A stretch of DNA of 64,000 bases. Origin: Edaphobacter modestus. GTDB taxonomy: Bacteria > Acidobacteriota > Terriglobia > Terriglobales > Acidobacteriaceae. The translations under genes were made by a program, and so were the position numbers. Shown here one piece after another: positions 1 to 64,000 of this stretch. Each line of letters opens with the position of its first letter. Within the stretch, counting starts at the first letter, position 1. The stretch spans positions 3,968,001 through 4,032,000 of the forward strand of contig NZ_SHKW01000001.1 of assembly GCF_004217555.1 (NCBI RefSeq). Direction: 5' to 3'. The notes under the pieces were generated by a model. That model was not told the DNA's origin, searched no databases, and saw only the letters and a program-made list of their open reading frames with translations.

Positions 1-1178
1 TGACGTTCCACTGCAAGCTGGATGAGGCGGTCGATAAGCTGCTTGTAGGGCAGTCCCGATGCCTCCCACAGCTTCGGGTACATACTGATGCTGGTAAAGC
101 CCGGAAGCGTGTTGATCTCGTTGAGGAAGATGCGCGGCTTCTTTCCGGGTTTCCCCTTCCTCGCGGGCGGGGGCGGCTCCATCAGGAAGTCGACGCGCGC
201 CAGTCCAGCGCAGTCGCAGGCTTTGAAGGCTTCAATCGCCATCTGGCGAATCTGTTTCGATTCTGCCGCGGTCAGCTTTGCAGGAATAATGGGAACGCTC
301 GCATCGGAGAGGTACTTCGCCTCGTAGTCGTAGAACTCGGCTCCGGGAACGATCTCGCCGACTACACTCGCCTCGGGCGTGTCGTTGCCGAGCACCGCCA
401 CCTCAAGCTCGCGCGGCTTCGCGCCCTTGCCTCCCACCCCCTGCTCGATCACCAGCTTGCGGTCGAAGCTCGCGGCCTCGTCCATCGCAGCGGCAAGCTC
501 CGAGCGGTCGTGAACCTTGCTGATCCCCACCGAGGAGCCGAGGTTGGCGGGCTTTACGAAGACGGGATACCTCAGCGTTGCTTCGATCTTCTTCGTGCAG
601 GCCTTTGGTTTCGTACGCCACTCACTCCGGAGCACCGAGATCCACGGTGTCTGCGGAAGCCCCGCGGCAGCGAAGAGCTTCTTCATCACGGCCTTGTCCA
701 TCCCGGCGGCCGAGCCCAGAACGCCCGAGCCGACGTAGGCGATATCGGCCAGCTCGAATAATCCCTGGATGGTTCCGTCTTCGCCGAAGGTCCCATGCAG
801 CACAGGAAAGATCACGTCGAGATCGAGCACCTGCCTCGACGCGGCCAATTCGCTGCCGGCGCTGAGCTGCAGCGGCTGAAGCGACTGCGCTGGAACCGGT
901 GGGATGATAATGGCCTCGCCGCGTTTGAGAACGGCAGCGGTTGCAGTCGTCGCGGGGTCTCCGGCGAGGCGCGGATTCTCCGGAGCCTGCTTGCCGGTCA
1001 GTAGCGCCTCCGCATCGGAGGCCGTGACCCACTGGCCCTGCTTGGTGATTCCGATGGGAACGACATCGTACTTCTTTTTGTCGATGGCCTTGAGGATCGA
1101 TGCTGCGGAGAGGAGCGAGACTTCGTGTTCTCCGGAGCGCCCGCCGAAGAGGATTCCGATACGCTGCTTTTTCTTCAT
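1..1178 (-). CDS. ddl: D-alanine--D-alanine ligase, C-terminus cut by window edge
   Basis: ATP-dependent ligase that joins two D-alanines for the peptidoglycan stem peptide in the cytosol. The ATG is at 1178; no stop occurs before base 1, so about 392 residues are visible and the gene runs off the left edge. The N-terminus [21 protein letters not shown] is the ddl signature. The ATP-grasp features follow: [33 protein letters not shown], and the catalytic/metal end [19 protein letters not shown] Pro/Lys-rich insertion ([14 protein letters not shown]) sits between the RVDF strand and FLNEINT, which is longer than in the textbook enzyme. The length fits a nearly complete protein. Family is certain; whether it is of DdlA or DdlB type cannot be said. 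Confidence 0.93.
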
Positions 1179-1234
1179 TGTCCTTTCAGTTTGAGGCAAG
1201 GCGCGCACGTCCGGGAGGCCGATCTTCGCCAGGG

Positions 1235-1259
1235 AATATGGGGGGGTACGCCCCCTATT
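1235..1259. repeat. GC-rich inverted repeat between ddl and the PEBP gene
   Basis: An AATA...TATT-flanked hairpin with arms GGGGG and CCCCC around GTAC lies in the 98-bp gap between the stop of the PEBP-like gene and the ddl start. It has no T-tract on either strand, so it is not a textbook terminator. It may be a small REP-like hairpin or a processing site. Confidence 0.35.
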
Positions 1260-1276
1260 CAGGATTGCGAAGCCGG

Positions 1277-1855
1277 CTAAGGTCGATGGAACCGTCCCAC
1301 CACCACGCCCTTGCCCAGAATGTGGCCATCCATCGCCTTCATCACGTCGGCGCGTGTCGCATCCGGTCCCAGGCTCAGCTTGGTATCCAGTGCGTACAAC
1401 TGAAACGTGTAGTGGTGATAAGGTCCGGCAGCGGGCGCCCCCATCCCCAGATAGCCCACCTTCTTTTGCCGGTTCAATGCCTGGATCGAACCATCGGGAA
1501 GCTGAGCCTGGTCGCCGACATTCTCCGGAAGGCTCTTCGCCGTTCCCGGGATGTTGAACACCAGCCAGTGCAGAACCTCTTCCGTCGTGCGATTCAAAGA
1601 TGTGTCCGGATCATCCAGAACCAAAGCGAAGCTCACGGTGCCCTCCGGCACATGCGCCCAGGCCAGCTCGGGAGAGACCGGGGTTGCCGGCGCTGCTGCC
1701 TGCGTGTACTTGATGGGGATAATCCCGCCATCTTCAAACGCCGAGGTCGTCAACGTCAGCCCAGGCTTGGCAGGCGGTGGCGTCGCTGGAGCCTGCCCCG
1801 AAAGCCCCACGCCCGAAATCGAAAACAGGATTGCGCTCAACAGAAAATGCTTCAT
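1277..1855 (-). CDS. YbhB/YbcL-type PEBP-like secreted protein
   Basis: A phosphatidylethanolamine-binding/Raf-kinase-inhibitor-like protein of 192 residues. The start at 1855 is preferred to an upstream start at 1876 because AAGAGGT lies 7-8 bases before it and the N-terminus MKHFLLSAILFSISGVG then reads as a signal peptide. Family motifs seen: LTTSAFEDGGIIPIKYT, PELAW, FALVLDDPDT, LHWLVFNIPG, and GPYHHYTFQLYALD near the C-terminus (ligand pocket region). Bacterial members bind small anionic ligands but their role is mostly unknown; export to the periplasm is inferred. It sits downstream of ddl in the opposite reading direction of transcription order, with no operon partner. Confidence 0.85.
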   Translation of the reverse strand: MKHFLLSAILFSISGVGLSGQAPATPPPAKPGLTLTTSAFEDGGIIPIKYTQAAAPATPVSPELAWAHVPEGTVSFALVLDDPDTSLNRTTEEVLHWLVFNIPGTAKSLPENVGDQAQLPDGSIQALNRQKKVGYLGMGAPAAGPYHHYTFQLYALDTKLSLGPDATRADVMKAMDGHILGKGVVVGRFHRP

Positions 1856-2188
1856 AATCCGCACCTCTTGCTTCAAATGGAGAAACTCTCACGCCGGGCC
1901 CGCGACCGACATTACACCACAACATCAGGTCCATCGAACCATTGGAACCTTCAAGCCGCGCAAATTTGGCTTCTCGACCCGGACGAAGCCAAGGAAATGG
2001 GTCATTCGGTAGTTGGTCATTTTTGGACTGAATGACTGAAGTTTCAGAAAAGCCGACTTATCCATCCAAACATTGCGGGCGCTTTGAAATTACTTCCCAC
2101 AAGGCGACCTCCTGTTACTGATCCTCTTGCCCTTCCTGCAGCAGTTAGTGAAACCTACCTGCTGCTCTTCGGACGACACAACTCGTAG

Positions 2189-2243
2189 CTGTGGGACAAG
2201 TTCCTCAACGGAGAGATCTTCTACACATTGAAAAAGGTTTAGG
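2189..2243 (+). pseudogene. Remnant of an IS3-family transposase (OrfB end)
   Basis: Within the otherwise empty 1856-2334 gap, one short frame reads LWDKFLNGEIFYTLKKV before a stop. This resembles the conserved NGEIFYTL stretch of IS3-type OrfB (rve integrase) near the C-terminus. It is preceded by a stop at 2186-2188. No terminal repeats or further transposase sequence were seen, so only a scrap remains. The rest of 1856-2334 shows no supportable gene. Confidence 0.45.
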
Positions 2244-2334
2244 CCGAATAAGTCTGGTGCGTGAAATGCCGTTCAGGACGCACATGTCCTTTCCTCATTA
2301 CGATCGTCTCGCGGCACGCTGCGGGCGATACCTT

Positions 2335-3129
2335 TTATCGACCAAATAACTTTCGTAGCGGCGCGGTAGAAGTTATGGAAAACTGAAAAGTGTTGTTATG
2401 TTCGCCAACGAATCCATTTGGCCTCGGAAAGTATTGGTGCATGTATCCGACTTCAAGATTGAATTCAGGTGAAAGTCTCCACCCCAAGGCACCGTACGTC
2501 CGGTTCTGATCGATTGCAGATGTCCCACCATGAGGTCCGAAACGAACAAACACCTCGTTGTATGCCGCAATATAATCGGGCCAGGCGTTCTTCGTGTTGA
2601 AAGGCAGTGGGAGCTGTGTGTAGAGGCGATAGCGGGCACGCTCGCCGAAATGCCAATCGTATACTCCCTGTCCTTCGCTACTCTGACCAAGCCAACGCTG
2701 CTCCAGTCGAAACCGATGCTGCAACGTCGCCCGCTTGCCTGCGTACTTCGCCAATGTGTGTGTCCAGCGAAACTCCTCGGCTAACCGATGCTCCGGTTGA
2801 GGCCCGGTGCGTCGAGGGTCGGCAAGCGGTCCACCCTGGAAAGGGTAATCGCGTACATACGCATACAGCACAGACACCATGATGTTTTTCGGAAAGTACC
2901 GGACAACGCCGGGACGCAGCAGGAGCTGAGTTGGTTCTTGTCCAACACCTTGCGCCCGATACTGACCCTCTAGGTGAACACCATAGTTTTTTGTGATCGG
3001 ATGGTCCCCAAAATACATGTACCAGGAAGACTTTTCTGCACCGCGAAGCGGAGGTGTGCTCTGCCCAAACCCAAGCTCGGGAGAGGAAGCAAATAAGACG
3101 GCTGCAAGACTCCAAAAAAGTTTTACCAA
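2335..3129 (-). CDS. DUF2490 outer-membrane beta-barrel protein
   Basis: A 264-residue exported protein with a short signal peptide (MVKLFWSLAAVLFASS, cleavage after GFGQ) followed by alternating amphipathic beta strands and the DUF2490 pattern (EFRWTHTL, LQHRFRLEQRWL, RARYRLYTQLPL, YIAAYNEVFVRFG, FNLEVGYMHQY). It ends in a Phe-rich strand typical of barrels. The start is a TTG with GGAGAT about 10 bases upstream. Function of DUF2490 proteins is unknown; placement in the outer membrane is inferred. It is a single-gene unit. Confidence 0.8.
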   Translation of the reverse strand: MVKLFWSLAAVLFASSPELGFGQSTPPLRGAEKSSWYMYFGDHPITKNYGVHLEGQYRAQGVGQEPTQLLLRPGVVRYFPKNIMVSVLYAYVRDYPFQGGPLADPRRTGPQPEHRLAEEFRWTHTLAKYAGKRATLQHRFRLEQRWLGQSSEGQGVYDWHFGERARYRLYTQLPLPFNTKNAWPDYIAAYNEVFVRFGPHGGTSAIDQNRTYGALGWRLSPEFNLEVGYMHQYFPRPNGFVGEHNNTFQFSITSTAPLRKLFGR

Positions 3130-3505
3130 TTCACGACATCTCCGTAAGGCCGTTTCGTGAGCAAGCCTGCAAGGTTAGATTCCTCCATCCAAGGAAACCG
3201 ACGTTCGGATTTCACTGGACTGTGCCTAAACAATAAGTAGAGCTTCGCGACCGTGTGGCGCACATGCAGGTTTACCATACCTTTCTTGCTATGAATCCGC
3301 GCTGCAAGTTGCCGAAGTCCATTCTTCACGCACTCGCCAGCGTCGCGGTTAGTCCCGAAAAAACGCTCTGCACGGACTAACTTTTTGTAGTGCACGTAAA
3401 AACGGGGTTATAGGTGACTTTGGATGCCCTGGTGTTCAAACTGATCCACTACCTGTCATTCATAGAGCTTGGGCCTGATCCCAAACCGTGGGAAAATGGT
3501 TGCCC
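3130..3505. other. Gap with no well-supported gene
   Basis: A minus-strand frame at 3123-3395 (90 codons) could encode a basic protein ending at the start of the DUF2490 gene. It has no recognisable motif and no clear ribosome site, so it is not called. The gap should hold the DUF2490 promoter and the promoter of the downstream epimerase. Confidence 0.4.
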
Positions 3506-4444
3506 ATGAGAATCTTCCTGGCAGGCGCATCCGGAGCCATCGGTCGAACCCTCGTCCCCCTCCTCGTTCAAGAGCAGCACGAAGTCTACGGGGCTTTCCG
3601 TAATCCCGCGCATCAAGAACGTGTCCAATCTCTTGGCGCCACCCCGGTCGTCCTCGACGCCCTCGATGGACAGGCCGTTAACCACATCCTCGGCGAGATC
3701 CAGCCGCAAGTCGTCATTCACCAGCTCACCGCGATCCCTGCGCATCTCGATCTTCGCCACATCGATCGCGACTTCGAGCCCACCAACCGCCTCCGCACCG
3801 AAGGAACCCGCAACCTCGCCACTGCTGCGGTTCACGCAGGTGTAGAGAAGTTCATTGCCCAGAGCTTCGCCGGTTGGCCCTATGCTCGCCGCGGAATCAT
3901 CCTTAAGACCGAAGAAGACGATCTCGACCCCACACCGCCACCCAAAATGAAAGCCATGCTCGACGCCATAGAAGCCCTCGAGCACACCGTCCTTCGTGAG
4001 CGGGGATTCACCGGCATCGTCCTGCGCTATGGTCCCCTCTACGGCCCGCACAGCTCCATCGCCTCCGACGGCACCATGGTCGAAGACCTTCGGATGCACA
4101 AGATCCCGCTCATCGGACAGGGAACCGGAGTCTGGTCGTTTCTACATCTGCACGACGCCGCCACCGCAACCGTCGCCGCGCTCACCCATGCGCAGCATGG
4201 CATCTACAACATCGTCGACGACGACCCGGCTCCTGTCCTCGAATGGCTCCCATTCTTGGCCCAGTGCGTCAACGCAAAGCCACCCATGCATATCCCCAAC
4301 TGGCTGGCGACAGCGGCCGTCGGCGAGCATGCTGTCGCCCTGATGAACGATATTCGCGGAGTCTCCAACGCAAAGGCGCGCAAGGAACTCAACTGGACCC
4401 CAAAGTGGAGCAGTTGGAGACAAGGCTTCCGCGAAGGGCTCTGA
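3506..4444 (+). CDS. NAD(P)-dependent epimerase/dehydratase (extended SDR)
   Basis: A 312-residue Rossmann-fold sugar-nucleotide-type epimerase or dehydratase. The start at ATG 3506 puts the dinucleotide motif MRIFLAGASGAIGRTLV right at the N-terminus; a GTG at 3488 is an alternative. The catalytic region is atypical: the usual YxxxK is not evident where FAGWPYARRG stands, so the substrate is open. Conserved GIVLRYGPLYGP and DDDPAPVLEWLP segments fit the extended SDR fold. It converges on ychF with only three bases between the two stops. Confidence 0.78.
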   Translation: MRIFLAGASGAIGRTLVPLLVQEQHEVYGAFRNPAHQERVQSLGATPVVLDALDGQAVNHILGEIQPQVVIHQLTAIPAHLDLRHIDRDFEPTNRLRTEGTRNLATAAVHAGVEKFIAQSFAGWPYARRGIILKTEEDDLDPTPPPKMKAMLDAIEALEHTVLRERGFTGIVLRYGPLYGPHSSIASDGTMVEDLRMHKIPLIGQGTGVWSFLHLHDAATATVAALTHAQHGIYNIVDDDPAPVLEWLPFLAQCVNAKPPMHIPNWLATAAVGEHAVALMNDIRGVSNAKARKELNWTPKWSSWRQGFREGL

Positions 4445-4447
4445 TCT

Positions 4448-5545
4448 CTAAACGTTGAACTTGAAGAAGAGAATGTCGCCGTCCTTCACGACATACTCCT
4501 TGCCTTCCGAACGAAGCAGGCCTTTTTCCTTCACCGCCTGTTCGCTTCCATACTTGAACAGGTCGTCGCACGAGTAGCAATCGGCCTTGATGAAGCCACG
4601 CTCGAAGTCGGAGTGAATCACCCCCGCAGCTCCAGGCCCCTTCGTGCCGCGGCGAATCGTCCACGCACGAACCTCCTGCACACCGGCGGTGAAGTAAGTG
4701 ATCAGATCGAGCAGACGATAAGCGGAGTGAATCAGCCGGTTCAGACCGGGCTCCTTCAGACCGACGGACTCAAGAAACTCCGTGCGCTCGGCCGGTTCGA
4801 GCTGTGCAATCTCGCTCTCGAGCGCCCCGCAGATGCGAACGACCTGCGCGCCTTCTTCTTCGGCTCGCTTCTCAACCGCCTCGGTGTAGGCGTTGCCCAC
4901 GGTGAGTGCGGCCTCGTCCACATTGGCAACATACAGCTGCGGCTTGGCGGTGATGAGGAAGAGATCGCGTGCGGCGATGCGCTCGTCATCGGTGAGGTCC
5001 GCGGTACGCGCAGGCCTTCCTGCGTCCAGAACCGCCTTCAGCTTCGCCACAGCCGACGCCTCGGCCTTGATCTTCGCGTCCTGGGTATTGCGGGCCAGCT
5101 TCTCGACGCGCTGCGCGCGCTTGTCGACCGTATCGAGATCGGCCAGCAGCAGCTCCGTGTTGATGATGTCGATGTCGTGCAGCGGGTTCACTCCACCGGC
5201 CACATGAACCACCTCGGGGTCGTCGAAGCAGCGGACGACATGGCAGATAGCATCGGTAGCGCGGATGTGTCCGAGGAACTGATTCCCGAGTCCTTCACCC
5301 TTGCTCGCTCCCTCGACCAGTCCGGCGATATCGATAAACTCCATCGTCGTCGGGACGGTGCGGTTCGGCACCACCAGCTTCGTGATCTGATCGAGCCGCT
5401 CATCGGGAACCGTAACCGTGCCGGTGTTGGGATCGATGGTGCAGAAGGGATAGTTCGCCGCCTGGGCCTTGGCCGAGGTAAGGGCGTTGAAGATGGTGGA
5501 CTTGCCCACGTTGGGCAGGCCGACGATTCCGCAGTTCAATGGCAA
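4448..5545 (-). CDS. ychF: YchF/OLA1-type ribosome-associated ATPase
   Basis: An Obg-family P-loop protein that prefers ATP and binds ribosomes; implicated in oxidative-stress response. It has 365 residues, the usual length. It starts with TTG at 5545, supported by AGAGGA seven bases upstream and by the universal start MPLNCGIVGLPNVGKST. G1 is GLPNVGKST, G3 is DIAGLVEGASKGEGLGNQFL, and the C-terminal TGS domain shows ERGFIKADCYSCDDL and KEYVVKDGDILFFKFNV. The NKxD (G4) of GTPases is replaced as in other YchF proteins. It is a single gene, converging with the epimerase. Confidence 0.96.
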   Translation of the reverse strand: MPLNCGIVGLPNVGKSTIFNALTSAKAQAANYPFCTIDPNTGTVTVPDERLDQITKLVVPNRTVPTTMEFIDIAGLVEGASKGEGLGNQFLGHIRATDAICHVVRCFDDPEVVHVAGGVNPLHDIDIINTELLLADLDTVDKRAQRVEKLARNTQDAKIKAEASAVAKLKAVLDAGRPARTADLTDDERIAARDLFLITAKPQLYVANVDEAALTVGNAYTEAVEKRAEEEGAQVVRICGALESEIAQLEPAERTEFLESVGLKEPGLNRLIHSAYRLLDLITYFTAGVQEVRAWTIRRGTKGPGAAGVIHSDFERGFIKADCYSCDDLFKYGSEQAVKEKGLLRSEGKEYVVKDGDILFFKFNV

Positions 5546-5639
5546 GGGAAGTTCCTCTGTATGTTCGAGCTCGTTCGGGCTCTAAAAAAAGCTGTCTCTT
5601 ACAGGATAGTCGATGCACCCGCCTTCGCGGAGAGCGGCA

Positions 5640-6236
5640 TCAGCCGGCGCGGTGCTGGACTTTGAATCTGCGAACCTTCATGCGATTGCCGCAGACCTTC
5701 ATATCGCACCAGCGGCGGGTGTGATTCTTGCTGGTGTCAAGAAAGAGCCAGCGACAGTCAGGGGCCGCGCAGGCGCGGACGGAGAGCGCGCCCGCAGAGG
5801 TGATGAGATTCACGGCAGACTGCGTCAGCATCCACAGTGGAAGCCGGGGATCATCCTCGGAAGGCCACAGGAACCTGATCCGCGACGAGGTCCATCGGAG
5901 CGTGCGGTTCGCCTCGGCCGTGTGCAGGTGCCGCTCCAGCTTCAGGACCGCCTCAACGGGCGGCTCCAGATCATCCACGAGGGCATAGAGAATCTGCGCC
6001 GCGCACTCCCGCAGATCCTTTGCCTGCTGCAGCGCACGCGCAGCGCTCGCAGCCTCTGCGCGGCGCAGGCTTCGGCCCACACGCTGGCTGAGAAGTCCAC
6101 TCTGCTCAGCGAATCCAAGAAGATCGTCGTAGGAGTCCAGCAACTCCTCCGGGCCGGATTCGCGGAAACGCCAGTCGAGCGTGTTCACCAGATCGAGCAC
6201 CGGCTGGCCCGCAATGAGTTCGAAGGATTTCGTCAC
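5640..6236 (-). CDS. CGNR zinc-finger/ABATE-domain regulator
   Basis: A 198-residue protein with an N-terminal ABATE domain (LIAGQPVLDLVNTLDWR) and a C-terminal CGNR treble-clef finger: CAAPDCRWLFLDTSKNHTRRWC and VCGNRMKVRRF. CGNR proteins are predicted DNA-binding stress regulators. It is divergent from an EamA exporter with 69 bp between the starts, and this gap holds inverted repeats, so it probably controls that exporter and itself. That link is inferred from the arrangement. Confidence 0.85.
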   Translation of the reverse strand: MTKSFELIAGQPVLDLVNTLDWRFRESGPEELLDSYDDLLGFAEQSGLLSQRVGRSLRRAEAASAARALQQAKDLRECAAQILYALVDDLEPPVEAVLKLERHLHTAEANRTLRWTSSRIRFLWPSEDDPRLPLWMLTQSAVNLITSAGALSVRACAAPDCRWLFLDTSKNHTRRWCDMKVCGNRMKVRRFKVQHRAG

Positions 6237-6246
6237 ATTTTCTCCT

Positions 6247-6293
6247 GCTAACCGCCAAAAACATCTTTACAGGTTAGCGGTGGATCTGTAAAG
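6247..6293. promoter_or_regulatory. Candidate operator between the CGNR regulator and the EamA gene
   Basis: Two interleaved inverted repeats fill the divergent gap: GCTAACC (6247-6253) with GGTTAGC (6272-6278), and CTTTACA (6265-6271) with TGTAAAG (6287-6293). A further GGTTAGC occurs at 6320-6326 inside the first codons of the exporter. This is the arrangement expected for a dimeric repressor acting on both promoters. Confidence 0.5.
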
Positions 6294-6305
6294 TGGTAAC
6301 CAGCT

Positions 6306-7235
6306 ATGACGAGTACAGTGGTTAGCAGAGAGCGAGCAAGCGAACGAGGATCTTTCGATCTGCGTGTGATCCTGGCGTTCCTCTCCATCTACATTCTTTG
6401 GGGAACAACCTTCCTCGCCATCCGGATTGCGGTGCGCGAAGTACCGCCGCTGTTTGCGGCCGGAACGCGGATGTTTCTGGCCGGAGTGATTCTCTTCAGC
6501 TTCATGTGGCTTCGCGGCGCTTCGCGGCCGACGGCGCTCCAGTGGCGCAATCTGGCGATCCTTGGGTCGTTGATGTTCGTGTTGGACTATGGCCTGCTCT
6601 TCTGGGCGGAGAAGTACGTGCCTTCGGGCATTGCTGCAGTACTGTCGGCCACGGTGCCACTGATGACGATTTCGCTCGAGATGCTTGCCTTTCGCATGCA
6701 GCCGTTCCGCTGGAGCCTCGTGGGCGCTGTCCTGCTGGGCTTCTGCGGAGTGGGCGTGCTGCTATTGCCCGATCCACACCAGTCCCTGCCGATCGTTCCC
6801 TGCGTGGCGATCCTGCTGGGAACCTCCGGGTGGTGTCTCGGCACGGTGCTGAGCAAAAAGCTTGTCTTGCCGGAGTCGCGACCGGTGACCTCCGGCGGCT
6901 CCATGATGATCGGCGGCGCAGTTTTGCTGATGTTGTCCGCAGCCTTCGGCGAGCTGCATCGGTGGCCCCACGTCTCGCGAAGTGCTGCACTGGCGCTGGC
7001 ATACCTGATTCTCTTTGGTTCAGTGTTGGCATTTACCGCGTATGTATGGCTGCTGGGCAGAATGCCCGCGAGCAAGGTATCAAGTTACGCCTATGTGAAC
7101 CCGGTGGTCGCCGTAGCGCTGGGCTACTTCGCAGCCGGCGAGCCCATTACCACACACGTTGTGATGGGCGCGGCTCTGGTCCTCGTCAGTGTCTACCTGA
7201 TTCTGCGCACGAATCGCAAGCGTGCTAAGGCATAA
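6306..7235 (+). CDS. EamA/DMT-family inner-membrane exporter
   Basis: A 309-residue drug/metabolite transporter with ten predicted membrane helices in two EamA repeats (YILWGTTFLAIRIAV... and the second half starting near LPIVPCVAILLGTSGWCLG). The motif NPVVAVALGYFAAGEPIT is the conserved end of the second EamA unit. It resembles YedA-like permeases; the substrate (amino acid, nucleoside or drug) cannot be read from sequence. The ATG at 6306 follows the operator region shared with the divergent CGNR regulator. Its 3' end overlaps the convergent lipoprotein gene by 11 bases. Confidence 0.88.
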   Translation: MTSTVVSRERASERGSFDLRVILAFLSIYILWGTTFLAIRIAVREVPPLFAAGTRMFLAGVILFSFMWLRGASRPTALQWRNLAILGSLMFVLDYGLLFWAEKYVPSGIAAVLSATVPLMTISLEMLAFRMQPFRWSLVGAVLLGFCGVGVLLLPDPHQSLPIVPCVAILLGTSGWCLGTVLSKKLVLPESRPVTSGGSMMIGGAVLLMLSAAFGELHRWPHVSRSAALALAYLILFGSVLAFTAYVWLLGRMPASKVSSYAYVNPVVAVALGYFAAGEPITTHVVMGAALVLVSVYLILRTNRKRAKA

Positions 7236-7710
7236 CCGCTGCCCGTTGCGAGAGCACATAGTCGATGCGCTTTGAGGCTGTATCGGCATCGACGTTACCT
7301 GCGCGGGCAAGGGGCGCACCCTGGAATCGCTCGTAGGCGGGACCTTGCCCAGCGGCAGAAGGCATCGTGACAAACTCCACGGACTGTGGCGTGGACGGAA
7401 TCCTTGCACCGAACCAGTGTGGATCCTCCCGTTGCGACCACGTCACCAAAGCAAGAACCGCGCCCGCAGGATAGGTGGGATCGGGGCTGGACCGCGCGTG
7501 CTCGACCGCGACGTCGTTGCCGTAGAGAGTGGACATTGTGCCCTGACGCTGATTCGTCCAGGAGGTAACCACACGCCACGCCAGCGGGTTATAGGGAAGC
7601 TTTCCCGTGAGTGCTGCCTGCTGATTGATTGAGGCAGGCTCAGGCTTGTTGGTGGATTGGCAGCCCGTAAGTACGAACAGCGACGAGATGGTCAGGAGGA
7701 GAGCTTTCAT
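7225..7710 (-). CDS. P460-like lipoprotein without a haem motif
   Basis: A lipoprotein of about 161 residues: MKALLLTISSLFVLTGC is a signal peptide with an LTGC lipobox. The mature part (YNPLAWRVVTSW, YGNDVAVEHAR, YPAGAVLALVTWS) matches the fold pattern of the cytochrome P460 domain in the gene just upstream, but there is no CxxCH. An alternative GTG start at 7722 overlaps the stop of the upstream gene by four bases (GTGA), indicating translational coupling. Function is unknown; a periplasmic partner of the cytochrome is inferred. Confidence 0.68.
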   Translation of the reverse strand: MKALLLTISSLFVLTGCQSTNKPEPASINQQAALTGKLPYNPLAWRVVTSWTNQRQGTMSTLYGNDVAVEHARSSPDPTYPAGAVLALVTWSQREDPHWFGARIPSTPQSVEFVTMPSAAGQGPAYERFQGAPLARAGNVDADTASKRIDYVLSQRAAVMP

Positions 7711-7718
7711 GACAGGAC

Positions 7719-8675
7719 TCACTGTTGCCCCGCGAGCGGGAAGCTATAGACATAGTCGTTGTGGCGGACAGGATTGTGGCAACCGACGCACTCGTTGGCG
7801 AAGTCCGCATCCTTGCCATAGGGCTTCAGGTCGGTACCGCGCCAGCGGGCGTACCCCCAGCCCTTGGTGGAGGCGTACTTCTCGCTGTCCTTGATCATGA
7901 ACTCCACCTGAATAAAGCTGCCGGTCTTCGTGTCGCCATTGGCATCCACCTGCTGGGCCCACGCGGCTTTGGCGAAGACCGTGCCTTTGGGCCAGGGATT
8001 GATGTGGTGCTCGGCGATGGCGCGCATGGCAATGTCATTGCCGAAGATGATGCGAAGCGTGTGGTTGTCGAATCGGTCGGTTGTGCTGAGGACCTTCCAG
8101 TTGCGATAGTCCGGGAAGTACCGGATGCCATTGAGTTCGGGCTGCACGTTCAGCATGGCGCTGCTGGCATGAATCCACTTGTCGTACTGGGTGTCGGCGG
8201 CCACCTTCGCGGCGTCGTCCGGTGCAGGCGCAGGTGCGGGCGGGTTGAGGTAGTTCTTGAGGACCGCGAGGTCTTCCGCCGTGATGCGCGCGTGCGGATG
8301 AATCATGGTGTAACGAGGCAGAGGCATCGCCCCCATCTGCGCCTGGTTGACCGCTTCGTAGAGTATGCCCTTCTGCTGAGCGGCAGGAAGCTTACCGATC
8401 TCCGAGAAGTTGACGTGCTTCCTGGCCTCCTCCACGTCGGCAGTGACCAGCCAATAGGCAGGCGCCACATGATCGAACCAGGGAAGCCTGGTCTCGTTGG
8501 AGTGGCAGTCGTAGCAGGAGTTTTTGAGAACCCGTTTTACCTCCGGGGGTGCCTGAATCTCCGCGGTGACGGGAGGGTTATCGAGCCGTGGCCTCACAAA
8601 CTGAATTGCAACAAAACCGACAAGCGCAATAACGATCAGATAGGACAGGGTACGAGCTGTCGTACGGGGTTCCAT
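7719..8675 (-). CDS. Haem-binding domain/cytochrome P460 fusion, two c-haem sites
   Basis: A 318-residue membrane-anchored periplasmic cytochrome. One N-terminal helix (LSYLIVIALVGFVAIQFV) is followed by a haem-binding domain with SCYDCHSNETRLPWFDHVAP near residue 50 and AMPLPRYTMIHPHARIT. The second half is a P460-type domain (YDKWIHASSAM, WKVLSTTDRFDNHTLRI, YPKGTVF-like NPWPKGTVFAKAAW) ending in a second c-haem motif, ANECVGCHNPVRHNDYVY. P460 proteins oxidise hydroxylamine or detoxify NO in some bacteria; the role here is unproven. It is coupled to the haem-less paralogue downstream. Confidence 0.82.
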   Translation of the reverse strand: MEPRTTARTLSYLIVIALVGFVAIQFVRPRLDNPPVTAEIQAPPEVKRVLKNSCYDCHSNETRLPWFDHVAPAYWLVTADVEEARKHVNFSEIGKLPAAQQKGILYEAVNQAQMGAMPLPRYTMIHPHARITAEDLAVLKNYLNPPAPAPAPDDAAKVAADTQYDKWIHASSAMLNVQPELNGIRYFPDYRNWKVLSTTDRFDNHTLRIIFGNDIAMRAIAEHHINPWPKGTVFAKAAWAQQVDANGDTKTGSFIQVEFMIKDSEKYASTKGWGYARWRGTDLKPYGKDADFANECVGCHNPVRHNDYVYSFPLAGQQ

Positions 8676-8839
8676 GACTCTCCTTGTTCCCCGTTAGACG
8701 TGGGGCATGGTCTCGAAGACGCTATAAAGATTCTTATGGACGATTAGAAGTTCTAATTGCCTTGCAAATTAATTGTCACGAGCTTGTGACGCTCACCATG
8801 CAGCAGCTAGTCTGGTGACACTGGGCACGAGGAGAAACG

Positions 8840-9364
8840 ATGCGTCGAAGCGTTGCAGGCTGTGCGGTGGCATGGGTGATGATGTGCGGCGGAGCATTGG
8901 CCCAGGCGCCGGCGGGTGCTGTGGCCGAAGTACAACACAGCTATGAAGGTGTGAAGGCCAACATTCTGAAGTCGGCCGATAAGATGCCTGCGGGTGACTA
9001 CACCTACAAACCGGTTCCGGATGTCCGCACATACGCCCGCGTTGTGAACCACATCAGTGAGGCACAGCTGCGTAGCTGTGGTGCGCTGAATGGAACGCCC
9101 GCCGATAAGCTGGCGAAGGTTCCACCGGAGACCGCGGACAAAGATGCGGTCGTAACCGCACTCAAGGCGTCCTTTGCGGAGTGCGACAAAGCCTTCGCCT
9201 CCCTGACGGACGCGATCCTGCTGGAGATGGTGACGGTGGGACAGGGCAAGCGTTCGCGCATCGGAGTTGTGTGGGGAACGGTCTCGCATGACAACGAGCA
9301 GTACGCGACGCTGGCGCTCTATCTAAGGTTGAAGGGGATCGCTCCACCGAGCAGCGAGAAGTAG
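8840..9364 (+). CDS. Secreted DinB-family protein
   Basis: A 174-residue protein with a signal peptide (MRRSVAGCAVAWVMMCGGALAQ) and a DinB/YfiT-like four-helix bundle (VKANILKSADKMPAGDYTYKP, TYARVVNHISEAQLRSC, VVWGTVSHDNEQYATLALYLRL). The metal-site histidines of cytosolic DinB proteins are represented by NHI and SHD. DinB-like proteins are often thiol transferases; for the exported acidobacterial kind no function is known. It is followed after 17 bases by the DUF1810 gene. Confidence 0.8.
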   Translation: MRRSVAGCAVAWVMMCGGALAQAPAGAVAEVQHSYEGVKANILKSADKMPAGDYTYKPVPDVRTYARVVNHISEAQLRSCGALNGTPADKLAKVPPETADKDAVVTALKASFAECDKAFASLTDAILLEMVTVGQGKRSRIGVVWGTVSHDNEQYATLALYLRLKGIAPPSSEK

Positions 9365-9381
9365 TTCAACAAGGAGCCCGC

Positions 9382-9819
9382 ATGGCTTCAGCAAAAGGCG
9401 AGTACGATCTGGAGCGGTTCCTCGAAGCGCAGGCCGGTGTCTACGAACGGGCCTGCGCCGAGCTTCGCGCCGGAATGAAGCAGAGCCACTGGATGTGGTT
9501 CATCTTTCCCCAGATTCACGGCCTGGGATCGAGCGAGATGGCGGTTCGTTACGCTATCTCCTCGATCGAGGAAGCACACGCCTATCTTGAGCATCCTGTG
9601 CTGGGCCAAAGGATACGCGAATGCACAAGCATCGTGATTGCTCTCGAAGGCCGGACGGCGGAACAGATCTTTGGCTATCCCGACAACCTGAAATTTCATT
9701 CGAGTATGACATTGTTTGCACAGGCAGCGACGATCTCTGAAGAGGACCTGATCTTCAGTCAGGCTCTCGATAAATATTTTTCGGGCAGAGAAGACCCGGG
9801 GACGGTGCAGCGGCTCTAA
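9382..9819 (+). CDS. DUF1810 family protein
   Basis: A 145-residue cytosolic protein matching DUF1810 over its full length: YDLERFLEAQ, SHWMWFIFPQIHGLGSSEMA, YLEHPVLGQRIREC, IFGYPDNLKFHSSMTLFA. The family is widespread and its biochemical role is not established. A GGAG ribosome site lies before the ATG, and the gene follows the DinB-like gene by 17 bases, so they are likely co-transcribed. Confidence 0.88.
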   Translation: MASAKGEYDLERFLEAQAGVYERACAELRAGMKQSHWMWFIFPQIHGLGSSEMAVRYAISSIEEAHAYLEHPVLGQRIRECTSIVIALEGRTAEQIFGYPDNLKFHSSMTLFAQAATISEEDLIFSQALDKYFSGREDPGTVQRL

Positions 9820-9845
9820 CAGAGGTACAAGGAGCACGCACGTCC

Positions 9846-10607
9846 ATGGCCAGCGGAGCACAGCGCGTAAGGAATGCTGTTGCTATAGCGATTACGCTGG
9901 GCTGCGTGATGACCTTAGTGGGTTGCGGCAAACGCGAAGAGGCGCATGCAACTGCACCCGTAGCCCCAGTGAAGGTACCGGAGATGAAGCCTGCACCTGC
10001 GACTCCCATCCACACCGAACGGATCGAGCTGGGTGGTGAGACGTGGGATCCGGAATGGGACAAGATCGTCGAGCTGGCGCTGCCTCCAGCGATGCTCACG
10101 CGCCAGGTTCCTCGCGATGTACAGCGTTTCTGTCCACGGTTTTACGAGATGGCTGAGGTTGATAAGCGCGCCTTCTGGGCGTACTTCTTTCAGGCGTTGG
10201 CCGGTGCCGAGGCAGGGCTCGATCCGACCACCCGAGTACGACATACGGAGCCAGAGGTAGCCGTGATCGACAAGGTGAGCGGACGCGCGGTGCGGAGCGA
10301 GGGACTTCTGCAGCTGACCTACGAAGATCAGCGGCGGTACGGATGCGACTTCGACTGGGATCACGATAAAACGATGAAGCACGACGACCCGGACAAGACA
10401 ATTCTGCAACCGAAGAACAATCTCGAATGCGGCGTGAAGATTCTTGAGAACCAGATCATCGATCAGCACAAGCCACTGTTGTCCAATTCTGGCTATTGGT
10501 CCACGTTGCGGTCTGGAAACATGGATTATCGCCTCTTAGCGAAGCAGATGACGAATGTTCCCCTTGCCTGCAAGGCAAGAAACAGCAGAACTGTGGCGTC
10601 TCGCTGA
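9846..10607 (+). CDS. Lysozyme-fold (transglycosylase-like) lipoprotein
   Basis: A 253-residue exported protein: TLGCVMTLVGC gives a lipobox. The mature region contains KRAFWAYFFQALAGAEAGLDP, whose Glu is placed like the catalytic Glu of lysozyme-like domains, then SEGLLQLTYEDQRRYGC and PKNNLECGVKILENQI, the usual helices of an SLT-type fold. It may cut or bind peptidoglycan in the periplasm. The last dozen residues are basic and not typical of the family. Third gene of the 8840-10607 run. Confidence 0.68.
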   Translation: MASGAQRVRNAVAIAITLGCVMTLVGCGKREEAHATAPVAPVKVPEMKPAPATPIHTERIELGGETWDPEWDKIVELALPPAMLTRQVPRDVQRFCPRFYEMAEVDKRAFWAYFFQALAGAEAGLDPTTRVRHTEPEVAVIDKVSGRAVRSEGLLQLTYEDQRRYGCDFDWDHDKTMKHDDPDKTILQPKNNLECGVKILENQIIDQHKPLLSNSGYWSTLRSGNMDYRLLAKQMTNVPLACKARNSRTVASR

Positions 10608-10868
10608 GCCGACGGAATCGTTTGCGTGTCTCGCAAAGAGAGGATCTGCGTGATCCAGCATGCAGGTCCCTGGCGTTCACATGCCCTTCGGCCAATACCT
10701 TGTGGCTTCGATCGATTCGCCCATCTCAAGCAGGCTCTTAAGCTCGATAGGATCGGAGGCCAGCCTCCGGACACGCTCTGGAGAAACTTCGTTTCTGGTT
10801 TCTCCATCGTGTGTACGACTGTGAGCCTGACGCGGAAGACTGTATCCACATCCATCGTTGTCGGGGCA
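10608..10868. other. Gap without a supported gene
   Basis: Overlapping frames on both strands show no family motif and no convincing ribosome site. A small GGAGG/CCTCC hairpin occurs at about 10755-10768. The only clear structure is the hairpin at 10869-10909, listed separately. Confidence 0.4.
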
Positions 10869-10909
10869 GAAATCTCCCGAGTGGAGAAGGTCGCTCCTCA
10901 GGAGATTTC
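10869..10909 (-). terminator. Long hairpin just after the FecR-domain gene
   Basis: A nine-base perfect stem, GAAATCTCC (10869-10877) with GGAGATTTC (10901-10909), encloses a second small stem GGAG/CTCC (10883-10886, 10894-10897). It begins eight bases past the stop of the minus-strand FecR/DUF6600 gene. There is no T-tract, so it may stabilise the 3' end rather than terminate on its own. Confidence 0.42.
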
Positions 10910-10916
10910 GGCTGTT

Positions 10917-12701
10917 CTATCTGCGTCCGCCACCGCCACTGGATGCGCCTGATCCACCACCGCCGCCAGCAGTACCACCACCGCCACCACCGGCCATCGA
11001 GCCGCTCCCACCTCCTCCACCGCCGCGGGAAGAACCTCCTCCTCCTCCTCCGCCGCCGCCCATTGATCCGGAGGCGCCAGGGCCGACACTATGGAATCCG
11101 CCGGATGCGCCCGCGCCGCCGCTGCTCTGGCTCTGACGGAACGCTGTCGCCGCCGCGTTGCCGCCCGGACTTCCCTGGAATGAGCCAGCCTGGCCATCGG
11201 CTCCTCGGCGGAACGACTGCGCATTGATGCCCGACTGAGGGTTGAAGCTCCCGGAACGGTTATTATTCAGGGTTCCCGACCGGGAGGCCATGGAAGCGCC
11301 TCGCTCACTCGCGACACCCGCAGGCATCGAGGGCTGTGTATAGATCTGGCGGTTTACGAATCCGCTCCGGTCTACATGGTTCGAGATTCCATGCAGATTT
11401 CCCAGTGCACCACGAGGAACACCGAGGCCTGCCGAGTTCTTCTGAAAGACGAAGTTTCCGGGCCGGTCGACCTTTGAAAAGACGAGCGGTGTGCGATTCG
11501 ACAGCAGCAGGGTGGAGTGGGGCACTCCCGTGGGACGTTCCGGTCCTGGAGGCCGAAGAGTCACTCCGCCGCGTGCGAATCCCTGTACTGGAACTCCCGG
11601 CTTGTCTGGAATGGGTCTTCCCTGCATGATGGGGAACCCATTGGCGAGGCCCATCCATGCCGAACCGGGACGCCAGCCCCATCCGACGCCCGGGCAGAAC
11701 GACCATGCTCCGGAGTGATAGGGCAGCCAGCCCCACGGATAAGGAGAGACCCATGAATAGCCCGCACCCTGATACCACGCCCATACTCCATTGCCATATG
11801 GGTCCCAGGCGCTGCTTGCCAGATACGGTCTCCACATCGAACCGCAGCCGCCCGCATTCACGAAACCGCCGTAGTAGTTCAGGTCTGAGATGCCATAGGA
11901 GTAGAGCGAACTTCCGTAGGGCTTCGCGCTGGCATAGCGATGTCGGTAGTCCTGCGAGTTCTCATCCCACTCGTCGTAGTCGGCTTCTTCGATGTCCTTC
12001 TTTACGTCGATCCTGCCAGCGGTGGAGGCGGTCGTGTCGTCCAGCGTCGCCGTGCGCTTCTTCGAGACTATCGCCGACGCCGCGCCTGCGTTCATCTCCA
12101 CTTCGCCATTGAAGACCGCGAGAACGGCCTTCTTGCCGTCCAGTTCCAGACGCAGGTGGGTTCCCGGCGTGACCTTCATAACGGCATCACCGGCCTTCAC
12201 GGTGAACTCATTGTCCCTGGTCTTTTCGAGATTCACGTAGGCCGTGCCTTTTACCAGCTTCACGGTCGAGGCCTTTACTCCGGTGCTGCGCAGAATCAGC
12301 TGCGGAAAGTCGACCTGCGATTCTGGAGCCAGGCGCAGGGTGCTTCCGTCTTCAAACTCGACCTCGGCATAGCCCTCGGAGGTTGCCAGCCGCGAGCCCT
12401 CGACAATTGGCATGTTCTGCATTGTGGCCTCGATCGTGCCGGTGCCGCGATCGAGCCCCAGCTTCCCTTGGGCCTGGCTTAGCCGCACGATCCGCACGTG
12501 CGAATCGCCTGGTCCAGCTCCGTCACTTTCCCTGGCGACGACAGGCGATTCAATCACACTCGCGTGGGGTACAGGCTTGAGGCTCGTAGGGTCGGGCTGT
12601 TGCGCATTCGCCGCAGCCGAACTTTGATCCTGAGCCACCGCCCGCCCGCCCGCCAGCACGACCATCAAACTCGCTACTGCAATAATCGAGACCGTCTTCA
12701 T
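10917..12701 (-). CDS. FecR-domain/DUF6600 surface protein with Gly-rich tail
   Basis: A 594-residue exported protein. After the signal peptide (to about residue 23, AVAQD) comes a FecR-like beta domain (GSRLATSEGYAEVEFEDGS, VKLVKGTAYVNLEK, VTPGTHLRLELDGKKAVLAV), then a Trp/Tyr-rich middle (WRPYLASSAWDPYGNGVWAW, WGWLPYHSGAWSFCPGVGWG) typical of DUF6600, and a low-complexity Ser/Gly tail ending in long glycine runs. Such proteins are common in Acidobacteriota; their role is unknown and surface or matrix placement is an inference. It is divergent from rsh. Confidence 0.8.
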   Translation of the reverse strand: MKTVSIIAVASLMVVLAGGRAVAQDQSSAAANAQQPDPTSLKPVPHASVIESPVVARESDGAGPGDSHVRIVRLSQAQGKLGLDRGTGTIEATMQNMPIVEGSRLATSEGYAEVEFEDGSTLRLAPESQVDFPQLILRSTGVKASTVKLVKGTAYVNLEKTRDNEFTVKAGDAVMKVTPGTHLRLELDGKKAVLAVFNGEVEMNAGAASAIVSKKRTATLDDTTASTAGRIDVKKDIEEADYDEWDENSQDYRHRYASAKPYGSSLYSYGISDLNYYGGFVNAGGCGSMWRPYLASSAWDPYGNGVWAWYQGAGYSWVSPYPWGWLPYHSGAWSFCPGVGWGWRPGSAWMGLANGFPIMQGRPIPDKPGVPVQGFARGGVTLRPPGPERPTGVPHSTLLLSNRTPLVFSKVDRPGNFVFQKNSAGLGVPRGALGNLHGISNHVDRSGFVNRQIYTQPSMPAGVASERGASMASRSGTLNNNRSGSFNPQSGINAQSFRRGADGQAGSFQGSPGGNAAATAFRQSQSSGGAGASGGFHSVGPGASGSMGGGGGGGGGSSRGGGGGGSGSMAGGGGGGTAGGGGGSGASSGGGGRR

Positions 12702-12920
12702 AAAGCACCGGCCCTTCTATCTTCCGGTCTGTCATTCCGCCACAGTACCGGGAGGCGAAAAAAGTATACGCTCCGTTTAGATATTCAGTCTCGGCAATTT
12801 GGGGACTATTTTTTCGCCGATTTCCGGGTTGGAATACAGGCCGCCAAGACCCTCCCTCCCGTTCCCCTTCCGGTCTGCCAAACATCTGGGAAAGGTTACC
12901 GTTACAGCCTATAATGGCCT

Positions 12921-15353
12921 ATGGCAATCGCAAATCCGGCCTCTCAGCAGGTCGGCTCCGAGCCAGATCCGCACAAAGAAGCTAAGGGTCAATCGGAGAA
13001 TTCCGAGATCGATGCCAGCGTCGAGTCGAATGCGACTCCGCTGACCATGGGTGCGTCTGCTCCTCCCGGGATGGTCCCGGCTGCTGGCGGGGAGGAGTCC
13101 TCCGCATCGCACCTTGCGGGGCTGTCGACAGGCGACATCAAGATCATCGACGACAAATTTCAGAAGCTGCTCGACACCGTTCACGAGAACCGGCCCGGGG
13201 ACGACCTCGAGATCATCCGCAAGGCATGGGGGTTCTGCCTGCAGCAGCACGAGGGGCAGAAGCGCGCCAGCGGAGAGCCATATGTGGTTCACCCGCTCGA
13301 AGTTGGGCAAGTTCTGGCGGAGCTCAAGATGGACTCGACCGCCATTGCCGCGGGTCTGCTGCACGACGCAGTCGAGGATACGGACGTGACGTCGGCTGAG
13401 ATCGCCAAGCGCTTCGGCGAGCAGGTCGCGCACATCGTCGAAGGCGTCACCAAGCTCGACAAGATCAAGTTCGCCAACCGCGAAGACCATCAGGCGGAGA
13501 ACATCCGCAAGATGCTTCTGGCGATGGTCACCGACGTTCGTGTGGTCATCATCAAGCTCGCGGACCGCCTGCACAACATGCGCACGCTCGAGCACCTGAA
13601 GCCGGAAAAGCAGCAGAAGATCGCGCGGGAGACGCTGGAGATCTACGCTCCTCTTGCGCACCGGCTCGGCATGGGCAAGCTGCGCGGCGAGCTTGAAGAC
13701 CTCGCCTTCCGCTATACCGATCCATTTGCCTACGAGCAGGTCTCGAACGAAGTGGACGCGCTACGCGGGGCCGGCGAAGAGTTCCTCAAGAAGATCGTCA
13801 CCCGGCTCGAAGAGAAGCTGCGCGAGTTCAAGATCGAAGGCCGCGTGGAGTGGCGCATCAAGCGTCTCTACTCCATCCAGCAAAAGCTGCAGGACCAGAA
13901 GATTCCGGTCGACCAGGTCTTTGATCTGCTCGCCATCCGCGTGATCACGCACACGGTTCAGGACTGCTACGCCCTGCTGGGTCTGCTGCACTCCATCTGG
14001 CGACCGGTGCCGGGCCGCATCAAGGACTTCATCGCGATGCCGCGACCGAATCTCTACCAGTCCTTGCACACCACGCTGATCGCCGACGGGGGACATCAGT
14101 TCGAGGTACAGATCCGCACCGAGGACATGCACCGTGTGGCCGAAGAGGGCATCGCCGCGCACTGGAAGTACAAGGCCGACGACAACGTCAGCGCCAAGGA
14201 CGAGCAGCGACTCGCCTGGGTTCGTCAGCTGATGGAGTGGCAGCGCGAGATGAGCGATCCCAACGAGTTCATGTCGACCTTGAAGATCGACCTGTACCCG
14301 GAGGAGGTCTACACCTTCACTCCCAAGGGCAAGGTGGTCGTTCTTCCCAAGGACGCCAGTCCCATCGACTTCGCCTATGCCATCCATACCGAGGTTGGAA
14401 ATACGACGGTGGGAGCAAAGGTAAACGGGCGCATCGTTCCGCTGCGCACCAGGCTCAAGAACGGCGACATCGTCGAGATCTCGACCCAGACCGGACATAC
14501 TCCCAGTCGGGACTGGTTGAGCTTTACCAAGAGCTCCAAGGCACGCAACAAGATCAAGCACTGGCTGAACGAACATCAGCGCCAGCGCGCCATGGAGATC
14601 GGGCGCAAGCTGCTGGACCGCGAAGCGCGCAAGTACAAGCTCGCGCTCAACAAGTACGGGACCGCAGATTACGATCGCGTTGCCACCGAGTATGGCCTGA
14701 CCTCCGAAGCCGAGTTGCTCGCGGGGATTGGTTTCGGCAAGTTCTCCTCCCGGCAGGTGCTCAACAAGTTGGAGCCGGGATCGAGCATGACTCCCGAGCC
14801 TGCGCAACCGGAGCATGGAACGGTTGGCAATGCGATCGGGCAGATGTCCGACGCGGTGAAGCGCGTCTTCTTCGGAAAAGGCTCGGAGTCGCTACAGGTA
14901 GAAGGTCAGGACGATCTGCTAGTCTACCGGGCACGATGTTGTAACCCGATCCGCGGCGAAGAGATCATCGGTTATGTCACGCGCGGCAAGGGCGTGGCGG
15001 TCCACGCGAGGAGCTGTCCAAACGTACAGAATCTGCTTTACGAATCCGATCGCAGAATTCAGGTGGAGTGGGCGCCGACGCCAGCAGAACGGGGGTCTAT
15101 GAAGGCTCAGACATATCCAGTAAAGCTGACGGTCATCTGCGAAGATCGGACCGGCATGTTGAAGGAGTTCACCGCCATTATCTCCGACGACGGCACCAAC
15201 ATTCGGAGTGTGGATACAAAGCCGCTTCCGGACGGCATGGCCGTGGTGGACTTTGTGATCGAGACCGTGGACGTGCGTCATCTGAATCGCCTGGTGGAAC
15301 GTCTGCGACGCGTTTCCGGCGTCCGCGAAGTCCAACGCGTGCAGAAGATCTGA
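12921..15353 (+). CDS. rsh: Bifunctional (p)ppGpp synthetase/hydrolase (RelA/SpoT)
   Basis: Long Rel-type enzyme of 810 residues that makes and degrades the stringent-response alarmone. After a non-conserved N-terminus of about 70 residues come the HD hydrolase (HPLEVGQ near 124, HDAVED at 148-153), the synthetase domain (RIKDFIAMPRPNLYQSLHTT), the TGS domain (VYTFTPKGKVVVLPKDASPIDFAY), a CC-containing zinc-finger-like region (RARCCNPIRGEEIIGY) and a C-terminal ACT domain. The intact HD residues argue for hydrolase activity. TATAAT lies only six bases before the called ATG and there is no ribosome site, so the mRNA may be leaderless or the true start may be downstream (ATG at 13047). Confidence 0.96.
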   Translation: MAIANPASQQVGSEPDPHKEAKGQSENSEIDASVESNATPLTMGASAPPGMVPAAGGEESSASHLAGLSTGDIKIIDDKFQKLLDTVHENRPGDDLEIIRKAWGFCLQQHEGQKRASGEPYVVHPLEVGQVLAELKMDSTAIAAGLLHDAVEDTDVTSAEIAKRFGEQVAHIVEGVTKLDKIKFANREDHQAENIRKMLLAMVTDVRVVIIKLADRLHNMRTLEHLKPEKQQKIARETLEIYAPLAHRLGMGKLRGELEDLAFRYTDPFAYEQVSNEVDALRGAGEEFLKKIVTRLEEKLREFKIEGRVEWRIKRLYSIQQKLQDQKIPVDQVFDLLAIRVITHTVQDCYALLGLLHSIWRPVPGRIKDFIAMPRPNLYQSLHTTLIADGGHQFEVQIRTEDMHRVAEEGIAAHWKYKADDNVSAKDEQRLAWVRQLMEWQREMSDPNEFMSTLKIDLYPEEVYTFTPKGKVVVLPKDASPIDFAYAIHTEVGNTTVGAKVNGRIVPLRTRLKNGDIVEISTQTGHTPSRDWLSFTKSSKARNKIKHWLNEHQRQRAMEIGRKLLDREARKYKLALNKYGTADYDRVATEYGLTSEAELLAGIGFGKFSSRQVLNKLEPGSSMTPEPAQPEHGTVGNAIGQMSDAVKRVFFGKGSESLQVEGQDDLLVYRARCCNPIRGEEIIGYVTRGKGVAVHARSCPNVQNLLYESDRRIQVEWAPTPAERGSMKAQTYPVKLTVICEDRTGMLKEFTAIISDDGTNIRSVDTKPLPDGMAVVDFVIETVDVRHLNRLVERLRRVSGVREVQRVQKI

Positions 15354-15369
15354 CGGAGGTTGTTCGCGT

Positions 15370-16755
15370 TTGTCTGAAATGCTCGGTTCGCTCACTCGAC
15401 GAAGGGTTCTGAAACTTACAGGGATGACTGCAATCGCATCGGCCCTCGAAACAGTTCCGGCTATGGCGGAAGCCGGACCCGATCACACCCTTACCATCGC
15501 TCCTTATTCGCTCGAAATCTCGGCGCGCCGCTTCATCAAAACGATCGCGTACAACGGACAGGTTCCGGGGCCACTGCTGCGTCTCAGGGAGGGCGTGCCC
15601 GTCACGATCGGCGTAACCAACCGCAGCAGCGATGACGAGATCGTGCACTGGCACGGTCTGTTTCTTCCGCCCGAGGTGGACGGCGCAATGGAGGAGGGAA
15701 CACCTCATATCCCTGCCGGTAGCTCCGCGAGTTATACCTTTACCCCGACTCCTCCGGGATTTCGCTGGTACCACACCCACACCTTTGCCGGCCGCGACCT
15801 GAAGAAAGGCCTTTACTCCGGCCAACATGGCTTTCTGATGGTGGAACCGCGCGAGAATCCGGCGCGATACGATCAGGAGTTCTTTCTCGCCCTGCACGAC
15901 TGGGGAGCAAGCATGGTGGGGAGCGACGATGGCTCGATGAGCGCGGTCTACGACTCCTCGACCATCAATGGAAAGACCCTCGGCTTCGGCGAGCCGCTGC
16001 GGGTGAAGCAGGGTCAGCGCGTTCTGCTGCACATCGTCAACACCAGCGCTACCGATGTGCACTGGCTGGCCCTGGCCGGCCACCAACTGCGTGTGGTCGC
16101 ACTCGATGGCAACCCGGTACCCGCACCGAAGGCGGTCTCGATGGTGCGCCTCTCCCCCGCCGAACGGGTTACCGCCGAAGTAGAGATGAATCATCCCGGA
16201 GTATGGGTTCTGGGTGAGGTCCGCAAACACGTGATGGCCGCCGGCATGGGCATCGTAGTCGAATACGCGGACCGTTCCGGAAAGCCCGTCTGGCAGCAGC
16301 CGCAAACTCTCGAGTGGGACTACCTGTGGTTCTCTGCCCCCGGGCCAATCGAATCTGCACGCGGCGAACCTTCAGCGGAGATTAATGTCACTGTGATTCC
16401 ATTGGTCTTTCAGTCCAAGTTCGTAGGGCACGGAGCCATGGATCGCTGGTTGATTAACGGAAGATCGTTTCCCGACACCGAGACGGTGGCGCTGAAGCAG
16501 GGCCAGCGTTATCGGCTGGTGCTGAAGAACAAAAGTATGGATGACCATCCCGTGCATCTGCACCGTCAAACGTTTGAGCTTCGGCGACTGGCTGGGCGAG
16601 AGACACAGGGTATTTTGAAAGACACACTCCTGGTGAGCGCAGGTACAGAGGCGGAGGTTGAGTTCACCGCAAACCGCCCGGGTCTGACGCTCTTTCACTG
16701 CCACCAACAGGACCACATGGACATGGGCTTCATGATGCTCTTCCTGTGCTCCTGA
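15370..16755 (+). CDS. Tat-exported multicopper oxidase
   Basis: A 461-residue three-domain laccase-like oxidase. The twin-arginine signal (TRRRVLKLTG) predicts folded export. All copper motifs are present: HWHG (93-96), WYHTH (134-138), HPVHLH near 391 and HCHQQDHMDMGFM near 443-455. It probably oxidises metal ions (Cu+, Mn2+) or phenolics. The TTG start at 15370 is preferred over ATG 15379 because GGAGG sits ten bases upstream of it. The gene follows rsh by 16 bases and overlaps the next gene's 5' end. Confidence 0.9.
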   Translation: MSEMLGSLTRRRVLKLTGMTAIASALETVPAMAEAGPDHTLTIAPYSLEISARRFIKTIAYNGQVPGPLLRLREGVPVTIGVTNRSSDDEIVHWHGLFLPPEVDGAMEEGTPHIPAGSSASYTFTPTPPGFRWYHTHTFAGRDLKKGLYSGQHGFLMVEPRENPARYDQEFFLALHDWGASMVGSDDGSMSAVYDSSTINGKTLGFGEPLRVKQGQRVLLHIVNTSATDVHWLALAGHQLRVVALDGNPVPAPKAVSMVRLSPAERVTAEVEMNHPGVWVLGEVRKHVMAAGMGIVVEYADRSGKPVWQQPQTLEWDYLWFSAPGPIESARGEPSAEINVTVIPLVFQSKFVGHGAMDRWLINGRSFPDTETVALKQGQRYRLVLKNKSMDDHPVHLHRQTFELRRLAGRETQGILKDTLLVSAGTEAEVEFTANRPGLTLFHCHQQDHMDMGFMMLFLCS

Positions 16756-17594
16756 ACCCTTTGCTTGAATACGGGAAACTCGTTTTGGGAAACCCAAAGA
16801 GACTGCTGTATCTATTCGTATTCTTCGCGTTACTGAGCGCAGGAGTGCTCGATGCGAAGGCGCAAGGCAACTACGAGGTCCAGGTCTACGGATCGGACAC
16901 CGTCGCCCCGAAGAGCACGATGGTGGAGCTGCATTCCAACTTCACTCCAAAGGGGTCGACGTCGACAGACGACGGAACCTATCCAACAAATCATCAACTT
17001 CACGAAACCCTCGAAATTACGCAGGGCCTCAATAGCTGGTCGGAGGTCGGATTCTATCTCTTTACCAGCTGGCAGGACGGTCACGGCGTGCAATGGGTCG
17101 GTGACCACATCCGCCCCCGTGTCCGCGTGCCGGACTCGTGGCACTGGCCGGTGGGCGTGAGTCTCTCGACCGAGGTTGGCTATCAACGCTCCCAGTACTC
17201 GCCCGACACCTGGACGTGGGAGATCCGGCCCATCGTCGATAAATCGATCGGTCGGTGGTATCTCGCCGTCAATCCTGCCCTGGAGCGGACATGGCACGGG
17301 CCCGATACCTCCCAGGGAGTCGGCTTCGCGCCAGGGGCGAAGGTCGGGTACGACTTCTCCCGGAAGGTGAGTGGCGGCTTTGAGTACTACGGCAACTTCG
17401 GGCGCGTGTGGTCCTTCAGTCCACTGCACGATCAACAGCAGCAGATCTTCGCGGTCACCGACCTGAACGTCTCGCCGAAGTGGGAGCTTAATTTCGGGGT
17501 CGGCATGGGTTCCACGGCGTCCACCGATCACCTCATCGTGAAGGCGATCGTCGGCCGGCGCTTCAACTGGGGCAAGCCCTCTCCTGTGGAGTAG
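16746..17594 (+). CDS. Putative outer-membrane beta-barrel protein
   Basis: About 282 residues with a signal peptide (LYLFVFFALLSAGVLDAKAQG) followed by regular amphipathic strands (LEITQGLNSWSEVGFYLF, FGRVWSFSP, WELNFGVGMG) that resemble the meta-pathway/DUF-type barrel family. It overlaps the multicopper oxidase end, so a partner role such as substrate passage or copper handling is possible but inferred. The exact start is unclear: GTG 16746, TTG 16761 and later TTG codons are all available. Confidence 0.66.
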   Translation: MLLNPLLEYGKLVLGNPKRLLYLFVFFALLSAGVLDAKAQGNYEVQVYGSDTVAPKSTMVELHSNFTPKGSTSTDDGTYPTNHQLHETLEITQGLNSWSEVGFYLFTSWQDGHGVQWVGDHIRPRVRVPDSWHWPVGVSLSTEVGYQRSQYSPDTWTWEIRPIVDKSIGRWYLAVNPALERTWHGPDTSQGVGFAPGAKVGYDFSRKVSGGFEYYGNFGRVWSFSPLHDQQQQIFAVTDLNVSPKWELNFGVGMGSTASTDHLIVKAIVGRRFNWGKPSPVE

Positions 17595-17599
17595 ATGCT

Positions 17600-17938
17600 T
17601 CAGCGCGGATCTTCGCGCTGCTCCTGTTGCTCGCGCTTTTTGACGGCCTTGTCTTTGCGTACCTTGTTGGCAATTGCGCCTGCACCTGCTCCTGCTGCGC
17701 CGCCGATCAGCGCGCCCTTTCCTCCTCCGGCAAGGGCGCCCACGACTGCGCCTCCTGCGGCGGTTCCACCAACCACTTTAGCTCCGGTGTGTTTGCGATG
17801 ATCCTTTTCCGTCTGTTCCCGTTCGGCACGATCGTGGGCAGCCTGCGAGGTCTCCTGAGGGCCAGCGTATGCGAGAGTAGCCGGGACACTCATGATCGAA
17901 CTCAGTACAGCAACTCCGACGATACGGTTCAGGTTCAT
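17600..17938 (-). CDS. Glycine-zipper exported protein
   Basis: A 112-residue protein. The start at 17938 is fixed by AGGAGGAT upstream and by the signal peptide MNLNRIVGVAVLSSIMS...AYA. A charged stretch (HDRAEREQTEKDHRKHTG) precedes a glycine-zipper segment (GGTAAGGAVVGALAGGGKGA, IGGAAGAGAGAI) that would insert in a membrane, then a basic tail. Function is unknown; similar small proteins act in envelope stress. Converges on the barrel gene with five bases between stops. Confidence 0.75.
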   Translation of the reverse strand: MNLNRIVGVAVLSSIMSVPATLAYAGPQETSQAAHDRAEREQTEKDHRKHTGAKVVGGTAAGGAVVGALAGGGKGALIGGAAGAGAGAIANKVRKDKAVKKREQQEQREDPR

Positions 17939-18168
17939 CCTTATCCTCCTGAAGCTTTCGCTGTTCCAGAACCGTTGGATGCCGGGCCCGTCCCTTCCTT
18001 CCGGGAGAATCGCTCGTTCGAGCAAAGATTAATTTCGACAATCTGGAGAAAAGTTGGCTGCGGTGAACTAAAAAGTTGTCGGAGAATTTCGTGCGTAACC
18101 CCGCTTAATTTTGGATTGCCTTTTGTTGGGCCTCTGCTATTCTCTCAGCCGAACATCCTGAGGCACCG

Positions 18169-19647
18169 ATGCCGCAAGAGAGCTGGCAGCAGGGAAGGAC
18201 CGATCAGGAAGCTGTCCTCACGGAGGATTCGCTGTCTCGCGAGTTGCCCGTGTGGCCGATGGTTGCTGGCGTCGTGGCTGCAGCCTTCGCTCTGGACTTC
18301 GTCAGCCCGTGGCTGCTGCACCCAGGAACCCTTCCACGATTCGGCTTGCTCGTCGTCGCAGTATTGCTTCTATTCACCGCGGTCATGGTGTGCGGCTTTG
18401 TCGTACGGACGATCTATCTCCGGCTCGTACCCCGCGGTCAGAGGGTCATCACACCGGTGGTGCGGGCTGCCTGCCTGACGGCGCTGTGGATTCCCGCATG
18501 GGTGCTCTTCGTCGAGACGTGGTCGCTGCTGATGCTTCTCGCTGGATGCCTATGCCTGGCAAGCCTTGGAATCCTGATGAAGCGATGCACGGTCGATACC
18601 ACTGTAACGGTACCGTCAGCCCCGCATAACTCATCGTGGATGCCCTTCCAGTTTGAGCCGGGGGCCTTTCGCCGGATGATTTTGCCGTCGCTTCTGCTGG
18701 CGCTGCTAGTGGAGGCTTCGGTGATTCTGGTAGGCGCACGGTGGTTCACGACGGCCTCCATTCTGTGCGGAACGTGCGTCGCCATTCTCGGCTGGCGCGC
18801 AGCATCGAAGGCCAGGCCAGTCGCCGGGCAGCGGGTTGTGCTCTCGGCTCCCAGGCAGACAGCGGTCGTTGCTGCGGCCTTCGTCTTTACTGTGATCGCG
18901 TTGTTGCCCTTCCTGAAGGTTTCTCCATTCTCAAAGGGACTGGGTATCTTCAGCCGAACGCAAAAGGTTTCGAAGGCTGCCGCCAGTACTCAGAAAGGAC
19001 AGGCTGCAAGTAGCGACGGCTACATCGGCATCATTCTTTTACCGCTCAGCGATGAGCAAAAGAAGATCGTCGCGCCGGTAAAGCGGGAGCTCGTCCCGAG
19101 CTTCAGCGGGAGGATAGCGGAGCCGTTTGAGATTCCGTTTACCGGGGCGTACTGGTACTTCAAGGCTCCCGACAAACAGCCGCGACCCACGGCTCACGTT
19201 GTGCGTGGGAGCTCGACGAAGACGCAGATCCGCTCGTCGGACCGCTACCCGCTGCTGATGGAGGCCCACCAGAAGCTCGATACCCCCATCGATCTTGGCT
19301 GCTGCAGCGGGATGGAGCTTGTGGTCGAGAACGCCGACAGGAACGAAGGCGCGATCGCGCTGGAGCTGTGGGTCAGGAAGAGGTCCACGGCACCGCAGAA
19401 GGGCAGTTTCCGCGTCGCAGAGCCCATCCATTACCTCGGCACGGCGGCGATCCCATCCAGCGAGCAGCCGCTGATCCTCCGGGGCCAGGGAACCTCCAAC
19501 CCGACCGAAGAAAGGCTGAAGTTCCCCGTTCCCGCGGCGATGGACGGCGTTCTGTTCGACGAGATCACCGTTGTCGTAAAGACCGCGCCAGCCCGCGCAA
19601 GAACCGGTGCACAGATTGCCATTCGCAAGTTCGTGTTGGAGCCGTAA
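18169..19647 (+). CDS. Polytopic membrane protein of unknown function
   Basis: A 492-residue protein. The first half has six to seven hydrophobic helices (VWPMVAGVVAAAFALDFV, LLVVAVLLLFTAVMVCGFV, WIPAWVLFVETWSLLMLL); the second half is a soluble, mostly beta region (DGYIGIILLPL, FTGAYWYFKAPDKQP, CCSGMELVVEN) probably in the periplasm. No catalytic motif is recognised. It stands alone between a divergent glycine-zipper gene and the aromatic operon. Confidence 0.72.
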   Translation: MPQESWQQGRTDQEAVLTEDSLSRELPVWPMVAGVVAAAFALDFVSPWLLHPGTLPRFGLLVVAVLLLFTAVMVCGFVVRTIYLRLVPRGQRVITPVVRAACLTALWIPAWVLFVETWSLLMLLAGCLCLASLGILMKRCTVDTTVTVPSAPHNSSWMPFQFEPGAFRRMILPSLLLALLVEASVILVGARWFTTASILCGTCVAILGWRAASKARPVAGQRVVLSAPRQTAVVAAAFVFTVIALLPFLKVSPFSKGLGIFSRTQKVSKAAASTQKGQAASSDGYIGIILLPLSDEQKKIVAPVKRELVPSFSGRIAEPFEIPFTGAYWYFKAPDKQPRPTAHVVRGSSTKTQIRSSDRYPLLMEAHQKLDTPIDLGCCSGMELVVENADRNEGAIALELWVRKRSTAPQKGSFRVAEPIHYLGTAAIPSSEQPLILRGQGTSNPTEERLKFPVPAAMDGVLFDEITVVVKTAPARARTGAQIAIRKFVLEP

Positions 19648-19704
19648 GCGGTCGTGTTAAAAGGGTTTCGGCCACCAAATCCGGTTAACTGTCCGGCAAA
19701 CACC

Positions 19705-19733
19705 TTGCAGCCGCTTGTGATGCCATGTATCTT
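19705..19733 (+). promoter_or_regulatory. Possible promoter of the aromatic operon
   Basis: TTGCAG (19705-19710) and TATCTT (19728-19733) are 17 bases apart, an acceptable sigma-70 arrangement with a weak match. The predicted start near 19740 would place the leader-peptide ATG almost at the mRNA 5' end. Confidence 0.3.
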
Positions 19734-19743
19734 TGAAGACAAG

Positions 19744-19818
19744 ATGATTTCTTATTCCAGCCGATTTATCAGCTTTATTTACCGCTACTGGTATCCGGTA
19801 GCGGCATCGGCGGAGTAG
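19744..19818 (+). CDS. Leader peptide of the aromatic operon (24 aa)
   Basis: A 24-codon frame reads MISYSSRFISFIYRYWYP and then VAASAE before TAG. Within nine codons it demands Phe, Ile, Tyr, Tyr, Trp and Tyr, the products or relatives of products of the operon below it (Trp, Tyr/Phe precursors, Ile). The frame is also open from an ATG at 19720, adding eight codons. The critical codons lie in the 5' arm of hairpin 19782-19804, the position needed for ribosome-mediated attenuation. The ribosome site is weak (GAAGAC). Confidence 0.65.
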   Translation: MISYSSRFISFIYRYWYPVAASAE

Positions 19819-19890
19819 GGTCTTCTGACGGATTAGCTGAAGAAAGCAAGCTGAGTTCAGACAAGATCGACATCCACACGAGCCGCGACC
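19782..19890 (+). promoter_or_regulatory. Attenuator pause hairpin (1:2) and antiterminator (2:3)
   Basis: Segment 1 CCGCTAC (19782-19788) pairs perfectly with GTAGCGG (19798-19804). Segment 2 GGTAGCGGC (19797-19805) can instead pair with segment 3 GCCGCGACC (19882-19890) at eight of nine positions. Segment 3 is also the 5' arm of the terminator at 19881-19914. A ribosome stalled on Tyr/Trp codons would cover segment 1 and allow 2:3, preventing termination. Confidence 0.65.
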
Positions 19891-19914
19891 GACCAAGGTT
19901 GCGGCTTTTGTTTT
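19881..19914 (+). terminator. Leader terminator (3:4) before trpB
   Basis: AGCCGCGACC (19881-19890) pairs with GGTTGCGGCT (19897-19906), ten pairs with one G-U, six-base loop, followed by TTTTGTTTT. It lies 19 bases before the trpB ATG with no gene ending nearby to need it (the previous stop is at 19647), so it is best read as the conditional terminator of the attenuator. Confidence 0.8.
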
Positions 19915-19933
19915 GCGCTGAAGGGAGTACACG

Positions 19934-21196
19934 ATGGGCGAGGCGACAGGTGGCACGACAGCGGCGATGGTGAGTCCGGCAGGACCCGTGAGGTCGGGAG
20001 TGGGCCGGTTTGGAGTCTACGGCGGCAGATACGTTCCCGAGACCCTGATGGCCGCGCTCGAAGAGCTGGAAGCAGCCTATGCAGACGCACAGAAGGACGC
20101 GGCGTTTCAGGCAGAACTGGCCGACCTGCTGCACCACTACTGCGGGCGGCCAACGCCGCTCTACTTCGCAAAGCGCCTCTCCGAGACCCTCGGCGGAGCG
20201 AAGATCTACCTGAAGCGGGAAGACCTGCTCCACACCGGCGCGCACAAGATCAACAATGCGCTGGGCCAGGGCCTGCTGGCGAAGCGCATGGGCAAGCAGC
20301 GCATCATCGCGGAGACTGGAGCCGGCCAGCATGGCGTGGCCACCGCCACCGTCTGCGCACTGCTGGGCATGGAATGCGTCGTCTATATGGGCGAAGAGGA
20401 CATGCGGCGGCAGGAGCTGAACGTTCTGCGCATGCGCCTTCTGGGCGCGGAGGTGCGCGGCGTCTCGGCGGGTTCTGCGACGCTGAAGGACGCGATCTCG
20501 GAGGCCATGCGCGACTGGGTCACCAACGTTCGCACGACCTTCTACATTCTCGGCTCGGCGCTCGGTGCGCACCCGTACCCCACCATCGTGCGTGACTTTC
20601 ATCGCGTGATCAGCAAAGAGGCCAAGCGCCAGATCCTGGAGCAGGAGGGCAAACTGCCCACCGCGATCGTTGCCTGTGTAGGCGGCGGGTCGAATGCTAT
20701 CGGAGCCTTCTACGAGTTCTTGAACGACACGAACGTGCAGCTCATCGGAGTCGAAGCGGGCGGACGCGGAACCGCACTCGGCGAGCATGCCGCTCGCTTT
20801 ATGAAGACAGGCGGCGGTGTTCCCGGTGTGCTGCAGGGAACCTACAGTTACGTCCTGCAGGACAATGCCGGACAGATCGCCGCGACACACTCGGTCAGCG
20901 CGGGGCTCGATTACGCCAGCGTCGGCCCCGAGCACGCCATGCTGCACGACTCCGGCCGCGCCACCTACACCATGGCCACCGACGATGAAGCCCTCAAGGC
21001 GACGGTCACACTGGCGCGCACCGAAGGCATTCTTCCGGCGCTCGAGAGTGCGCATGCGGTCGCAGAGGCGATCCGACTGGCACCGACGATGGCGAAGACG
21101 GACGTGCTGATGGTGAACCTGTCGGGAAGAGGCGATAAGGACATGGGAATTCTGGCAAGAGAGCTCGATCTCCAGAGCGTATCGGTGAAGGGATAA
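19934..21196 (+). CDS. trpB: Tryptophan synthase beta chain
   Basis: PLP enzyme that condenses indole and serine to tryptophan, working as an alpha2-beta2 complex with TrpA. 420 residues; the core starts at [14 protein letters not shown]. The PLP lysine is K105 in [13 protein letters not shown]; the phosphate loop is [26 protein letters not shown] and the C-terminal LSGRGDKDM are diagnostic of TrpB1. A GGGAG ribosome site precedes the ATG. The N-terminal 20-25 residues are non-conserved. First structural gene after the attenuator; trpA follows after six bases. Confidence 0.97.
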
Positions 21197-21202
21197 GAGA
21201 CG

Positions 21203-21964
21203 ATGGCGATTGAGTTCAAGACGAAGCCCGGCCTGGTGATTTATCTCACCGCTGGCGATCCTGACCTGGCGACCACACGCGACATCGCGCTTGCCGCAAT
21301 CGACAATGGCGCAGATGTGATCGAGCTGGGCGTCCCGTTCAGCGATCCGCTCGCCGACGGCCCCGTCATCCAGCGAGCCAGCGAGCGCGCCGTAGCGAAA
21401 GGCACGCGGCTGACCGATGTACTCGCTCTCGCCAAAGAGCTTCGCTCCGCACGCCCTCAGGCCGGAATCATCCTCTTCTCGTACTTAAATCCCGTCCTCC
21501 GGTTGGGTATGCAGGAGTTCTGTGCGCGGGCCTCCGAGGCAGGCGCAGATGGCGTTCTGCTGACCGACATGATCGTCGAAGAGGCCGCCGAATATCTTGA
21601 CGCGATGCACGCGAACAAACTTGCCCCGGTGTTTCTTGCGGCGCCTACAAGCCCCGATGCGCGATTGAAGGCTATCGCCGAGTGCTCGCAGGGGTTCGTC
21701 TACGCCATCTCCCGTGTCGGAATTACGGGGACGCAGTCGAGCCTCACCGAAGATGCCTCGCAGGTGGTGAGTCGCCTGCGGCAGTTTACGAAGCTTCCCA
21801 TCGCAGTGGGCTTTGGCATCTCCAACGCACAGCATGTCCGTGCCGTGGGCGAATTTGCCGATGCCGCAGTTGTGGGCAGCGCACTGGTACAACTGATTGA
21901 AAGAACCCCACCCGAAGAAGCTGCAGCGGCTGTAGGAACTCTGATATCGGAGCTGCGCGCATGA
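21203..21964 (+). CDS. trpA: Tryptophan synthase alpha chain
   Basis: Cleaves indole-3-glycerol phosphate and channels indole to TrpB. A 253-residue TIM barrel with catalytic E41 in VIELGVPFSDPLADGP and D52. Further signatures: YLNPVLRLG, GVLLTDMIVEE, YAISRVGITGTQ and the phosphate site VGFGISNAQHV / AAVVGSALV. It follows trpB by six bases. The other trp genes (trpE, D, C, F) are not in the window. Confidence 0.97.
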   Translation: MAIEFKTKPGLVIYLTAGDPDLATTRDIALAAIDNGADVIELGVPFSDPLADGPVIQRASERAVAKGTRLTDVLALAKELRSARPQAGIILFSYLNPVLRLGMQEFCARASEAGADGVLLTDMIVEEAAEYLDAMHANKLAPVFLAAPTSPDARLKAIAECSQGFVYAISRVGITGTQSSLTEDASQVVSRLRQFTKLPIAVGFGISNAQHVRAVGEFADAAVVGSALVQLIERTPPEEAAAAVGTLISELRA

Positions 21965-22061
21965 ACGTGACACTCCAGGATGAACTCGGGCGGGAAGAAT
22001 CGTCCATTTATCATCAGTCGTACCAACATAACCAGCAGCGAATGCTGCGTGAGGAATATCG

Positions 22062-22325
22062 ATGGAGATCTCTGACTGGCGGCAAAAGATCGACGAGCTC
22101 GACGAGCAGATCGTTCGCCTTATCAACCAGCGTGCTGAGGCTGCAAAGGCGATCGGTCGGCTTAAGCAGGAGTCCAGCCTTCCGGTCTATGAACCGAAGC
22201 GGGAGCAGGTTGTCTTCGAGCATGTCCGCCGCTCGAACCCCGGACCTCTCTCTGACAACGAGGTGGTCGACATCTTCGAGCGCATCATCGATGTGATGCG
22301 CGCTCTTCAGAAAAACCCAGACTAG
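22062..22325 (+). CDS. aroQ: Chorismate mutase, AroQ type
   Basis: An 87-residue all-helical monofunctional mutase that converts chorismate to prephenate, the branch to Phe and Tyr. Conserved residues: WRQKIDELDEQIVRLINQRA (first helix with active-site Arg), AKAIGRLKQ (Lys), and VYEPKREQVV (Arg/Glu). GAGGAATATCG gives a good ribosome site. It lies 97 bases after trpA, inside the operon, and feeds TyrA two genes down. Confidence 0.92.
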   Translation: MEISDWRQKIDELDEQIVRLINQRAEAAKAIGRLKQESSLPVYEPKREQVVFEHVRRSNPGPLSDNEVVDIFERIIDVMRALQKNPD

Positions 22326-22385
22326 AAACCTTTTTTACAGTTTGTAACTTATTCCGTTCCATCTCAAGAAAGCGAAACGAAGACG

Positions 22386-23405
22386 ATGATCGTAGCAATG
22401 CAGGACACGGCAACCGAAGAACATATACAGCTTGTGATCGAGCGAATGGTCGAGCTCGGTTTCAGAGTCCACCGCACCACCGGAGCCGCGCAGACGATTC
22501 TGGCCGGCGTGGGCACCCCGGAGCACTTCGACGTCGCCGAGTTCAAGGTGCTGGCGGGCGTTCACGACGCTTACCGCATCTCTTCGCCTTATAAGCTGGC
22601 TGGTCGCAACTTCCGCCCCGAGGGCACAAAGATTACCTTCCCCAACGGTGTGGTCGTCGGTGGCAAAGAGGTGGTCATCATGGCTGGCCCGTGCTCGGTC
22701 GAATCGCGGGAGCAGATTCTCGACAGCGCGAAGAAGGTTGCCGCAGCAGGAGCGAAGTTCCTGCGCGGAGGAGCGTACAAGCCACGCAGCTCGCCGTACA
22801 GCTTCCAGGGCATGGGCGTCGAGGGCCTGAAGCTGCTGCGGGAGGTAGCTGACGAGACTGGCCTGCTGGTGATCACCGAGGTGATGGAGATCTCGCAAAT
22901 CGAGGTGATGCTTCCGTACATCGACGTCTTCCAGATTGGCGCGCGCAACATGCAGAACTTCAACCTTCTGCGCGAGCTTGGCCATGTGCGCAAGCCGTGT
23001 CTGCTGAAGCGCGGCATCTCGGCCACGATTGAAGAGGTCCTGTTAAGCGCCGAGTACATCCTCTCCGGCGGCAACTACGACCTGATGCTCTGCGAGCGCG
23101 GCATTCGCACCTACGAGACTGCGACCCGCAACACGATGGACATCTCCGCGATCCCGGTGCTCAAGAAGCTGACCCACCTTCCCGTGCTCGGCGATCCGTC
23201 ACACGGCGTAGGCATCCGCGACCTCGTTCCTCCCATGGCGCTGGCCTCCGTGGCCGCGGGAGCCGATGGTCTGTTGATGGAGATGCATCCCAATCCGGAC
23301 AAGGCGATGAGCGACGGCGCGCAGAGTATGTATCCCGAACAGCTGGAGAAGCTGGTTGCGCAGTTGCGGCAGCTTGCTCCCGTCGTCGGGCGTACGGTCG
23401 CATAA
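22386..23405 (+). CDS. aroF: DAHP synthase (3-deoxy-7-phosphoheptulonate synthase), AroAI-beta type
   Basis: First enzyme of the shikimate pathway (PEP + erythrose 4-phosphate). 339 residues: an N-terminal ferredoxin-like regulatory domain (about 1-70) and the barrel. Signatures: [64 protein letters not shown] and [20 protein letters not shown]. The regulatory domain is the type usually inhibited by Phe/Tyr or by prephenate. It sits between chorismate mutase and prephenate dehydrogenase, so the operon controls pathway entry and branch. Confidence 0.96.
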
Positions 23406-23421
23406 GGGAATGGCTGCTGGC

Positions 23422-24279
23422 ATGATGGAACGGGTACTCATCATCGGAACGGGGCTGATCGGCGCATCGACCGGCCTGGCCCTGCGTGCCGCCGGTTTTG
23501 GCGGACGCATTGATGGATGGGACCAGAGCCTGCTGGAGCTGCGCGCCGCCCTCGAGATGGGGGCGGTCGATGGCGTCGCCGGCAATCAGTGGGGCGCGCT
23601 GGAGCTGGCACGTCAGGCCGACGTCATCGTGCTCGCCGTGCCCGTGCTTGCCATCAAGGACTGGATGCAGCAGCTGGCGGCAGCCACAGGTCCGGGCCAG
23701 CTGATCACCGATGTAGGCAGCACCAAGCTCGAGATCACCGAGCTGGCGTGTTCTCTCTTCGGCAGCGAGAATCAGGCCGCCTTCCTTGCAGGACATCCGA
23801 TGGCCGGCAAGGAGTCCGGGGGAGCGCTGCTGGCTGAAGCCAGCCTGTTTCAGGGCGCGATGTGGCTGTTTACTCCTGCCTCCCAGACTCCAACGGAGAT
23901 GGAGAAGGAGTGGCGGAGCTGGGTCGGCTTCTTTGGAACGCGGACGCTCGATATGGACCCGAAGCGTCACGACGAGATGTGTGCCTGGGTAAGCCATCTT
24001 CCGCAGATGCTCTCGACCGCTCTGGCGGCGCTGCTGGAGGAAAAGTTCGGCGACGCGCCCGAGATCGCGGCGATCGGCGGACGCGCTCTTCGCGAGACCA
24101 CCCGCCTCGGAGCGAGCCCTTACAGCATGTGGCGCGACGTCGCCATGACCAACACCGCCCCCATCGCCGAAACCTTACTTGCGCTCGAGCAGCGTCTCGG
24201 TCATGTACGGGAGAACCTGCGCACGCCGGAGCTGCGCGACGAGTTCGCCCTGGCCAATCAGTTCCGCGTGCGGCGTTAG
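23422..24279 (+). CDS. tyrA: Prephenate dehydrogenase
   Basis: NAD(P)-dependent oxidative decarboxylation of prephenate (or arogenate) on the way to tyrosine. About 285 residues with the dinucleotide motif VLIIGTGLIGAS at the start, ITDVGSTK, FLAGHPMAGKESGG (catalytic His) and SHLPQMLSTALA. GGGA lies about 12 bases before ATG 23422; ATG 23410 is too close to that site. No ACT domain, so feedback control is probably at DAHP synthase and by attenuation. It follows aroF by 16 bases. Confidence 0.92.
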   Translation: MMERVLIIGTGLIGASTGLALRAAGFGGRIDGWDQSLLELRAALEMGAVDGVAGNQWGALELARQADVIVLAVPVLAIKDWMQQLAAATGPGQLITDVGSTKLEITELACSLFGSENQAAFLAGHPMAGKESGGALLAEASLFQGAMWLFTPASQTPTEMEKEWRSWVGFFGTRTLDMDPKRHDEMCAWVSHLPQMLSTALAALLEEKFGDAPEIAAIGGRALRETTRLGASPYSMWRDVAMTNTAPIAETLLALEQRLGHVRENLRTPELRDEFALANQFRVRR

Positions 24280-24311
24280 ATTTTCAGCCTTTCAAGGCAA
24301 GGAGTGGCATC

Positions 24312-25556
24312 TTGAGTCCGACCGAACAGGCAGCACGGAGCAGTTTGAACATCAGCCTCGCTGACGTGATGGCTGCGCGGGCGCGGCTGCGCGACGCAAT
24401 CTATTACACTCCGTGCGCGCACTCGAAGGTGCTTTCGGCGCTGACCGACCAGCAGGTCTTTCTCAAGCTTGAGAACCTGCAGATGACCGGCTCCTTCAAA
24501 GAACGCGGAGCGCTGAACCGCATCGCGCTTCTGACACAGGAGCAGGCGTCGCGCGGAGTCGTCGCCGCAAGCGCGGGAAATCACGCGCAGGGCGTTGCCT
24601 ATCACGCGACCTCGCGTGGAATCCAAGCGATCATCGTTATGCCGCTGGCGACTCCACTCGTCAAAGTCACGGCCACGCGAGGCTTTGGCGCCGAGGTTGT
24701 GCTGCATGGCGCCAACTACGACGAGGCCTATGAAGAGGCTCGCCGCATCTGCACCGCGCAGAACATGACCTTCATCCACCCCTTCGATGATCCGGCGGTG
24801 ATGGCCGGTCAGGGAACCATCGGGCTCGAGTTGCTCGAGCAGATTCCGGATCTTGAAGCCGTAGTCGTGCCCATCGGTGGAGGCGGCCTCATTGGTGGCA
24901 TAGCATGCGCGATCAAGGAGTCTCGTCCCGAGATCAAGGTCATCGGCGCACAGACCTCACGGCTGCCATCGATGGCAGTTGCGGTCGAGCACCACCATCC
25001 GGTCACCATTCCGCCCGCGACCACCATTGCCGATGGCATCGCGGTACGACGCGCAGGCGAGGTTACGCTTCCCGTCGTCGAGCGCTACGTCGACGAGATC
25101 GTAACCGTCGACGAGGACGAGATCGCCTCCGCCATCCTGGTTCTCCTGGAGCGCGAGAAGACCCTCGCCGAAGGCGCGGGAGCTGCGGGACTTGCGGCGC
25201 TGCTCCAGAAGCGGACGTCTTTGAAGGGCGCGCGCACGGCGGTGATCATAGGCGGCGGCAACATCGACGTCACGCTGCTCAGCCGGATCATCGAGCGTGG
25301 TCTTGTGCAGGACGGCCGTATGATTCGTCTGCGCATCCATCTGCTGGACAAGCCCGGAGCGCTGGCCGAGCTGACGAAGTTGATCGCGCATCATCGCGTC
25401 AACATCGTCGATACGCTCTACAACCGCGCCTACTATGGTGTGAATCTTGGTGACACGACTATCGACATCACCCTTGAGACTCGCGGCCGCGAACAGGTCG
25501 ACGAGCTTCTCGCGGTCCTGGATGCAGGTGGGTACGTCTACTCCCGCGTGGTCTAG
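24312..25556 (+). CDS. ilvA: Threonine ammonia-lyase (threonine deaminase)
   Basis: PLP enzyme that turns threonine into 2-oxobutanoate for isoleucine synthesis. 414 residues from a TTG start at 24312 with AAGGAG eight bases upstream; an in-frame extension back to 23862 overlaps tyrA and is rejected. PLP lysine K63 in TGSFKERGA; phosphate loop PIGGGGLIGG; EGAGAAGLAAL; a single C-terminal ACT-like domain (RLRIHLLDKPGALAELTKLI). This short form is the TdcB-like kind with one regulatory domain. It ends the aromatic operon, 32 bases after tyrA, an unusual place for an isoleucine gene. Confidence 0.92.
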   Translation: MSPTEQAARSSLNISLADVMAARARLRDAIYYTPCAHSKVLSALTDQQVFLKLENLQMTGSFKERGALNRIALLTQEQASRGVVAASAGNHAQGVAYHATSRGIQAIIVMPLATPLVKVTATRGFGAEVVLHGANYDEAYEEARRICTAQNMTFIHPFDDPAVMAGQGTIGLELLEQIPDLEAVVVPIGGGGLIGGIACAIKESRPEIKVIGAQTSRLPSMAVAVEHHHPVTIPPATTIADGIAVRRAGEVTLPVVERYVDEIVTVDEDEIASAILVLLEREKTLAEGAGAAGLAALLQKRTSLKGARTAVIIGGGNIDVTLLSRIIERGLVQDGRMIRLRIHLLDKPGALAELTKLIAHHRVNIVDTLYNRAYYGVNLGDTTIDITLETRGREQVDELLAVLDAGGYVYSRVV

Positions 25557-25575
25557 AGTTCACGACTCCACGCGC

Positions 25576-26082
25576 TCAACCCGCGGACGGCGCACGGGTA
25601 GCACCCATGAACAGATAATCTCCATACCAGTCGGTCTTGTAACCATGCTGCCTGACCAGAGTGCCCAGCTGCGCATAGTGGCGAATGCCGTGAAAGACAG
25701 CGTGAAACAGCACGGTCTTGCGTGAAGTAAGAAGGACGCCGACACTTCGGGTCTGAAACTCGATCTGCTCTGCCCAAGCTGTCTCAGAATCGAGCGCCTG
25801 CCGATAGAACTCCATGGCTCGATCATGGGTCGCGTAGATCGCCTCTACTGAATCGTACGGAACATTAGCGTAGTCCGTCTCAGGCAGGCCAACGATACGC
25901 TCCGCATACCGCAGCTCCACCGCAACGATATGCTGCAGAAGCTGAGCCACGGTCGCCGTGCGCGCGATGTCGCATGGCAGCGCAAGAATCTCAGGATGTG
26001 CGGCCAGCAGCTTGCGCCAGCTCGCGCTTGTCGTCTGGTTCCAATTGAGAGCCTCTGTCGCGGTCAACATCGGTTCGTTCAT
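25576..26082 (-). CDS. DinB-family protein (cytosolic)
   Basis: A 168-residue four-helix DinB/YfiT-like protein: TVAQLLQHIVAVELRYAERI, and the C-terminal VLFHAVFHGIRHYAQLGTLVR with the conserved His pair. The ATG at 26082 is chosen because GAGGAG lies eight bases upstream. These proteins bind a metal and some are bacillithiol- or other thiol-S-transferases; the substrate is unknown. It follows the VOC gene almost without a gap, suggesting one transcript. Confidence 0.85.
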   Translation of the reverse strand: MNEPMLTATEALNWNQTTSASWRKLLAAHPEILALPCDIARTATVAQLLQHIVAVELRYAERIVGLPETDYANVPYDSVEAIYATHDRAMEFYRQALDSETAWAEQIEFQTRSVGVLLTSRKTVLFHAVFHGIRHYAQLGTLVRQHGYKTDWYGDYLFMGATRAPSAG

Positions 26083-26084
26083 CG

Positions 26085-26507
26085 TCACTTCTCCTCAATT
26101 GCGGCTGGCTGCGCGAGGGTAATGCGCAACCTCGTAGGCCAGCCAATGCGCACGAGTGTTCCATCAGGATCGCTCAGGGAAAATTCGTACATGCCCCAGG
26201 GCTTGTCCTCAGGAACGCTCTCCCTGCCCAGGATCTCACCGGGAAACTTCTCTGCCAGCTCATCGACGTTCTCGGTGTAGAGATAGAGTCCGAAGGTATT
26301 CCGCCCCGGAATCAGCCATCCCTCGACCGCATTCGTCAGGTGAAGGTGGCCACCCTTGCCATCGCTCAAAATGCGGTAGCCGTCATCAATGGGATTTGCA
26401 GGACGGTCCTCGTCCGGCCGTTGAAAGCCGAGACGTTTGTAAAAAGCCTCGGAAGCCTCGAGATCGTTCGAGGGAAGAATTGCTGTCAGACCGTGTTCGC
26501 GATCCAT
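26085..26507 (-). CDS. VOC-family (glyoxalase/bleomycin-resistance-like) protein
   Basis: A 140-residue vicinal-oxygen-chelate protein: LTAILPSNDLEASEAFYKRLGF, GGHLHLTNA, FGLYLYTENVDEL and MYEFSLSDPDGTLVRIGWP supply the beta-alpha-beta-beta-beta fold and the terminal metal Glu/His pattern. Similar proteins bind bleomycin-like drugs or act as dioxygenases; substrate unknown. AAGGAGC precedes the ATG. Co-oriented with the DinB gene, whose start overlaps its end. Confidence 0.85.
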   Translation of the reverse strand: MDREHGLTAILPSNDLEASEAFYKRLGFQRPDEDRPANPIDDGYRILSDGKGGHLHLTNAVEGWLIPGRNTFGLYLYTENVDELAEKFPGEILGRESVPEDKPWGMYEFSLSDPDGTLVRIGWPTRLRITLAQPAAIEEK

Positions 26508-26534
26508 CCAATTGCTCCTTGATCGACCGGGGAA

Positions 26535-27803
26535 TCAACTCCGCAACGCTCTGTGGCCGATGTCTCTTCGATATTGCATTCCATCGAATGAGATCGTCTT
26601 CAGTCGCTCATAAATTTTGTTAAGTGCATCGCGCAGATCGGCAGACTCAGCCGTCACGGCCAGAACCCGTCCGCCCGCAGTGACCAGTTGGCCGTCTTTG
26701 ATGGCCGTTCCTGCATGAAAGACGATCACGCCATCGTCGTCGCTTTGATCGAGCCCCGTAATCGGCAGGCCCGAGACATACTTCCCCGGATAGCCTCCGC
26801 TGGCCGCAATCACCGTGGCGCTGGCCCCCGGCTTCATGCGGATGACGACCGTGTTTGCGGTGCCGTCGATCGATGCATTGAACAGGTCGAGGATGTCCGT
26901 CTCCAGACGTAACACAATCGCCTCGGTCTCCGGGTCGCCCCAGCGCGTATTGAACTCCAGCACCATCGGCCCGCGCGGCGTCATCATCAGGCCGATAAAC
27001 AGGATGCCCTTGAACGGCGTCCCCTCTGACGCCATGCCATCCACAACCTTTTGCGCGACATTGTGCATGATCCATTGCCGCATCGCGGGCGTGAGCAGCC
27101 CATCGGTAGAGTACGCTCCCATCCCGCCGGTATTCGGCCCCGTGTCGCCTTCTCCCACACGCTTGTGGTCCTGCGCGGCTGCAATAGGCACAGCGTGTTT
27201 GCCATCGCACAGGGCAAAGAACGAAACCTCCTCGCCGGTAAGGAACTCCTCGAGGACGACCTCGGTCTCAGCCGCACCCAGCAGCACGCCCGAGAACATC
27301 TGCGCCGCAGTCCTCTCGGCCTCGAGGCGTGTATTGCAGATCACCACGCCCTTGCCTGCTGCCAGCCCTGAGGCCTTCACCACTACGGGCACAGAGAAGC
27401 GGAGCAACGACTCCCGAACTTCATCGAGGGTCGTGCAGAGCGCATGCTCCGCCGTCGGGATACCGTGTCGCTGCATGAACGTCTTCGCAAAGGCCTTGCT
27501 CGATTCAAGCTGTGCCGCATCTTTCGTCGGGCCGAAGACGCGGTAACGCCGGCTCTCCAGCTCATCGACCAGCCCAAGCGCAAGCGGAACCTCCGGGCCG
27601 ATCACCGTCAGATCGGGTCTTTCCACCGCAACGAGATCCACCATCGTATGCAGATTGTTGACATCGACAGGAAGGCAGCGCGCAAGCTCACCCATCCCGC
27701 CGTTGCCCGGAGCGGCGACAATCTCAGTCACCGAAGGAGATTTGTGCAACGCCCACACCAGGGCGTGCTCGCGCCCTCCACCACCGATGACCAAAACCTT
27801 CAT
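26535..27803 (-). CDS. purD: Phosphoribosylamine--glycine ligase (GARS)
   Basis: ATP-grasp enzyme for the second step of purine synthesis. 422 residues. N-terminal VLVIGGGGREHALVWAL, KAFAKTFMQRHGIPTA, VVKASGLAAGKGVVIC (ATP loop), QDHKRVGEGDTGPNTGGMGAY (the PurD signature) and VLEFNTRWGDPETEA (metal ligands). Monocistronic in appearance; other pur genes are not in the window. Confidence 0.97.
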   Translation of the reverse strand: MKVLVIGGGGREHALVWALHKSPSVTEIVAAPGNGGMGELARCLPVDVNNLHTMVDLVAVERPDLTVIGPEVPLALGLVDELESRRYRVFGPTKDAAQLESSKAFAKTFMQRHGIPTAEHALCTTLDEVRESLLRFSVPVVVKASGLAAGKGVVICNTRLEAERTAAQMFSGVLLGAAETEVVLEEFLTGEEVSFFALCDGKHAVPIAAAQDHKRVGEGDTGPNTGGMGAYSTDGLLTPAMRQWIMHNVAQKVVDGMASEGTPFKGILFIGLMMTPRGPMVLEFNTRWGDPETEAIVLRLETDILDLFNASIDGTANTVVIRMKPGASATVIAASGGYPGKYVSGLPITGLDQSDDDGVIVFHAGTAIKDGQLVTAGGRVLAVTAESADLRDALNKIYERLKTISFDGMQYRRDIGHRALRS

Positions 27804-27900
27804 AATTGCTCTGTCTATGCTCCCGCTGATATTTGATTGGCACCTTCGAGGCTAGGCATGGCAGCGGGTGAAGTCAAACCGGGAGCAGGCGTAGAAGAAG

Positions 27901-27926
27901 TCAGGGGCCGCATGTGCGACCCCTGA
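27901..27926. terminator. Hairpin between the YXWGXW gene and purD
   Basis: TCAGGGG-CGCA pairs with TGCG-CCCCTGA (one internal mismatch, two-base loop) six bases past the stop of the minus-strand YXWGXW gene. A pyrimidine-rich stretch (CTTCTTCT) follows on that strand instead of a pure T-tract, so a weak terminator is the likely role. Confidence 0.5.
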
Positions 27927-27932
27927 GGCAGG

Positions 27933-29465
27933 TTACCGTCCGTGTCCTCCGCCCCCGTGATTTCCTCCACCCTCATGAGACCTTGGAGCCTGCTGCGGCG
28001 TGGGAGCCGGTCGAGGCTGTTGCATAGGGGCAGAACGTGGCGCCATTTGCGGCGTGGCTCGCGGTTGCTGCATAGGGGCCGGGCGCGGAGCCTGCTGTGG
28101 CGTTGGCCGGGGCGCCTGTTGTGGCATGGCTCGCGGTTGCTGCATAGGAGCAGGACGGGGAGCCTGTTGTGGCATTGGCCTCGGCTGCGCCTGCTGTGTC
28201 GGCCTCTGCATCGATTCTGGAGAGGACCGCATCTGCTGCTGAGGCTGCACCGACCGCACCTGAAACTGGCCCGGCCGAACCTGCGGCTGCCCCACCGGAC
28301 GCTGAATGCCACGGTCAGCCTGAATCGGACCTGGCGCGGCCACCATCGCCGGCCTGCCGCGATTCGCGCTGTAGAACTGCTGCCGGTTCTGTGCCGCCTG
28401 CTGGCGCACCTGTAGCTGTGTGTTCATCGGAGGGAGCCGGGGCTGGCGTTGCGCCGAGATCTCCGCAGGCCGCGGTCGAACCTGGATGCCTCCACGACCG
28501 CCGTTGTACGCGACCCGGGTGTTGTTGATGTAGGTGCGATTGACCACCACGGTGCGGCTGTACACATTTGTGATGCGCATGACATTCACACGTGTCACGG
28601 CGCGGTTATAGAAGAAGCTGTTTCCCCTCCAGTAACCACCGTAGAAGCCATAGCCGGGATATCCAAAGCCATAGTTGATCCCGCCGTAGAAGCCGATGTA
28701 CCGGCCCCAGTAACCGCGATGGTAACGGTAGCGGCCGCCATAGAAGCCCCAATATCCAGGGGTCCACAGAGCACCGGGCCATGGGGATGCTACCCAGACG
28801 CCGGGAACCCAGTAATAGCCTGCCGGAGCGTAACCCCAGTAACCCGGAGTCCACATGTAGTTCGGTTCGGGCGCGAGAGGCTGGTCATAGGTTGGCATAG
28901 CTGGGGGCGGCTGCTGTGCCTCCAACTCGTCATAGCCGGCCTCGTCGTCAGGATTTGCCTGCGCGCCGCCGTATGCGCCCTGTGCCGAAACGGGAGCCTG
29001 TTGTTGCTCTGGCTGCTGTGCCTGCTGGTCTTGCTGCTGATCTTGCTGTTGGTCTTGCTGTTGGTCTTGCTGCTGGTCTGGCTGTTGGTCTTGCTGCTGG
29101 TCTGGCGGCGGCGCCCCCTCTTGTGCCCCAGTCCGTTGATATTCCTGTGCCCGCTGAATGCTCTCATTTTGCACTCCCGAAGCGGGCGGAGGGGCCGTCT
29201 GCTGCGGTTGAGCCTGTGTCGACGGCTGCACTTCGCCCGGTTGCCGCGCGGCCTGCGCGTACGGATCGCCGGCCTCCGGCGCCATATTGGCGTCCGCGGG
29301 ATCGGGGCCTTGATCGGAGACCGATCCCGACTGGGCACTTGCCGACGAAGAGTGACAGCCCAGGAACCCTGCTCCCACAAAAAGCGTGGAGCTCAAAAAA
29401 AAGGCCGGGAAAAATCGTGAAGCTGAGGCCCGGATACGACTTTTAACTTGTTTATTCACGTGCAA
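27933..29465 (-). CDS. YXWGXW-repeat lipoprotein with Gln-rich and Pro-rich regions
   Basis: A 510-residue exported protein. The signal peptide ends in a lipobox (GAGFLGC). Then a Gln/Pro-rich linker with DQQQ tandem repeats (about residues 120-150), a Tyr/Trp/Gly-rich block with YXWGXW-type units (YMWTPGYWGY, YYWVPGVWV, LWTPGYWGF), a segment with VTRVNVMRITNVYSRT, and a C-terminal low-complexity region of PMQQPR/QQAPRP repeats ending in Gly/His. Common in Acidobacteriota; likely anchored at the outer membrane, role unknown. Confidence 0.78.
   Translation of the reverse strand: MHVNKQVKSRIRASASRFFPAFFLSSTLFVGAGFLGCHSSSASAQSGSVSDQGPDPADANMAPEAGDPYAQAARQPGEVQPSTQAQPQQTAPPPASGVQNESIQRAQEYQRTGAQEGAPPPDQQQDQQPDQQQDQQQDQQQDQQQDQQAQQPEQQQAPVSAQGAYGGAQANPDDEAGYDELEAQQPPPAMPTYDQPLAPEPNYMWTPGYWGYAPAGYYWVPGVWVASPWPGALWTPGYWGFYGGRYRYHRGYWGRYIGFYGGINYGFGYPGYGFYGGYWRGNSFFYNRAVTRVNVMRITNVYSRTVVVNRTYINNTRVAYNGGRGGIQVRPRPAEISAQRQPRLPPMNTQLQVRQQAAQNRQQFYSANRGRPAMVAAPGPIQADRGIQRPVGQPQVRPGQFQVRSVQPQQQMRSSPESMQRPTQQAQPRPMPQQAPRPAPMQQPRAMPQQAPRPTPQQAPRPAPMQQPRATPQMAPRSAPMQQPRPAPTPQQAPRSHEGGGNHGGGGHGR
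27990..28190. repeat. Imperfect tandem repeats coding PMQQPR/QQAPRP
   Basis: Within the 3' end of the YXWGXW gene a unit around GGTTGCTGCATAGGGGC recurs several times with GCCTGTTGTGGC-type units between. Repeats of this kind change copy number easily. Confidence 0.7.
29023..29105. repeat. 12-bp tandem repeat coding Asp-Gln-Gln-Gln
   Basis: A unit of the form TTGCTGTTGGTC is repeated about six to seven times with few changes. It encodes the DQQQ stretch of the YXWGXW protein and is in frame, so expansion or loss would only change linker length. Confidence 0.8.
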
Positions 29466-29625
29466 TCGTTAGCTCCTCGTACTGTATAAACACCGTTCCT
29501 CCAAGTGAGATGCGGATGGATAGGAACCCTCTATCCTTTTGCCGAACATCCTGCTTCGTTTCAAGAAGATAAATTTTTTTGCGCCGGATCTTGTCTCCGC
29601 GCTGGGCCCCTGAGAGGATTGCCGC

Positions 29626-30129
29626 ATGCGTGACGGGATTGTTTCTACGATCTTCTTTCTAGTTCTCTCCTTTGGCAATCCAGGGAACGGTTACAGTCAA
29701 AAGTCTTCTGTCTCCGCACCTCTGGCGTCTCAAAACGTGGCCTCTCCCGGAGAGTTTCACGTGGACGGCGGTTGCCGGATCCACGATACGATTGCAGGTG
29801 CTCAAGGAATCCAGCCGCACAGCTACCGGGACCGTGGCATCTGCGCTGTCGACACGGAACACTTTTCCTCCCGTCCCGAAACCGACATCGTCAACTCCCA
29901 ACGCAAGCGCGTCTCCGTAGCCATCCGGGAACACACCTTCACGTTCCATAATCCCACCCAAGAGCCGACGACGTTCGTTCTCGACCAAACGGTTCCCAGG
30001 GGATGGCAGGTTGACTCCGACCCGGCTCCCGGCAAAGTCAGCGGAACCGTCGCGACGTTCCTCCTCTCTGTGGACCCGGGCCAGACGGTCAGTCTTCATG
30101 TGGGCGAAAGAAATCCTCCGCGAAATTAG
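29626..30129 (+). CDS. Secreted protein of unknown function
   Basis: A 167-residue frame with a convincing ribosome site (GAGAGGA, seven bases) and a signal peptide (MRDGIVSTIFFLVLSFGN). The C-terminal half (IREHTFTFHNPTQEPTTFVL, DQTVPRGWQVDSDP, VDPGQTVSLHVGERNP) looks like an immunoglobulin-like beta sandwich. No known family is recognised. It is divergent from the YXWGXW gene and precedes acnA by 260 bases. Confidence 0.55.
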   Translation: MRDGIVSTIFFLVLSFGNPGNGYSQKSSVSAPLASQNVASPGEFHVDGGCRIHDTIAGAQGIQPHSYRDRGICAVDTEHFSSRPETDIVNSQRKRVSVAIREHTFTFHNPTQEPTTFVLDQTVPRGWQVDSDPAPGKVSGTVATFLLSVDPGQTVSLHVGERNPPRN

Positions 30130-30321
30130 CCGTTCCGCCTCGCCGTTTCCCTCGCTAAGCAAGCGACTTGAGACAGCCGGAACCGTAGTCGTAGAATGGA
30201 CGCGATGGCAGAACGTCGTCCCATTCTCAAGCGTTTCCGTCACGGCCGTCCCGATCGTGGACGCTGAACCAGCGTTTACTCCGACGCTCTCCAATTTTTG
30301 ATACGCTTTTCCCGTCGGACC

Positions 30322-30371
30322 GGGGCTGCTTTGGCCAGCCCCAGGCCTTTCAACCAGCGCGCCCGGCGCGC
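30322..30371 (+). promoter_or_regulatory. Paired hairpins in the acnA leader
   Basis: GGGGCTG (30322-30328) pairs with CAGCCCC (30336-30342), and GCGCGCC (30357-30363) pairs with GGCGCGC (30365-30371). The second ends 20 bases before the acnA ATG and only a few bases before its GGAG ribosome site, so it could modulate translation. No protein ligand can be named from the sequence. Confidence 0.35.
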
Positions 30372-30391
30372 TCCCCTCGGAGATAAAAGAG

Positions 30392-33241
<2,850 letters not shown>

Positions 33242-33256
33242 TCGCACACCCGCAGC

Positions 33257-33296
33257 AAGGAAGAAGCCCCGGCAAAGTTCGGGGCTTCTTCCTTTT
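33257..33296 (+). terminator. Rho-independent terminator of acnA
   Basis: AAGGAAGAAGCCCCG and CGGGGCTTCTTCCTT form a 13-15 bp perfect stem with an eight-base loop, followed by TTTT, 16 bases after the acnA stop. Confidence 0.93.
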
Positions 33297-33317
33297 ATCC
33301 TTCAAATCCCCTCAACC

Positions 33318-33946
<629 letters not shown>

Positions 33947-34146
33947 GTCGCCGCTTCCGGTATACGCCCTATCACCTTCTATTAACAAAAAGATTTCATT
34001 TTCACAGTGAACCCATCCCCACTTTCCTGCGTCCCATAGATATCGGGTCAGGACCAATGACAGCAAAATCACTAAGGATCCGATCTCTCCTCGATCTGGC
34101 GGATGTAGAGTTTTGTCTCACGACCGGCGAGGAAAGGAGGACGGCC

Positions 34147-34389
34147 ATGGCAGTCACGCCTGTGTTTACATGCCTCTGCGGAATTCAGAAGAAGTCCACG
34201 AATCACTGGGTTCTCGCCTCGGTTACTCCATCTGGAATCAGCTTCATGCCCTGGGACTGGAGACTCGCGCAGAGCGACGACATCATCGTCCTCTGCGGAG
34301 AAGGCTGCGCAGCCTCCCTGCTGAGCCGTTCCCTCGGAGAATGGAAGCAGGCCTCCCCAATCGAGCCCGAGCTGGCCGTCACAAGATAG
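34147..34389 (+). CDS. Small Cys-motif protein, paralogue A
   Basis: An 80-residue protein from ATG 34147 with AAGGAGGAC just upstream; longer frames back to 34057 lack a site. It has CLCG near residue 8 and LCGEGC near residue 50, spaced like a two-knuckle zinc site, plus NHW and MPWD in between and a C-terminal LLSRSLGEWKQA. A close relative is encoded at 38884-39135 on the other strand. No known family is recognised. Real gene status is supported by that paralogue and the ribosome site. Confidence 0.72.
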   Translation: MAVTPVFTCLCGIQKKSTNHWVLASVTPSGISFMPWDWRLAQSDDIIVLCGEGCAASLLSRSLGEWKQASPIEPELAVTR

Positions 34390-34470
34390 CCGCGGCTGCG
34401 CGGAGGACGGACGCCTTGGAAACCGCTTCCGCTTCAACGCCACATCTTCAGCGCCGCAGCCAACTGCCGC

Positions 34471-34893
34471 TCAGTGTGCGGCCGCCGTCGGTACAGGAAC
34501 GATACCCTTGTCCTGCATCAACGTTTGAACACGCGCCGTAATCTCATCGCGGATCGACCGAACCTGCTCAAGAGCCTTACCTTTCGGGTCTGGCAGGGGC
34601 CAGTCATCGCGTTGGACCCCCGGAACAAAAGGACATTCCTCACCGCAACCCATCGTAATCAGCATCTCGGCTCCGTTCGCTACTTTGGGTGTCAGCTTTT
34701 GCGGTATGGCCTGCGACAGATCGATGCCAACCTCACCCATCACTTCGACCACTACAGGGTGAACGCGCTCGCCCGGTTGTGTCCCTGCGGAGATGGCGTG
34801 AGCCAGGCGAGGATCGGCGAGCCGGTTGAAAAAGGCCGCGGCCATTTGAGATCGCCCGGCGTTGTGAACGCATGCAAAGATGAAAGTCCTCAT
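34471..34893 (-). CDS. arsC: Arsenate reductase, thioredoxin-coupled (LMW-PTPase fold)
   Basis: Reduces arsenate to arsenite in the cytosol for export. 140 residues. The catalytic loop is C8-VHNAGR-S with C8 and R14, and the redox pair follows at C83 and C87 (MGCGEECPF); DDWPLPDPKG supplies the general-acid Asp. This is the thioredoxin-dependent class. GAGGAT precedes the ATG. It is divergent from arsR-acr3, with operator-like repeats between. Confidence 0.93.
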   Translation of the reverse strand: MRTFIFACVHNAGRSQMAAAFFNRLADPRLAHAISAGTQPGERVHPVVVEVMGEVGIDLSQAIPQKLTPKVANGAEMLITMGCGEECPFVPGVQRDDWPLPDPKGKALEQVRSIRDEITARVQTLMQDKGIVPVPTAAAH

Positions 34894-34973
34894 TCGCTAT
34901 CCTCAATCTTCAGCAGACTGGCTTTTGCGGCAGGGTCCTTCCACTGGAGCGACCACGCCATGCATCTGCTTAA

Positions 34974-35014
34974 GCGAATATATTCTTGACGTGTACATGC
35001 GTCAATGCGAATAT
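34974..35014. promoter_or_regulatory. Candidate ArsR operator in the divergent ars promoter
   Basis: GCGAATAT occurs as a direct repeat (34974-34981, 35007-35014). Inside are a perfect 10-bp palindrome GAATATATTC (34976-34985) and an inverted repeat TTGACG/CGTCAA (34986-34991, 35000-35005) around TGTACA. TTGAC may double as a -35 element. This is the expected place for ArsR binding. Confidence 0.55.
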
Positions 35015-35020
35015 GTATGC

Positions 35021-35434
35021 ATGGCGGCAAAATCCAGCTTCGATCTCGAACGCTTCTTTCAGGCACTTGGGGACAAAACGCGACTGCGGTTGCTCAATCT
35101 GATGGGGGAGCAGGAGATTTGCGTCTGCTATTTTGTGGAGATCCTGGACCAACCGCAGCCGAAGATCTCGCGCCACCTTGCCTACCTCCGGCGTGCGGAG
35201 ATCGTATCCGCCCGGCGCGAAGGGAAGTGGATGCACTACCGGATTGTGATGCCACCCCACATTGGGGCGACACAGATTCTTCGCCAGACACTCTCGGCGC
35301 TGAAAGAGGAGAAGGCCATGCAGGCAGATCGTGCTCGTCTCACCAAGGCATGCTGTGCTCCGAAAAAGCCTGCGGCTCTCGAGGGTGCACCTTTACCTGT
35401 CGCGATTGAAGAGCCCTGCGGCGAGGCTTGCTGA
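35021..35434 (+). CDS. arsR: ArsR-family arsenite-responsive repressor
   Basis: A winged-helix repressor released from DNA by As(III). 137 residues from ATG 35021; frames back to 34880 overlap arsC and the operator. Metal site EICVCYF has C34 and C36; the recognition helix follows ([17 protein letters not shown]) and the wing is [10 protein letters not shown]. Extra cysteines in the tail ([14 protein letters not shown]) may add arsenite ligands. Its stop overlaps the acr3 ATG by one base (TGATG). Confidence 0.9.
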
Positions 35435-36522
35435 TGTCGCCAACGTCGTTGTCGCAAGCGCCGATATGTTCGCCAGCGGCACGGAAGAAACTCTCGTTTC
35501 TTGACCGCTTCCTTACACTGTGGATCTTCCTGGCGATGGCCATCGGAGTTGCGATCGGTCATTTCGTGCCTGCCTCGGCTGGGTTCGTGAATCGTTTTCA
35601 GGTCGGAACCACCAACCTCCCAATCGCCATCGGGCTCATCGTCATGATGTATCCGCCGCTGGCGAAGGTGCGTTATGAGGCACTGGGAGGAGTCTTTCGG
35701 AACAAGAAGGTGCTTGGTCTGTCGCTGCTGCAAAACTGGCTGATAGGCCCTGCGCTGATGTTCCTGCTCGCCATCGTATTTCTGCACGGCACACCGGCTT
35801 ACATGCGAGGCCTCATCCTCATCGGCATCGCCCGCTGCATCGCGATGGTACTCGTCTGGAACGAGCTCGCCGAAGGGGACACCGATTATGTGGCTGGACT
35901 GGTCGCGTTGAACAGCCTCTTTCAGGTGCTCTTTTACAGCTTCTACGCGTGGCTCTTCCTTACTGTGCTTCCCGTGTGGTTTGGAATGCAGGGCACAGTC
36001 GTCCATGTCGGTATACGCGAGTTGGCGAAGAGCGTTGGCATCTACCTGGGAGTGCCCTTTGCCGCCGGCGTTTTGACGAGGGCGATCCTGCTCCGGACAA
36101 AGGGAGAAGAGTGGTATCGAACGCGATTTATTCCGCGGATTAGCCCGCTCACCCTCGTGGCGCTGTTGTTTACGATTCTGGTCATGTTCTCCCTCAAGGG
36201 CGACCTCATCGTACGTCTGCCGCTCGACGTGGTCCGAATCGCAATCCCGCTTGTCATCTACTTTGCAGCGATGTTTCTGCTGAGTTTCTGGATGGGCAAG
36301 CGTCTTGGAGCAAACTACGCGCAATCGGCAACGCTCTCCTTTACGGCTGCCGGCAACAACTTCGAGCTGGCAATCGCCGTCGCTGTTGCCGTCTTCGGCC
36401 TCAACTCGGGCGAGGCTTTCGTCGGAGTTGTCGGACCGCTCGTCGAGGTGCCCGCGCTGATTGCGCTCGTCAACGTGGCTTTCTGGCTGCGCAACCGTTA
36501 CTTCGTCACGGTCCCTGCCTGA
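35434..36522 (+). CDS. acr3: Arsenite efflux permease, ACR3 type
   Basis: Inner-membrane antiporter that expels arsenite. 362 residues with ten helices of the BASS/ACR3 superfamily: [62 protein letters not shown] (conserved Cys), and [20 protein letters not shown] with the conserved Asn-Glu. Translationally coupled to arsR. Together with divergent arsC this is a minimal ars locus; no arsM or arsH is next to it. Confidence 0.94.
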
Positions 36523-36553
36523 TATCCGAAATCTTCTAGCTCGTCCTCGAGCG

Positions 36554-37393
36554 TTACTGTGCCTTCTCGATCACGGCCTCTGGCTTTTGCGCATATTCGG
36601 CCCACGAGCCGTCGTAAAGGCTGACCTGCTTCGCCCCCGCAATCTCCAGTCCCAGTGCAATCACGGCCGCTGTTACGCCCGACCCGCAGGTCGTCGTGAT
36701 CGGCTTATCGAGGTCGACCCTCTTCGCCGTGAAGATCTCGCGTAAGCTCTCGGCGTCCTTCAGGCGCCCGTCGGCAACCAGCTCTGTGAATGGAACCGAG
36801 GTTGCGCCGGGCATGTGACCAGAGCTGATCCCGGGCCGGGGCTCCGGCGCAGTGCCTGCAAACCGGGCCGCCGAACGCGCGTCCAGAATCTGATCCCGGG
36901 CCGCAATCCTTTGCTGGACCTGCTCGAAGTCCTTCACCCCTCCGGCATCGAGCCTGGCGGTGAAGCCTGCCTTGCTGCGTTGCACTGGCCCTGCTTCTAC
37001 GCGCATCCCCGCCTTGCTCCATGCCTCCAGTCCGCCATCGAGAACATAAACCTCGCGCACGCCAAAGCCGCGCAGCATCCACCATGCCCTCGGAGCCGAA
37101 AAGACGCCGGCCTGTTCATACACGACGAGGGTCATTCCATCTCCCACCCCCATCTCCGCCATCTTCCGCGAGAACTCTTCCTCATTGGGCAGCATGTGCG
37201 GCAATGGGGTGGAGTGGTCAGAAAGCTCATCGATATCGAAGAAGACCGCTCCCGGAATGTGGGCTTCGAGATAGCGCCCACGCGTGTCGACCGCAGGAAC
37301 CACGCCCACCGGGGGAAGTGTAGCGTCGAGCACAACCACTTGCGGATCATCGAGACGGCCAGCCAACCACGAGACGGAGACAAGAGGATTCAT
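36554..37393 (-). CDS. sseA: Sulfurtransferase (two-domain rhodanese, MST-like)
   Basis: A 279-residue tandem rhodanese protein. The N-terminal domain (VVVLDATLPP, EAHIPGAVFFDIDELSD) is inactive; the C-terminal active loop reads TTCGSGVTA, the CG[S/T]G[V/I]T form of 3-mercaptopyruvate sulfurtransferases rather than thiosulfate rhodaneses. Converges on acr3 with 31 bases between. Single gene. Confidence 0.9.
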   Translation of the reverse strand: MNPLVSVSWLAGRLDDPQVVVLDATLPPVGVVPAVDTRGRYLEAHIPGAVFFDIDELSDHSTPLPHMLPNEEEFSRKMAEMGVGDGMTLVVYEQAGVFSAPRAWWMLRGFGVREVYVLDGGLEAWSKAGMRVEAGPVQRSKAGFTARLDAGGVKDFEQVQQRIAARDQILDARSAARFAGTAPEPRPGISSGHMPGATSVPFTELVADGRLKDAESLREIFTAKRVDLDKPITTTCGSGVTAAVIALGLEIAGAKQVSLYDGSWAEYAQKPEAVIEKAQ

Positions 37394-37759
37394 AGAACAA
37401 GCTTACTTTGCCCGGAAGCGCAATCAAGAGTTCCCGATTTCATTCCCATTGGAAAATATTTGTTAGATTGCTCGGTGAATCAACTCTATTATCCGGCGAA
37501 AAGGCTTCTCGGTCAGACCGAGGAGCTGAAGGACAATACGCACTTCAATAGCTGCGGGGCATATGAGCTGGCGAGATGCGTATTGAGTCCCTGGGGAACA
37601 GAAGATACCGTTAGCCGCGCTGCTGCGACCTGATATTGCGAAGTTCGACCCGGCTCATCTCGATGCGGTGTTTCGCACTGCCATTAAGCCCGATGGTGGA
37701 CACGGCCACACCCTGGGAAATAGCCGTCGGTCTTTAAAGCGAAAGCGTCGACGTGAGAA
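37394..37759. other. Gap, possibly decayed coding DNA
   Basis: No complete gene is supported. One frame near 37620 reads LRPDIAKFDPAHLDAVFRTA, which looks protein-like but lacks a start and has nearby stops in frame, so it could be a fragment of a lost gene. No RNA gene is seen. Confidence 0.3.
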
Positions 37760-37942
37760 TCACGCGGGACGCTGCGACCTCGCTGCGTCCCGCTCCAGAA
37801 TGAGGCGTGCCCCCTCAAGGTTGACGGCCTCGCCGTCCACGGTGAATGCATATTCGCCGGCATCGGGTGGCACCACGTGAACATCTTCAACGGTGTGGCC
37901 GTTCTCGCGAAGTTGCTTGACGATCAGATCGATGTCTACCAT
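37760..37942 (-). CDS. Small hypothetical protein
   Basis: A 60-residue acidic frame: MVDIDLIVKQLRENGHTVED then VHVVPPDAGEYAFTVDGEA and EGARLILERD. The pattern helix-strand-strand-helix with regular hydrophobic spacing looks like a folded small domain. No clear ribosome site and no family recognised. A 9-bp inverted repeat covers its last codons. Confidence 0.5.
   Translation of the reverse strand: MVDIDLIVKQLRENGHTVEDVHVVPPDAGEYAFTVDGEAVNLEGARLILERDAARSQRPA
37764..37793. repeat. Inverted repeat at the end of the small ORF
   Basis: GCGGGACGC (37764-37772) and GCGTCCCGC (37785-37793) form a nine-base perfect stem with a 12-base loop, overlapping the 3' end of the minus-strand small ORF. No T-tract. 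Confidence 0.5.
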
Positions 37943-38029
37943 GCGAGGTTTAGATGCGAGCCTTTGTGCATCGATTGCTCCGCCAGCTAGATACAGGAGC
38001 TCCGGCCTAACCGTTCAACAATGATTTCG

Positions 38030-38776
38030 CTATTTCACCGGCGGCAGTTCGCGGATCTTGACGTTGCGGAAGGAGACGGGAAAGCCGTGGTCCTGCAGCA
38101 GGATATACCCATCGTGGGCCTCGCCGAAGTTAGGCCACACGTGATACTTGCTGTCCGCGACCATCTTGCGGAACTGCGGGGTGAAGCGATCGTACTCGAC
38201 CACCTTCACACCATTCAGCCAGTGCTCACCGTGGGCTCCTTGAATAACGATGCGGGCGGTATTCCACTCGCCGATAGGACGGACCGGCTTATTCTTCGCC
38301 GCCGGAATCATGTCGTAGAGCGAGGCCATTGTACGGTCGCCGTTCGCGCCCTTCTTGGCGTCGGGATGAACGGCGTCGTCGAGGATCTGGTACTCGAAGC
38401 CGATAGCCGAGCCCTTGCCTTTGTTCAGGTCGGGATCGACAAAGTATTTGATGCCGCTGTTGGCTCCGGGCGTGATGCGAAAGTCGACCTCCAATTCGAA
38501 GTTCGCGTACGTGCGCGTGGTGATGATGTCGCCGGCGTTGCCTCCCTCTTCGCCGCCATGCTCGGTGACGGAGATCATGCCGTCATTGACCTCCCAGCCG
38601 GTGGTGGGGAACGTGGCGCTATGGTCGCCGCGCCAGCCATTGGAAGTCTTTCCATCGAAGAGCAGATGCCAGCCCTGAGCCTTTTCTTTCGCGGTCAGGG
38701 TGTTAGGCGCTTGCGCGATGGCGGCGGTCGTAATCGTCAGAATCAAGGTGGCGAGAAGCGTGGTTCGAGTGGACAT
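38030..38776 (-). CDS. DUF1080 / 3-keto-disaccharide hydrolase-like protein
   Basis: A 248-residue exported protein. Start at 38776 gives the signal peptide MSTRTTLLATLILTITTAAI-AQA; a longer frame to 38863 is not needed. The concanavalin-like DUF1080 pattern is clear: GWHLLFDGKTSNGW, GWEVNDGMISV, YANFELEVDFRITPGANSGI, GFEYQILDD, EWNTARIVIQG, GYILLQDHGFPVSFRNVKI. Members bind or hydrolyse modified sugars; a carbohydrate role is inferred. Confidence 0.87.
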   Translation of the reverse strand: MSTRTTLLATLILTITTAAIAQAPNTLTAKEKAQGWHLLFDGKTSNGWRGDHSATFPTTGWEVNDGMISVTEHGGEEGGNAGDIITTRTYANFELEVDFRITPGANSGIKYFVDPDLNKGKGSAIGFEYQILDDAVHPDAKKGANGDRTMASLYDMIPAAKNKPVRPIGEWNTARIVIQGAHGEHWLNGVKVVEYDRFTPQFRKMVADSKYHVWPNFGEAHDGYILLQDHGFPVSFRNVKIRELPPVK

Positions 38777-38883
38777 GACAGACCACGATACTAGGACGAG
38801 GGCTCCTTGAGTAGTGCCTTGAAAGCGAGTGCCAGAGAAACGGCCGACGGGCACTCGCCACAATTCGGAGGGCTGTATCTCCG

Positions 38884-39135
38884 CTACGCTCCCACCAACA
38901 TGGGCTCATTCGCGACACTGACGGAGTCGGCTTGCTTCCAGTCGCCCAGGCAGCGGCTTAGGAGGGCCGTTGCACATCTCTCGCCGCAAAGGACAATGAT
39001 GTCATCCTCTAAAGCGAGGTAGTGGTCCCAGGGCATCAGTTCAAGACGAGCTGTAGTGCATTTTGCGAGGATCCAGTGGTTGCTCACCTTTTTCTGGACC
39101 CCACAAACGCAGGTAAATGTTGCGGTTGCCGCCAT
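38884..39135 (-). CDS. Small Cys-motif protein, paralogue B
   Basis: An 83-residue protein closely similar to the one at 34147-34389. Shared blocks: FTC-CG-QKK, NHW-LA, LMPWD near the middle, DDIIVLCGE-C, and LLSR-LG-WKQA. The CxCG plus CGxxC spacing suggests zinc binding. The conserved NHW and MPWD motifs are not of a family I can name. A weak TAGGT-type ribosome site precedes the ATG. Confidence 0.72.
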   Translation of the reverse strand: MAATATFTCVCGVQKKVSNHWILAKCTTARLELMPWDHYLALEDDIIVLCGERCATALLSRCLGDWKQADSVSVANEPMLVGA

Positions 39136-39369
39136 GGCTACCTACTTTCTCACGCCGATTACGGAGTTTGCATATGCATTCCATAGATGCAATCGACGTG
39201 CCAACCAGTGCAGACGCTGCTTACTCGCTGATTTTTGAATGGATTGCGCTGAGGACGGCTACGCGGAGGAAAGTAGGTTTCCCTCGGTAAGTGGTGGGAA
39301 GAGAAAATCGTTTCACAGGGAAAGTGTCGTCCGTGCGATGAAACAGAAGTAGGGACTCGGCAACCCGAT

Positions 39370-39834
39370 TTACCTTACATAGGAAAATGTGCCGCATCGG
39401 TCCGTTGAACTCGCGATGGCGTCGAAGGTAAATACAGGAGGTTTATCTCCGGAGAAGAAGGCCAGCTGCAAGGAGTTTCCCGCGGCGTAAGCGGCCATCC
39501 ACTGGACATTCTCAGAGCCGCAGAGACTGTTCTTGTGCTGGAATTTTTTTGCGGCGGGGATGTTCAGGCGATAGAGGCTCCCTGTGCCTCCGGCGCTTGA
39601 ATCCGTATCGAAGACGGCGCTGACCTCTGCGGCTTCGAGGGCGCGGATGCGGGACATCGTGGTGCTGTAGAAGTTGATGGTGAGCTTTTCTTCGGCGACT
39701 GTGAGGTCGCCGGTAATATTTCGGGCCGATGAGCTTGCCGCTCGCCAGTAGCCCCTCTCCTCCGCATGTGTTGTCGTCAGGCAACAGGTCAGGAGCAATC
39801 CCGCGAAGGTTCGTAGCAAGGTTTCACGCTTCAT
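39370..39834 (-). CDS. Small secreted protein of unknown function
   Basis: 154 residues with a signal peptide (MKRETLLRTFAGLLLTCCLTTTHA). The mature part has a beta-rich pattern (DLTVAEEKLTINFYSTTMSR, AAEVSAVFDTDS, GSLYRLNIPA, FTFDAI) and two cysteines (SLCGSEN, DRCGTF) that could form a disulfide. No family recognised. Single gene. Confidence 0.65.
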   Translation of the reverse strand: MKRETLLRTFAGLLLTCCLTTTHAEERGYWRAASSSARNITGDLTVAEEKLTINFYSTTMSRIRALEAAEVSAVFDTDSSAGGTGSLYRLNIPAAKKFQHKNSLCGSENVQWMAAYAAGNSLQLAFFSGDKPPVFTFDAIASSTDRCGTFSYVR

Positions 39835-39974
39835 GTCTTCAGCATGACACTTTGAGGCGGGTTTGAGGAAATCGTCTCAAAGCGAAAAATGGATTCACCT
39901 CGAGCCCCGAGACAGGAAGACTCACGGGACGGCACCGTGCTCAGCGTGAGTCCGATGCCGCCCATGCGCCCGTC

Positions 39975-40649
39975 TTAGTTTCTGCGGCGGCCGCCCATCA
40001 GCTGAAGCACGGCGAGGAAGATGTTGATGGCGTCCAGATAGATGGAGAGGGAGAGCGAGACGGCAGAGCGGCCGTCTCCGCCGGCGCGGATGCGGGCGAA
40101 GTCGCCCACGGTGAGCAGGGTAAAGACACCGAGGGTGAGCCAGGAGTAGGTGTCCGGCGTGAGGAAGTGGAAGAACATGCTGGCGATTCCGGCGATGATC
40201 AGCAGCAGCAGCGCGGCAAAGCCGATTCCGGCGATGCGGCGATAATTGATGTTGAAGAGATAGGCGACGCAGCCCATGACGGCCATACCGGCGCCGGTGG
40301 TGGCGGCGGCGTTGAAGACCATGCCGGTGCCGAAGGTGCGGATGTAGCGCTGGATGAGCGGGCCGATCTCCCAGCCCATGAAGTAGGTGAGGGTGAGGAA
40401 GAGTCCAAGCGCGAGGGCAGGGCTGGCCTTGCGGGCGAAGCTGATGGCGAAGACGAGGCCCAGGACGATGATCAGGCCGGGCAGAGTTCCCCATGGGGGC
40501 GAGGTAGCCACACCGACGGCAGTAATGAAGAAGCCGAGCGAGGTAATGCCGAGCACCTTGGCCAGCAGCGAGGTGGTCTCCTCGCGGGGGACGTCGATGG
40601 TGGTGGGGTAGCTGTTGTAGCTATTCATGCGGTAGTCGTTCATTGCCAT
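39975..40649 (-). CDS. Bax inhibitor-1/YccA-family membrane protein
   Basis: A 224-residue protein with seven helices: a Thr/Tyr-rich N-terminus, then LLAKVLGITSLGFFITAVGV, LPGLIIVLGLVFAISFA, LALGLFLTLTYFMGWEIGPL, a central AAATTGAGMAVMGCVAYLF and the conserved end SLSIYLDAINIFLAVLQLMG. Family members act as proton-sensitive Ca2+ leak channels (BsYetJ) or protease modulators. GGAG six bases before the ATG. Confidence 0.9.
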   Translation of the reverse strand: MAMNDYRMNSYNSYPTTIDVPREETTSLLAKVLGITSLGFFITAVGVATSPPWGTLPGLIIVLGLVFAISFARKASPALALGLFLTLTYFMGWEIGPLIQRYIRTFGTGMVFNAAATTGAGMAVMGCVAYLFNINYRRIAGIGFAALLLLIIAGIASMFFHFLTPDTYSWLTLGVFTLLTVGDFARIRAGGDGRSAVSLSLSIYLDAINIFLAVLQLMGGRRRN

Positions 40650-40760
40650 GGTTTGCTCCGGTGGTGCAAGTGCTCCAACACTATGAGACGCTTTTGCGGG
40701 CGGTTTGTCATGTTTTTGGGGGATCAGCGCAAAAGCGGCTCACGCTTTTTGCGCGAATGT

Positions 40761-40805
40761 CCCACTCATGCGATGAGACTGCATGAATGGGACACCCAGC
40801 ATCCG
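40761..40805. repeat. Dispersed 45-bp element, copy 1
   Basis: CCCACTCATGCGATGAGACT then GCATGAATGGGACACCCAGC; matches the copy at 43401-43445 at 41 of 45 positions. Both are intergenic. A related GAATGGGGCACCCGGC also occurs at 42457-42472. Confidence 0.75.
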
Positions 40806-40903
40806 AAGTGTGAGTTTGATGTATGGGCCACCCGTCACAGATTCTAACCGGAGTGCCTTTCAAGCCCCACAGATCGCTGCCGCATGTAGCTATCCTGCCG
40901 AAT

Positions 40904-42246
40904 CTACTTTCCCAGGATTGCCGTTATATCAATCGCACTGTTCTGCACACCATATCCAGTCCCGTTGGGGTGAAAGTTATCTCCGGAGTTCAGGTTCGGA
41001 ATCATGAAGTCAGGGTGAGCAGGATCAGCGAGCGCAGCGTCGAAATCAGCAATGGAACAACCCCTGGAAGTTGCGATCCGGCGATGCGGATCCAGGCATT
41101 CAGCGCCCTGCGTTGCGTCGAACCAGGGTTCTCCGGGCCCGGATTGATGTCACCGGCGTAAGGATCGGCGGACGACGGCAGTGGAGATCCTGTTACACAG
41201 TACTCGGAAGGAGGAAGCGTCGCCAGGATGACCCGCACCCCGGCAGCGTGTGCCTTCGCCACGATGGTGGTGAGACTTCCCGCAACCGTGGTGGCCGGCA
41301 GACAGTCGGAATGCAGGTCGATGCCGCCAATATAGATCACGACGGCCTTGATCCCGGGCTGCTGCAGAACGTCATGATCGATGCGGTCGATGCCAGCTGT
41401 GGCAACAAGACCGCCTGAGGCGTTAGTCGCATTTTGGCCTGCGGGGTCGGCCAGGATGCCGGCGTTGAGAACACCTACAGGAATGCCTGCTGCATTCAGG
41501 GACTTGCCCAACCAGTCGGACGGACGTTCGTGGTCCTGCCCCGCGACTGGAGCGTTACCCGTGGGATAGGAATTTGTATCTCCGAAGTTGGAATTATGAC
41601 CATCAACAGACGAGCTTCCGAAGACGGCCACCGTGCCGTCGTACTCCCCGTAGACGTCCACGTTTGTGATCAAGAACCATTCCGTGGTGGTCGCCGTGAA
41701 AGAAGCGCCAGCGGAGTCATTCGTTGTATTGCCCGCTCCAACAGCGGTTGTGAAGCTCGTTCCGGATTCCGAGTCATGCTCCGTCAAGGCTGGAAACGAG
41801 CCCTGCATGTAAACGGAGACGGCAAGCTTTTGGCCGTAGGTATAGGTGATGTCTACAGGATCGGAATACACCTCCTGGTTCGGCTGAATCGTCACCGATT
41901 GGTTGCCGGAAAAGGTGAGCGACGCATCGTGTGCGCCATCAATTGCCGGACCTGAGCCTGAGGCGATAGCTAGGCGCGCTGAGCCAATAGTGATGGCTGT
42001 GGCGCCGAAATAATTGGAGAAGCGCACCCGCTCCCGGTTGCCGCCGATGGTGGGCACAACGATGAGCGGAAGCTCTGCTCGCTGCCTCCCTCATTCGTTG
42101 ATGTTGTCAATGCATTCTGCGGCAAAGCTCCCCCAGCCGACGACCCACTGAGGCGTCGGCGGTGGGGCAATATAGGCAACGGCATTCCCGGAATCAGAGC
42201 AGCTGCTGAGCAGGATGGGGAACAGAAGAAAAATGATACAAGTCAT
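40904..42246 (-). pseudogene. SGNH/GDSL-hydrolase lipoprotein gene with three frameshifts
   Basis: Read across frames, this is one lipoprotein esterase gene. The ATG at 42246 gives MTCIIFLLFPILLSSCSDS (lipobox) to QWVVGWG. At a run of five C (42130-42134, plus strand) the frame shifts; the neighbouring frame continues ALPQNALTTSTNEGGSEQSF until about 42066, where it shifts back to IVVPTIGGNRERVRFSNYFG and a long open stretch to about 41056. There a third shift is needed to reach IADFDAALADPAHPDFM and GDNFHPNGTGYG (the catalytic Asp/His block) before the stop at 40904. Without correction the first frame ends at codon 52. Decayed gene or base-call errors; the active-site block I reads FGSSSVDG. 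Confidence 0.75.
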
Positions 42247-42512
42247 GCAGCGAAGGCGTGATCGCAAGTGTGAACTGCCTTCTACGAGAGATGAACCGTC
42301 ACCAGGTTCAAACGCGCTTGCCTGTTACAAGAGTTGCTGCCCTTCGCACGAAATATTCCGCCGTTCCGGGGACTCGGCGCTGTTTTCGCTTTCTGGACCC
42401 GCTTACAAATGCTCGATCGGTGCTCGCATCGCGTGGTGAATCAGCGCTCCTCACAGGAATGGGGCACCCGGCGGAGGCAGGGCGTGGCTGCTCTGCCTCC
42501 TGCCGCATCGAG

Positions 42513-42989
42513 CTATGCTGCCTGCGTGAACTTCTTCATGCGTTCTTCCATGTCCTTGGGTGCTACATCTTCGATATGGGTGGCGACGCCCCACAGGTGT
42601 CCGAAGGGATCCTGGATGAAGCCGGAGCGGTCTCCATAGAACTGATCCTGAACCGGCTTGAGGAGCTTCGCGCCCTCTGCGGTTGCGCGCTTCACGACGT
42701 CGTCGACATCGGGGAGGTAGACGTAGAGGCTCACCGGGCTGCCACCGATGGTGGCGGCGCTGGTATATCCCGCGCCCATGCTGGGATTTTCGTCGGCCAG
42801 CATGATGTGCGAGTTGCCGATTTTGAGCTCGGCGTGACCGATCGTGCCGTCGGGGCCGGGCATACGCATGATTTCGGTGGCTCCGAAGACCTTCTTGTAG
42901 TAATCGATGGCTTGCGACGCGCCCCTGACGACCAGGTAAGGCGTGATGGAGTTGTAGTCCTTGGGAATGTACGAGACTTGGTCTGCCAT
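42513..42989 (-). CDS. PhnB-like VOC-family protein
   Basis: A 158-residue glyoxalase-fold protein: ITPYLVVRGASQAIDYYKKVFGA, GTIGHAELKIGNSHIMLADE and DRSGFIQDPFGHLWGVATH place it with the PhnB/YdcJ-like VOC group (often annotated 'glyoxalase/bleomycin resistance'). GAGGTG lies six bases before ATG 42989. Enzyme activity unknown. Confidence 0.88.
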   Translation of the reverse strand: MADQVSYIPKDYNSITPYLVVRGASQAIDYYKKVFGATEIMRMPGPDGTIGHAELKIGNSHIMLADENPSMGAGYTSAATIGGSPVSLYVYLPDVDDVVKRATAEGAKLLKPVQDQFYGDRSGFIQDPFGHLWGVATHIEDVAPKDMEERMKKFTQAA

Positions 42990-43459
42990 GATGTTCACCT
43001 CAAGAATGTGGGTGGAGGTGGAGGTTTACGGCGTGCACGCGGCAGGTGGTATGGTTCGGTCGCTCTTGAGTGAGTCCGGAACCTGAGAGAAGGGTTGAAG
43101 GCTGCCGAGTGCCTCATCCGAGGTAGTTGCGTGCAGAGATAAATTACTCTCTTCGGCGCGGAGATGCCTAGGGTGGGGTGTTGAAAAGTATGAATCGTGA
43201 CGCAGAGGGAAGGCGTTGACCTCAGGCCCATTGATATTGCGGCGCTTAGCGGCATGGGTGAAGTTCAAGGGGTCGTGGTCAGGTTCGATCGAGGTTTTAG
43301 GTGGGAGTTTGCTCTTGTGCAGCCTAAGGACTTTCCGGCGGGGACTCGAGGGTGCGATTTCTTACAGGCTTTGAAGAGCGATTCGCGCTTGGCGCGAATG
43401 CCCACTCATGCGATAAGACTGCATGAATGGGGCACCCGGCACCCGACGGTTGGTGGTTC
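42990..43459. other. Gap holding repeat copy 2
   Basis: Short frames on both strands lack motifs. The right end carries the dispersed 45-bp element (43401-43445). The 88-codon plus-strand frame ending at 43463 is mostly this repeat translated and is not taken as a gene. Confidence 0.5.
43401..43445. repeat. Dispersed 45-bp element, copy 2
   Basis: CCCACTCATGCGATAAGACT then GCATGAATGGGGCACCCGGC, four differences from the copy at 40761-40805. Upstream of both copies stands GCGCGAATG, preceded by a short GCG-rich hairpin-like stretch. Confidence 0.75.
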
Positions 43460-44902
43460 TTAGGGTGCAGGAGAAGTGACGAAGTCTCCGCTGACTAAAT
43501 AGACACCTCCAGCTGCACCCGTGCCGTTGGAGTCAGTGGTCAGAAAAGCGAGGCCATTGCTTCCCCAACGAACGAATCTGTAGGGAGTTCCCGATACATT
43601 TGGAATGGAAGCGGTGCCTAAAAGATTGAAATGGGTAAGGTCGAATGCCTCGATCACATAGTTGCCCGGTCCGGGACCATCGATCGTACGACCAAGAAAA
43701 TATGCAGTATTCAGCTTGCTGTCTGGAATCATAAGCGAACCAGAGTTTAATCCACTCTGCAAAGCACCTAGCGGAAAATTGGCGACGAGACCAGCATTTT
43801 GAGGATCAAGAACAATGCCGTCGTCACTGTAGATATACCCGGTGGGCGAGTCGAAGTGGAGACCTCCGTTGAGAGAGGCGGTAATTCCCGGACTCGTCTT
43901 TATCTGAAGTCCAGTGCTGTCGACCGACATAATGTATAGGTTTATTGCGGCGATGGAGGTGATGCCATACAGATTTTGTCCGTTGGTGTTCCAAAGGAGC
44001 TCATTGATTTTGAGGTTCGTGGGGGAAGAGGTTGTTTGTGCACGAGGAGTTGTGTCGTCGTAGATGACGACATCTCCTTGATCGGGATAATTCGTATTGG
44101 AAGCCATTCGCGCGACAGCGAGTGCATGAGAATTTGTTGGCTGAACCTGCAAATCGCTTGCAAAGTAGTTCGGAGAGGAGCCTACCCCCAGCGGAATAGT
44201 GATGTCGGACTGCAAAGCCGGCAAAGTATATCGCTGGACAGCGGAGGAGTCATTCAAGCTGGCATAGAGATAGGCTCCATCTGCGGATATGGCAAGCTTG
44301 GCCGGATTACTTCCCGTCGGTATCGAGGAGCCGAACAGACCACTCTGCGGATCGAGAGATGTGACTGTGTTTGGCTTGCTTGTATCTCTGCTTGACACCG
44401 CAAGATAAAACCGAGAATCGGAGGGAGACCAGACCATGTCGTTGGCCTGAACTGCACTCTTGGAGACGGTGAAGGATTTATTACCATCCAGCTGTGGTGC
44501 TGTAATCGCGAAGTTCACTCCGTAGTTGAATGTTCCGACCGGAGAAGGAGTGATCGATTCAGTACTACCAGGTATACCCAGCAAAGCGGTGGGAACCTGT
44601 GCCTGCAGAACCGTCGAGGAGACGTAGGTCGTCGTCAGGGGCGTGGTGTCCCACATAACAGTGGTCGTGGGCACGAAGTTTAAGCCGGTTACGGTGAGTG
44701 TGAAAGAAGGGGCCGCAGCCGCGATTGTGCTTGGGCTAAGCGAAGTGACCTGAGCCTGACCTTTCGCTGGTTGAGGCCCGGTTCCATCACCACCATCACG
44801 CCCCGTAAGAGAACCCGTAAACTGAGAGCCACCGCACCCGAGCAAAACCGAAAAACCCAGACAGAAAAACGAGACAAAAGTGCCCCGAACGAACTTGTTC
44901 AT
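43460..44902 (-). CDS. IPT/TIG-domain lipoprotein with beta-propeller-like repeats
   Basis: About 480 residues. Lipobox LLGCG after MNKFVRGTFVSFFCLGFSV; an IPT/TIG immunoglobulin-like domain (SLSPSTIAAAAPSFTLTVTG to TTVLQAQVP region) and then WD40/YVTN-like strands (NDMVWSPSDSRFYLAVSS, PAKLAISADGAYLYASLND, INELLWNTNGQNLYGITS, YRFVRWGSNGLAFLTTD). Such proteins are common surface or periplasmic adhesin-like proteins in Acidobacteriota. The start could also be a TTG at 44917. Confidence 0.8.
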   Translation of the reverse strand: MNKFVRGTFVSFFCLGFSVLLGCGGSQFTGSLTGRDGGDGTGPQPAKGQAQVTSLSPSTIAAAAPSFTLTVTGLNFVPTTTVMWDTTPLTTTYVSSTVLQAQVPTALLGIPGSTESITPSPVGTFNYGVNFAITAPQLDGNKSFTVSKSAVQANDMVWSPSDSRFYLAVSSRDTSKPNTVTSLDPQSGLFGSSIPTGSNPAKLAISADGAYLYASLNDSSAVQRYTLPALQSDITIPLGVGSSPNYFASDLQVQPTNSHALAVARMASNTNYPDQGDVVIYDDTTPRAQTTSSPTNLKINELLWNTNGQNLYGITSIAAINLYIMSVDSTGLQIKTSPGITASLNGGLHFDSPTGYIYSDDGIVLDPQNAGLVANFPLGALQSGLNSGSLMIPDSKLNTAYFLGRTIDGPGPGNYVIEAFDLTHFNLLGTASIPNVSGTPYRFVRWGSNGLAFLTTDSNGTGAAGGVYLVSGDFVTSPAP

Positions 44903-45065
44903 TCCCACGTTCTGCAACTCCGCTTTGCGACTTATTCATCGGAATGGTAGCAGAGGTTAGGCTAGATAATTGTCATCAAAATACAGGATTGATTGCTCTT
45001 GCTTTTTGTCAACCCGTCGAATTTCGCTTAGTTCTAAAACGCGATGGCCGAGCATACTGCTGTTC

Positions 45066-46418
45066 TTATGGATAAATACGGTTCAGAGTTCTGGCGAAGG
45101 GGATGGTTTCGCGGACGTGGTCGAGGCCGCAGATCCAGGCTACGGCTCGTTCGATTCCCATGCCGAAGCCGGCGTGGGGGACGCTGCCGTATTTGCGCAG
45201 GTCGAGGTACCACTGGAAGGCGGCCAGCGGGAGGTTGTGGTCGTCGATGCGCTGCTTGAGCAGGTCGTAGCTGTCGACGCGCTGGGAGCCGCCGATGATC
45301 TCGCCGTAGCCCTCGGGGGCGAGGACGTCGACGCATAGAGCCTTGGTGGGGTCGGCGGGGTCGGGCTGCATGTAGAAGGCCTTGATGGCCGCGGGGTAGC
45401 GGTGGATCATGACGGGGCGGTCGAACTGCGAGGAGATGTAGGTCTCGTCGGGGCTGCCGAAGTCATCGCCTTCCTTGTGGCGGTTCTCGATGAGGCCCTT
45501 GGCGAAGGCGTCTTCGAGCATGGCGTGGGCCTCATCGTAGCTGACGCGAGGGAAGGGAGCCTTGATGGTTTCTAGCTTGGAGACATCGCGGCCGATGACC
45601 TTCAGGTCGGCGCGGTGCTGTTCGAGCACGCGCATGACGATGTGCGAGATGAAGTTTTCTGCCAGCTCGAGCAGGCCGTCGAGCTCGAGGTGTGCGACCT
45701 CGGGTTCAATCATCCAGAACTCGGTGAGGTGGCGGCGAGTCTTCGACTTCTCCGCGCGGAAGGTGGGGCCGAAGCTGTAGACCTTGCCGAGGGCGAGTGC
45801 GGTGGCTTCGATGTAGAGCTGACCGGACTGCGTGAGGTAGGCCTTGCCGTCGTCGAAGTAGTCCATCTCGAAGAGCTCGCTGGTGCCCTCGCACGCATTC
45901 GGGGTCAAGATCGGCGGGTCGGTGCGGATGAAGCCGTTGGTGTCGAAGTACTCAGAGGCCGCGCGCATGATGGTGGCGCGGACCCGCAGGATCGCGGACT
46001 GGCGCGGGGTGCGCAGCCAGAGGTGGCGATGCTCCATGAGGAAGTCGACGCCATGCTCCTTGAGCGTGATGGGGAAGGGCTCGTTCGGGGAGACGGCGGA
46101 GATGACGTGGATGTTCTCGACGTCGAGCTCGTAGCCTGAGGGGGCGCGAGAGTCGGCCCGGACCTTGCCGGTGACGGTGAGGGAGGACTCAAGCTGGAGG
46201 TTCTTGAGGGTCTCGAAGACCTCCTCGGACACGGCCGCCTTGGGGACGATGCCCTGGATGGTGCCGGTGCCGTCGCGGAAGGTGGGGAACAAAAGCTTGC
46301 CCGAGGATCGGATGTTGTAGAGCCAGCCACGCAGGGTGACGGTCTGGCCTTCGTGCTGCGAGAGCGAGGCGATGGTGGCGACGGTGGGCTCGGGGGCGGT
46401 GCTGGTGGGTTCGGTCAT
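45066..46418 (-). CDS. asnS: Asparagine--tRNA ligase
   Basis: Class II aminoacyl-tRNA synthetase, 450 residues from ATG 46418 (a frame extends to 46748 but it overlaps the next gene). OB-fold anticodon domain ([20 protein letters not shown]), motif 2 ([20 protein letters not shown]) and motif 3 ([16 protein letters not shown]). The phrase [14 protein letters not shown] is typical of AsnRS, separating it from AspRS. It implies direct charging of tRNA-Asn rather than amidation only. Confidence 0.96.
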
Positions 46419-46500
46419 GACTTGTGCCAGAGACAAGGATAATCGACCGGTCCGGATGAGGGGCTTGCGGGGTCGAAATCTGTCTGCAAGAGTCGGTGGT

Positions 46501-47745
46501 TCAGGTTCCCGTGCGGGAGAGGTCTGTCGATTTGAGGAAGGAAGCAAGCTCTTCCCGAAAACTCTTCCAAGCGGGCTCTTCAGAGAGAAGGAAGTGGTTG
46601 CCGCTCGAGAGCGGGACGAATCTGGCATTGGAGATCTCGGTGGCGACGATGCGGCCTTCTTCGGGCGGCGCCACGCGATCGCCATCGCTGTGAAAGACGA
46701 TCGTCGGTACAGACACCTTCGGTAGCAGCGCACGCACATCGATCTCATCGCAGGCCCGCATAAACTTCACGAGATTCGCGGACGAGACGGAGATGAGCTG
46801 CAGATCTTTGAACCAGTCCTGCTCTTCGGGTGTGGCTCCTTCCGGAATATAGAAACTGGTCACGAGCTGGAAGAAAGATGGATTGCTCTCACCGAAATTA
46901 AGTTCGACCAGTTTTTCGAGTGCGCGGCGTGCTTCCAGTAAGTCGGGTTTTTCGCGGTGGCATGCTCCGCGAGAGTACGCGCCACACAGGATGAGGTGGC
47001 TGACGCGCTCCGGATGGCGGACGGCGTATACGATGGCAACAGCGCTGCCCTGCGAGTGTCCCATCAAGGCAAAGGTGTCGAGACCGGCAGCGTCGACGAC
47101 GGTCTCGAGATCCTGAACCCAGGCTGCGAGCGAAAAGTCTTCGACGTCGCGTTCGGAGAGCCCATTCCCGCGCCCATCGTAGCGCACGATGCTGTGTCCC
47201 TTCGCGAGATCTCTGACCCAGTGACGCCAGATGGGGCTGCCCCACTCAAAGTCGAGGTGATTGAAGCAATTTGCGACTCGCACGATCGGGTGACCGGAGC
47301 CAACCGTGGCGTACGCGATGCGCACATTATCCGGCGTCAGGCAGAAGCGGATCTCCTGCCGTGGTGACATCTCCTTGGCGCGATCCTCAGCACGACGGTT
47401 CATGGCCGTGAGAGGAATGCCCGCGACCGGAGCGATAAAACGGTAGCCGGCGCGAGGAACTGTTTCGATGAAGGGTTTGCCGCTTGCCTGTCCGCCCAGT
47501 GCCTTGCGAAGTGCCGAGATGTTGCGATCCAGATTGTTCTCTTCCACTTGCGTGGAAGGCCACACCGCAGTCATGAGGTCCTGTTTTGAGACGAGGGTTC
47601 CGTGCCGCTCCAGCAAAACACGTAGCGTGTCGAATGCCTTGCCGGTGAGGGGAATGGAGTGGCCCTCGCGGAGTAGCCGGTGCTCATTCAGCTCCAGGCG
47701 GAAGGGACCAAACTCGTAGACGATATTCGTCGAGTCGATGGTCAC
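46501..47745 (-). CDS. Winged-helix DNA-binding domain fused to alpha/beta hydrolase
   Basis: About 414 residues. Residues 1-100 are an OmpR/CadC-type winged helix ([73 protein letters not shown]). The rest is an alpha/beta hydrolase with the elbow MGHSQGSA (Ser), acid in [13 protein letters not shown] and His in [10 protein letters not shown]. The two together suggest a regulator sensing or acting on a small ester-like molecule. A GTG at 47745 starts the conserved part; the ribosome site is poor, and longer frames up to 48105 exist. Confidence 0.82.
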
Positions 47746-47888
47746 TCTGTCAGAAAAATAGCAGAAAAAACTCAGTCCCGCCAAAGGACGGCGACGCTTT
47801 GGATAGCGCGTAATGAATGCATCCGAAGCTGTTTGCAGGCAGCGTTCCGCTTCCCGGAATGCGACCGACAGGAGGAGTTGAAAGAGAC

Positions 47889-48086
47889 ATGCTGAATCGC
47901 GGCCATGGGTTTTTGTTGGGCACCGCCTGCTATCTCGGGATCTGCGGTGGCTTATGCGCTCTTGCCTTTCTCGGGGAGTTCGTCTTTCCCGTCTCGATCG
48001 ATATGGGACAACGTCGCCCGTTCCTGCATGGCTCGTCTGCCGACTTCGTGTTTCAGCCCGGAGATTCTCTAAAGGTGAAGGAGTAG
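47889..48086 (+). pseudogene. Truncated tandem copy of the mddA-like N-terminus
   Basis: A 65-residue frame with an upstream GGAGG. Its first 45 residues follow the start of the next gene: the R-FL-G-CYL pattern and FLG-F-P-SID-G-PF are shared with it, after which the frame drifts and stops three bases before the mddA start. It looks like a partial duplication of the first two membrane helices. It may still be translated. Confidence 0.6.
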
Positions 48087-48088
48087 AT

Positions 48089-48856
48089 ATGTTCGGTCGA
48101 ATCACAGCGTTTCTTTATGGTGTTGTTTGCTATCTCGCCTTCCTGGCGTCATTTCTCTACGCGATTGGCTTTCTAGGAAACTTCTGGGTTCCGAAGTCGA
48201 TTGACTCCGGTCCGCAGATGCCGTTTCTGTACGCGTTGGCAATCAATCTTGGGCTGCTGGGTCTATTTGCGGTTCAGCACAGCGTGATGGCGCGGCCGTG
48301 GTTCAAGAAGGCATGGACGAGGTTTGTGCCCATGCCCGTCGAGCGCAGCACCTATGTCCTGTTTTCAAGCCTCGCGTTGCTGTTGCTGTTCTGGAAGTGG
48401 CAGCCAATGGGCGGCGTTGTATGGCGCGTTGAAAGCATCTCCGCATGGGCGGCGTTAATTGCTCTGTATGGCCTGGGATGGCTGACAGTGCTGGTGACGA
48501 CCTTTCTCATCAACCACTTCGATCTGTTCGGACTACGCCAGGTATGGCTATATCTGACAGGCCGGCCCTATACGCAGCTCGCCTTCGGGACGCCCGGGCC
48601 TTACCGGCTGGTGCGGCATCCGCTGTACGTTGGTTGGCTGATGGTGTTCTGGTCTGCGCCCGTAATGACGATCGCGCATCTTGTCTTCGCCCTCGCGACG
48701 ACCGCCTACATTCTGATAGCGATTCAATTTGAGGAGCGCGATCTGGTTCGAGCTCATGGAGAGTATGCGGAGTATCGGCGCCGCGTGCCGATGATTCTGC
48801 CCATCGGTTCCTCAAGCCGGCGCAAGACAATGCAGGCTCGCCAAGTGGTTCAGTAG
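48089..48856 (+). CDS. mddA: Methanethiol S-methyltransferase-like membrane protein (MddA/NnrU type)
   Basis: A 255-residue integral membrane methyltransferase. Signatures of Mdd[81 protein letters not shown], and the ICMT-like SAM site [19 protein letters not shown] with FEERDL. MddA methylates methanethiol to dimethyl sulfide. AAGGAG precedes ATG 48089. Preceded by its truncated copy and followed by DoxX. Confidence 0.85.
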
Positions 48857-48969
48857 CGATGGCGAGCCCTGCTGTCTGACAAGACGAGAGATTTCAGTCG
48901 GGCCGCCGCCCCAGGTCCTTCGACGGGAAGGATGTGACCGACCCTCAGGTGCGGCACTCCAATAAGTCG

Positions 48970-49446
48970 ATGAACGAAAATAGACTTCATTTGATGCGAT
49001 GGGCGCCCATTCCATTGCGCCTGATGGTCGGGCTGGGATTTATGCAGCACGGCTTTGCCAAGCTGGGCAGAGGTCCGGACGCCTTCGCAGAAATTCTTCA
49101 TGCGATGAGCGTGCCCCTTCCGCACCTGATGGCGTGGCTCACGTTACTGACCGAGATATTCGGCGGACTAGCGGTTCTTGTTGGAGCTTTCGTGACGGCT
49201 GCCAGTGTGCCGATGGCGGCCGTTCTGCTGACAGCTATCTTCACCGTGCATCTCCCGTATGGTTTCAGCTCGATCAAGCTGAAGGCCGTTACGGCTGCAG
49301 GTGCGCAGTTCGGACCACCCGGCTACGAATGCGATCTGTTGTACCTCGCTTGCCTCGTTGCACTCGTAATCGGTGGCGTTGGACCCCTGTCGATTAACAG
49401 TTTTCTCAGGGGAAGAAGATTTGTTGGAAATCTTGAGAGGAGATGA
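48970..49446 (+). CDS. DoxX-family inner-membrane protein
   Basis: About 158 residues with four helices: IPLRLMVGLGFMQHGFAKLG, MAWLTLLTEIFGGLAVLVGAF, VPMAAVLLTAIFTVHLPYGF, LLYLACLVALVIGG. This is the DoxX/DoxD-like fold, linked in other bacteria to thiosulfate oxidation, catechol uptake or redox homeostasis. The exact start is uncertain (GTG 48934 possible). 113 bases after mddA. Confidence 0.82.
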   Translation: MNENRLHLMRWAPIPLRLMVGLGFMQHGFAKLGRGPDAFAEILHAMSVPLPHLMAWLTLLTEIFGGLAVLVGAFVTAASVPMAAVLLTAIFTVHLPYGFSSIKLKAVTAAGAQFGPPGYECDLLYLACLVALVIGGVGPLSINSFLRGRRFVGNLERR

Positions 49447-49582
49447 AAATATTCGAGTCCGCGTTTAAAGAGGGCATCCGCAGGACTTAGCCGCAAGATG
49501 ATGTTCCTATCCTGCTGAAGACAAGGGATAATGATCGCATCACGGGACCTGTCGACCAGATCGAATCAGGGAGTACCCTGCG

Positions 49583-50425
49583 TTGCGGACCTCCGAGTGG
49601 ATACAAATCGGCTTTGCCGTAGTCTTTTCCATCGCCGCATGGGCTACGGGATTTACCTCACGTCCACTCCCTTTGCGACGGCGGTGGATCGTTACGGGGC
49701 TCGCGGCGTTCGCAGTTGTGGCCGTCGCACTTGTCCATCTGTGCGCTTCGTATCTTTCGCCGGAACAGTTTCTCATTCTTCTCGACGGCCTTACGGTCAC
49801 GTTGTTCCTGGTGCCATATTGGCAGACGGGGCAGTTCTTTCTTAAACCGAACCCGCAGATTCAAGATCGTCTGATGGCCTTCGATCGATGGTTGCTGCCC
49901 GGTATCGCAGCGAAGTCGGGCACGGAGCGCAACTCCGTCGGCTTCATTCTGGAGATGGCATATCTCTCCTGCTATCCACTCGTGCCTTTGGCTTTGGCGG
50001 CAGTCTACCTTGCCGGATTGCGCGCTAAGGTCGATGGTTTCTGGCTGGTGCTGCTGGTGTCGACCTATCTTTGTTATGCAATCACGCCGCTGGTCCCCGC
50101 GTTTCCTCCGCGCTCGGTTACCGGTGATCAGCCAGCTGCGAAGGAACCGCTGAAGAAGGCAAACAAGGGCCGCCTCTTCAACGGTTGGATACTCCACCAC
50201 GGCAGCATCCACGCCATCTCTTTTCCGAGCGCGCACGTCGCCTCTGCCTTTGCCATCGCGTTTACTCTGCTGTACTACGCTCCATGGATCGGATTGATCT
50301 TTCTCGTGATCGCTATCCTGATCTCGTTAGGGGCGGTCGTTGGACGGTACCACTACGCGCTCGATGTGCTGCTGGGCGCGGTCACGGCACTTATCGTCTT
50401 CCTTGCCAGCTACAAGTATCTATAG
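49583..50425 (+). CDS. PAP2-superfamily phosphatase (membrane)
   Basis: A 280-residue membrane protein with six helices and the PAP2 triad: [15 protein letters not shown] (motif 2) and [17 protein letters not shown] (motif 3). The first motif (KxxxxxxRP) is not obvious; PAFPPRSV may stand in its place, so it may be an inositol-phosphotransferase-like variant. TTG start with GGGAG ten bases upstream. Its end overlaps the convergent radical SAM gene by six bases. Confidence 0.82.
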
Positions 50426-51598
50426 GTTGTCGCGCAAGGGACTCTTATCCGTCCTCTTCAGGCCGAAGGCGCGCATGGCCATGCCGGTCGTAAGACGACG
50501 CGCAAGGCCGGGCGGCTTGCCGTTCGGTTCAGGAAGAAAGATCGAGCTGAGTGCACGCACGATAGGCGGATACGAGGGCGGGCCGCCGGGTGTTAGAGGA
50601 GGGAAGAGACGGAAGAGGGAGTCACGTGGATCGTTGCGGATCATGTCGAGCATGGCGACACGGTGCACGCACGATACCGTGCAAAAAGGAGCGCAGGGCT
50701 TCTTCGTCGAATACTCGCGATCGATGTCCTCCACGGTGTACTTCTCGAGAGGGATCGCCGGATACCCGCGCTGCTGCGAGCAGTAGTGAACGAGGCCGTC
50801 TTCGCAGATGTAGAGGTAACGGCTGCCGGCTCCGCACTGCCATTCGTTCGGCTGCCCCATCGTCAGGTTTTTGTGAAAGAGATTGTCGTAAGCGAATGCG
50901 AAGAGGCCCGGCCGTCGTTCGGAGAGAATCTGATCGTAGACTCTTCGCTCCTCGCCCCTGAGAGGTTGCAGTTGTCCGCCATGATCGTGGATGACGCCGA
51001 CCGTCGTCTCGAACCCCAGATCGAGGGCGCGGCGCGTGATCGTCAGAGCGTCTTCGGGATGAGCAATTCCGCCGCCCAGCACGGAGTTGATATTGATATC
51101 GAAGTCGCCATGCTCCTTCAGCCACTCGAGCTTTTTATCGAGAACCTTCAGGCTCTTCTTCGAGACATCATCGGGGTTCACGTTGTCGATCGAGATCTGC
51201 AGATGCTCCAGGCCCGCTTTGTTTAGTCGCTCGATCCTCTCTGGGGTGAGCAGGTATCCGTTCGTGATGATGGTGGCGATGATGTCATGCGAACGAATCG
51301 CGCGAAGAATCTCGTCGAGATCGGGATGCAGCAGAGGCTCGCCTCCGCTGATGGTGATGATCTGCGTCCCAAGGCGTGCAAGCAGATCGATGCGGCGCAA
51401 CATCTCCTGCGTTGATACCGGAGCCGAGACCTTGTCGTACTCGTTACAGTAGGCGCACGACAGGTTGCAGCGTCGCATGGGGATAATGTGCGCGAGCACA
51501 GGATGGTGCTTCGACTGAAGCGCACGTGCGACCATGCGCGCCTGGCGCATTCGCCGCTGGTAAAAGCGGATGTTCTTCCGTGTCGGGGCAAGTCTCAT
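50420..51598 (-). CDS. Radical SAM protein with SPASM-like C-terminus
   Basis: About 392 residues. The cluster motif is CNLSCAYC (CxxxCxxC), then [14 protein letters not shown] and [12 protein letters not shown] for SAM binding. The C-terminal part has further Cys groups ([20 protein letters not shown] and [12 protein letters not shown]) like the auxiliary-cluster regions of peptide- or small-molecule-maturing enzymes. No precursor-peptide gene is seen nearby. It lies 63 bases behind a methyltransferase in the same direction. TTG 51616 is an alternative start. Confidence 0.88.
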
Positions 51599-51661
51599 CG
51601 CGAGCACCAGAGCCAACCGAGATCGGCACCAGTCTACGCTCGCGATGAGAACCTGGAACGG

Positions 51662-52687
51662 CTACTTGATTCCAACTACCATGGAGTCCGGTCCCACGAG
51701 GTGTTCGACGTAGGCTTCGCGGAAGCCAGCCTCTTTCATCCAGCCGATGCACTCGGCTCCCGTGTAATCGAAGCCACCCTGGGTCTCGATCAGCATGTTA
51801 AGGCTCATCATCAGACCGAAGGAGTTCTGCGATCTGTCATCGTCGATGATGGAGTCGTAGACCACCAGAGCGCCTCCCGGCGTCAGGGCATCGAACGTCT
51901 TCTTCACCAGCATCTTCTTCTCTTCAAGATTCCAGTCGTGAAGAATGTGTCCCATCGTGATGACATCCACCTGCGGCACCGGATCTTTGAAGAAATTGCC
52001 GGGCTGAAATCTCACGCGAGCGCTTACCTTGTTGGCCGCAACGTACTCCTCGAAGATAGGACCACATTCGGCAAGATCGAACCCGATGCCCTTCAGATGT
52101 GGATTCGCAAGTGCGATCTGTACCGCGAGATCGCCCTGTGCTGTTCCCAGGTCTGCGAAGCTCATGTACTTCGCCCACGGCGCCTGCTTCGCAATTGCGA
52201 TGTTTGCTCCGTGGCTTATGCCCGACATTGCCGCGAGAAATCCCCGCAATCGGGCGGGGTCCGCATACAGTGCCTCGAACGTAGGTGCCATGGAGCCATT
52301 CCTGGCTTCGTTCTGTTGCAGGCCCGTCATGAGCGCCTCAGTCAGGTGATTCCAGAACCCATAGAGCCGGGAGTTGGCCATCTCAAGGATGCCTCCTCGG
52401 TAACTCGGTTTTCGGCGATCGAGGAACAGGTCCGTCTCCGGCGTGTTGCAATAGATGTCGCCGGTGCGCTGCAGGAAGCCGAGGGCGACCAGGGTATCGA
52501 GGAAATCCCGCGCGGAACGAGGATGAAGGCCAAGCCTTCCGCTCAGGTCGTCGAACTCCCCCGGGCCGTCGGCCAGCTCGGTAAAGACTCCCATCTCAAC
52601 CGCGCTCAGAAGCGTCTTCGACGCCCAGAACGCGAGACCAGTCTGCATGATGTGGTCTGGTGTCGGACCACTCGCTTGTGTACTCAC
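51662..52687 (-). CDS. SAM-dependent O-methyltransferase (dimerising, plant-OMT-like)
   Basis: A 341-residue methyltransferase from GTG 52687, supported by GGAGG five bases upstream; a frame to 52843 has no site. N-terminal dimerisation domain ([53 protein letters not shown]), SAM domain with [17 protein letters not shown], and a late catalytic part ([31 protein letters not shown]). The His of HILHDW matches the catalytic His of O-methyltransferases. Paired with the radical SAM gene; a small-molecule modification pathway is inferred. Confidence 0.87.
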
Positions 52688-53174
52688 ATATCCTCCATCT
52701 GGAAGACGCCCTCTCCATGCTGGTACCCCACGCCAGGGAAGGCAGCAGCAAACGTAGAGCGCTTCGCTCGTGTCTCTCGGAAAAAATGTTGTCAAGGGGC
52801 CCGAGCCGGCAGAATGCCGGCGGATGTCGTGCAAACGGCACAAAGAAAGCGATTTAGCCGACGAAGATAAGATGCGCCAGGAGTGCCGATCAGTTCAGGG
52901 GAATTGTCTAAAATTAAAGTACAAGCTCTGGAACAGTTCTAAAAACGGCGTATCTCCACGTCATTCTGAACGCAGCGAAGAATCCTCGCAAGTTGATCGC
53001 ACTCTCGCAGAACTCCGCGAAAGAAAAGACATATCCATCCGAATGGAAGGAGTGCCCGCTTACTCTCCCCGCGGATAGGCGACCTAGGACCCTTTTGGTT
53101 TCGCGCAAGGGGTTACAGGCTAAGATATTTGTTTTGAATATTTTGCGCGGAATGTGGGGGAGGGGCGGTAGATC
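52688..53174. other. Gap with dispersed repeat copy 2
   Basis: No supported gene. It holds the methyltransferase promoter on its left and, at 52960-52985, the second GTCATTCTGA...GAAGAATCC element. Confidence 0.5.
52960..52985. repeat. Dispersed GTCATTCTGA...GAAGAATCC element, copy 2
   Basis: GTCATTCTGAACGCAGCGAA followed by GAATCC; related to the element at 33318-33347. Confidence 0.5.
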
Positions 53175-53208
53175 AAAAAAAGGCATCCAGCCTGGAGGGC
53201 TGGATGCC
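53175..53208 (-). terminator. Rho-independent terminator of the ribosomal-protein operon
   Basis: GGCATCCAGCC (53182-53192) and GGCTGGATGCC (53198-53208) form an 11-bp perfect stem with a five-base loop; on the minus strand it is followed by seven T. It lies 22 bases after the rplI stop. Confidence 0.95.
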
Positions 53209-53230
53209 TTGGAACTACTGATGCGTGCGG

Positions 53231-53710
53231 TTATACCGCAGCTGCGGGAACGGTCTCTGACTCGGGCTGATCGCTCTTGACGGTGACCTTTACGTGGCTG
53301 GTGATTTCGCGGTGGAGCTTCACGGGTACGTGATACTCGCCGAGAGACTTGAGAGGCTCGTCGAGCGCGATCTTGCGGCGGTCGATGGTGTAACCCTTCG
53401 CTTCCAGCTCGTGCGCGATATCGCCCGAGGTGACGGACCCGAAGAGGTGATCGTTCTCACCGACCTTGCGCTCGAAGACCAGCTCGACTTCGCTGAGCTG
53501 GGTCGAGAACGCCTCGGCCTCGACCTTCTCCTTGGCGGACTTGCGGACCGCCGATGCCTTCATCTGGTCGATGACGGCCTTGTTCGCCTGAGTCGCCTCG
53601 ATGGCGAGCTTCTGCGGCAGCAGGTAATTACGCCCGTAGCCGTCGGCGACCTTAACAACGTCGCCGCGGTGTCCAAGCTTGTTGACGTCTTCCTTCAGAA
53701 TAACTTCCAT
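53231..53710 (-). CDS. rplI: 50S ribosomal protein bL9
   Basis: Binds 23S rRNA near the L1 stalk and helps maintain reading frame. 159 residues: the N-domain MEVILKEDVNKLGHRGDVVK then VADGYGRNYLLPQKLA is the L9 signature, a connecting helix follows and the C-domain has FGSVTSGDIAHELEAKG and YHVPVKLHREI. The tail (SDQPESETVPAAAV) is a short extension. Last gene of the operon, followed by a strong terminator. Confidence 0.97.
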   Translation of the reverse strand: MEVILKEDVNKLGHRGDVVKVADGYGRNYLLPQKLAIEATQANKAVIDQMKASAVRKSAKEKVEAEAFSTQLSEVELVFERKVGENDHLFGSVTSGDIAHELEAKGYTIDRRKIALDEPLKSLGEYHVPVKLHREITSHVKVTVKSDQPESETVPAAAV

Positions 53711-53769
53711 TGCAATGTCTCCGTTCTCAGGCCGCGCAGCAAGGGCAGCAGCCTGGCGATAAGCGATAG

Positions 53770-54114
53770 TTAGTAGCGCGTGGCGAACGCAAGCAGGGCG
53801 ATGTTGCGCGACTGCTTGATGGCCAGCGAGAGGCGGCGCTGGTGGCGGGTGCAGACGCCCGTCAGGCGGCGCGGAACGATCTTGCCACGCTCAGCGACAA
53901 AGCCCTGCAACAGGCGAACGTCGCGATAGGAGATGGCATCGATCTTCTCGGTGCAGAACTTGCAAACCTTCTTGCGACGGAAGAACTTGCGTCCGCCACC
54001 AGGTCCGCCTGCGGGACGGGGTGGGCGCGGGCCGCCGGGGCCTGCCGAAGCGGGGCGGGATGCGGGAGCATGGTGGTGCTCAGTGGATTGCGTGCTGGTC
54101 GTCTCATCAGCCAT
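53770..54114 (-). CDS. rpsR: 30S ribosomal protein bS18
   Basis: 114 residues from ATG 54114 with AGAGGAAA upstream. The conserved C-terminal core (KVCKFCTEKIDAISYRD, ERGKIVPRRLTGVCTRHQRR, RNIALLAFATRY) is complete. The N-terminal 45 residues are a Pro/Gly/Ala-rich extension (GPGGPRPPRPAGGPGGG) not found in E. coli S18. Partner of S6 in the small-subunit platform; encoded just after rpsF, without the ssb gene that often lies between. Confidence 0.96.
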   Translation of the reverse strand: MADETTSTQSTEHHHAPASRPASAGPGGPRPPRPAGGPGGGRKFFRRKKVCKFCTEKIDAISYRDVRLLQGFVAERGKIVPRRLTGVCTRHQRRLSLAIKQSRNIALLAFATRY

Positions 54115-54282
54115 GATTGATTTCCTCTTTCCTCGTTGGTGGCCCTTGCCGCTCCAGACACGCGGTGGAGTCTCTGGACATGCGCCCCGGAAGAGCTGCA
54201 TGGAAGCGGGTTCAAGCGATTGGTGGTGCGTTATGCGGTGCCCGGTTTCAGGCGCCGCAGATCTTATTCCATGGGAAGATCG

Positions 54283-54714
54283 CTAGACCGCGGCGGCTTC
54301 AGCCGCAGGAGCCTCAGTCGCGGGAATCTCGGCTATTGGAGCCTCTACGTTGCTCGCAACCGGCAGTGCGCTGCGCTTCACCTTGGTATCGCGGATAGCC
54401 TTGATCTTGGCCAGACGCTTCTCCTCTTCGTCGATCCGGACGGTGATGAACTTGATCACCTGCTCGGAGACGCGAAGGCGGCGTTCGATCTCGCCAACCA
54501 GGGAGCCGTCGGCGATGATCGTCATCAGGACATAGATGCCGTCGTTGAACTTGCGAACCGTGTAGGCGAGGCGGCGGCGGCCCATCTTCTCGGTCGACTT
54601 GATCTCTCCGCCACCGTCGGTGACGTTCTTCTCGAAACCTTCGACCAGCTTGTCGAGGTCTGCCTCTTCCGCGTCCGGACGGACGATGTACATCACTTCA
54701 TAAGTGCGGCTCAT
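54283..54714 (-). CDS. rpsF: 30S ribosomal protein bS6
   Basis: 143 residues from ATG 54714. S6 core: YEVMYIVRPDAEEADLDKLV, GRRRLAYTVRKFNDGIYVLM, RRLRVSEQVIKFITVRIDEE. The C-terminal tail is Ala/Glu/Pro-rich (EAPIAEIPATEAPAAEAAAV), longer than in E. coli, where the tail is the site of RimK glutamylation. A hairpin lies in its leader. Confidence 0.96.
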   Translation of the reverse strand: MSRTYEVMYIVRPDAEEADLDKLVEGFEKNVTDGGGEIKSTEKMGRRRLAYTVRKFNDGIYVLMTIIADGSLVGEIERRLRVSEQVIKFITVRIDEEEKRLAKIKAIRDTKVKRSALPVASNVEAPIAEIPATEAPAAEAAAV

Positions 54715-54730
54715 GCGTTTCACTTCTTTC

Positions 54731-54749
54731 TGCGAAGTTCTGCTTCGCA
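54731..54749 (-). promoter_or_regulatory. Hairpin in the rpsF leader, possible S6:S18 site
   Basis: TGCGAAG and CTTCGCA form a seven-base stem with a five-base loop 16 bases before the rpsF ATG. Upstream lies a GC-rich stretch with several CCG triplets. Many bacteria have an S6:S18-binding leader motif with a CCG loop here; whether this matches has not been checked by alignment. Confidence 0.35.
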
Positions 54750-54796
54750 CCGCCCGGCGCTGGTCTGCCGGTCCGGTATGGAATCAACTGCCCGTG

Positions 54797-55417
54797 CTAC
54801 TTCCCTTCGCCCGAGCCATTTTCAGGGTCCGGACGACGGTTGAACTCGTTCATCGCGGCGCTGACACCCTTGGTCAGCACCGTTTCGACTGCGACTTTCA
54901 CGCGGTCGAGCACTTCATCCAGCACCGCAAGCTCCAGCTTGCGCATCGGCGTCAGCAGGTAGTCCCTGCCTCCCGCCTTGATCTCTCTGCCATCCTCAAG
55001 CGGCGGCTTGCCAATGCCGATGCGGATGCGAATCCATTCTTCCGTTCCCAGCGCGCCGGAGACCGACTTCACTCCGTTGTGCCCGTTCGCCGAACCACGC
55101 TGGGAGATTCGGAACTGGCCCAGCGGAAATGCCAGCTCGTCGTAGAGGACGATGACATCCTCGGAGACTTGCTCGATCTCAAGCTCCCGAACCAGCGCGG
55201 CTACCGAAAGCCCGCTCAGGTTCATAAAGGTCTCGGGTTTGGCCAGCAGAACATCCTGTCCTGCAAGCCTTGCCTTTGCCGTGAGCGCCTTGCCTCGCCG
55301 GTTGGTGACCACCACGCCGCAATCTTCTGCGATGCGATCGACGGCCAGAAACCCGGCGTTGTGCGGTGTGAACTGATATTCGATCCCTGGATTTCCAAGC
55401 CCGACGATCAGCTTCAC
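54797..55417 (-). CDS. pth: Peptidyl-tRNA hydrolase
   Basis: Recycles peptidyl-tRNA dropped by ribosomes. 206 residues from GTG 55417 with GGAAGGAAA ten bases upstream, giving VKLIVGLGNPGIEYQFTPHN (active His in TPHNAGF). Further: LLAKPETFMNLSG, VLYDELAFPLGQFRI, GSANGHNGVKSV. Part of the conserved rplY-pth pair; the stop lies 83 bases before rpsF. Confidence 0.96.
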   Translation of the reverse strand: MKLIVGLGNPGIEYQFTPHNAGFLAVDRIAEDCGVVVTNRRGKALTAKARLAGQDVLLAKPETFMNLSGLSVAALVRELEIEQVSEDVIVLYDELAFPLGQFRISQRGSANGHNGVKSVSGALGTEEWIRIRIGIGKPPLEDGREIKAGGRDYLLTPMRKLELAVLDEVLDRVKVAVETVLTKGVSAAMNEFNRRPDPENGSGEGK

Positions 55418-55479
55418 TCGAACGTTTCCTTCCGTACAAATGAGCGGCAGTCCTGAATCCAATCAGGACCGCCACCAAG

Positions 55480-56163
55480 TTACTTCTTCTTCGTGTCAGC
55501 TGCCGGAGCGGCTGCGGTTTCAGTCTTGCCCTTCTTCGCAACCTCAGGCTCGGCCGGTGCAGCAACCAGCGCGTCGGCCGGTGCAGCCTCTTCCTTGATC
55601 ACGGTTACGTGTGCGACCGTCGCCGTCTCTTCGCCGAGGTACTTGATCGAGCCGGAGTGCGGCAGGTCGGAGATGTGAATTGCGCCGTGCAGCTCGAGGC
55701 CGTTGACATCGACGTCGATGTGGCTCGGAATGTCGGCGGGGAGGCACTCGATCTCGACCTCACGCAGAACGTGGTCAAGGATTCCACCCTGAGTCTTCAC
55801 GCCGGTCGGAACGCCGATGAGCTGAACGGGAACCGAGACACGCATAGCCTTGTCCATGGCGATGCGCTTGAGGTCGATGTGCAGCAGGCGGCCCTTGATA
55901 GGCTCATTCTGCCAATCGACAATCATCGCCTTAGCGGCAGGGCTTCCCTCGACATTGAGGTCGAAGATGGTGTTGTGGCCTGACTCGGAGTGCAGGATCT
56001 TGGTGATGATCTTGGGATCGACCGTAACGGCGACCGCATCCTGACCCGCTCCATAAACGACTGCGGGAATCTTGCCGGCGACGCGAACGCGGCGGGCCGC
56101 ATTCTTGTTGAACTTGCCCTCGCGGGGCGTGGCGACCACTGCATCGAACGTTGCTACTGCCAT
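55480..56163 (-). CDS. rplY: 50S ribosomal protein bL25, CTC-type with long C-terminus
   Basis: 5S rRNA-binding protein; 227 residues, the long TL5/CTC form. 5S-binding N-domain (ATPREGKFNKNAARRVRVAG, IPAVVYGAGQDAVAV), second beta domain (AMRVSVPVQLIGVPTGVKTQ, LPADIPSHIDVDVNGLELHG), and an Ala/Lys-rich tail. AAAGGAAAG precedes ATG 56163. Lies between prs and pth as in many bacteria. Confidence 0.95.
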   Translation of the reverse strand: MAVATFDAVVATPREGKFNKNAARRVRVAGKIPAVVYGAGQDAVAVTVDPKIITKILHSESGHNTIFDLNVEGSPAAKAMIVDWQNEPIKGRLLHIDLKRIAMDKAMRVSVPVQLIGVPTGVKTQGGILDHVLREVEIECLPADIPSHIDVDVNGLELHGAIHISDLPHSGSIKYLGEETATVAHVTVIKEEAAPADALVAAPAEPEVAKKGKTETAAAPAADTKKK

Positions 56164-56282
56164 GTCTGCTTTCCTTTCGGGCACGAAGAACTTTTGTCTC
56201 CGCTCCCTTTGCGGCTCAAGCCGCGTGATTTGTACAGCGCCTGCTACCTGCTGGCTTCGCCCGACCTCTGCGGAACCAAACT

Positions 56283-57380
56283 TTAGTTGAAGAGCGAGCT
56301 GACGCTCGTCTCCATGTGAATGCTTTCAATCGCCCTGCCCAAAAGCCCGGCAATGGAGAGCACCTTGATCTTGCCCACCTTCTGCGCCTCTTCGCGCAGA
56401 GGGATGGTGTTGGTCACGATGACCTGCTCCAACCGTGACTCCGCAATGCGCTCGATCGCCGGACCCGAGAGCACCGGATGTGTCGCGCACGCGTAAACCT
56501 TCTTCGCCCCCTGTTCGAGCAGGGCATCGGCCGTCTTCACTAGCGTTCCAGCCGTATCGATGATGTCGTCGAGGATCAGGCACGTCCGGCCGCGTACATC
56601 GCCGATGACGTTCATCACCTCGGTGATATTGATGTCGGTCCGCCGCTTGTCGACGATGGCCAACGGTACATCCAGCTTCTTGGCGAAGAATCTCGCCCTT
56701 TCCACGCCGCCGGCATCGGGTGAGACCACCGTCAGGTCCGGCAGGTTCATCTCCCGGAAGTAGCTCACCAGCACCGGGCTGGCAAATAGGTGATCCACCG
56801 GGATATTGAAAAACCCTTGAATCTGCGCTGCGTGCAGATCGACCAGCAGCGCGCGGTTTGCACCGGCGGTGGTAAGCAGATCGGCAACCAGCTTCGACGT
56901 AATCGCAACGCGGGGCCGGTCCTTGCGGTCCTGCCGGGCGTAGCCGTAGTACGGAACCACGACCGTAATACGGCCGGCGGATGCGCGCTTCAGCGCGTCC
57001 ATCATGATCAGCAGCTCGACAAGATGCTGGTCAACAGGAAAACATGTGGGCTGCACGAGAAAGACGTCCGCACCGCGAACGTTCTCGAGCAGCTGAAAGT
57101 GAACCTCTCCGTCGGAGAACCGTTGCAGGCGGCTCTCGCCCATCGGCACTCCAACGAACCTGCAGATCTCCTCGCACAAGGCGATGTTGGACGATCCGCA
57201 AAAAATCTTCATGCGCTTATTCTCACTCTGCCGCGGAGCGCGCTTTTTCTCCGCTGCCTTCTGCTGTCCGCCGGAATGATTCTTGTCGGAGAGCGCCGGT
57301 GCAGGTTGGGAGCTGGTTTCCGCCTCCTCAACCTGACCTTCAATAGGGGAAAGAACTGCAGTCGCGTCTTGTTCGTTCAC
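56283..57380 (-). CDS. prs: Ribose-phosphate pyrophosphokinase with N-terminal extension
   Basis: Makes PRPP for nucleotides, histidine and tryptophan. From GTG 57380 (GGAGG seven bases upstream) the product has 365 residues; the catalytic protein proper starts at MKIFCGSSNIALCEEICRFV, preceded by a charged, Lys-rich extension of 56 residues. Catalytic flexible loop/PRPP motifs: VVVPYYGYARQDRKDRPRVA, DLHAAQIQGFFN, VVSPDAGGVERARFFA, CLILDDIIDTAGTL. If the extension is not real, the ATG at 57212 is the start, but its ribosome site is weaker. Confidence 0.95.
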   Translation of the reverse strand: MNEQDATAVLSPIEGQVEEAETSSQPAPALSDKNHSGGQQKAAEKKRAPRQSENKRMKIFCGSSNIALCEEICRFVGVPMGESRLQRFSDGEVHFQLLENVRGADVFLVQPTCFPVDQHLVELLIMMDALKRASAGRITVVVPYYGYARQDRKDRPRVAITSKLVADLLTTAGANRALLVDLHAAQIQGFFNIPVDHLFASPVLVSYFREMNLPDLTVVSPDAGGVERARFFAKKLDVPLAIVDKRRTDINITEVMNVIGDVRGRTCLILDDIIDTAGTLVKTADALLEQGAKKVYACATHPVLSGPAIERIAESRLEQVIVTNTIPLREEAQKVGKIKVLSIAGLLGRAIESIHMETSVSSLFN

Positions 57381-57644
57381 GATGAAACCTCCAGGCTGGT
57401 TGACCTTGAATAGTTCCTGCTGCGTTGTCTATCGGAACCTTGTTGCGGTTCCGTACTGCTCAAAAATCCTTGTTGCGAATCCCTGAAACTACGTAAGACT
57501 GTCCTTCAAAACTTCCTGGTTCCTCGTGCCGGCCCATTTCGTTGTTTTTTCTGCGGGCCGCAGGAACTCATCTCGTTTCACTTCGGCGGCAAGTTGCTGC
57601 CGCAAAATCCCTAAAACTCACTCACTTCGCGTGGCGAAAGACTT

Positions 57645-57718
57645 TGGTTGGGCGACTAGGATTCGAACCTAGACAAAGTGCGTCAAAGGCACTTGACCTA
57701 CCGTTAGTCGATCGCCCA
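57645..57718 (-). tRNA. tRNA-Gln (TTG anticodon)
   Basis: A full cloverleaf on the minus strand: acceptor TGGGCGA/TCGCCCA, D arm GACTAACGGTAGGTC, anticodon loop CTTTGAC with anticodon TTG, T arm TAGGTTCGAATCCTA, and an encoded CCA end at 57645-57647. The first base pair begins with T, as is typical of tRNA-Gln. It lies between ispE and prs, a widely conserved position. Confidence 0.96.
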
Positions 57719-57759
57719 GTGAAACCATAAAATCAGCCGCGTTTCGTTTACCCGGCCGG

Positions 57760-58782
57760 TCACCCTGCGAACATTGTCGTCCAGTACATGCTGCGGGGCA
57801 AGGTCTTCGTCATCAGCGCCTTGACTCCCGCGTTCTGAACGCGCTGTTGAGCCGCTCGTGCATCCGCTTCAGACCGGTAAAGTCCAAACAGAGCCGAACC
57901 CGAACCCGAGAGCGCAGCATAGAGCGCTGCCTCGGAGCCGGTACCCATCAATTGACGCTTGATTTCACGCAAGGAGGGATAAGCAGGAAAGACGACCTGT
58001 TCAAAGTCGTTTTCTACCCCGGTGCGGACAAGCGAGAGAAGGGTATTCTCCGCCAGATCATCCACTTGGCCGCTCTGACCTTTGTCAGAACCTCCCTGCT
58101 GGTTTCCAGGGTTCGAGCCACGGATGATACCGGAAGTGCCTGGCTCCGCAGAAATAGATGCGTAAGCGAGACTCAACTCCCTTAGTCTATCGGATTTCCC
58201 GTGCTGCGTCAATGCGAGCGCGTCCCAGTCCCGGAAGGCCTGGGGTGTCGAAACTCCTACCTCAGGAACCGATACAACGCAGAAAACGCAGGGCATATCC
58301 GGTAAAGGATAGACCTGTTCCCCTCGCCCAAGGCCCAAAACAGAACCGCCGAGAAGAAAAAGAGGCACGTCCGAGCCGACCTCCGCAGCCAGACGCAAGC
58401 GGTCGGCTCCAGGCAGCGAGGTATCCAGCTCGCGCTCGAGTCCGATCAGTGCGGCTGCAGCGTTTGCACTTCCTGCACCCATGCCTCCCTGTACGGGCAG
58501 GAGCTTCTCTATATGGATAGAGACGGCGGCAGTCATCTCCAGCCGGCTGAGTGCTCCTTCCACCATTCGCCATGCTGTATTTCTGTTATCAAGTGGAACT
58601 CGTTCGTCGTTGGAGGCGAGTGTGATCGTGGTTGCACTGGCGCGTTTCGCTTCGACGGTTACAAGATCGTGCAGCTCGAGAGTCTGGTAAAACGTCGTCA
58701 GCCCATGGAAGCCGTCGGGCCTAGAGGGACCGATGGCAAGCCCCAGGTTGATCTTGGAATAGGAGCGGACGCGCGTAGACAT
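57760..58782 (-). CDS. ispE: 4-diphosphocytidyl-2-C-methyl-D-erythritol kinase
   Basis: GHMP kinase of the MEP isoprenoid pathway. 340 residues, longer than E. coli (283) owing to an insertion near residue 220-240 (SGIIRGSNPGNQQGGSDKGQ). Motifs: SYSKINLGLAIGPSRPDGFH, LPVQGGMGAGSANAAAAL (ATP loop), SDVPLFLLGGS and SGSGSALFGLY. It heads the minus-strand block ispE-tRNA-Gln-prs-rplY-pth. Confidence 0.95.
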   Translation of the reverse strand: MSTRVRSYSKINLGLAIGPSRPDGFHGLTTFYQTLELHDLVTVEAKRASATTITLASNDERVPLDNRNTAWRMVEGALSRLEMTAAVSIHIEKLLPVQGGMGAGSANAAAALIGLERELDTSLPGADRLRLAAEVGSDVPLFLLGGSVLGLGRGEQVYPLPDMPCVFCVVSVPEVGVSTPQAFRDWDALALTQHGKSDRLRELSLAYASISAEPGTSGIIRGSNPGNQQGGSDKGQSGQVDDLAENTLLSLVRTGVENDFEQVVFPAYPSLREIKRQLMGTGSEAALYAALSGSGSALFGLYRSEADARAAQQRVQNAGVKALMTKTLPRSMYWTTMFAG

Positions 58783-58891
58783 GCGAGTTCGATTCTACGT
58801 GGATCAGGTGGCGGATGCCTTCGCCTCTTCGGCCTCATGTCTTCGATCAGGCGTATCATGGCTTGCCATCGCCAACCTTTGGGGGCGTGCC

Positions 58892-59365
58892 ATGGTCGTA
58901 AGACGTGTTGTCGCTGTCCTGCTGGTTCTGCTGAGTCTTCCACTCACCGGATTCTCTGTAGAGCGCAAATGGGAGACGGGCATCCTCGTCTCTTTGGAGC
59001 GCAAAGATGACCCAGGAAACGTTGCGCAGCCGCCACGGAGTTATACCGAAAGCGACGGCAACCCTGAAAGGGACGGCTCGCCCACAGACGCCCCGGCTGG
59101 ACGCTCAAGCCCGCGCTCGAGCTGGATGTACTACACCATCTCTTCGGGCACGAAGCTCTACCTGGTTCGGATCCCGGCTAGTGTGCCTTCGGTGAATAAG
59201 CCAAAGGCAGATGTTGGAGCAAAGGTGGAGTACGCCATCGATGGAACGGAGTTTTATTTCCGGAATCCGGATGGGTCCGAGGTCAGGGCGGAGCTCTTGA
59301 AGACGACAGCGAAGGTGCCGCAGTCGCCTCCGCCGCCACCTTCCGGCAAGCACGAGCATCCGTAG
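58892..59365 (+). CDS. Small secreted protein of unknown function
   Basis: 157 residues from ATG 58892 (GGGGG nearby) with a signal peptide (MVVRRVVAVLLVLLSLPLTG). The mature part has YYTISSGTKLYLVRI and AKVEYAIDGTEFYFRNPDGS, a small beta domain, flanked by disordered Ser/Pro/Gly-rich regions and a Pro-run tail. No named family. Divergent from ispE and 67 bases before the ggt gene. Confidence 0.62.
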   Translation: MVVRRVVAVLLVLLSLPLTGFSVERKWETGILVSLERKDDPGNVAQPPRSYTESDGNPERDGSPTDAPAGRSSPRSSWMYYTISSGTKLYLVRIPASVPSVNKPKADVGAKVEYAIDGTEFYFRNPDGSEVRAELLKTTAKVPQSPPPPPSGKHEHP

Positions 59366-59432
59366 ATCGTCTGCGCGGCGAATTGTTCGCGGACCTGCGG
59401 AAAAGGCATTTATCATCACTCCACCGCCACCC

Positions 59433-61262
59433 GTGGAGACAACTTTCTTGACCTTGTTCCGCCTTGCAGTCAGGCCCCCGTCGTCGAATACCTTCTCCCC
59501 GAGCTGTCTTTGTGTGGCCGCCTTTGTTGCGGTGACGGCGCTACTCGGCGCGTCGACACAGGCGCAACAGCCTGGATTGGAGCCGACACGCGCGGCTCAT
59601 GCGATGGTCGTGACGATCCACCACGATGCCTCGGACGCCGGCGTGGAGATTCTGAAGCAAGGCGGAAACGCCGTGGATGCGGCGGTTGCGGTCGGCTTCT
59701 CACTTGCCGTGGTCTACCCGTTTGCGGGAAACATCGGCGGCGGCGGCTTCATGCTGATTCGTGACAGGCATGGCAGGACACACTTTCTCGACTACCGGGA
59801 GAAGGCCCCGGCGGGAGCCTCTCGCGATATGTATCTCGACGCGAAGGGCAATGTGATTCCGGGTATGTCATTGGTGGGGTACAAGGCGTCGGGCGTGCCT
59901 GGATCGGTGGCTGGGCTGACCTATGCCCAGAAGCACTATGGCAAGCTGAGCCTGGCGCAGGATATGGCTCCGGCGATCCGGCTTGCGAGCGAGGGTTACG
60001 TGCTCTCCGTTGCCGAGGCACGCGCGCTCGAGAGCAAGAATCTGACGCGATTTCCCTCGTCCGCAAGGATCTTTCAGCGCGATGGAAACTTCTACAAAGA
60101 AGGCGACACCTTCAAGCAGCCAGAGCTGGCCGAAACGCTGCGCCGCATTGCCAAGGATCCGACGGATTTCTACAAGGGTGCGATGGCGAAGCAGATTGCC
60201 GACTTTGAGAAGGCGGGTGGCGGCCTGATCACGGCGGAGGATCTCGCGGCCTACCAGGTGAAGGAACGGAAGCCGATCAAAGGCAGGTATCACGGCTACG
60301 ACATCGTTACAGCTCCACCACCGTCTTCAGGAGGGATCGTCCTGGTTGAGATTCTGAACATCCTCTCCGGGTTTGACCTTCCCAGGATAGGTGCAGATCG
60401 AAGCGCGGCGCAGGTCCACATCATCACTGAAGCCTTCCGTCGCGCCTACATGGACCGCGGCGATTATCTCGGCGATCCGGATTTCAACACACTTCCGCTG
60501 AAGCAGATGGCGAACGAGAAGTATGCTGCGGCCTGGCGCAGCTCGATTGATCCGGTGAAACCCACTCCTTCCGCGTCACTGGTACGTCCGGCAGACTTCA
60601 TGCCTCCGCCCCCGCAGGCTGCGTCTGTAAAGGAGTCGACCCAGACAACGCATTTCTCGATTGTCGATAAGGACGGAACTGCGGTCTCGAGCACCTACAC
60701 GCTGAACGGCGGTTTCGGGTCGGGGGTTACGATCGAGGGCCTGGGCTTCCTGATGAACAACGAGATGGACGACTTCACCTCGAAGGTCGGCGTGCCTAAC
60801 GTTTATGGACTCATTCAGAGCTCGGCCAACGCCATCGCACCGGGCAAGCGTCCTCTCTCGGCCATGACGCCCACCATCATCACCACGCGTGGTCACTGGT
60901 TCAGGCGTGGCAAGCTTGCGTACGTGATGGGAACGCCGGGCGGCTCCACCATTATCACCACGGTTGCCAACGACATTATCAGCGCCATTGATAATGGCCT
61001 CAACATCCAGCAGGTGGCTGACGCGCCGCGCTTCCACCACCAGTACCTTCCGGATCGGCTCGATCTGGAAAAGAAGTTTCCGGTACCTCCTGCCGAGGAG
61101 CTCAAGGCGATGGGCTATACCATCAACCGTCTTGCCGTAGCCGACGAGAAGAACCCCGGTGTATGGGGCGACAGTGAGCTGATCGAGGTCGACCTGAAGA
61201 CAGGCGAGCTGCTGGGAGGCCATGATTCGCGCAGAGACTTCGGCAAAGCCGCTGGTTACTGA
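59433..61262 (+). CDS. ggt: Gamma-glutamyltransferase (glutathione hydrolase)
   Basis: A 609-residue periplasmic Ntn-hydrolase that self-cleaves and removes gamma-glutamyl groups from glutathione. Signal region to about residue 45 (VAVTALLGASTQAQ). Large-subunit motifs: EILKQGGNAVDAAVAVGFSL, GNIGGGGFMLIR, DYREKAPAGASRDM. The catalytic Thr opens the small subunit in ESTQTTHFSIVDKDGTAVS; MTPTIITTRG and GTPGGSTIITTVAN follow. The GTG start lacks a clear ribosome site. Confidence 0.95.
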   Translation: METTFLTLFRLAVRPPSSNTFSPSCLCVAAFVAVTALLGASTQAQQPGLEPTRAAHAMVVTIHHDASDAGVEILKQGGNAVDAAVAVGFSLAVVYPFAGNIGGGGFMLIRDRHGRTHFLDYREKAPAGASRDMYLDAKGNVIPGMSLVGYKASGVPGSVAGLTYAQKHYGKLSLAQDMAPAIRLASEGYVLSVAEARALESKNLTRFPSSARIFQRDGNFYKEGDTFKQPELAETLRRIAKDPTDFYKGAMAKQIADFEKAGGGLITAEDLAAYQVKERKPIKGRYHGYDIVTAPPPSSGGIVLVEILNILSGFDLPRIGADRSAAQVHIITEAFRRAYMDRGDYLGDPDFNTLPLKQMANEKYAAAWRSSIDPVKPTPSASLVRPADFMPPPPQAASVKESTQTTHFSIVDKDGTAVSSTYTLNGGFGSGVTIEGLGFLMNNEMDDFTSKVGVPNVYGLIQSSANAIAPGKRPLSAMTPTIITTRGHWFRRGKLAYVMGTPGGSTIITTVANDIISAIDNGLNIQQVADAPRFHHQYLPDRLDLEKKFPVPPAEELKAMGYTINRLAVADEKNPGVWGDSELIEVDLKTGELLGGHDSRRDFGKAAGY

Positions 61263-61368
61263 GACTGCGACGCACTATAAGGTGCCTTTTCCTTATTGCG
61301 TCTTGCGGTGGAAGGGCTATGCTCTTTCACAGGAAATTTGCGAGCAAAAAGCAAAGGGGAATCCCGCC

Positions 61369-62073
61369 GTGGACTATTCATCCCGCCGTCGTTTTCTGCT
61401 CTCTGCCGGTGCGGCCTTTGTTGCTCCGGCGTTCTTCGATACTCCCCTGGATGGTCAGTCGCATGGACCATCCGATCGCCGGCCAGATGCTATTCTCAAC
61501 CGACTCGTCGAGGGCAATCGGCATTTCGTCGCGGGGACTCTGACGCATTCTGGCCGATCGCCGAAAGACTTCACTGCTCTTGCACTGGGACAAAATCCTG
61601 TTGCCGCGGTTCTTGGCTGTGCCGACTCTCGTGTGCCTCCAGAGATTCTTTTCGACCAGGGGGTGGGCGATCTCTTCATCATTCGTGTTGCGGGGAACTA
61701 CGTGAGTGGCGCCGGCGCCTCGGTGAAGGGTTCGCTGGAGTACGCTGTTGCCGAGCTTGGCGTCACGCTCCTGCTGGTTCTTGGTCACAGCCAGTGTGGA
61801 GCGGTCAAGGCTGCCATTCAGCACCTTCACGACAACGATGCTCTTCCCGGAGCAATCAATGACCTTGTGAACACCATAAAGCCCGCTGTCCTTGAGAGCA
61901 AGGACAAGCCCGGAGATGGGCTTGAGAATGCTATTCGCGCTAACGTGCGGCGATCCGTGGAACGCCTTCGTACGCTCGAACCTGTCATTGCGCCGACGGT
62001 CCGTTCGGGGAAGGTAAGGGTAGAGGGAGCCGTCTATGATCTGGCAAGCGGCAAGGTCCAGCTGATGTCATAG
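61369..62073 (+). CDS. Tat-exported beta-carbonic anhydrase
   Basis: A 234-residue enzyme interconverting CO2 and bicarbonate. GTG at 61369 with AAGGGGA upstream gives a twin-arginine-like signal (SSRRRFLLSAGAAF), so it acts outside the cytosol. Zinc ligands and catalytic pair: C84, D86, R88 in VLGCADSRVPPE; H140 and C143 in GHSQCGAV. ASVKGSLEYAVAELG is also typical. A frame back to 61222 overlaps ggt and has no site. Confidence 0.9.
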   Translation: MDYSSRRRFLLSAGAAFVAPAFFDTPLDGQSHGPSDRRPDAILNRLVEGNRHFVAGTLTHSGRSPKDFTALALGQNPVAAVLGCADSRVPPEILFDQGVGDLFIIRVAGNYVSGAGASVKGSLEYAVAELGVTLLLVLGHSQCGAVKAAIQHLHDNDALPGAINDLVNTIKPAVLESKDKPGDGLENAIRANVRRSVERLRTLEPVIAPTVRSGKVRVEGAVYDLASGKVQLMS

Positions 62074-62195
62074 ATCCCCAGGGCAAGGCGAGAGAGTCTT
62101 CGCGAGGATGGACAATCGTCTCAGGCGTGGCTCTCCATCTACTTGTATAGTTCTCAAGATAAAGATAAAGTCGCGTATCCAAGGAGACACCTGTT

Positions 62196-64000
62196 GTGAA
62201 GCGTCCTGCCGCTTTTTCCCTGCTCGGGGGGGCCATGTTGATACTTGGCTTCTCGCCCTCATCTGCTGCCCAGTCGACATTCGTCAACACACTGATGCCC
62301 CAGCCCGCGCATTTGAGAGTGGGGTCTGGAGCTTTGCCCTGGAACACAGCCGTGACGGTAGGTCTGCCTCACTTCAAGAATCAACGTCTGGAGGACGCTG
62401 TCGATCGCACCCTTATGCAGATTGAGCGTAAGACAGGCGTTCCACGCCAACGGGCGATCACGACGAGTGACGCATCCAGTCTCACCATTGATGTGGACGG
62501 AGCAGGTGATGCGATCCAATCCATCGATGAGAATGAATCCTACACGCTGGCCGTTACGTCAACAGGGGTTAAGCTTCACGCGGCTACCGTCGTAGGCGCC
62601 ATGCGCGGCATGACAAGCCTGCTGCAGCTTATCCAGCCCAGCGGCAGCGGTTTCATCGTTCCGGCGGTGCAGATTGAGGACTCGCCGCGCTTCCGTTGGC
62701 GTGGGCTGATGATCGACGTCGGCCGCCACTTCGAGCCCGTTGAGGTTATCAAGCGCAATCTCGACGCCATGGCGGCTGTAAAGCTCAACGTCTTCCACTG
62801 GCACCTCTCGGAAGATCAGGGCTTCCGCATCGAAAGCAAGATCTATCCGAAGCTTACCGGCGAGGGCTCCGACGGCCTTTATTACACACAGGAAGAGGCG
62901 CGGGAGGTCGTGGCTTATGCAGCATCTCGCGGAATCCGTGTCATTCCTGAGTTCGACATGCCGGGCCATACTCGAAGCTGGCTGGTGGGATATCCCGAGC
63001 TATCGAGCGATCCTGGCCCGTACACCATCCGGCGCGAGTTCGGTGTTGAGCAGGTGGCGATGGATCCCACCAAGGACAGCACCTATCAGTTCATCGACGC
63101 CTTCCTTGGCGAGATGGCGACCATCTTCCCCGACTCCTACCTCCATCTTGGTGGTGACGAGACTCCGGGGACGCAGTGGAAGAATAACCCCCGCGTTGTC
63201 GCCTTCATGCGCGCGCACAACTTCAAGACCACAGAGGAGCTGCAGACCTACTTCTCGGAGCGGGTGCTCGAACTCGCCAAGAAACACGGCAAACACATGG
63301 TCGGCTGGGACGAGATTCTGAATCCGGACCTTCCGACCGACGCTGTCATTCACTCCTGGCGCGGCGCGGAGTCGCTCACCGCTGCTGCCCGCCGAGGCTA
63401 TCACGGGATTCTTTCGCAGCCTTACTACCTGGATGGAATGAAGTCGGCTGAGGAGCACTATCTCGCAGACCCGCTTCCATCCAACTCGGATCTCACGGCC
63501 GAGCAGCGCAAATTCGTGCTGGGCGGCGAAGTGTGCATGTGGGGTGAGCACATCAATCCGCTCTCCATCGATTCGCGCATCTGGCCACGCACCGCCGCGG
63601 TTGCTGAGCGGTTCTGGTCTCCAGAGTCAGTCAAGGATGTCGACGATATGTACCGTCGGCTTGATGTGGAATCGCTACGGATCGAAGCGCTTGGCTTACG
63701 CCATCTCACTCACGAAGGCGCGGCGCTGCGCGAGTTGGCTGGTACTGAGGATACCGACGCGCTACGCGTCTTTGCATCGGCGCTGCAGCCCGTCTCGTTC
63801 GGCGACCGTTACAAGGGCCAGCACACAGATCAGCTGACGCCGTTGGACAATCTGGTGGACGCGGTGCGGCCGGATCCACCCACTCGCCACCAGATCGCGG
63901 TGTTGGTTGGTGACCTGCTCAAGACGCCTTCGGCAAACGAACAGGCACGCACGCAACTTGAGCGTCAGTTCAAGAGCTGGGCCGCTGCTGTCCCTACCGT
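62196..64000 (+). CDS. GH20 beta-N-acetylhexosaminidase, 3' end beyond window
   Basis: Exported glycosidase that trims N-acetylglucosamine from chitin or peptidoglycan fragments. GTG start at 62196 with AAGGAG upstream, signal peptide (AFSLLGGAMLILGFSPSSA). An N-terminal GH20b domain (GMTSLLQLIQPSGSGF) precedes the barrel: SPRFRWRGLMIDVGRHFEPV-type entry, KLNVFHWHLSEDQGFRIES and the catalytic Asp-Glu pair D321-E322 in HLGGDETPGTQW. The frame is open to base 64000, at least 601 residues. Confidence 0.95.
   Translation, partial: MKRPAAFSLLGGAMLILGFSPSSAAQSTFVNTLMPQPAHLRVGSGALPWNTAVTVGLPHFKNQRLEDAVDRTLMQIERKTGVPRQRAITTSDASSLTIDVDGAGDAIQSIDENESYTLAVTSTGVKLHAATVVGAMRGMTSLLQLIQPSGSGFIVPAVQIEDSPRFRWRGLMIDVGRHFEPVEVIKRNLDAMAAVKLNVFHWHLSEDQGFRIESKIYPKLTGEGSDGLYYTQEEAREVVAYAASRGIRVIPEFDMPGHTRSWLVGYPELSSDPGPYTIRREFGVEQVAMDPTKDSTYQFIDAFLGEMATIFPDSYLHLGGDETPGTQWKNNPRVVAFMRAHNFKTTEELQTYFSERVLELAKKHGKHMVGWDEILNPDLPTDAVIHSWRGAESLTAAARRGYHGILSQPYYLDGMKSAEEHYLADPLPSNSDLTAEQRKFVLGGEVCMWGEHINPLSIDSRIWPRTAAVAERFWSPESVKDVDDMYRRLDVESLRIEALGLRHLTHEGAALRELAGTEDTDALRVFASALQPVSFGDRYKGQHTDQLTPLDNLVDAVRPDPPTRHQIAVLVGDLLKTPSANEQARTQLERQFKSWAAAVPT

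Follow-up and report, generated by a model that had tools for sequence, protein, structure and literature searches.

The 64,000-nt stretch of DNA analysed here (the window) carries, ahead of trpB, an element that is very probably a ribosome-mediated transcription attenuator of the classical kind, with alternative helices between RNA segments 1 and 2, 2 and 3, and 3 and 4 (1:2, 2:3 and 3:4). It is shared by a shikimate-pathway regulon and would sense Phe, Tyr and Trp and terminate transcription in front of the operon when they are plentiful. A preliminary description of the window had proposed an attenuator at this position, a reading that comparison with related genomes now strongly supports through covariation of helices 1:2 and 3:4, the genes that follow the element and the placement of its control codons. 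The same description took the leader for a joint sensor of Tyr, Phe, Ile and Trp; the three aromatic amino acids are supported, whereas Ile does not hold as a general feature. The elements are best read as a small shared control system, or regulon, over the shikimate pathway and not as a single curiosity.

Leader, competing helices and operon in the window

The features of the region are collected in Table 1. The 24-codon aromatic leader frame lies exactly where it had first been placed, and its stop codon occupies 19816-19818. The strings originally proposed to form helix 1:2, CCGCTAC (19782-19788) and GTAGCGG (19798-19804), are likewise present and complementary, but the actual hairpin is longer, with 10 bp between 19782-19791 and 19795-19804, a TAT loop and a predicted energy of -17.2 kcal/mol. 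Helix 2:3 holds on the sequence as described, with 8 of 9 positions of 19797-19805 able to pair with 19882-19890 (-7.3 kcal/mol from 7 pairs of 19798-19805 scored). The 10-bp terminator stem 3:4 (19881-19890 with 19897-19906) is also present; with an additional G-U pair (19880 with 19907) it reaches -21.1 kcal/mol, and it runs into a U-tract, TTTTGTTTT, at 19906-19914, ahead of the trpB ATG at 19934. This terminator was also picked up by a pattern scan for which about 1.2 such sites are expected by chance in the 1.5 kb scanned. As a whole, the 176 nt from 19740 to 19915 fold at -70.9 kcal/mol, compared with -46.2 +/- 4.0 kcal/mol for 200 dinucleotide shuffles (z -6.1), none of which folded as well (0/200).

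In the predicted fold, a lower stem between 19751-19765 and 19806-19819 (including GCCGAT/ATCGGC) lengthens hairpin 1:2 so that it reaches back into the beginning of the leader. Exact complementarity of at least 5 nt at this lower stem is found in 95/157 relatives, versus about 38 in shuffles.

The operon behind the terminator had been given as trpB-trpA-aroQ-aroF-tyrA-ilvA. Five of these genes (trpB, trpA, aroQ, aroF and ilvA) score above the NCBIfam cut-offs, whereas the product of tyrA is a relative of prephenate dehydrogenase that stays under the curated ones. On the same strand upstream of the attenuator, a 492-aa ORF (18169-19647) has no NCBIfam match.

Table 1. Features of the leader region and of the operon behind it, in window coordinates
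Feature	Position	Strand	Basis and remarks
-35-like element TTGCAG	19705..19710	+	most frequent bases at -39 to -36 from the leader ATG are T, T, G and C
Extended -10 element TGTATCTT	19726..19733	+	17-nt spacer to the -35; 3′ end 10 nt before the leader ATG
Leader peptide ORF	19744..19818	+	24 codons, MISYSSRFISFIYRYWYPVAASAE-stop; aromatic codons conserved in relatives
Segment 1 CCGCTACTGG	19782..19791	+	codons Arg-Tyr-Trp; covarying 1:2 hairpin
Segment 2 CCGGTAGCGGC	19795..19805	+	19795-19804 pairs with segment 1, 19797-19805 with segment 3; core GCGGC conserved in three leader reading frames
Spacer hairpin, leader stop to terminator	19820..19866	+	minimum-free-energy fold only
Segment 3 GAGCCGCGACC	19880..19890	+	pattern scan, covariation
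Segment 4 GGTTGCGGCTT and U-tract TTTTGTTTT, intrinsic terminator	19897..19914	+	pattern scan, permissive search in relatives, covariation
trpB	19934..21196	+	TIGR00263, 614 bits
trpA	21203..21964	+	TIGR00262
aroQ, chorismate mutase	22062..22325	+	TIGR01807, 73.9 bits, cut-off 69.55
aroF, DAHP synthase	22386..23405	+	TIGR01361
tyrA-like prephenate dehydrogenase	23422..24279	+	PRK06545 group, 163.5 bits, below curated cut-offs; start codon assumed
ilvA, threonine ammonia-lyase	24348..25556	+	TIGR01127, 498.8 bits; 71 nt after tyrA; start codon assumed

A putative promoter immediately upstream of the leader

The 186 distinct sequences upstream of leaders show enrichment of two elements at a fixed distance from the leader ATG, TTGC and an extended -10. 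At positions -39 to -36 from this codon, T, T, G and C reach 54, 50, 41 and 42%, respectively, and the best -10 ends 8-12 nt 5′ of the ATG in 133 of the 186. Because the -10 element of the window ends 10 nt before the leader ATG, transcription probably begins about 2-5 nt 5′ of that codon, which would probably make the leader mRNA near-leaderless. The trpL attenuator RNA of Sinorhizobium meliloti, described in PMC7298713 as beginning at the trpL ATG, offers a precedent for such a leaderless leader. Matches to AGGAGG before the leader ATG were no commoner in the 186 sequences than in shuffles, and a strict consensus promoter scan of the window region returned no promoter. All but 3 of 192 leaders could be assigned an ATG start.

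Copies of the element precede genes of the shikimate pathway

With the leader region as blastn query, 23 of 200 genomes of the family were hit at E 0.001; some of the matches lie away from trpB, and at least one (L133) is not the element. At the matched loci, the same leader was seen before genes for shikimate kinase (aroK) and DAHP synthase (aroF), targets recognised first by eye and then by similarity. From 29 aligned sequences (the window and 28 relatives) we built a covariance model, R1, with helices 1:2 and 3:4 as its structure. Under strict filters, R1 matched 93/200 family genomes at E 0.01, some of the weakest matches being plain terminators, and gave no match in the other 107. It also matched 116/399 genomes of the class at E 0.001 and 37/396 of the phylum at E 1e-5. 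Because one false match reached E 1.9e-5, a reliable match calls for an E value under about 1e-6.

R1 matches occur at least twice in every one of the 35 genomes listed for the window's genus. The window's own genome has two strong copies, the one in the window and one before aroK. The latter, at G000:C1:1725211-1725337 (positions 251-377 of locus L194, G000:C1:1724961-1728637), carries the leader MVNALQFGRFSYWYQSAAGGAFVCTSEKS. No such element was seen at trpE of this genome, and two weak matches in it (L139, E 0.1; L142, E 3.0) were rejected as terminators without a leader.

For a systematic view of targets, 192 elements from 141 genomes of the same class were selected by score among the listed R1 matches, of which they are a part, and pathway proteins were compared by tblastn with the DNA behind each. 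An aromatic-pathway gene lies within 280 nt in 191 of the 192, the remaining element running off its contig. The targets comprise 58 trpB, 52 aroK, 41 aroF, 24 pheA operons, 10 aroQ-aroF and 6 aroQ, with a median distance of 17 nt and a maximum of 280 nt between the match end and the start of the first aromatic gene. The association is the same outside the set from which R1 was built, with an aromatic gene behind 163/164 elements. In trpB-type loci with at least 3.3 kb in view, aroF is always present (21/21). Among 20 weaker family matches outside the 192, 7 have an aromatic gene downstream, 12 are plain terminators or chance, and one (L350) has an aromatic leader with too little sequence behind it.

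The position before trpB given in the preliminary description is thus one of several. Because the element also stands before aroK, in the window's own genome as well as in relatives, and before aroF and aroQ-pheA-aroF in relatives, the common denominator appears to be the shikimate pathway (its entry and kinase steps) and not trpB. Most of the closest named TrpB relatives come from Acidobacteria, and among the named loci read upstream (L002-L023) the element precedes trpB in L002 only, an Acidobacteriaceae MAG. In seven further loci (L101-L104, L108, L109 and L111), where an upstream CDS (trpF as read by eye) abuts trpB, no leader was found.

Outside the class, R1 had two matches at E 1e-5 or better, a genuine element in G595 and a plain terminator in G704. 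The G595 copy (L355, G595:C31:127465-130468) precedes aroQ-pheA-aroF with the leader MTITTHTLFYFAFTYRFFFNGESGPAKCGREVRKT, and could reflect either deep ancestry or transfer.

Helices 1:2 and 3:4 covary in relatives

Two of the three proposed helices are borne out by covariation. In the 29-sequence alignment, 94.5% of the cells of 1:2 and 3:4 pair and 8 pairs have changed on both sides, and no shuffle (0/500) was as high on either measure, although shuffles of this kind, here and below, ignore relatedness. In a larger set, helix 3:4 has 103 cells changed on both sides against a maximum of 38 in 200 shuffles; for helix 1:2, whose partners were chosen for pairing, the count is 95 against a maximum of 61. 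Helix 2:3 does not rise above shuffles in the 29 sequences and does so slightly in the larger set (52 both-side cells, maximum 44 in shuffles), where its site was also selected for pairing well. With so little variation in the 2:3 core, GCGGC/GCCGC (156/189 elements), covariation can hardly test this helix, and on the sequences compared the near-invariance counts neither for nor against the pairing.

A permissive search found a T-tailed hairpin in 192/192 elements, 168 of them without mismatch, and in local folds all four GCGG bases lie in a 3′ arm in 138/189. Three of the 192 (G355, G449 and G238) have no recognisable segment-3 core and are outside the helix and codon-placement counts.

The GCGGC core falls in leader frames 0, 1 and 2 in 119, 30 and 6 of 155 elements, where it codes for Ala-Ala, Gly-rich or Arg-rich stretches depending on the frame; an alternative assignment of leader starts gives 113, 29 and 6 of 148. 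Since the core is kept across all three frames, this comparison indicates that selection on it acts on the RNA and not on the peptide.

Trp control codons follow operon content

The aromatic codons of the leader are conserved in relatives, as the attenuator proposal had led one to expect. Up to the hairpin loop, 38% of leader residues are Phe, Tyr or Trp, versus 5% and 12% in the other two frames and 11% in shuffled leaders, percentages for which the frames were picked partly for aromatic content and one leader (G352) was read in a wrong frame. The run of aromatic codons ends abruptly. Across 155 elements, 935/2398 codons (39%) that start at least 8 nt before the GCGGC core are Phe, Tyr or Trp codons, compared with 47/1779 (3%) of those later than this. 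Given the dimensions of the ribosome, one with its A site at such an aromatic codon would leave segment 2 outside the entry channel. Borderline in this respect is the Trp codon, usually 12 nt 5′ of the core, where a stalled ribosome may mask part of segment 2.

By these comparisons, Trp codons follow the content of the operon. Trp is present in 51/52 distinct trpB leaders, 48/48 aroK leaders and 33/40 aroF leaders, versus 6/23 pheA-operon, 2/8 aroQ-aroF and 1/6 aroQ leaders (trpB plus aroK vs pheA, Fisher p 6e-15, ancestry ignored). The 52nd trpB leader, that of G352, is no exception when read from its nearest in-frame ATG (MIQHSRISFILRYWRTIAASAE). Within the family genomes (G000-G199), the counts are 24/24 for trpB, 21/21 for aroK and 26/33 for aroF, and, in small numbers, 2/6 for pheA operons, 0/5 for aroQ-aroF and 0/5 for aroQ. 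In the leaders of pheA and aroQ operons, other residues, among them Ser, His, Phe and Pro, mostly take the place of Trp.

Separately, the Phe codon three codons before the Arg codon is TTT in 162/165 leaders, and the genes of the window operon favour TTC (29 TTC, 14 TTT). The preference at this column could stem either from a constraint at the nucleotide level or from use of the rarer codon.

Isoleucine codons are limited to part of the window's genus, and Ile sensing conserved across the family is rejected. We compared leaders with gene order in 35 genus genomes, of 62 searched for ilvA and tyrA. At least two Ile codons precede the hairpin loop in 20/25 genus leaders with ilvA next to tyrA, in 0/10 without adjacent ilvA (three of which have one Ile) and in 1/154 other leaders. 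The gap between ilvA and tyrA is 71-234 nt in the genus genomes where they are adjacent; five of these (G456, G305, G385, G486 and G098) have no Ile codons in this part of the leader. On a trpB tree, the Ile trait changes at least 4 times and ilvA adjacency 6 times, with only two independent pairs on supported branches, so the link between Ile codons and ilvA may reflect shared ancestry.

A more general idea, for and against which we see the case as evenly balanced, is that a single RNA scaffold could be reprogrammed to sense different sets of amino acids across the whole pathway. The helices would be constant and the control codons would change to suit the operon, with Trp dropped before pheA operons and Ile gained where ilvA joined, and the window leader would read Phe, Tyr, Trp and Ile at once.

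Proposed mechanism and alternative explanations

In the mechanism that we propose, transcription from the promoter would start a few nucleotides 5′ of the leader ATG. On a shortage of charged Phe, Tyr or Trp tRNA, a ribosome would stall on the aromatic codons and open segment 1, leaving segment 2 free. Segment 2 could then capture segment 3, so that the terminator cannot form and trpB-trpA-aroQ-aroF-tyrA-ilvA would be transcribed. With all three amino acids plentiful, the ribosome would reach the stop codon and cover segment 2, and helix 3:4 would end transcription near 19914. Helix 2:3 (-7.3 kcal/mol) is weak beside the terminator (-21.1 kcal/mol), which still forms in free folds from which the leader has been removed up to the stall site. 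Because unconstrained folds still choose the terminator, the switch must be kinetic, depending on the order of synthesis. Other attenuators likewise work by order of synthesis.

The abundance of T-tailed hairpins, of which about 1.2 were expected in the 1.5 kb scanned, and the 12 of 20 weak model matches that are plain terminators or chance would suit an ordinary terminator of the upstream gene beside a chance ORF. We reject this explanation, to which we attach next to no probability: aromatic genes follow 191/192 elements, and both the leader codons and hairpin 1:2 are conserved, which would have to be an artefact of the model for it to survive. A TnaC-like arrest peptide, whose nascent chain with RYWxxVAASAE would stall the ribosome on an aromatic ligand and not through codon hunger, would account for the recurrence of RYW..VAASAE in trpB leaders. 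It appears very unlikely, as the part after RYW shifts in frame and sequence while GCGGC stays (119/30/6) and the aromatic residues swap among F, Y and W and track operon content.

The leader might also sense only Phe and Tyr, the Trp codon being kept since its TGG sits in an arm of hairpin 1:2. The position of this codon, mostly 12 nt before the core where a stalled ribosome may mask part of segment 2, fits such a restriction; that Trp is mostly replaced before pheA and aroQ operons, and kept in all distinct trpB leaders and 48/48 aroK leaders, argues against it, and we think it unlikely. Finally, by analogy with rnTrpL/peTrpL of S. meliloti (PMC7298713), the terminated RNA of about 175 nt might act in trans as well, as a small RNA or a small leaderless mRNA. 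The near-leaderless architecture would accommodate this additional role, which we nonetheless consider quite improbable, the cis switch already explaining the conservation. An attenuator reading Phe, Tyr and Trp is the interpretation that we favour.

Comparison with known attenuators

A search of the window against Rfam gave a tRNA as the sole match at gathering score. The only matches in the interval 19600-20000 at E up to 5 were three weak, unrelated ones, none of them to a leader family, and at 12 other element loci nothing reached gathering score. The open PMC literature searched, outside which most subscription papers lie, yielded no account of an attenuator for aromatic amino acids in Acidobacteria. 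From an element spread across a whole lineage, one can predict shikimate-pathway regulation in the window's class that would place both DAHP synthase and shikimate kinase, whose reactions supply Phe, Tyr and Trp alike, under a single pan-aromatic sensor. Furthermore, the natural series of leaders, with and without Trp and with and without Ile, makes gain and loss of amino-acid specificity in an attenuator directly testable.

The leader of the E. coli trp operon combines an ORF with control codons, competing helices and an intrinsic terminator; it reads Trp and precedes trpE. The window element has the same components as this leader and trpL of S. meliloti, its competing helix 2:3 being a prediction. 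In contrast to both, which read Trp before trpE, it would read Phe, Tyr and Trp, and it precedes trpB, aroK, aroF or pheA operons. In E. coli, the ilv and thr leaders each sense more than one amino acid. Together with pheA, the ilvGMEDA and thr operons of E. coli (listed in PMC1183508) resemble the window in having multi-codon leaders, but they involve other amino acids and another scaffold, whereas here one scaffold serves several operons.

Closer in target is the uORFC-13-1 motif of Acholeplasma, in which a predicted uORF containing one or more Phe codons and a terminator lie ahead of the DAHP synthase gene aroF (PMC8632094). The window element is similarly a uORF with a Phe codon and a terminator, which in relatives precedes a DAHP synthase gene. 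The motif differs, as far as its entry in PMC8632094 goes, in being from the genus Acholeplasma with 24 representatives, in lying only before aroF, in naming only Phe and in listing an RBS. Attenuation has also been proposed for DAHP synthase genes in E. coli (aroF) and in predicted aroF and aroH RNAs of Shewanella (PMC2659441); for aroF, the relevant part of that source names tyr-tRNA alone and describes no leader scaffold of the window's type. The mechanism proposed here is therefore of a known kind, and what appears to be new is the putative pan-aromatic scaffold, spread over multiple operons, with its lineage-specific codon changes.
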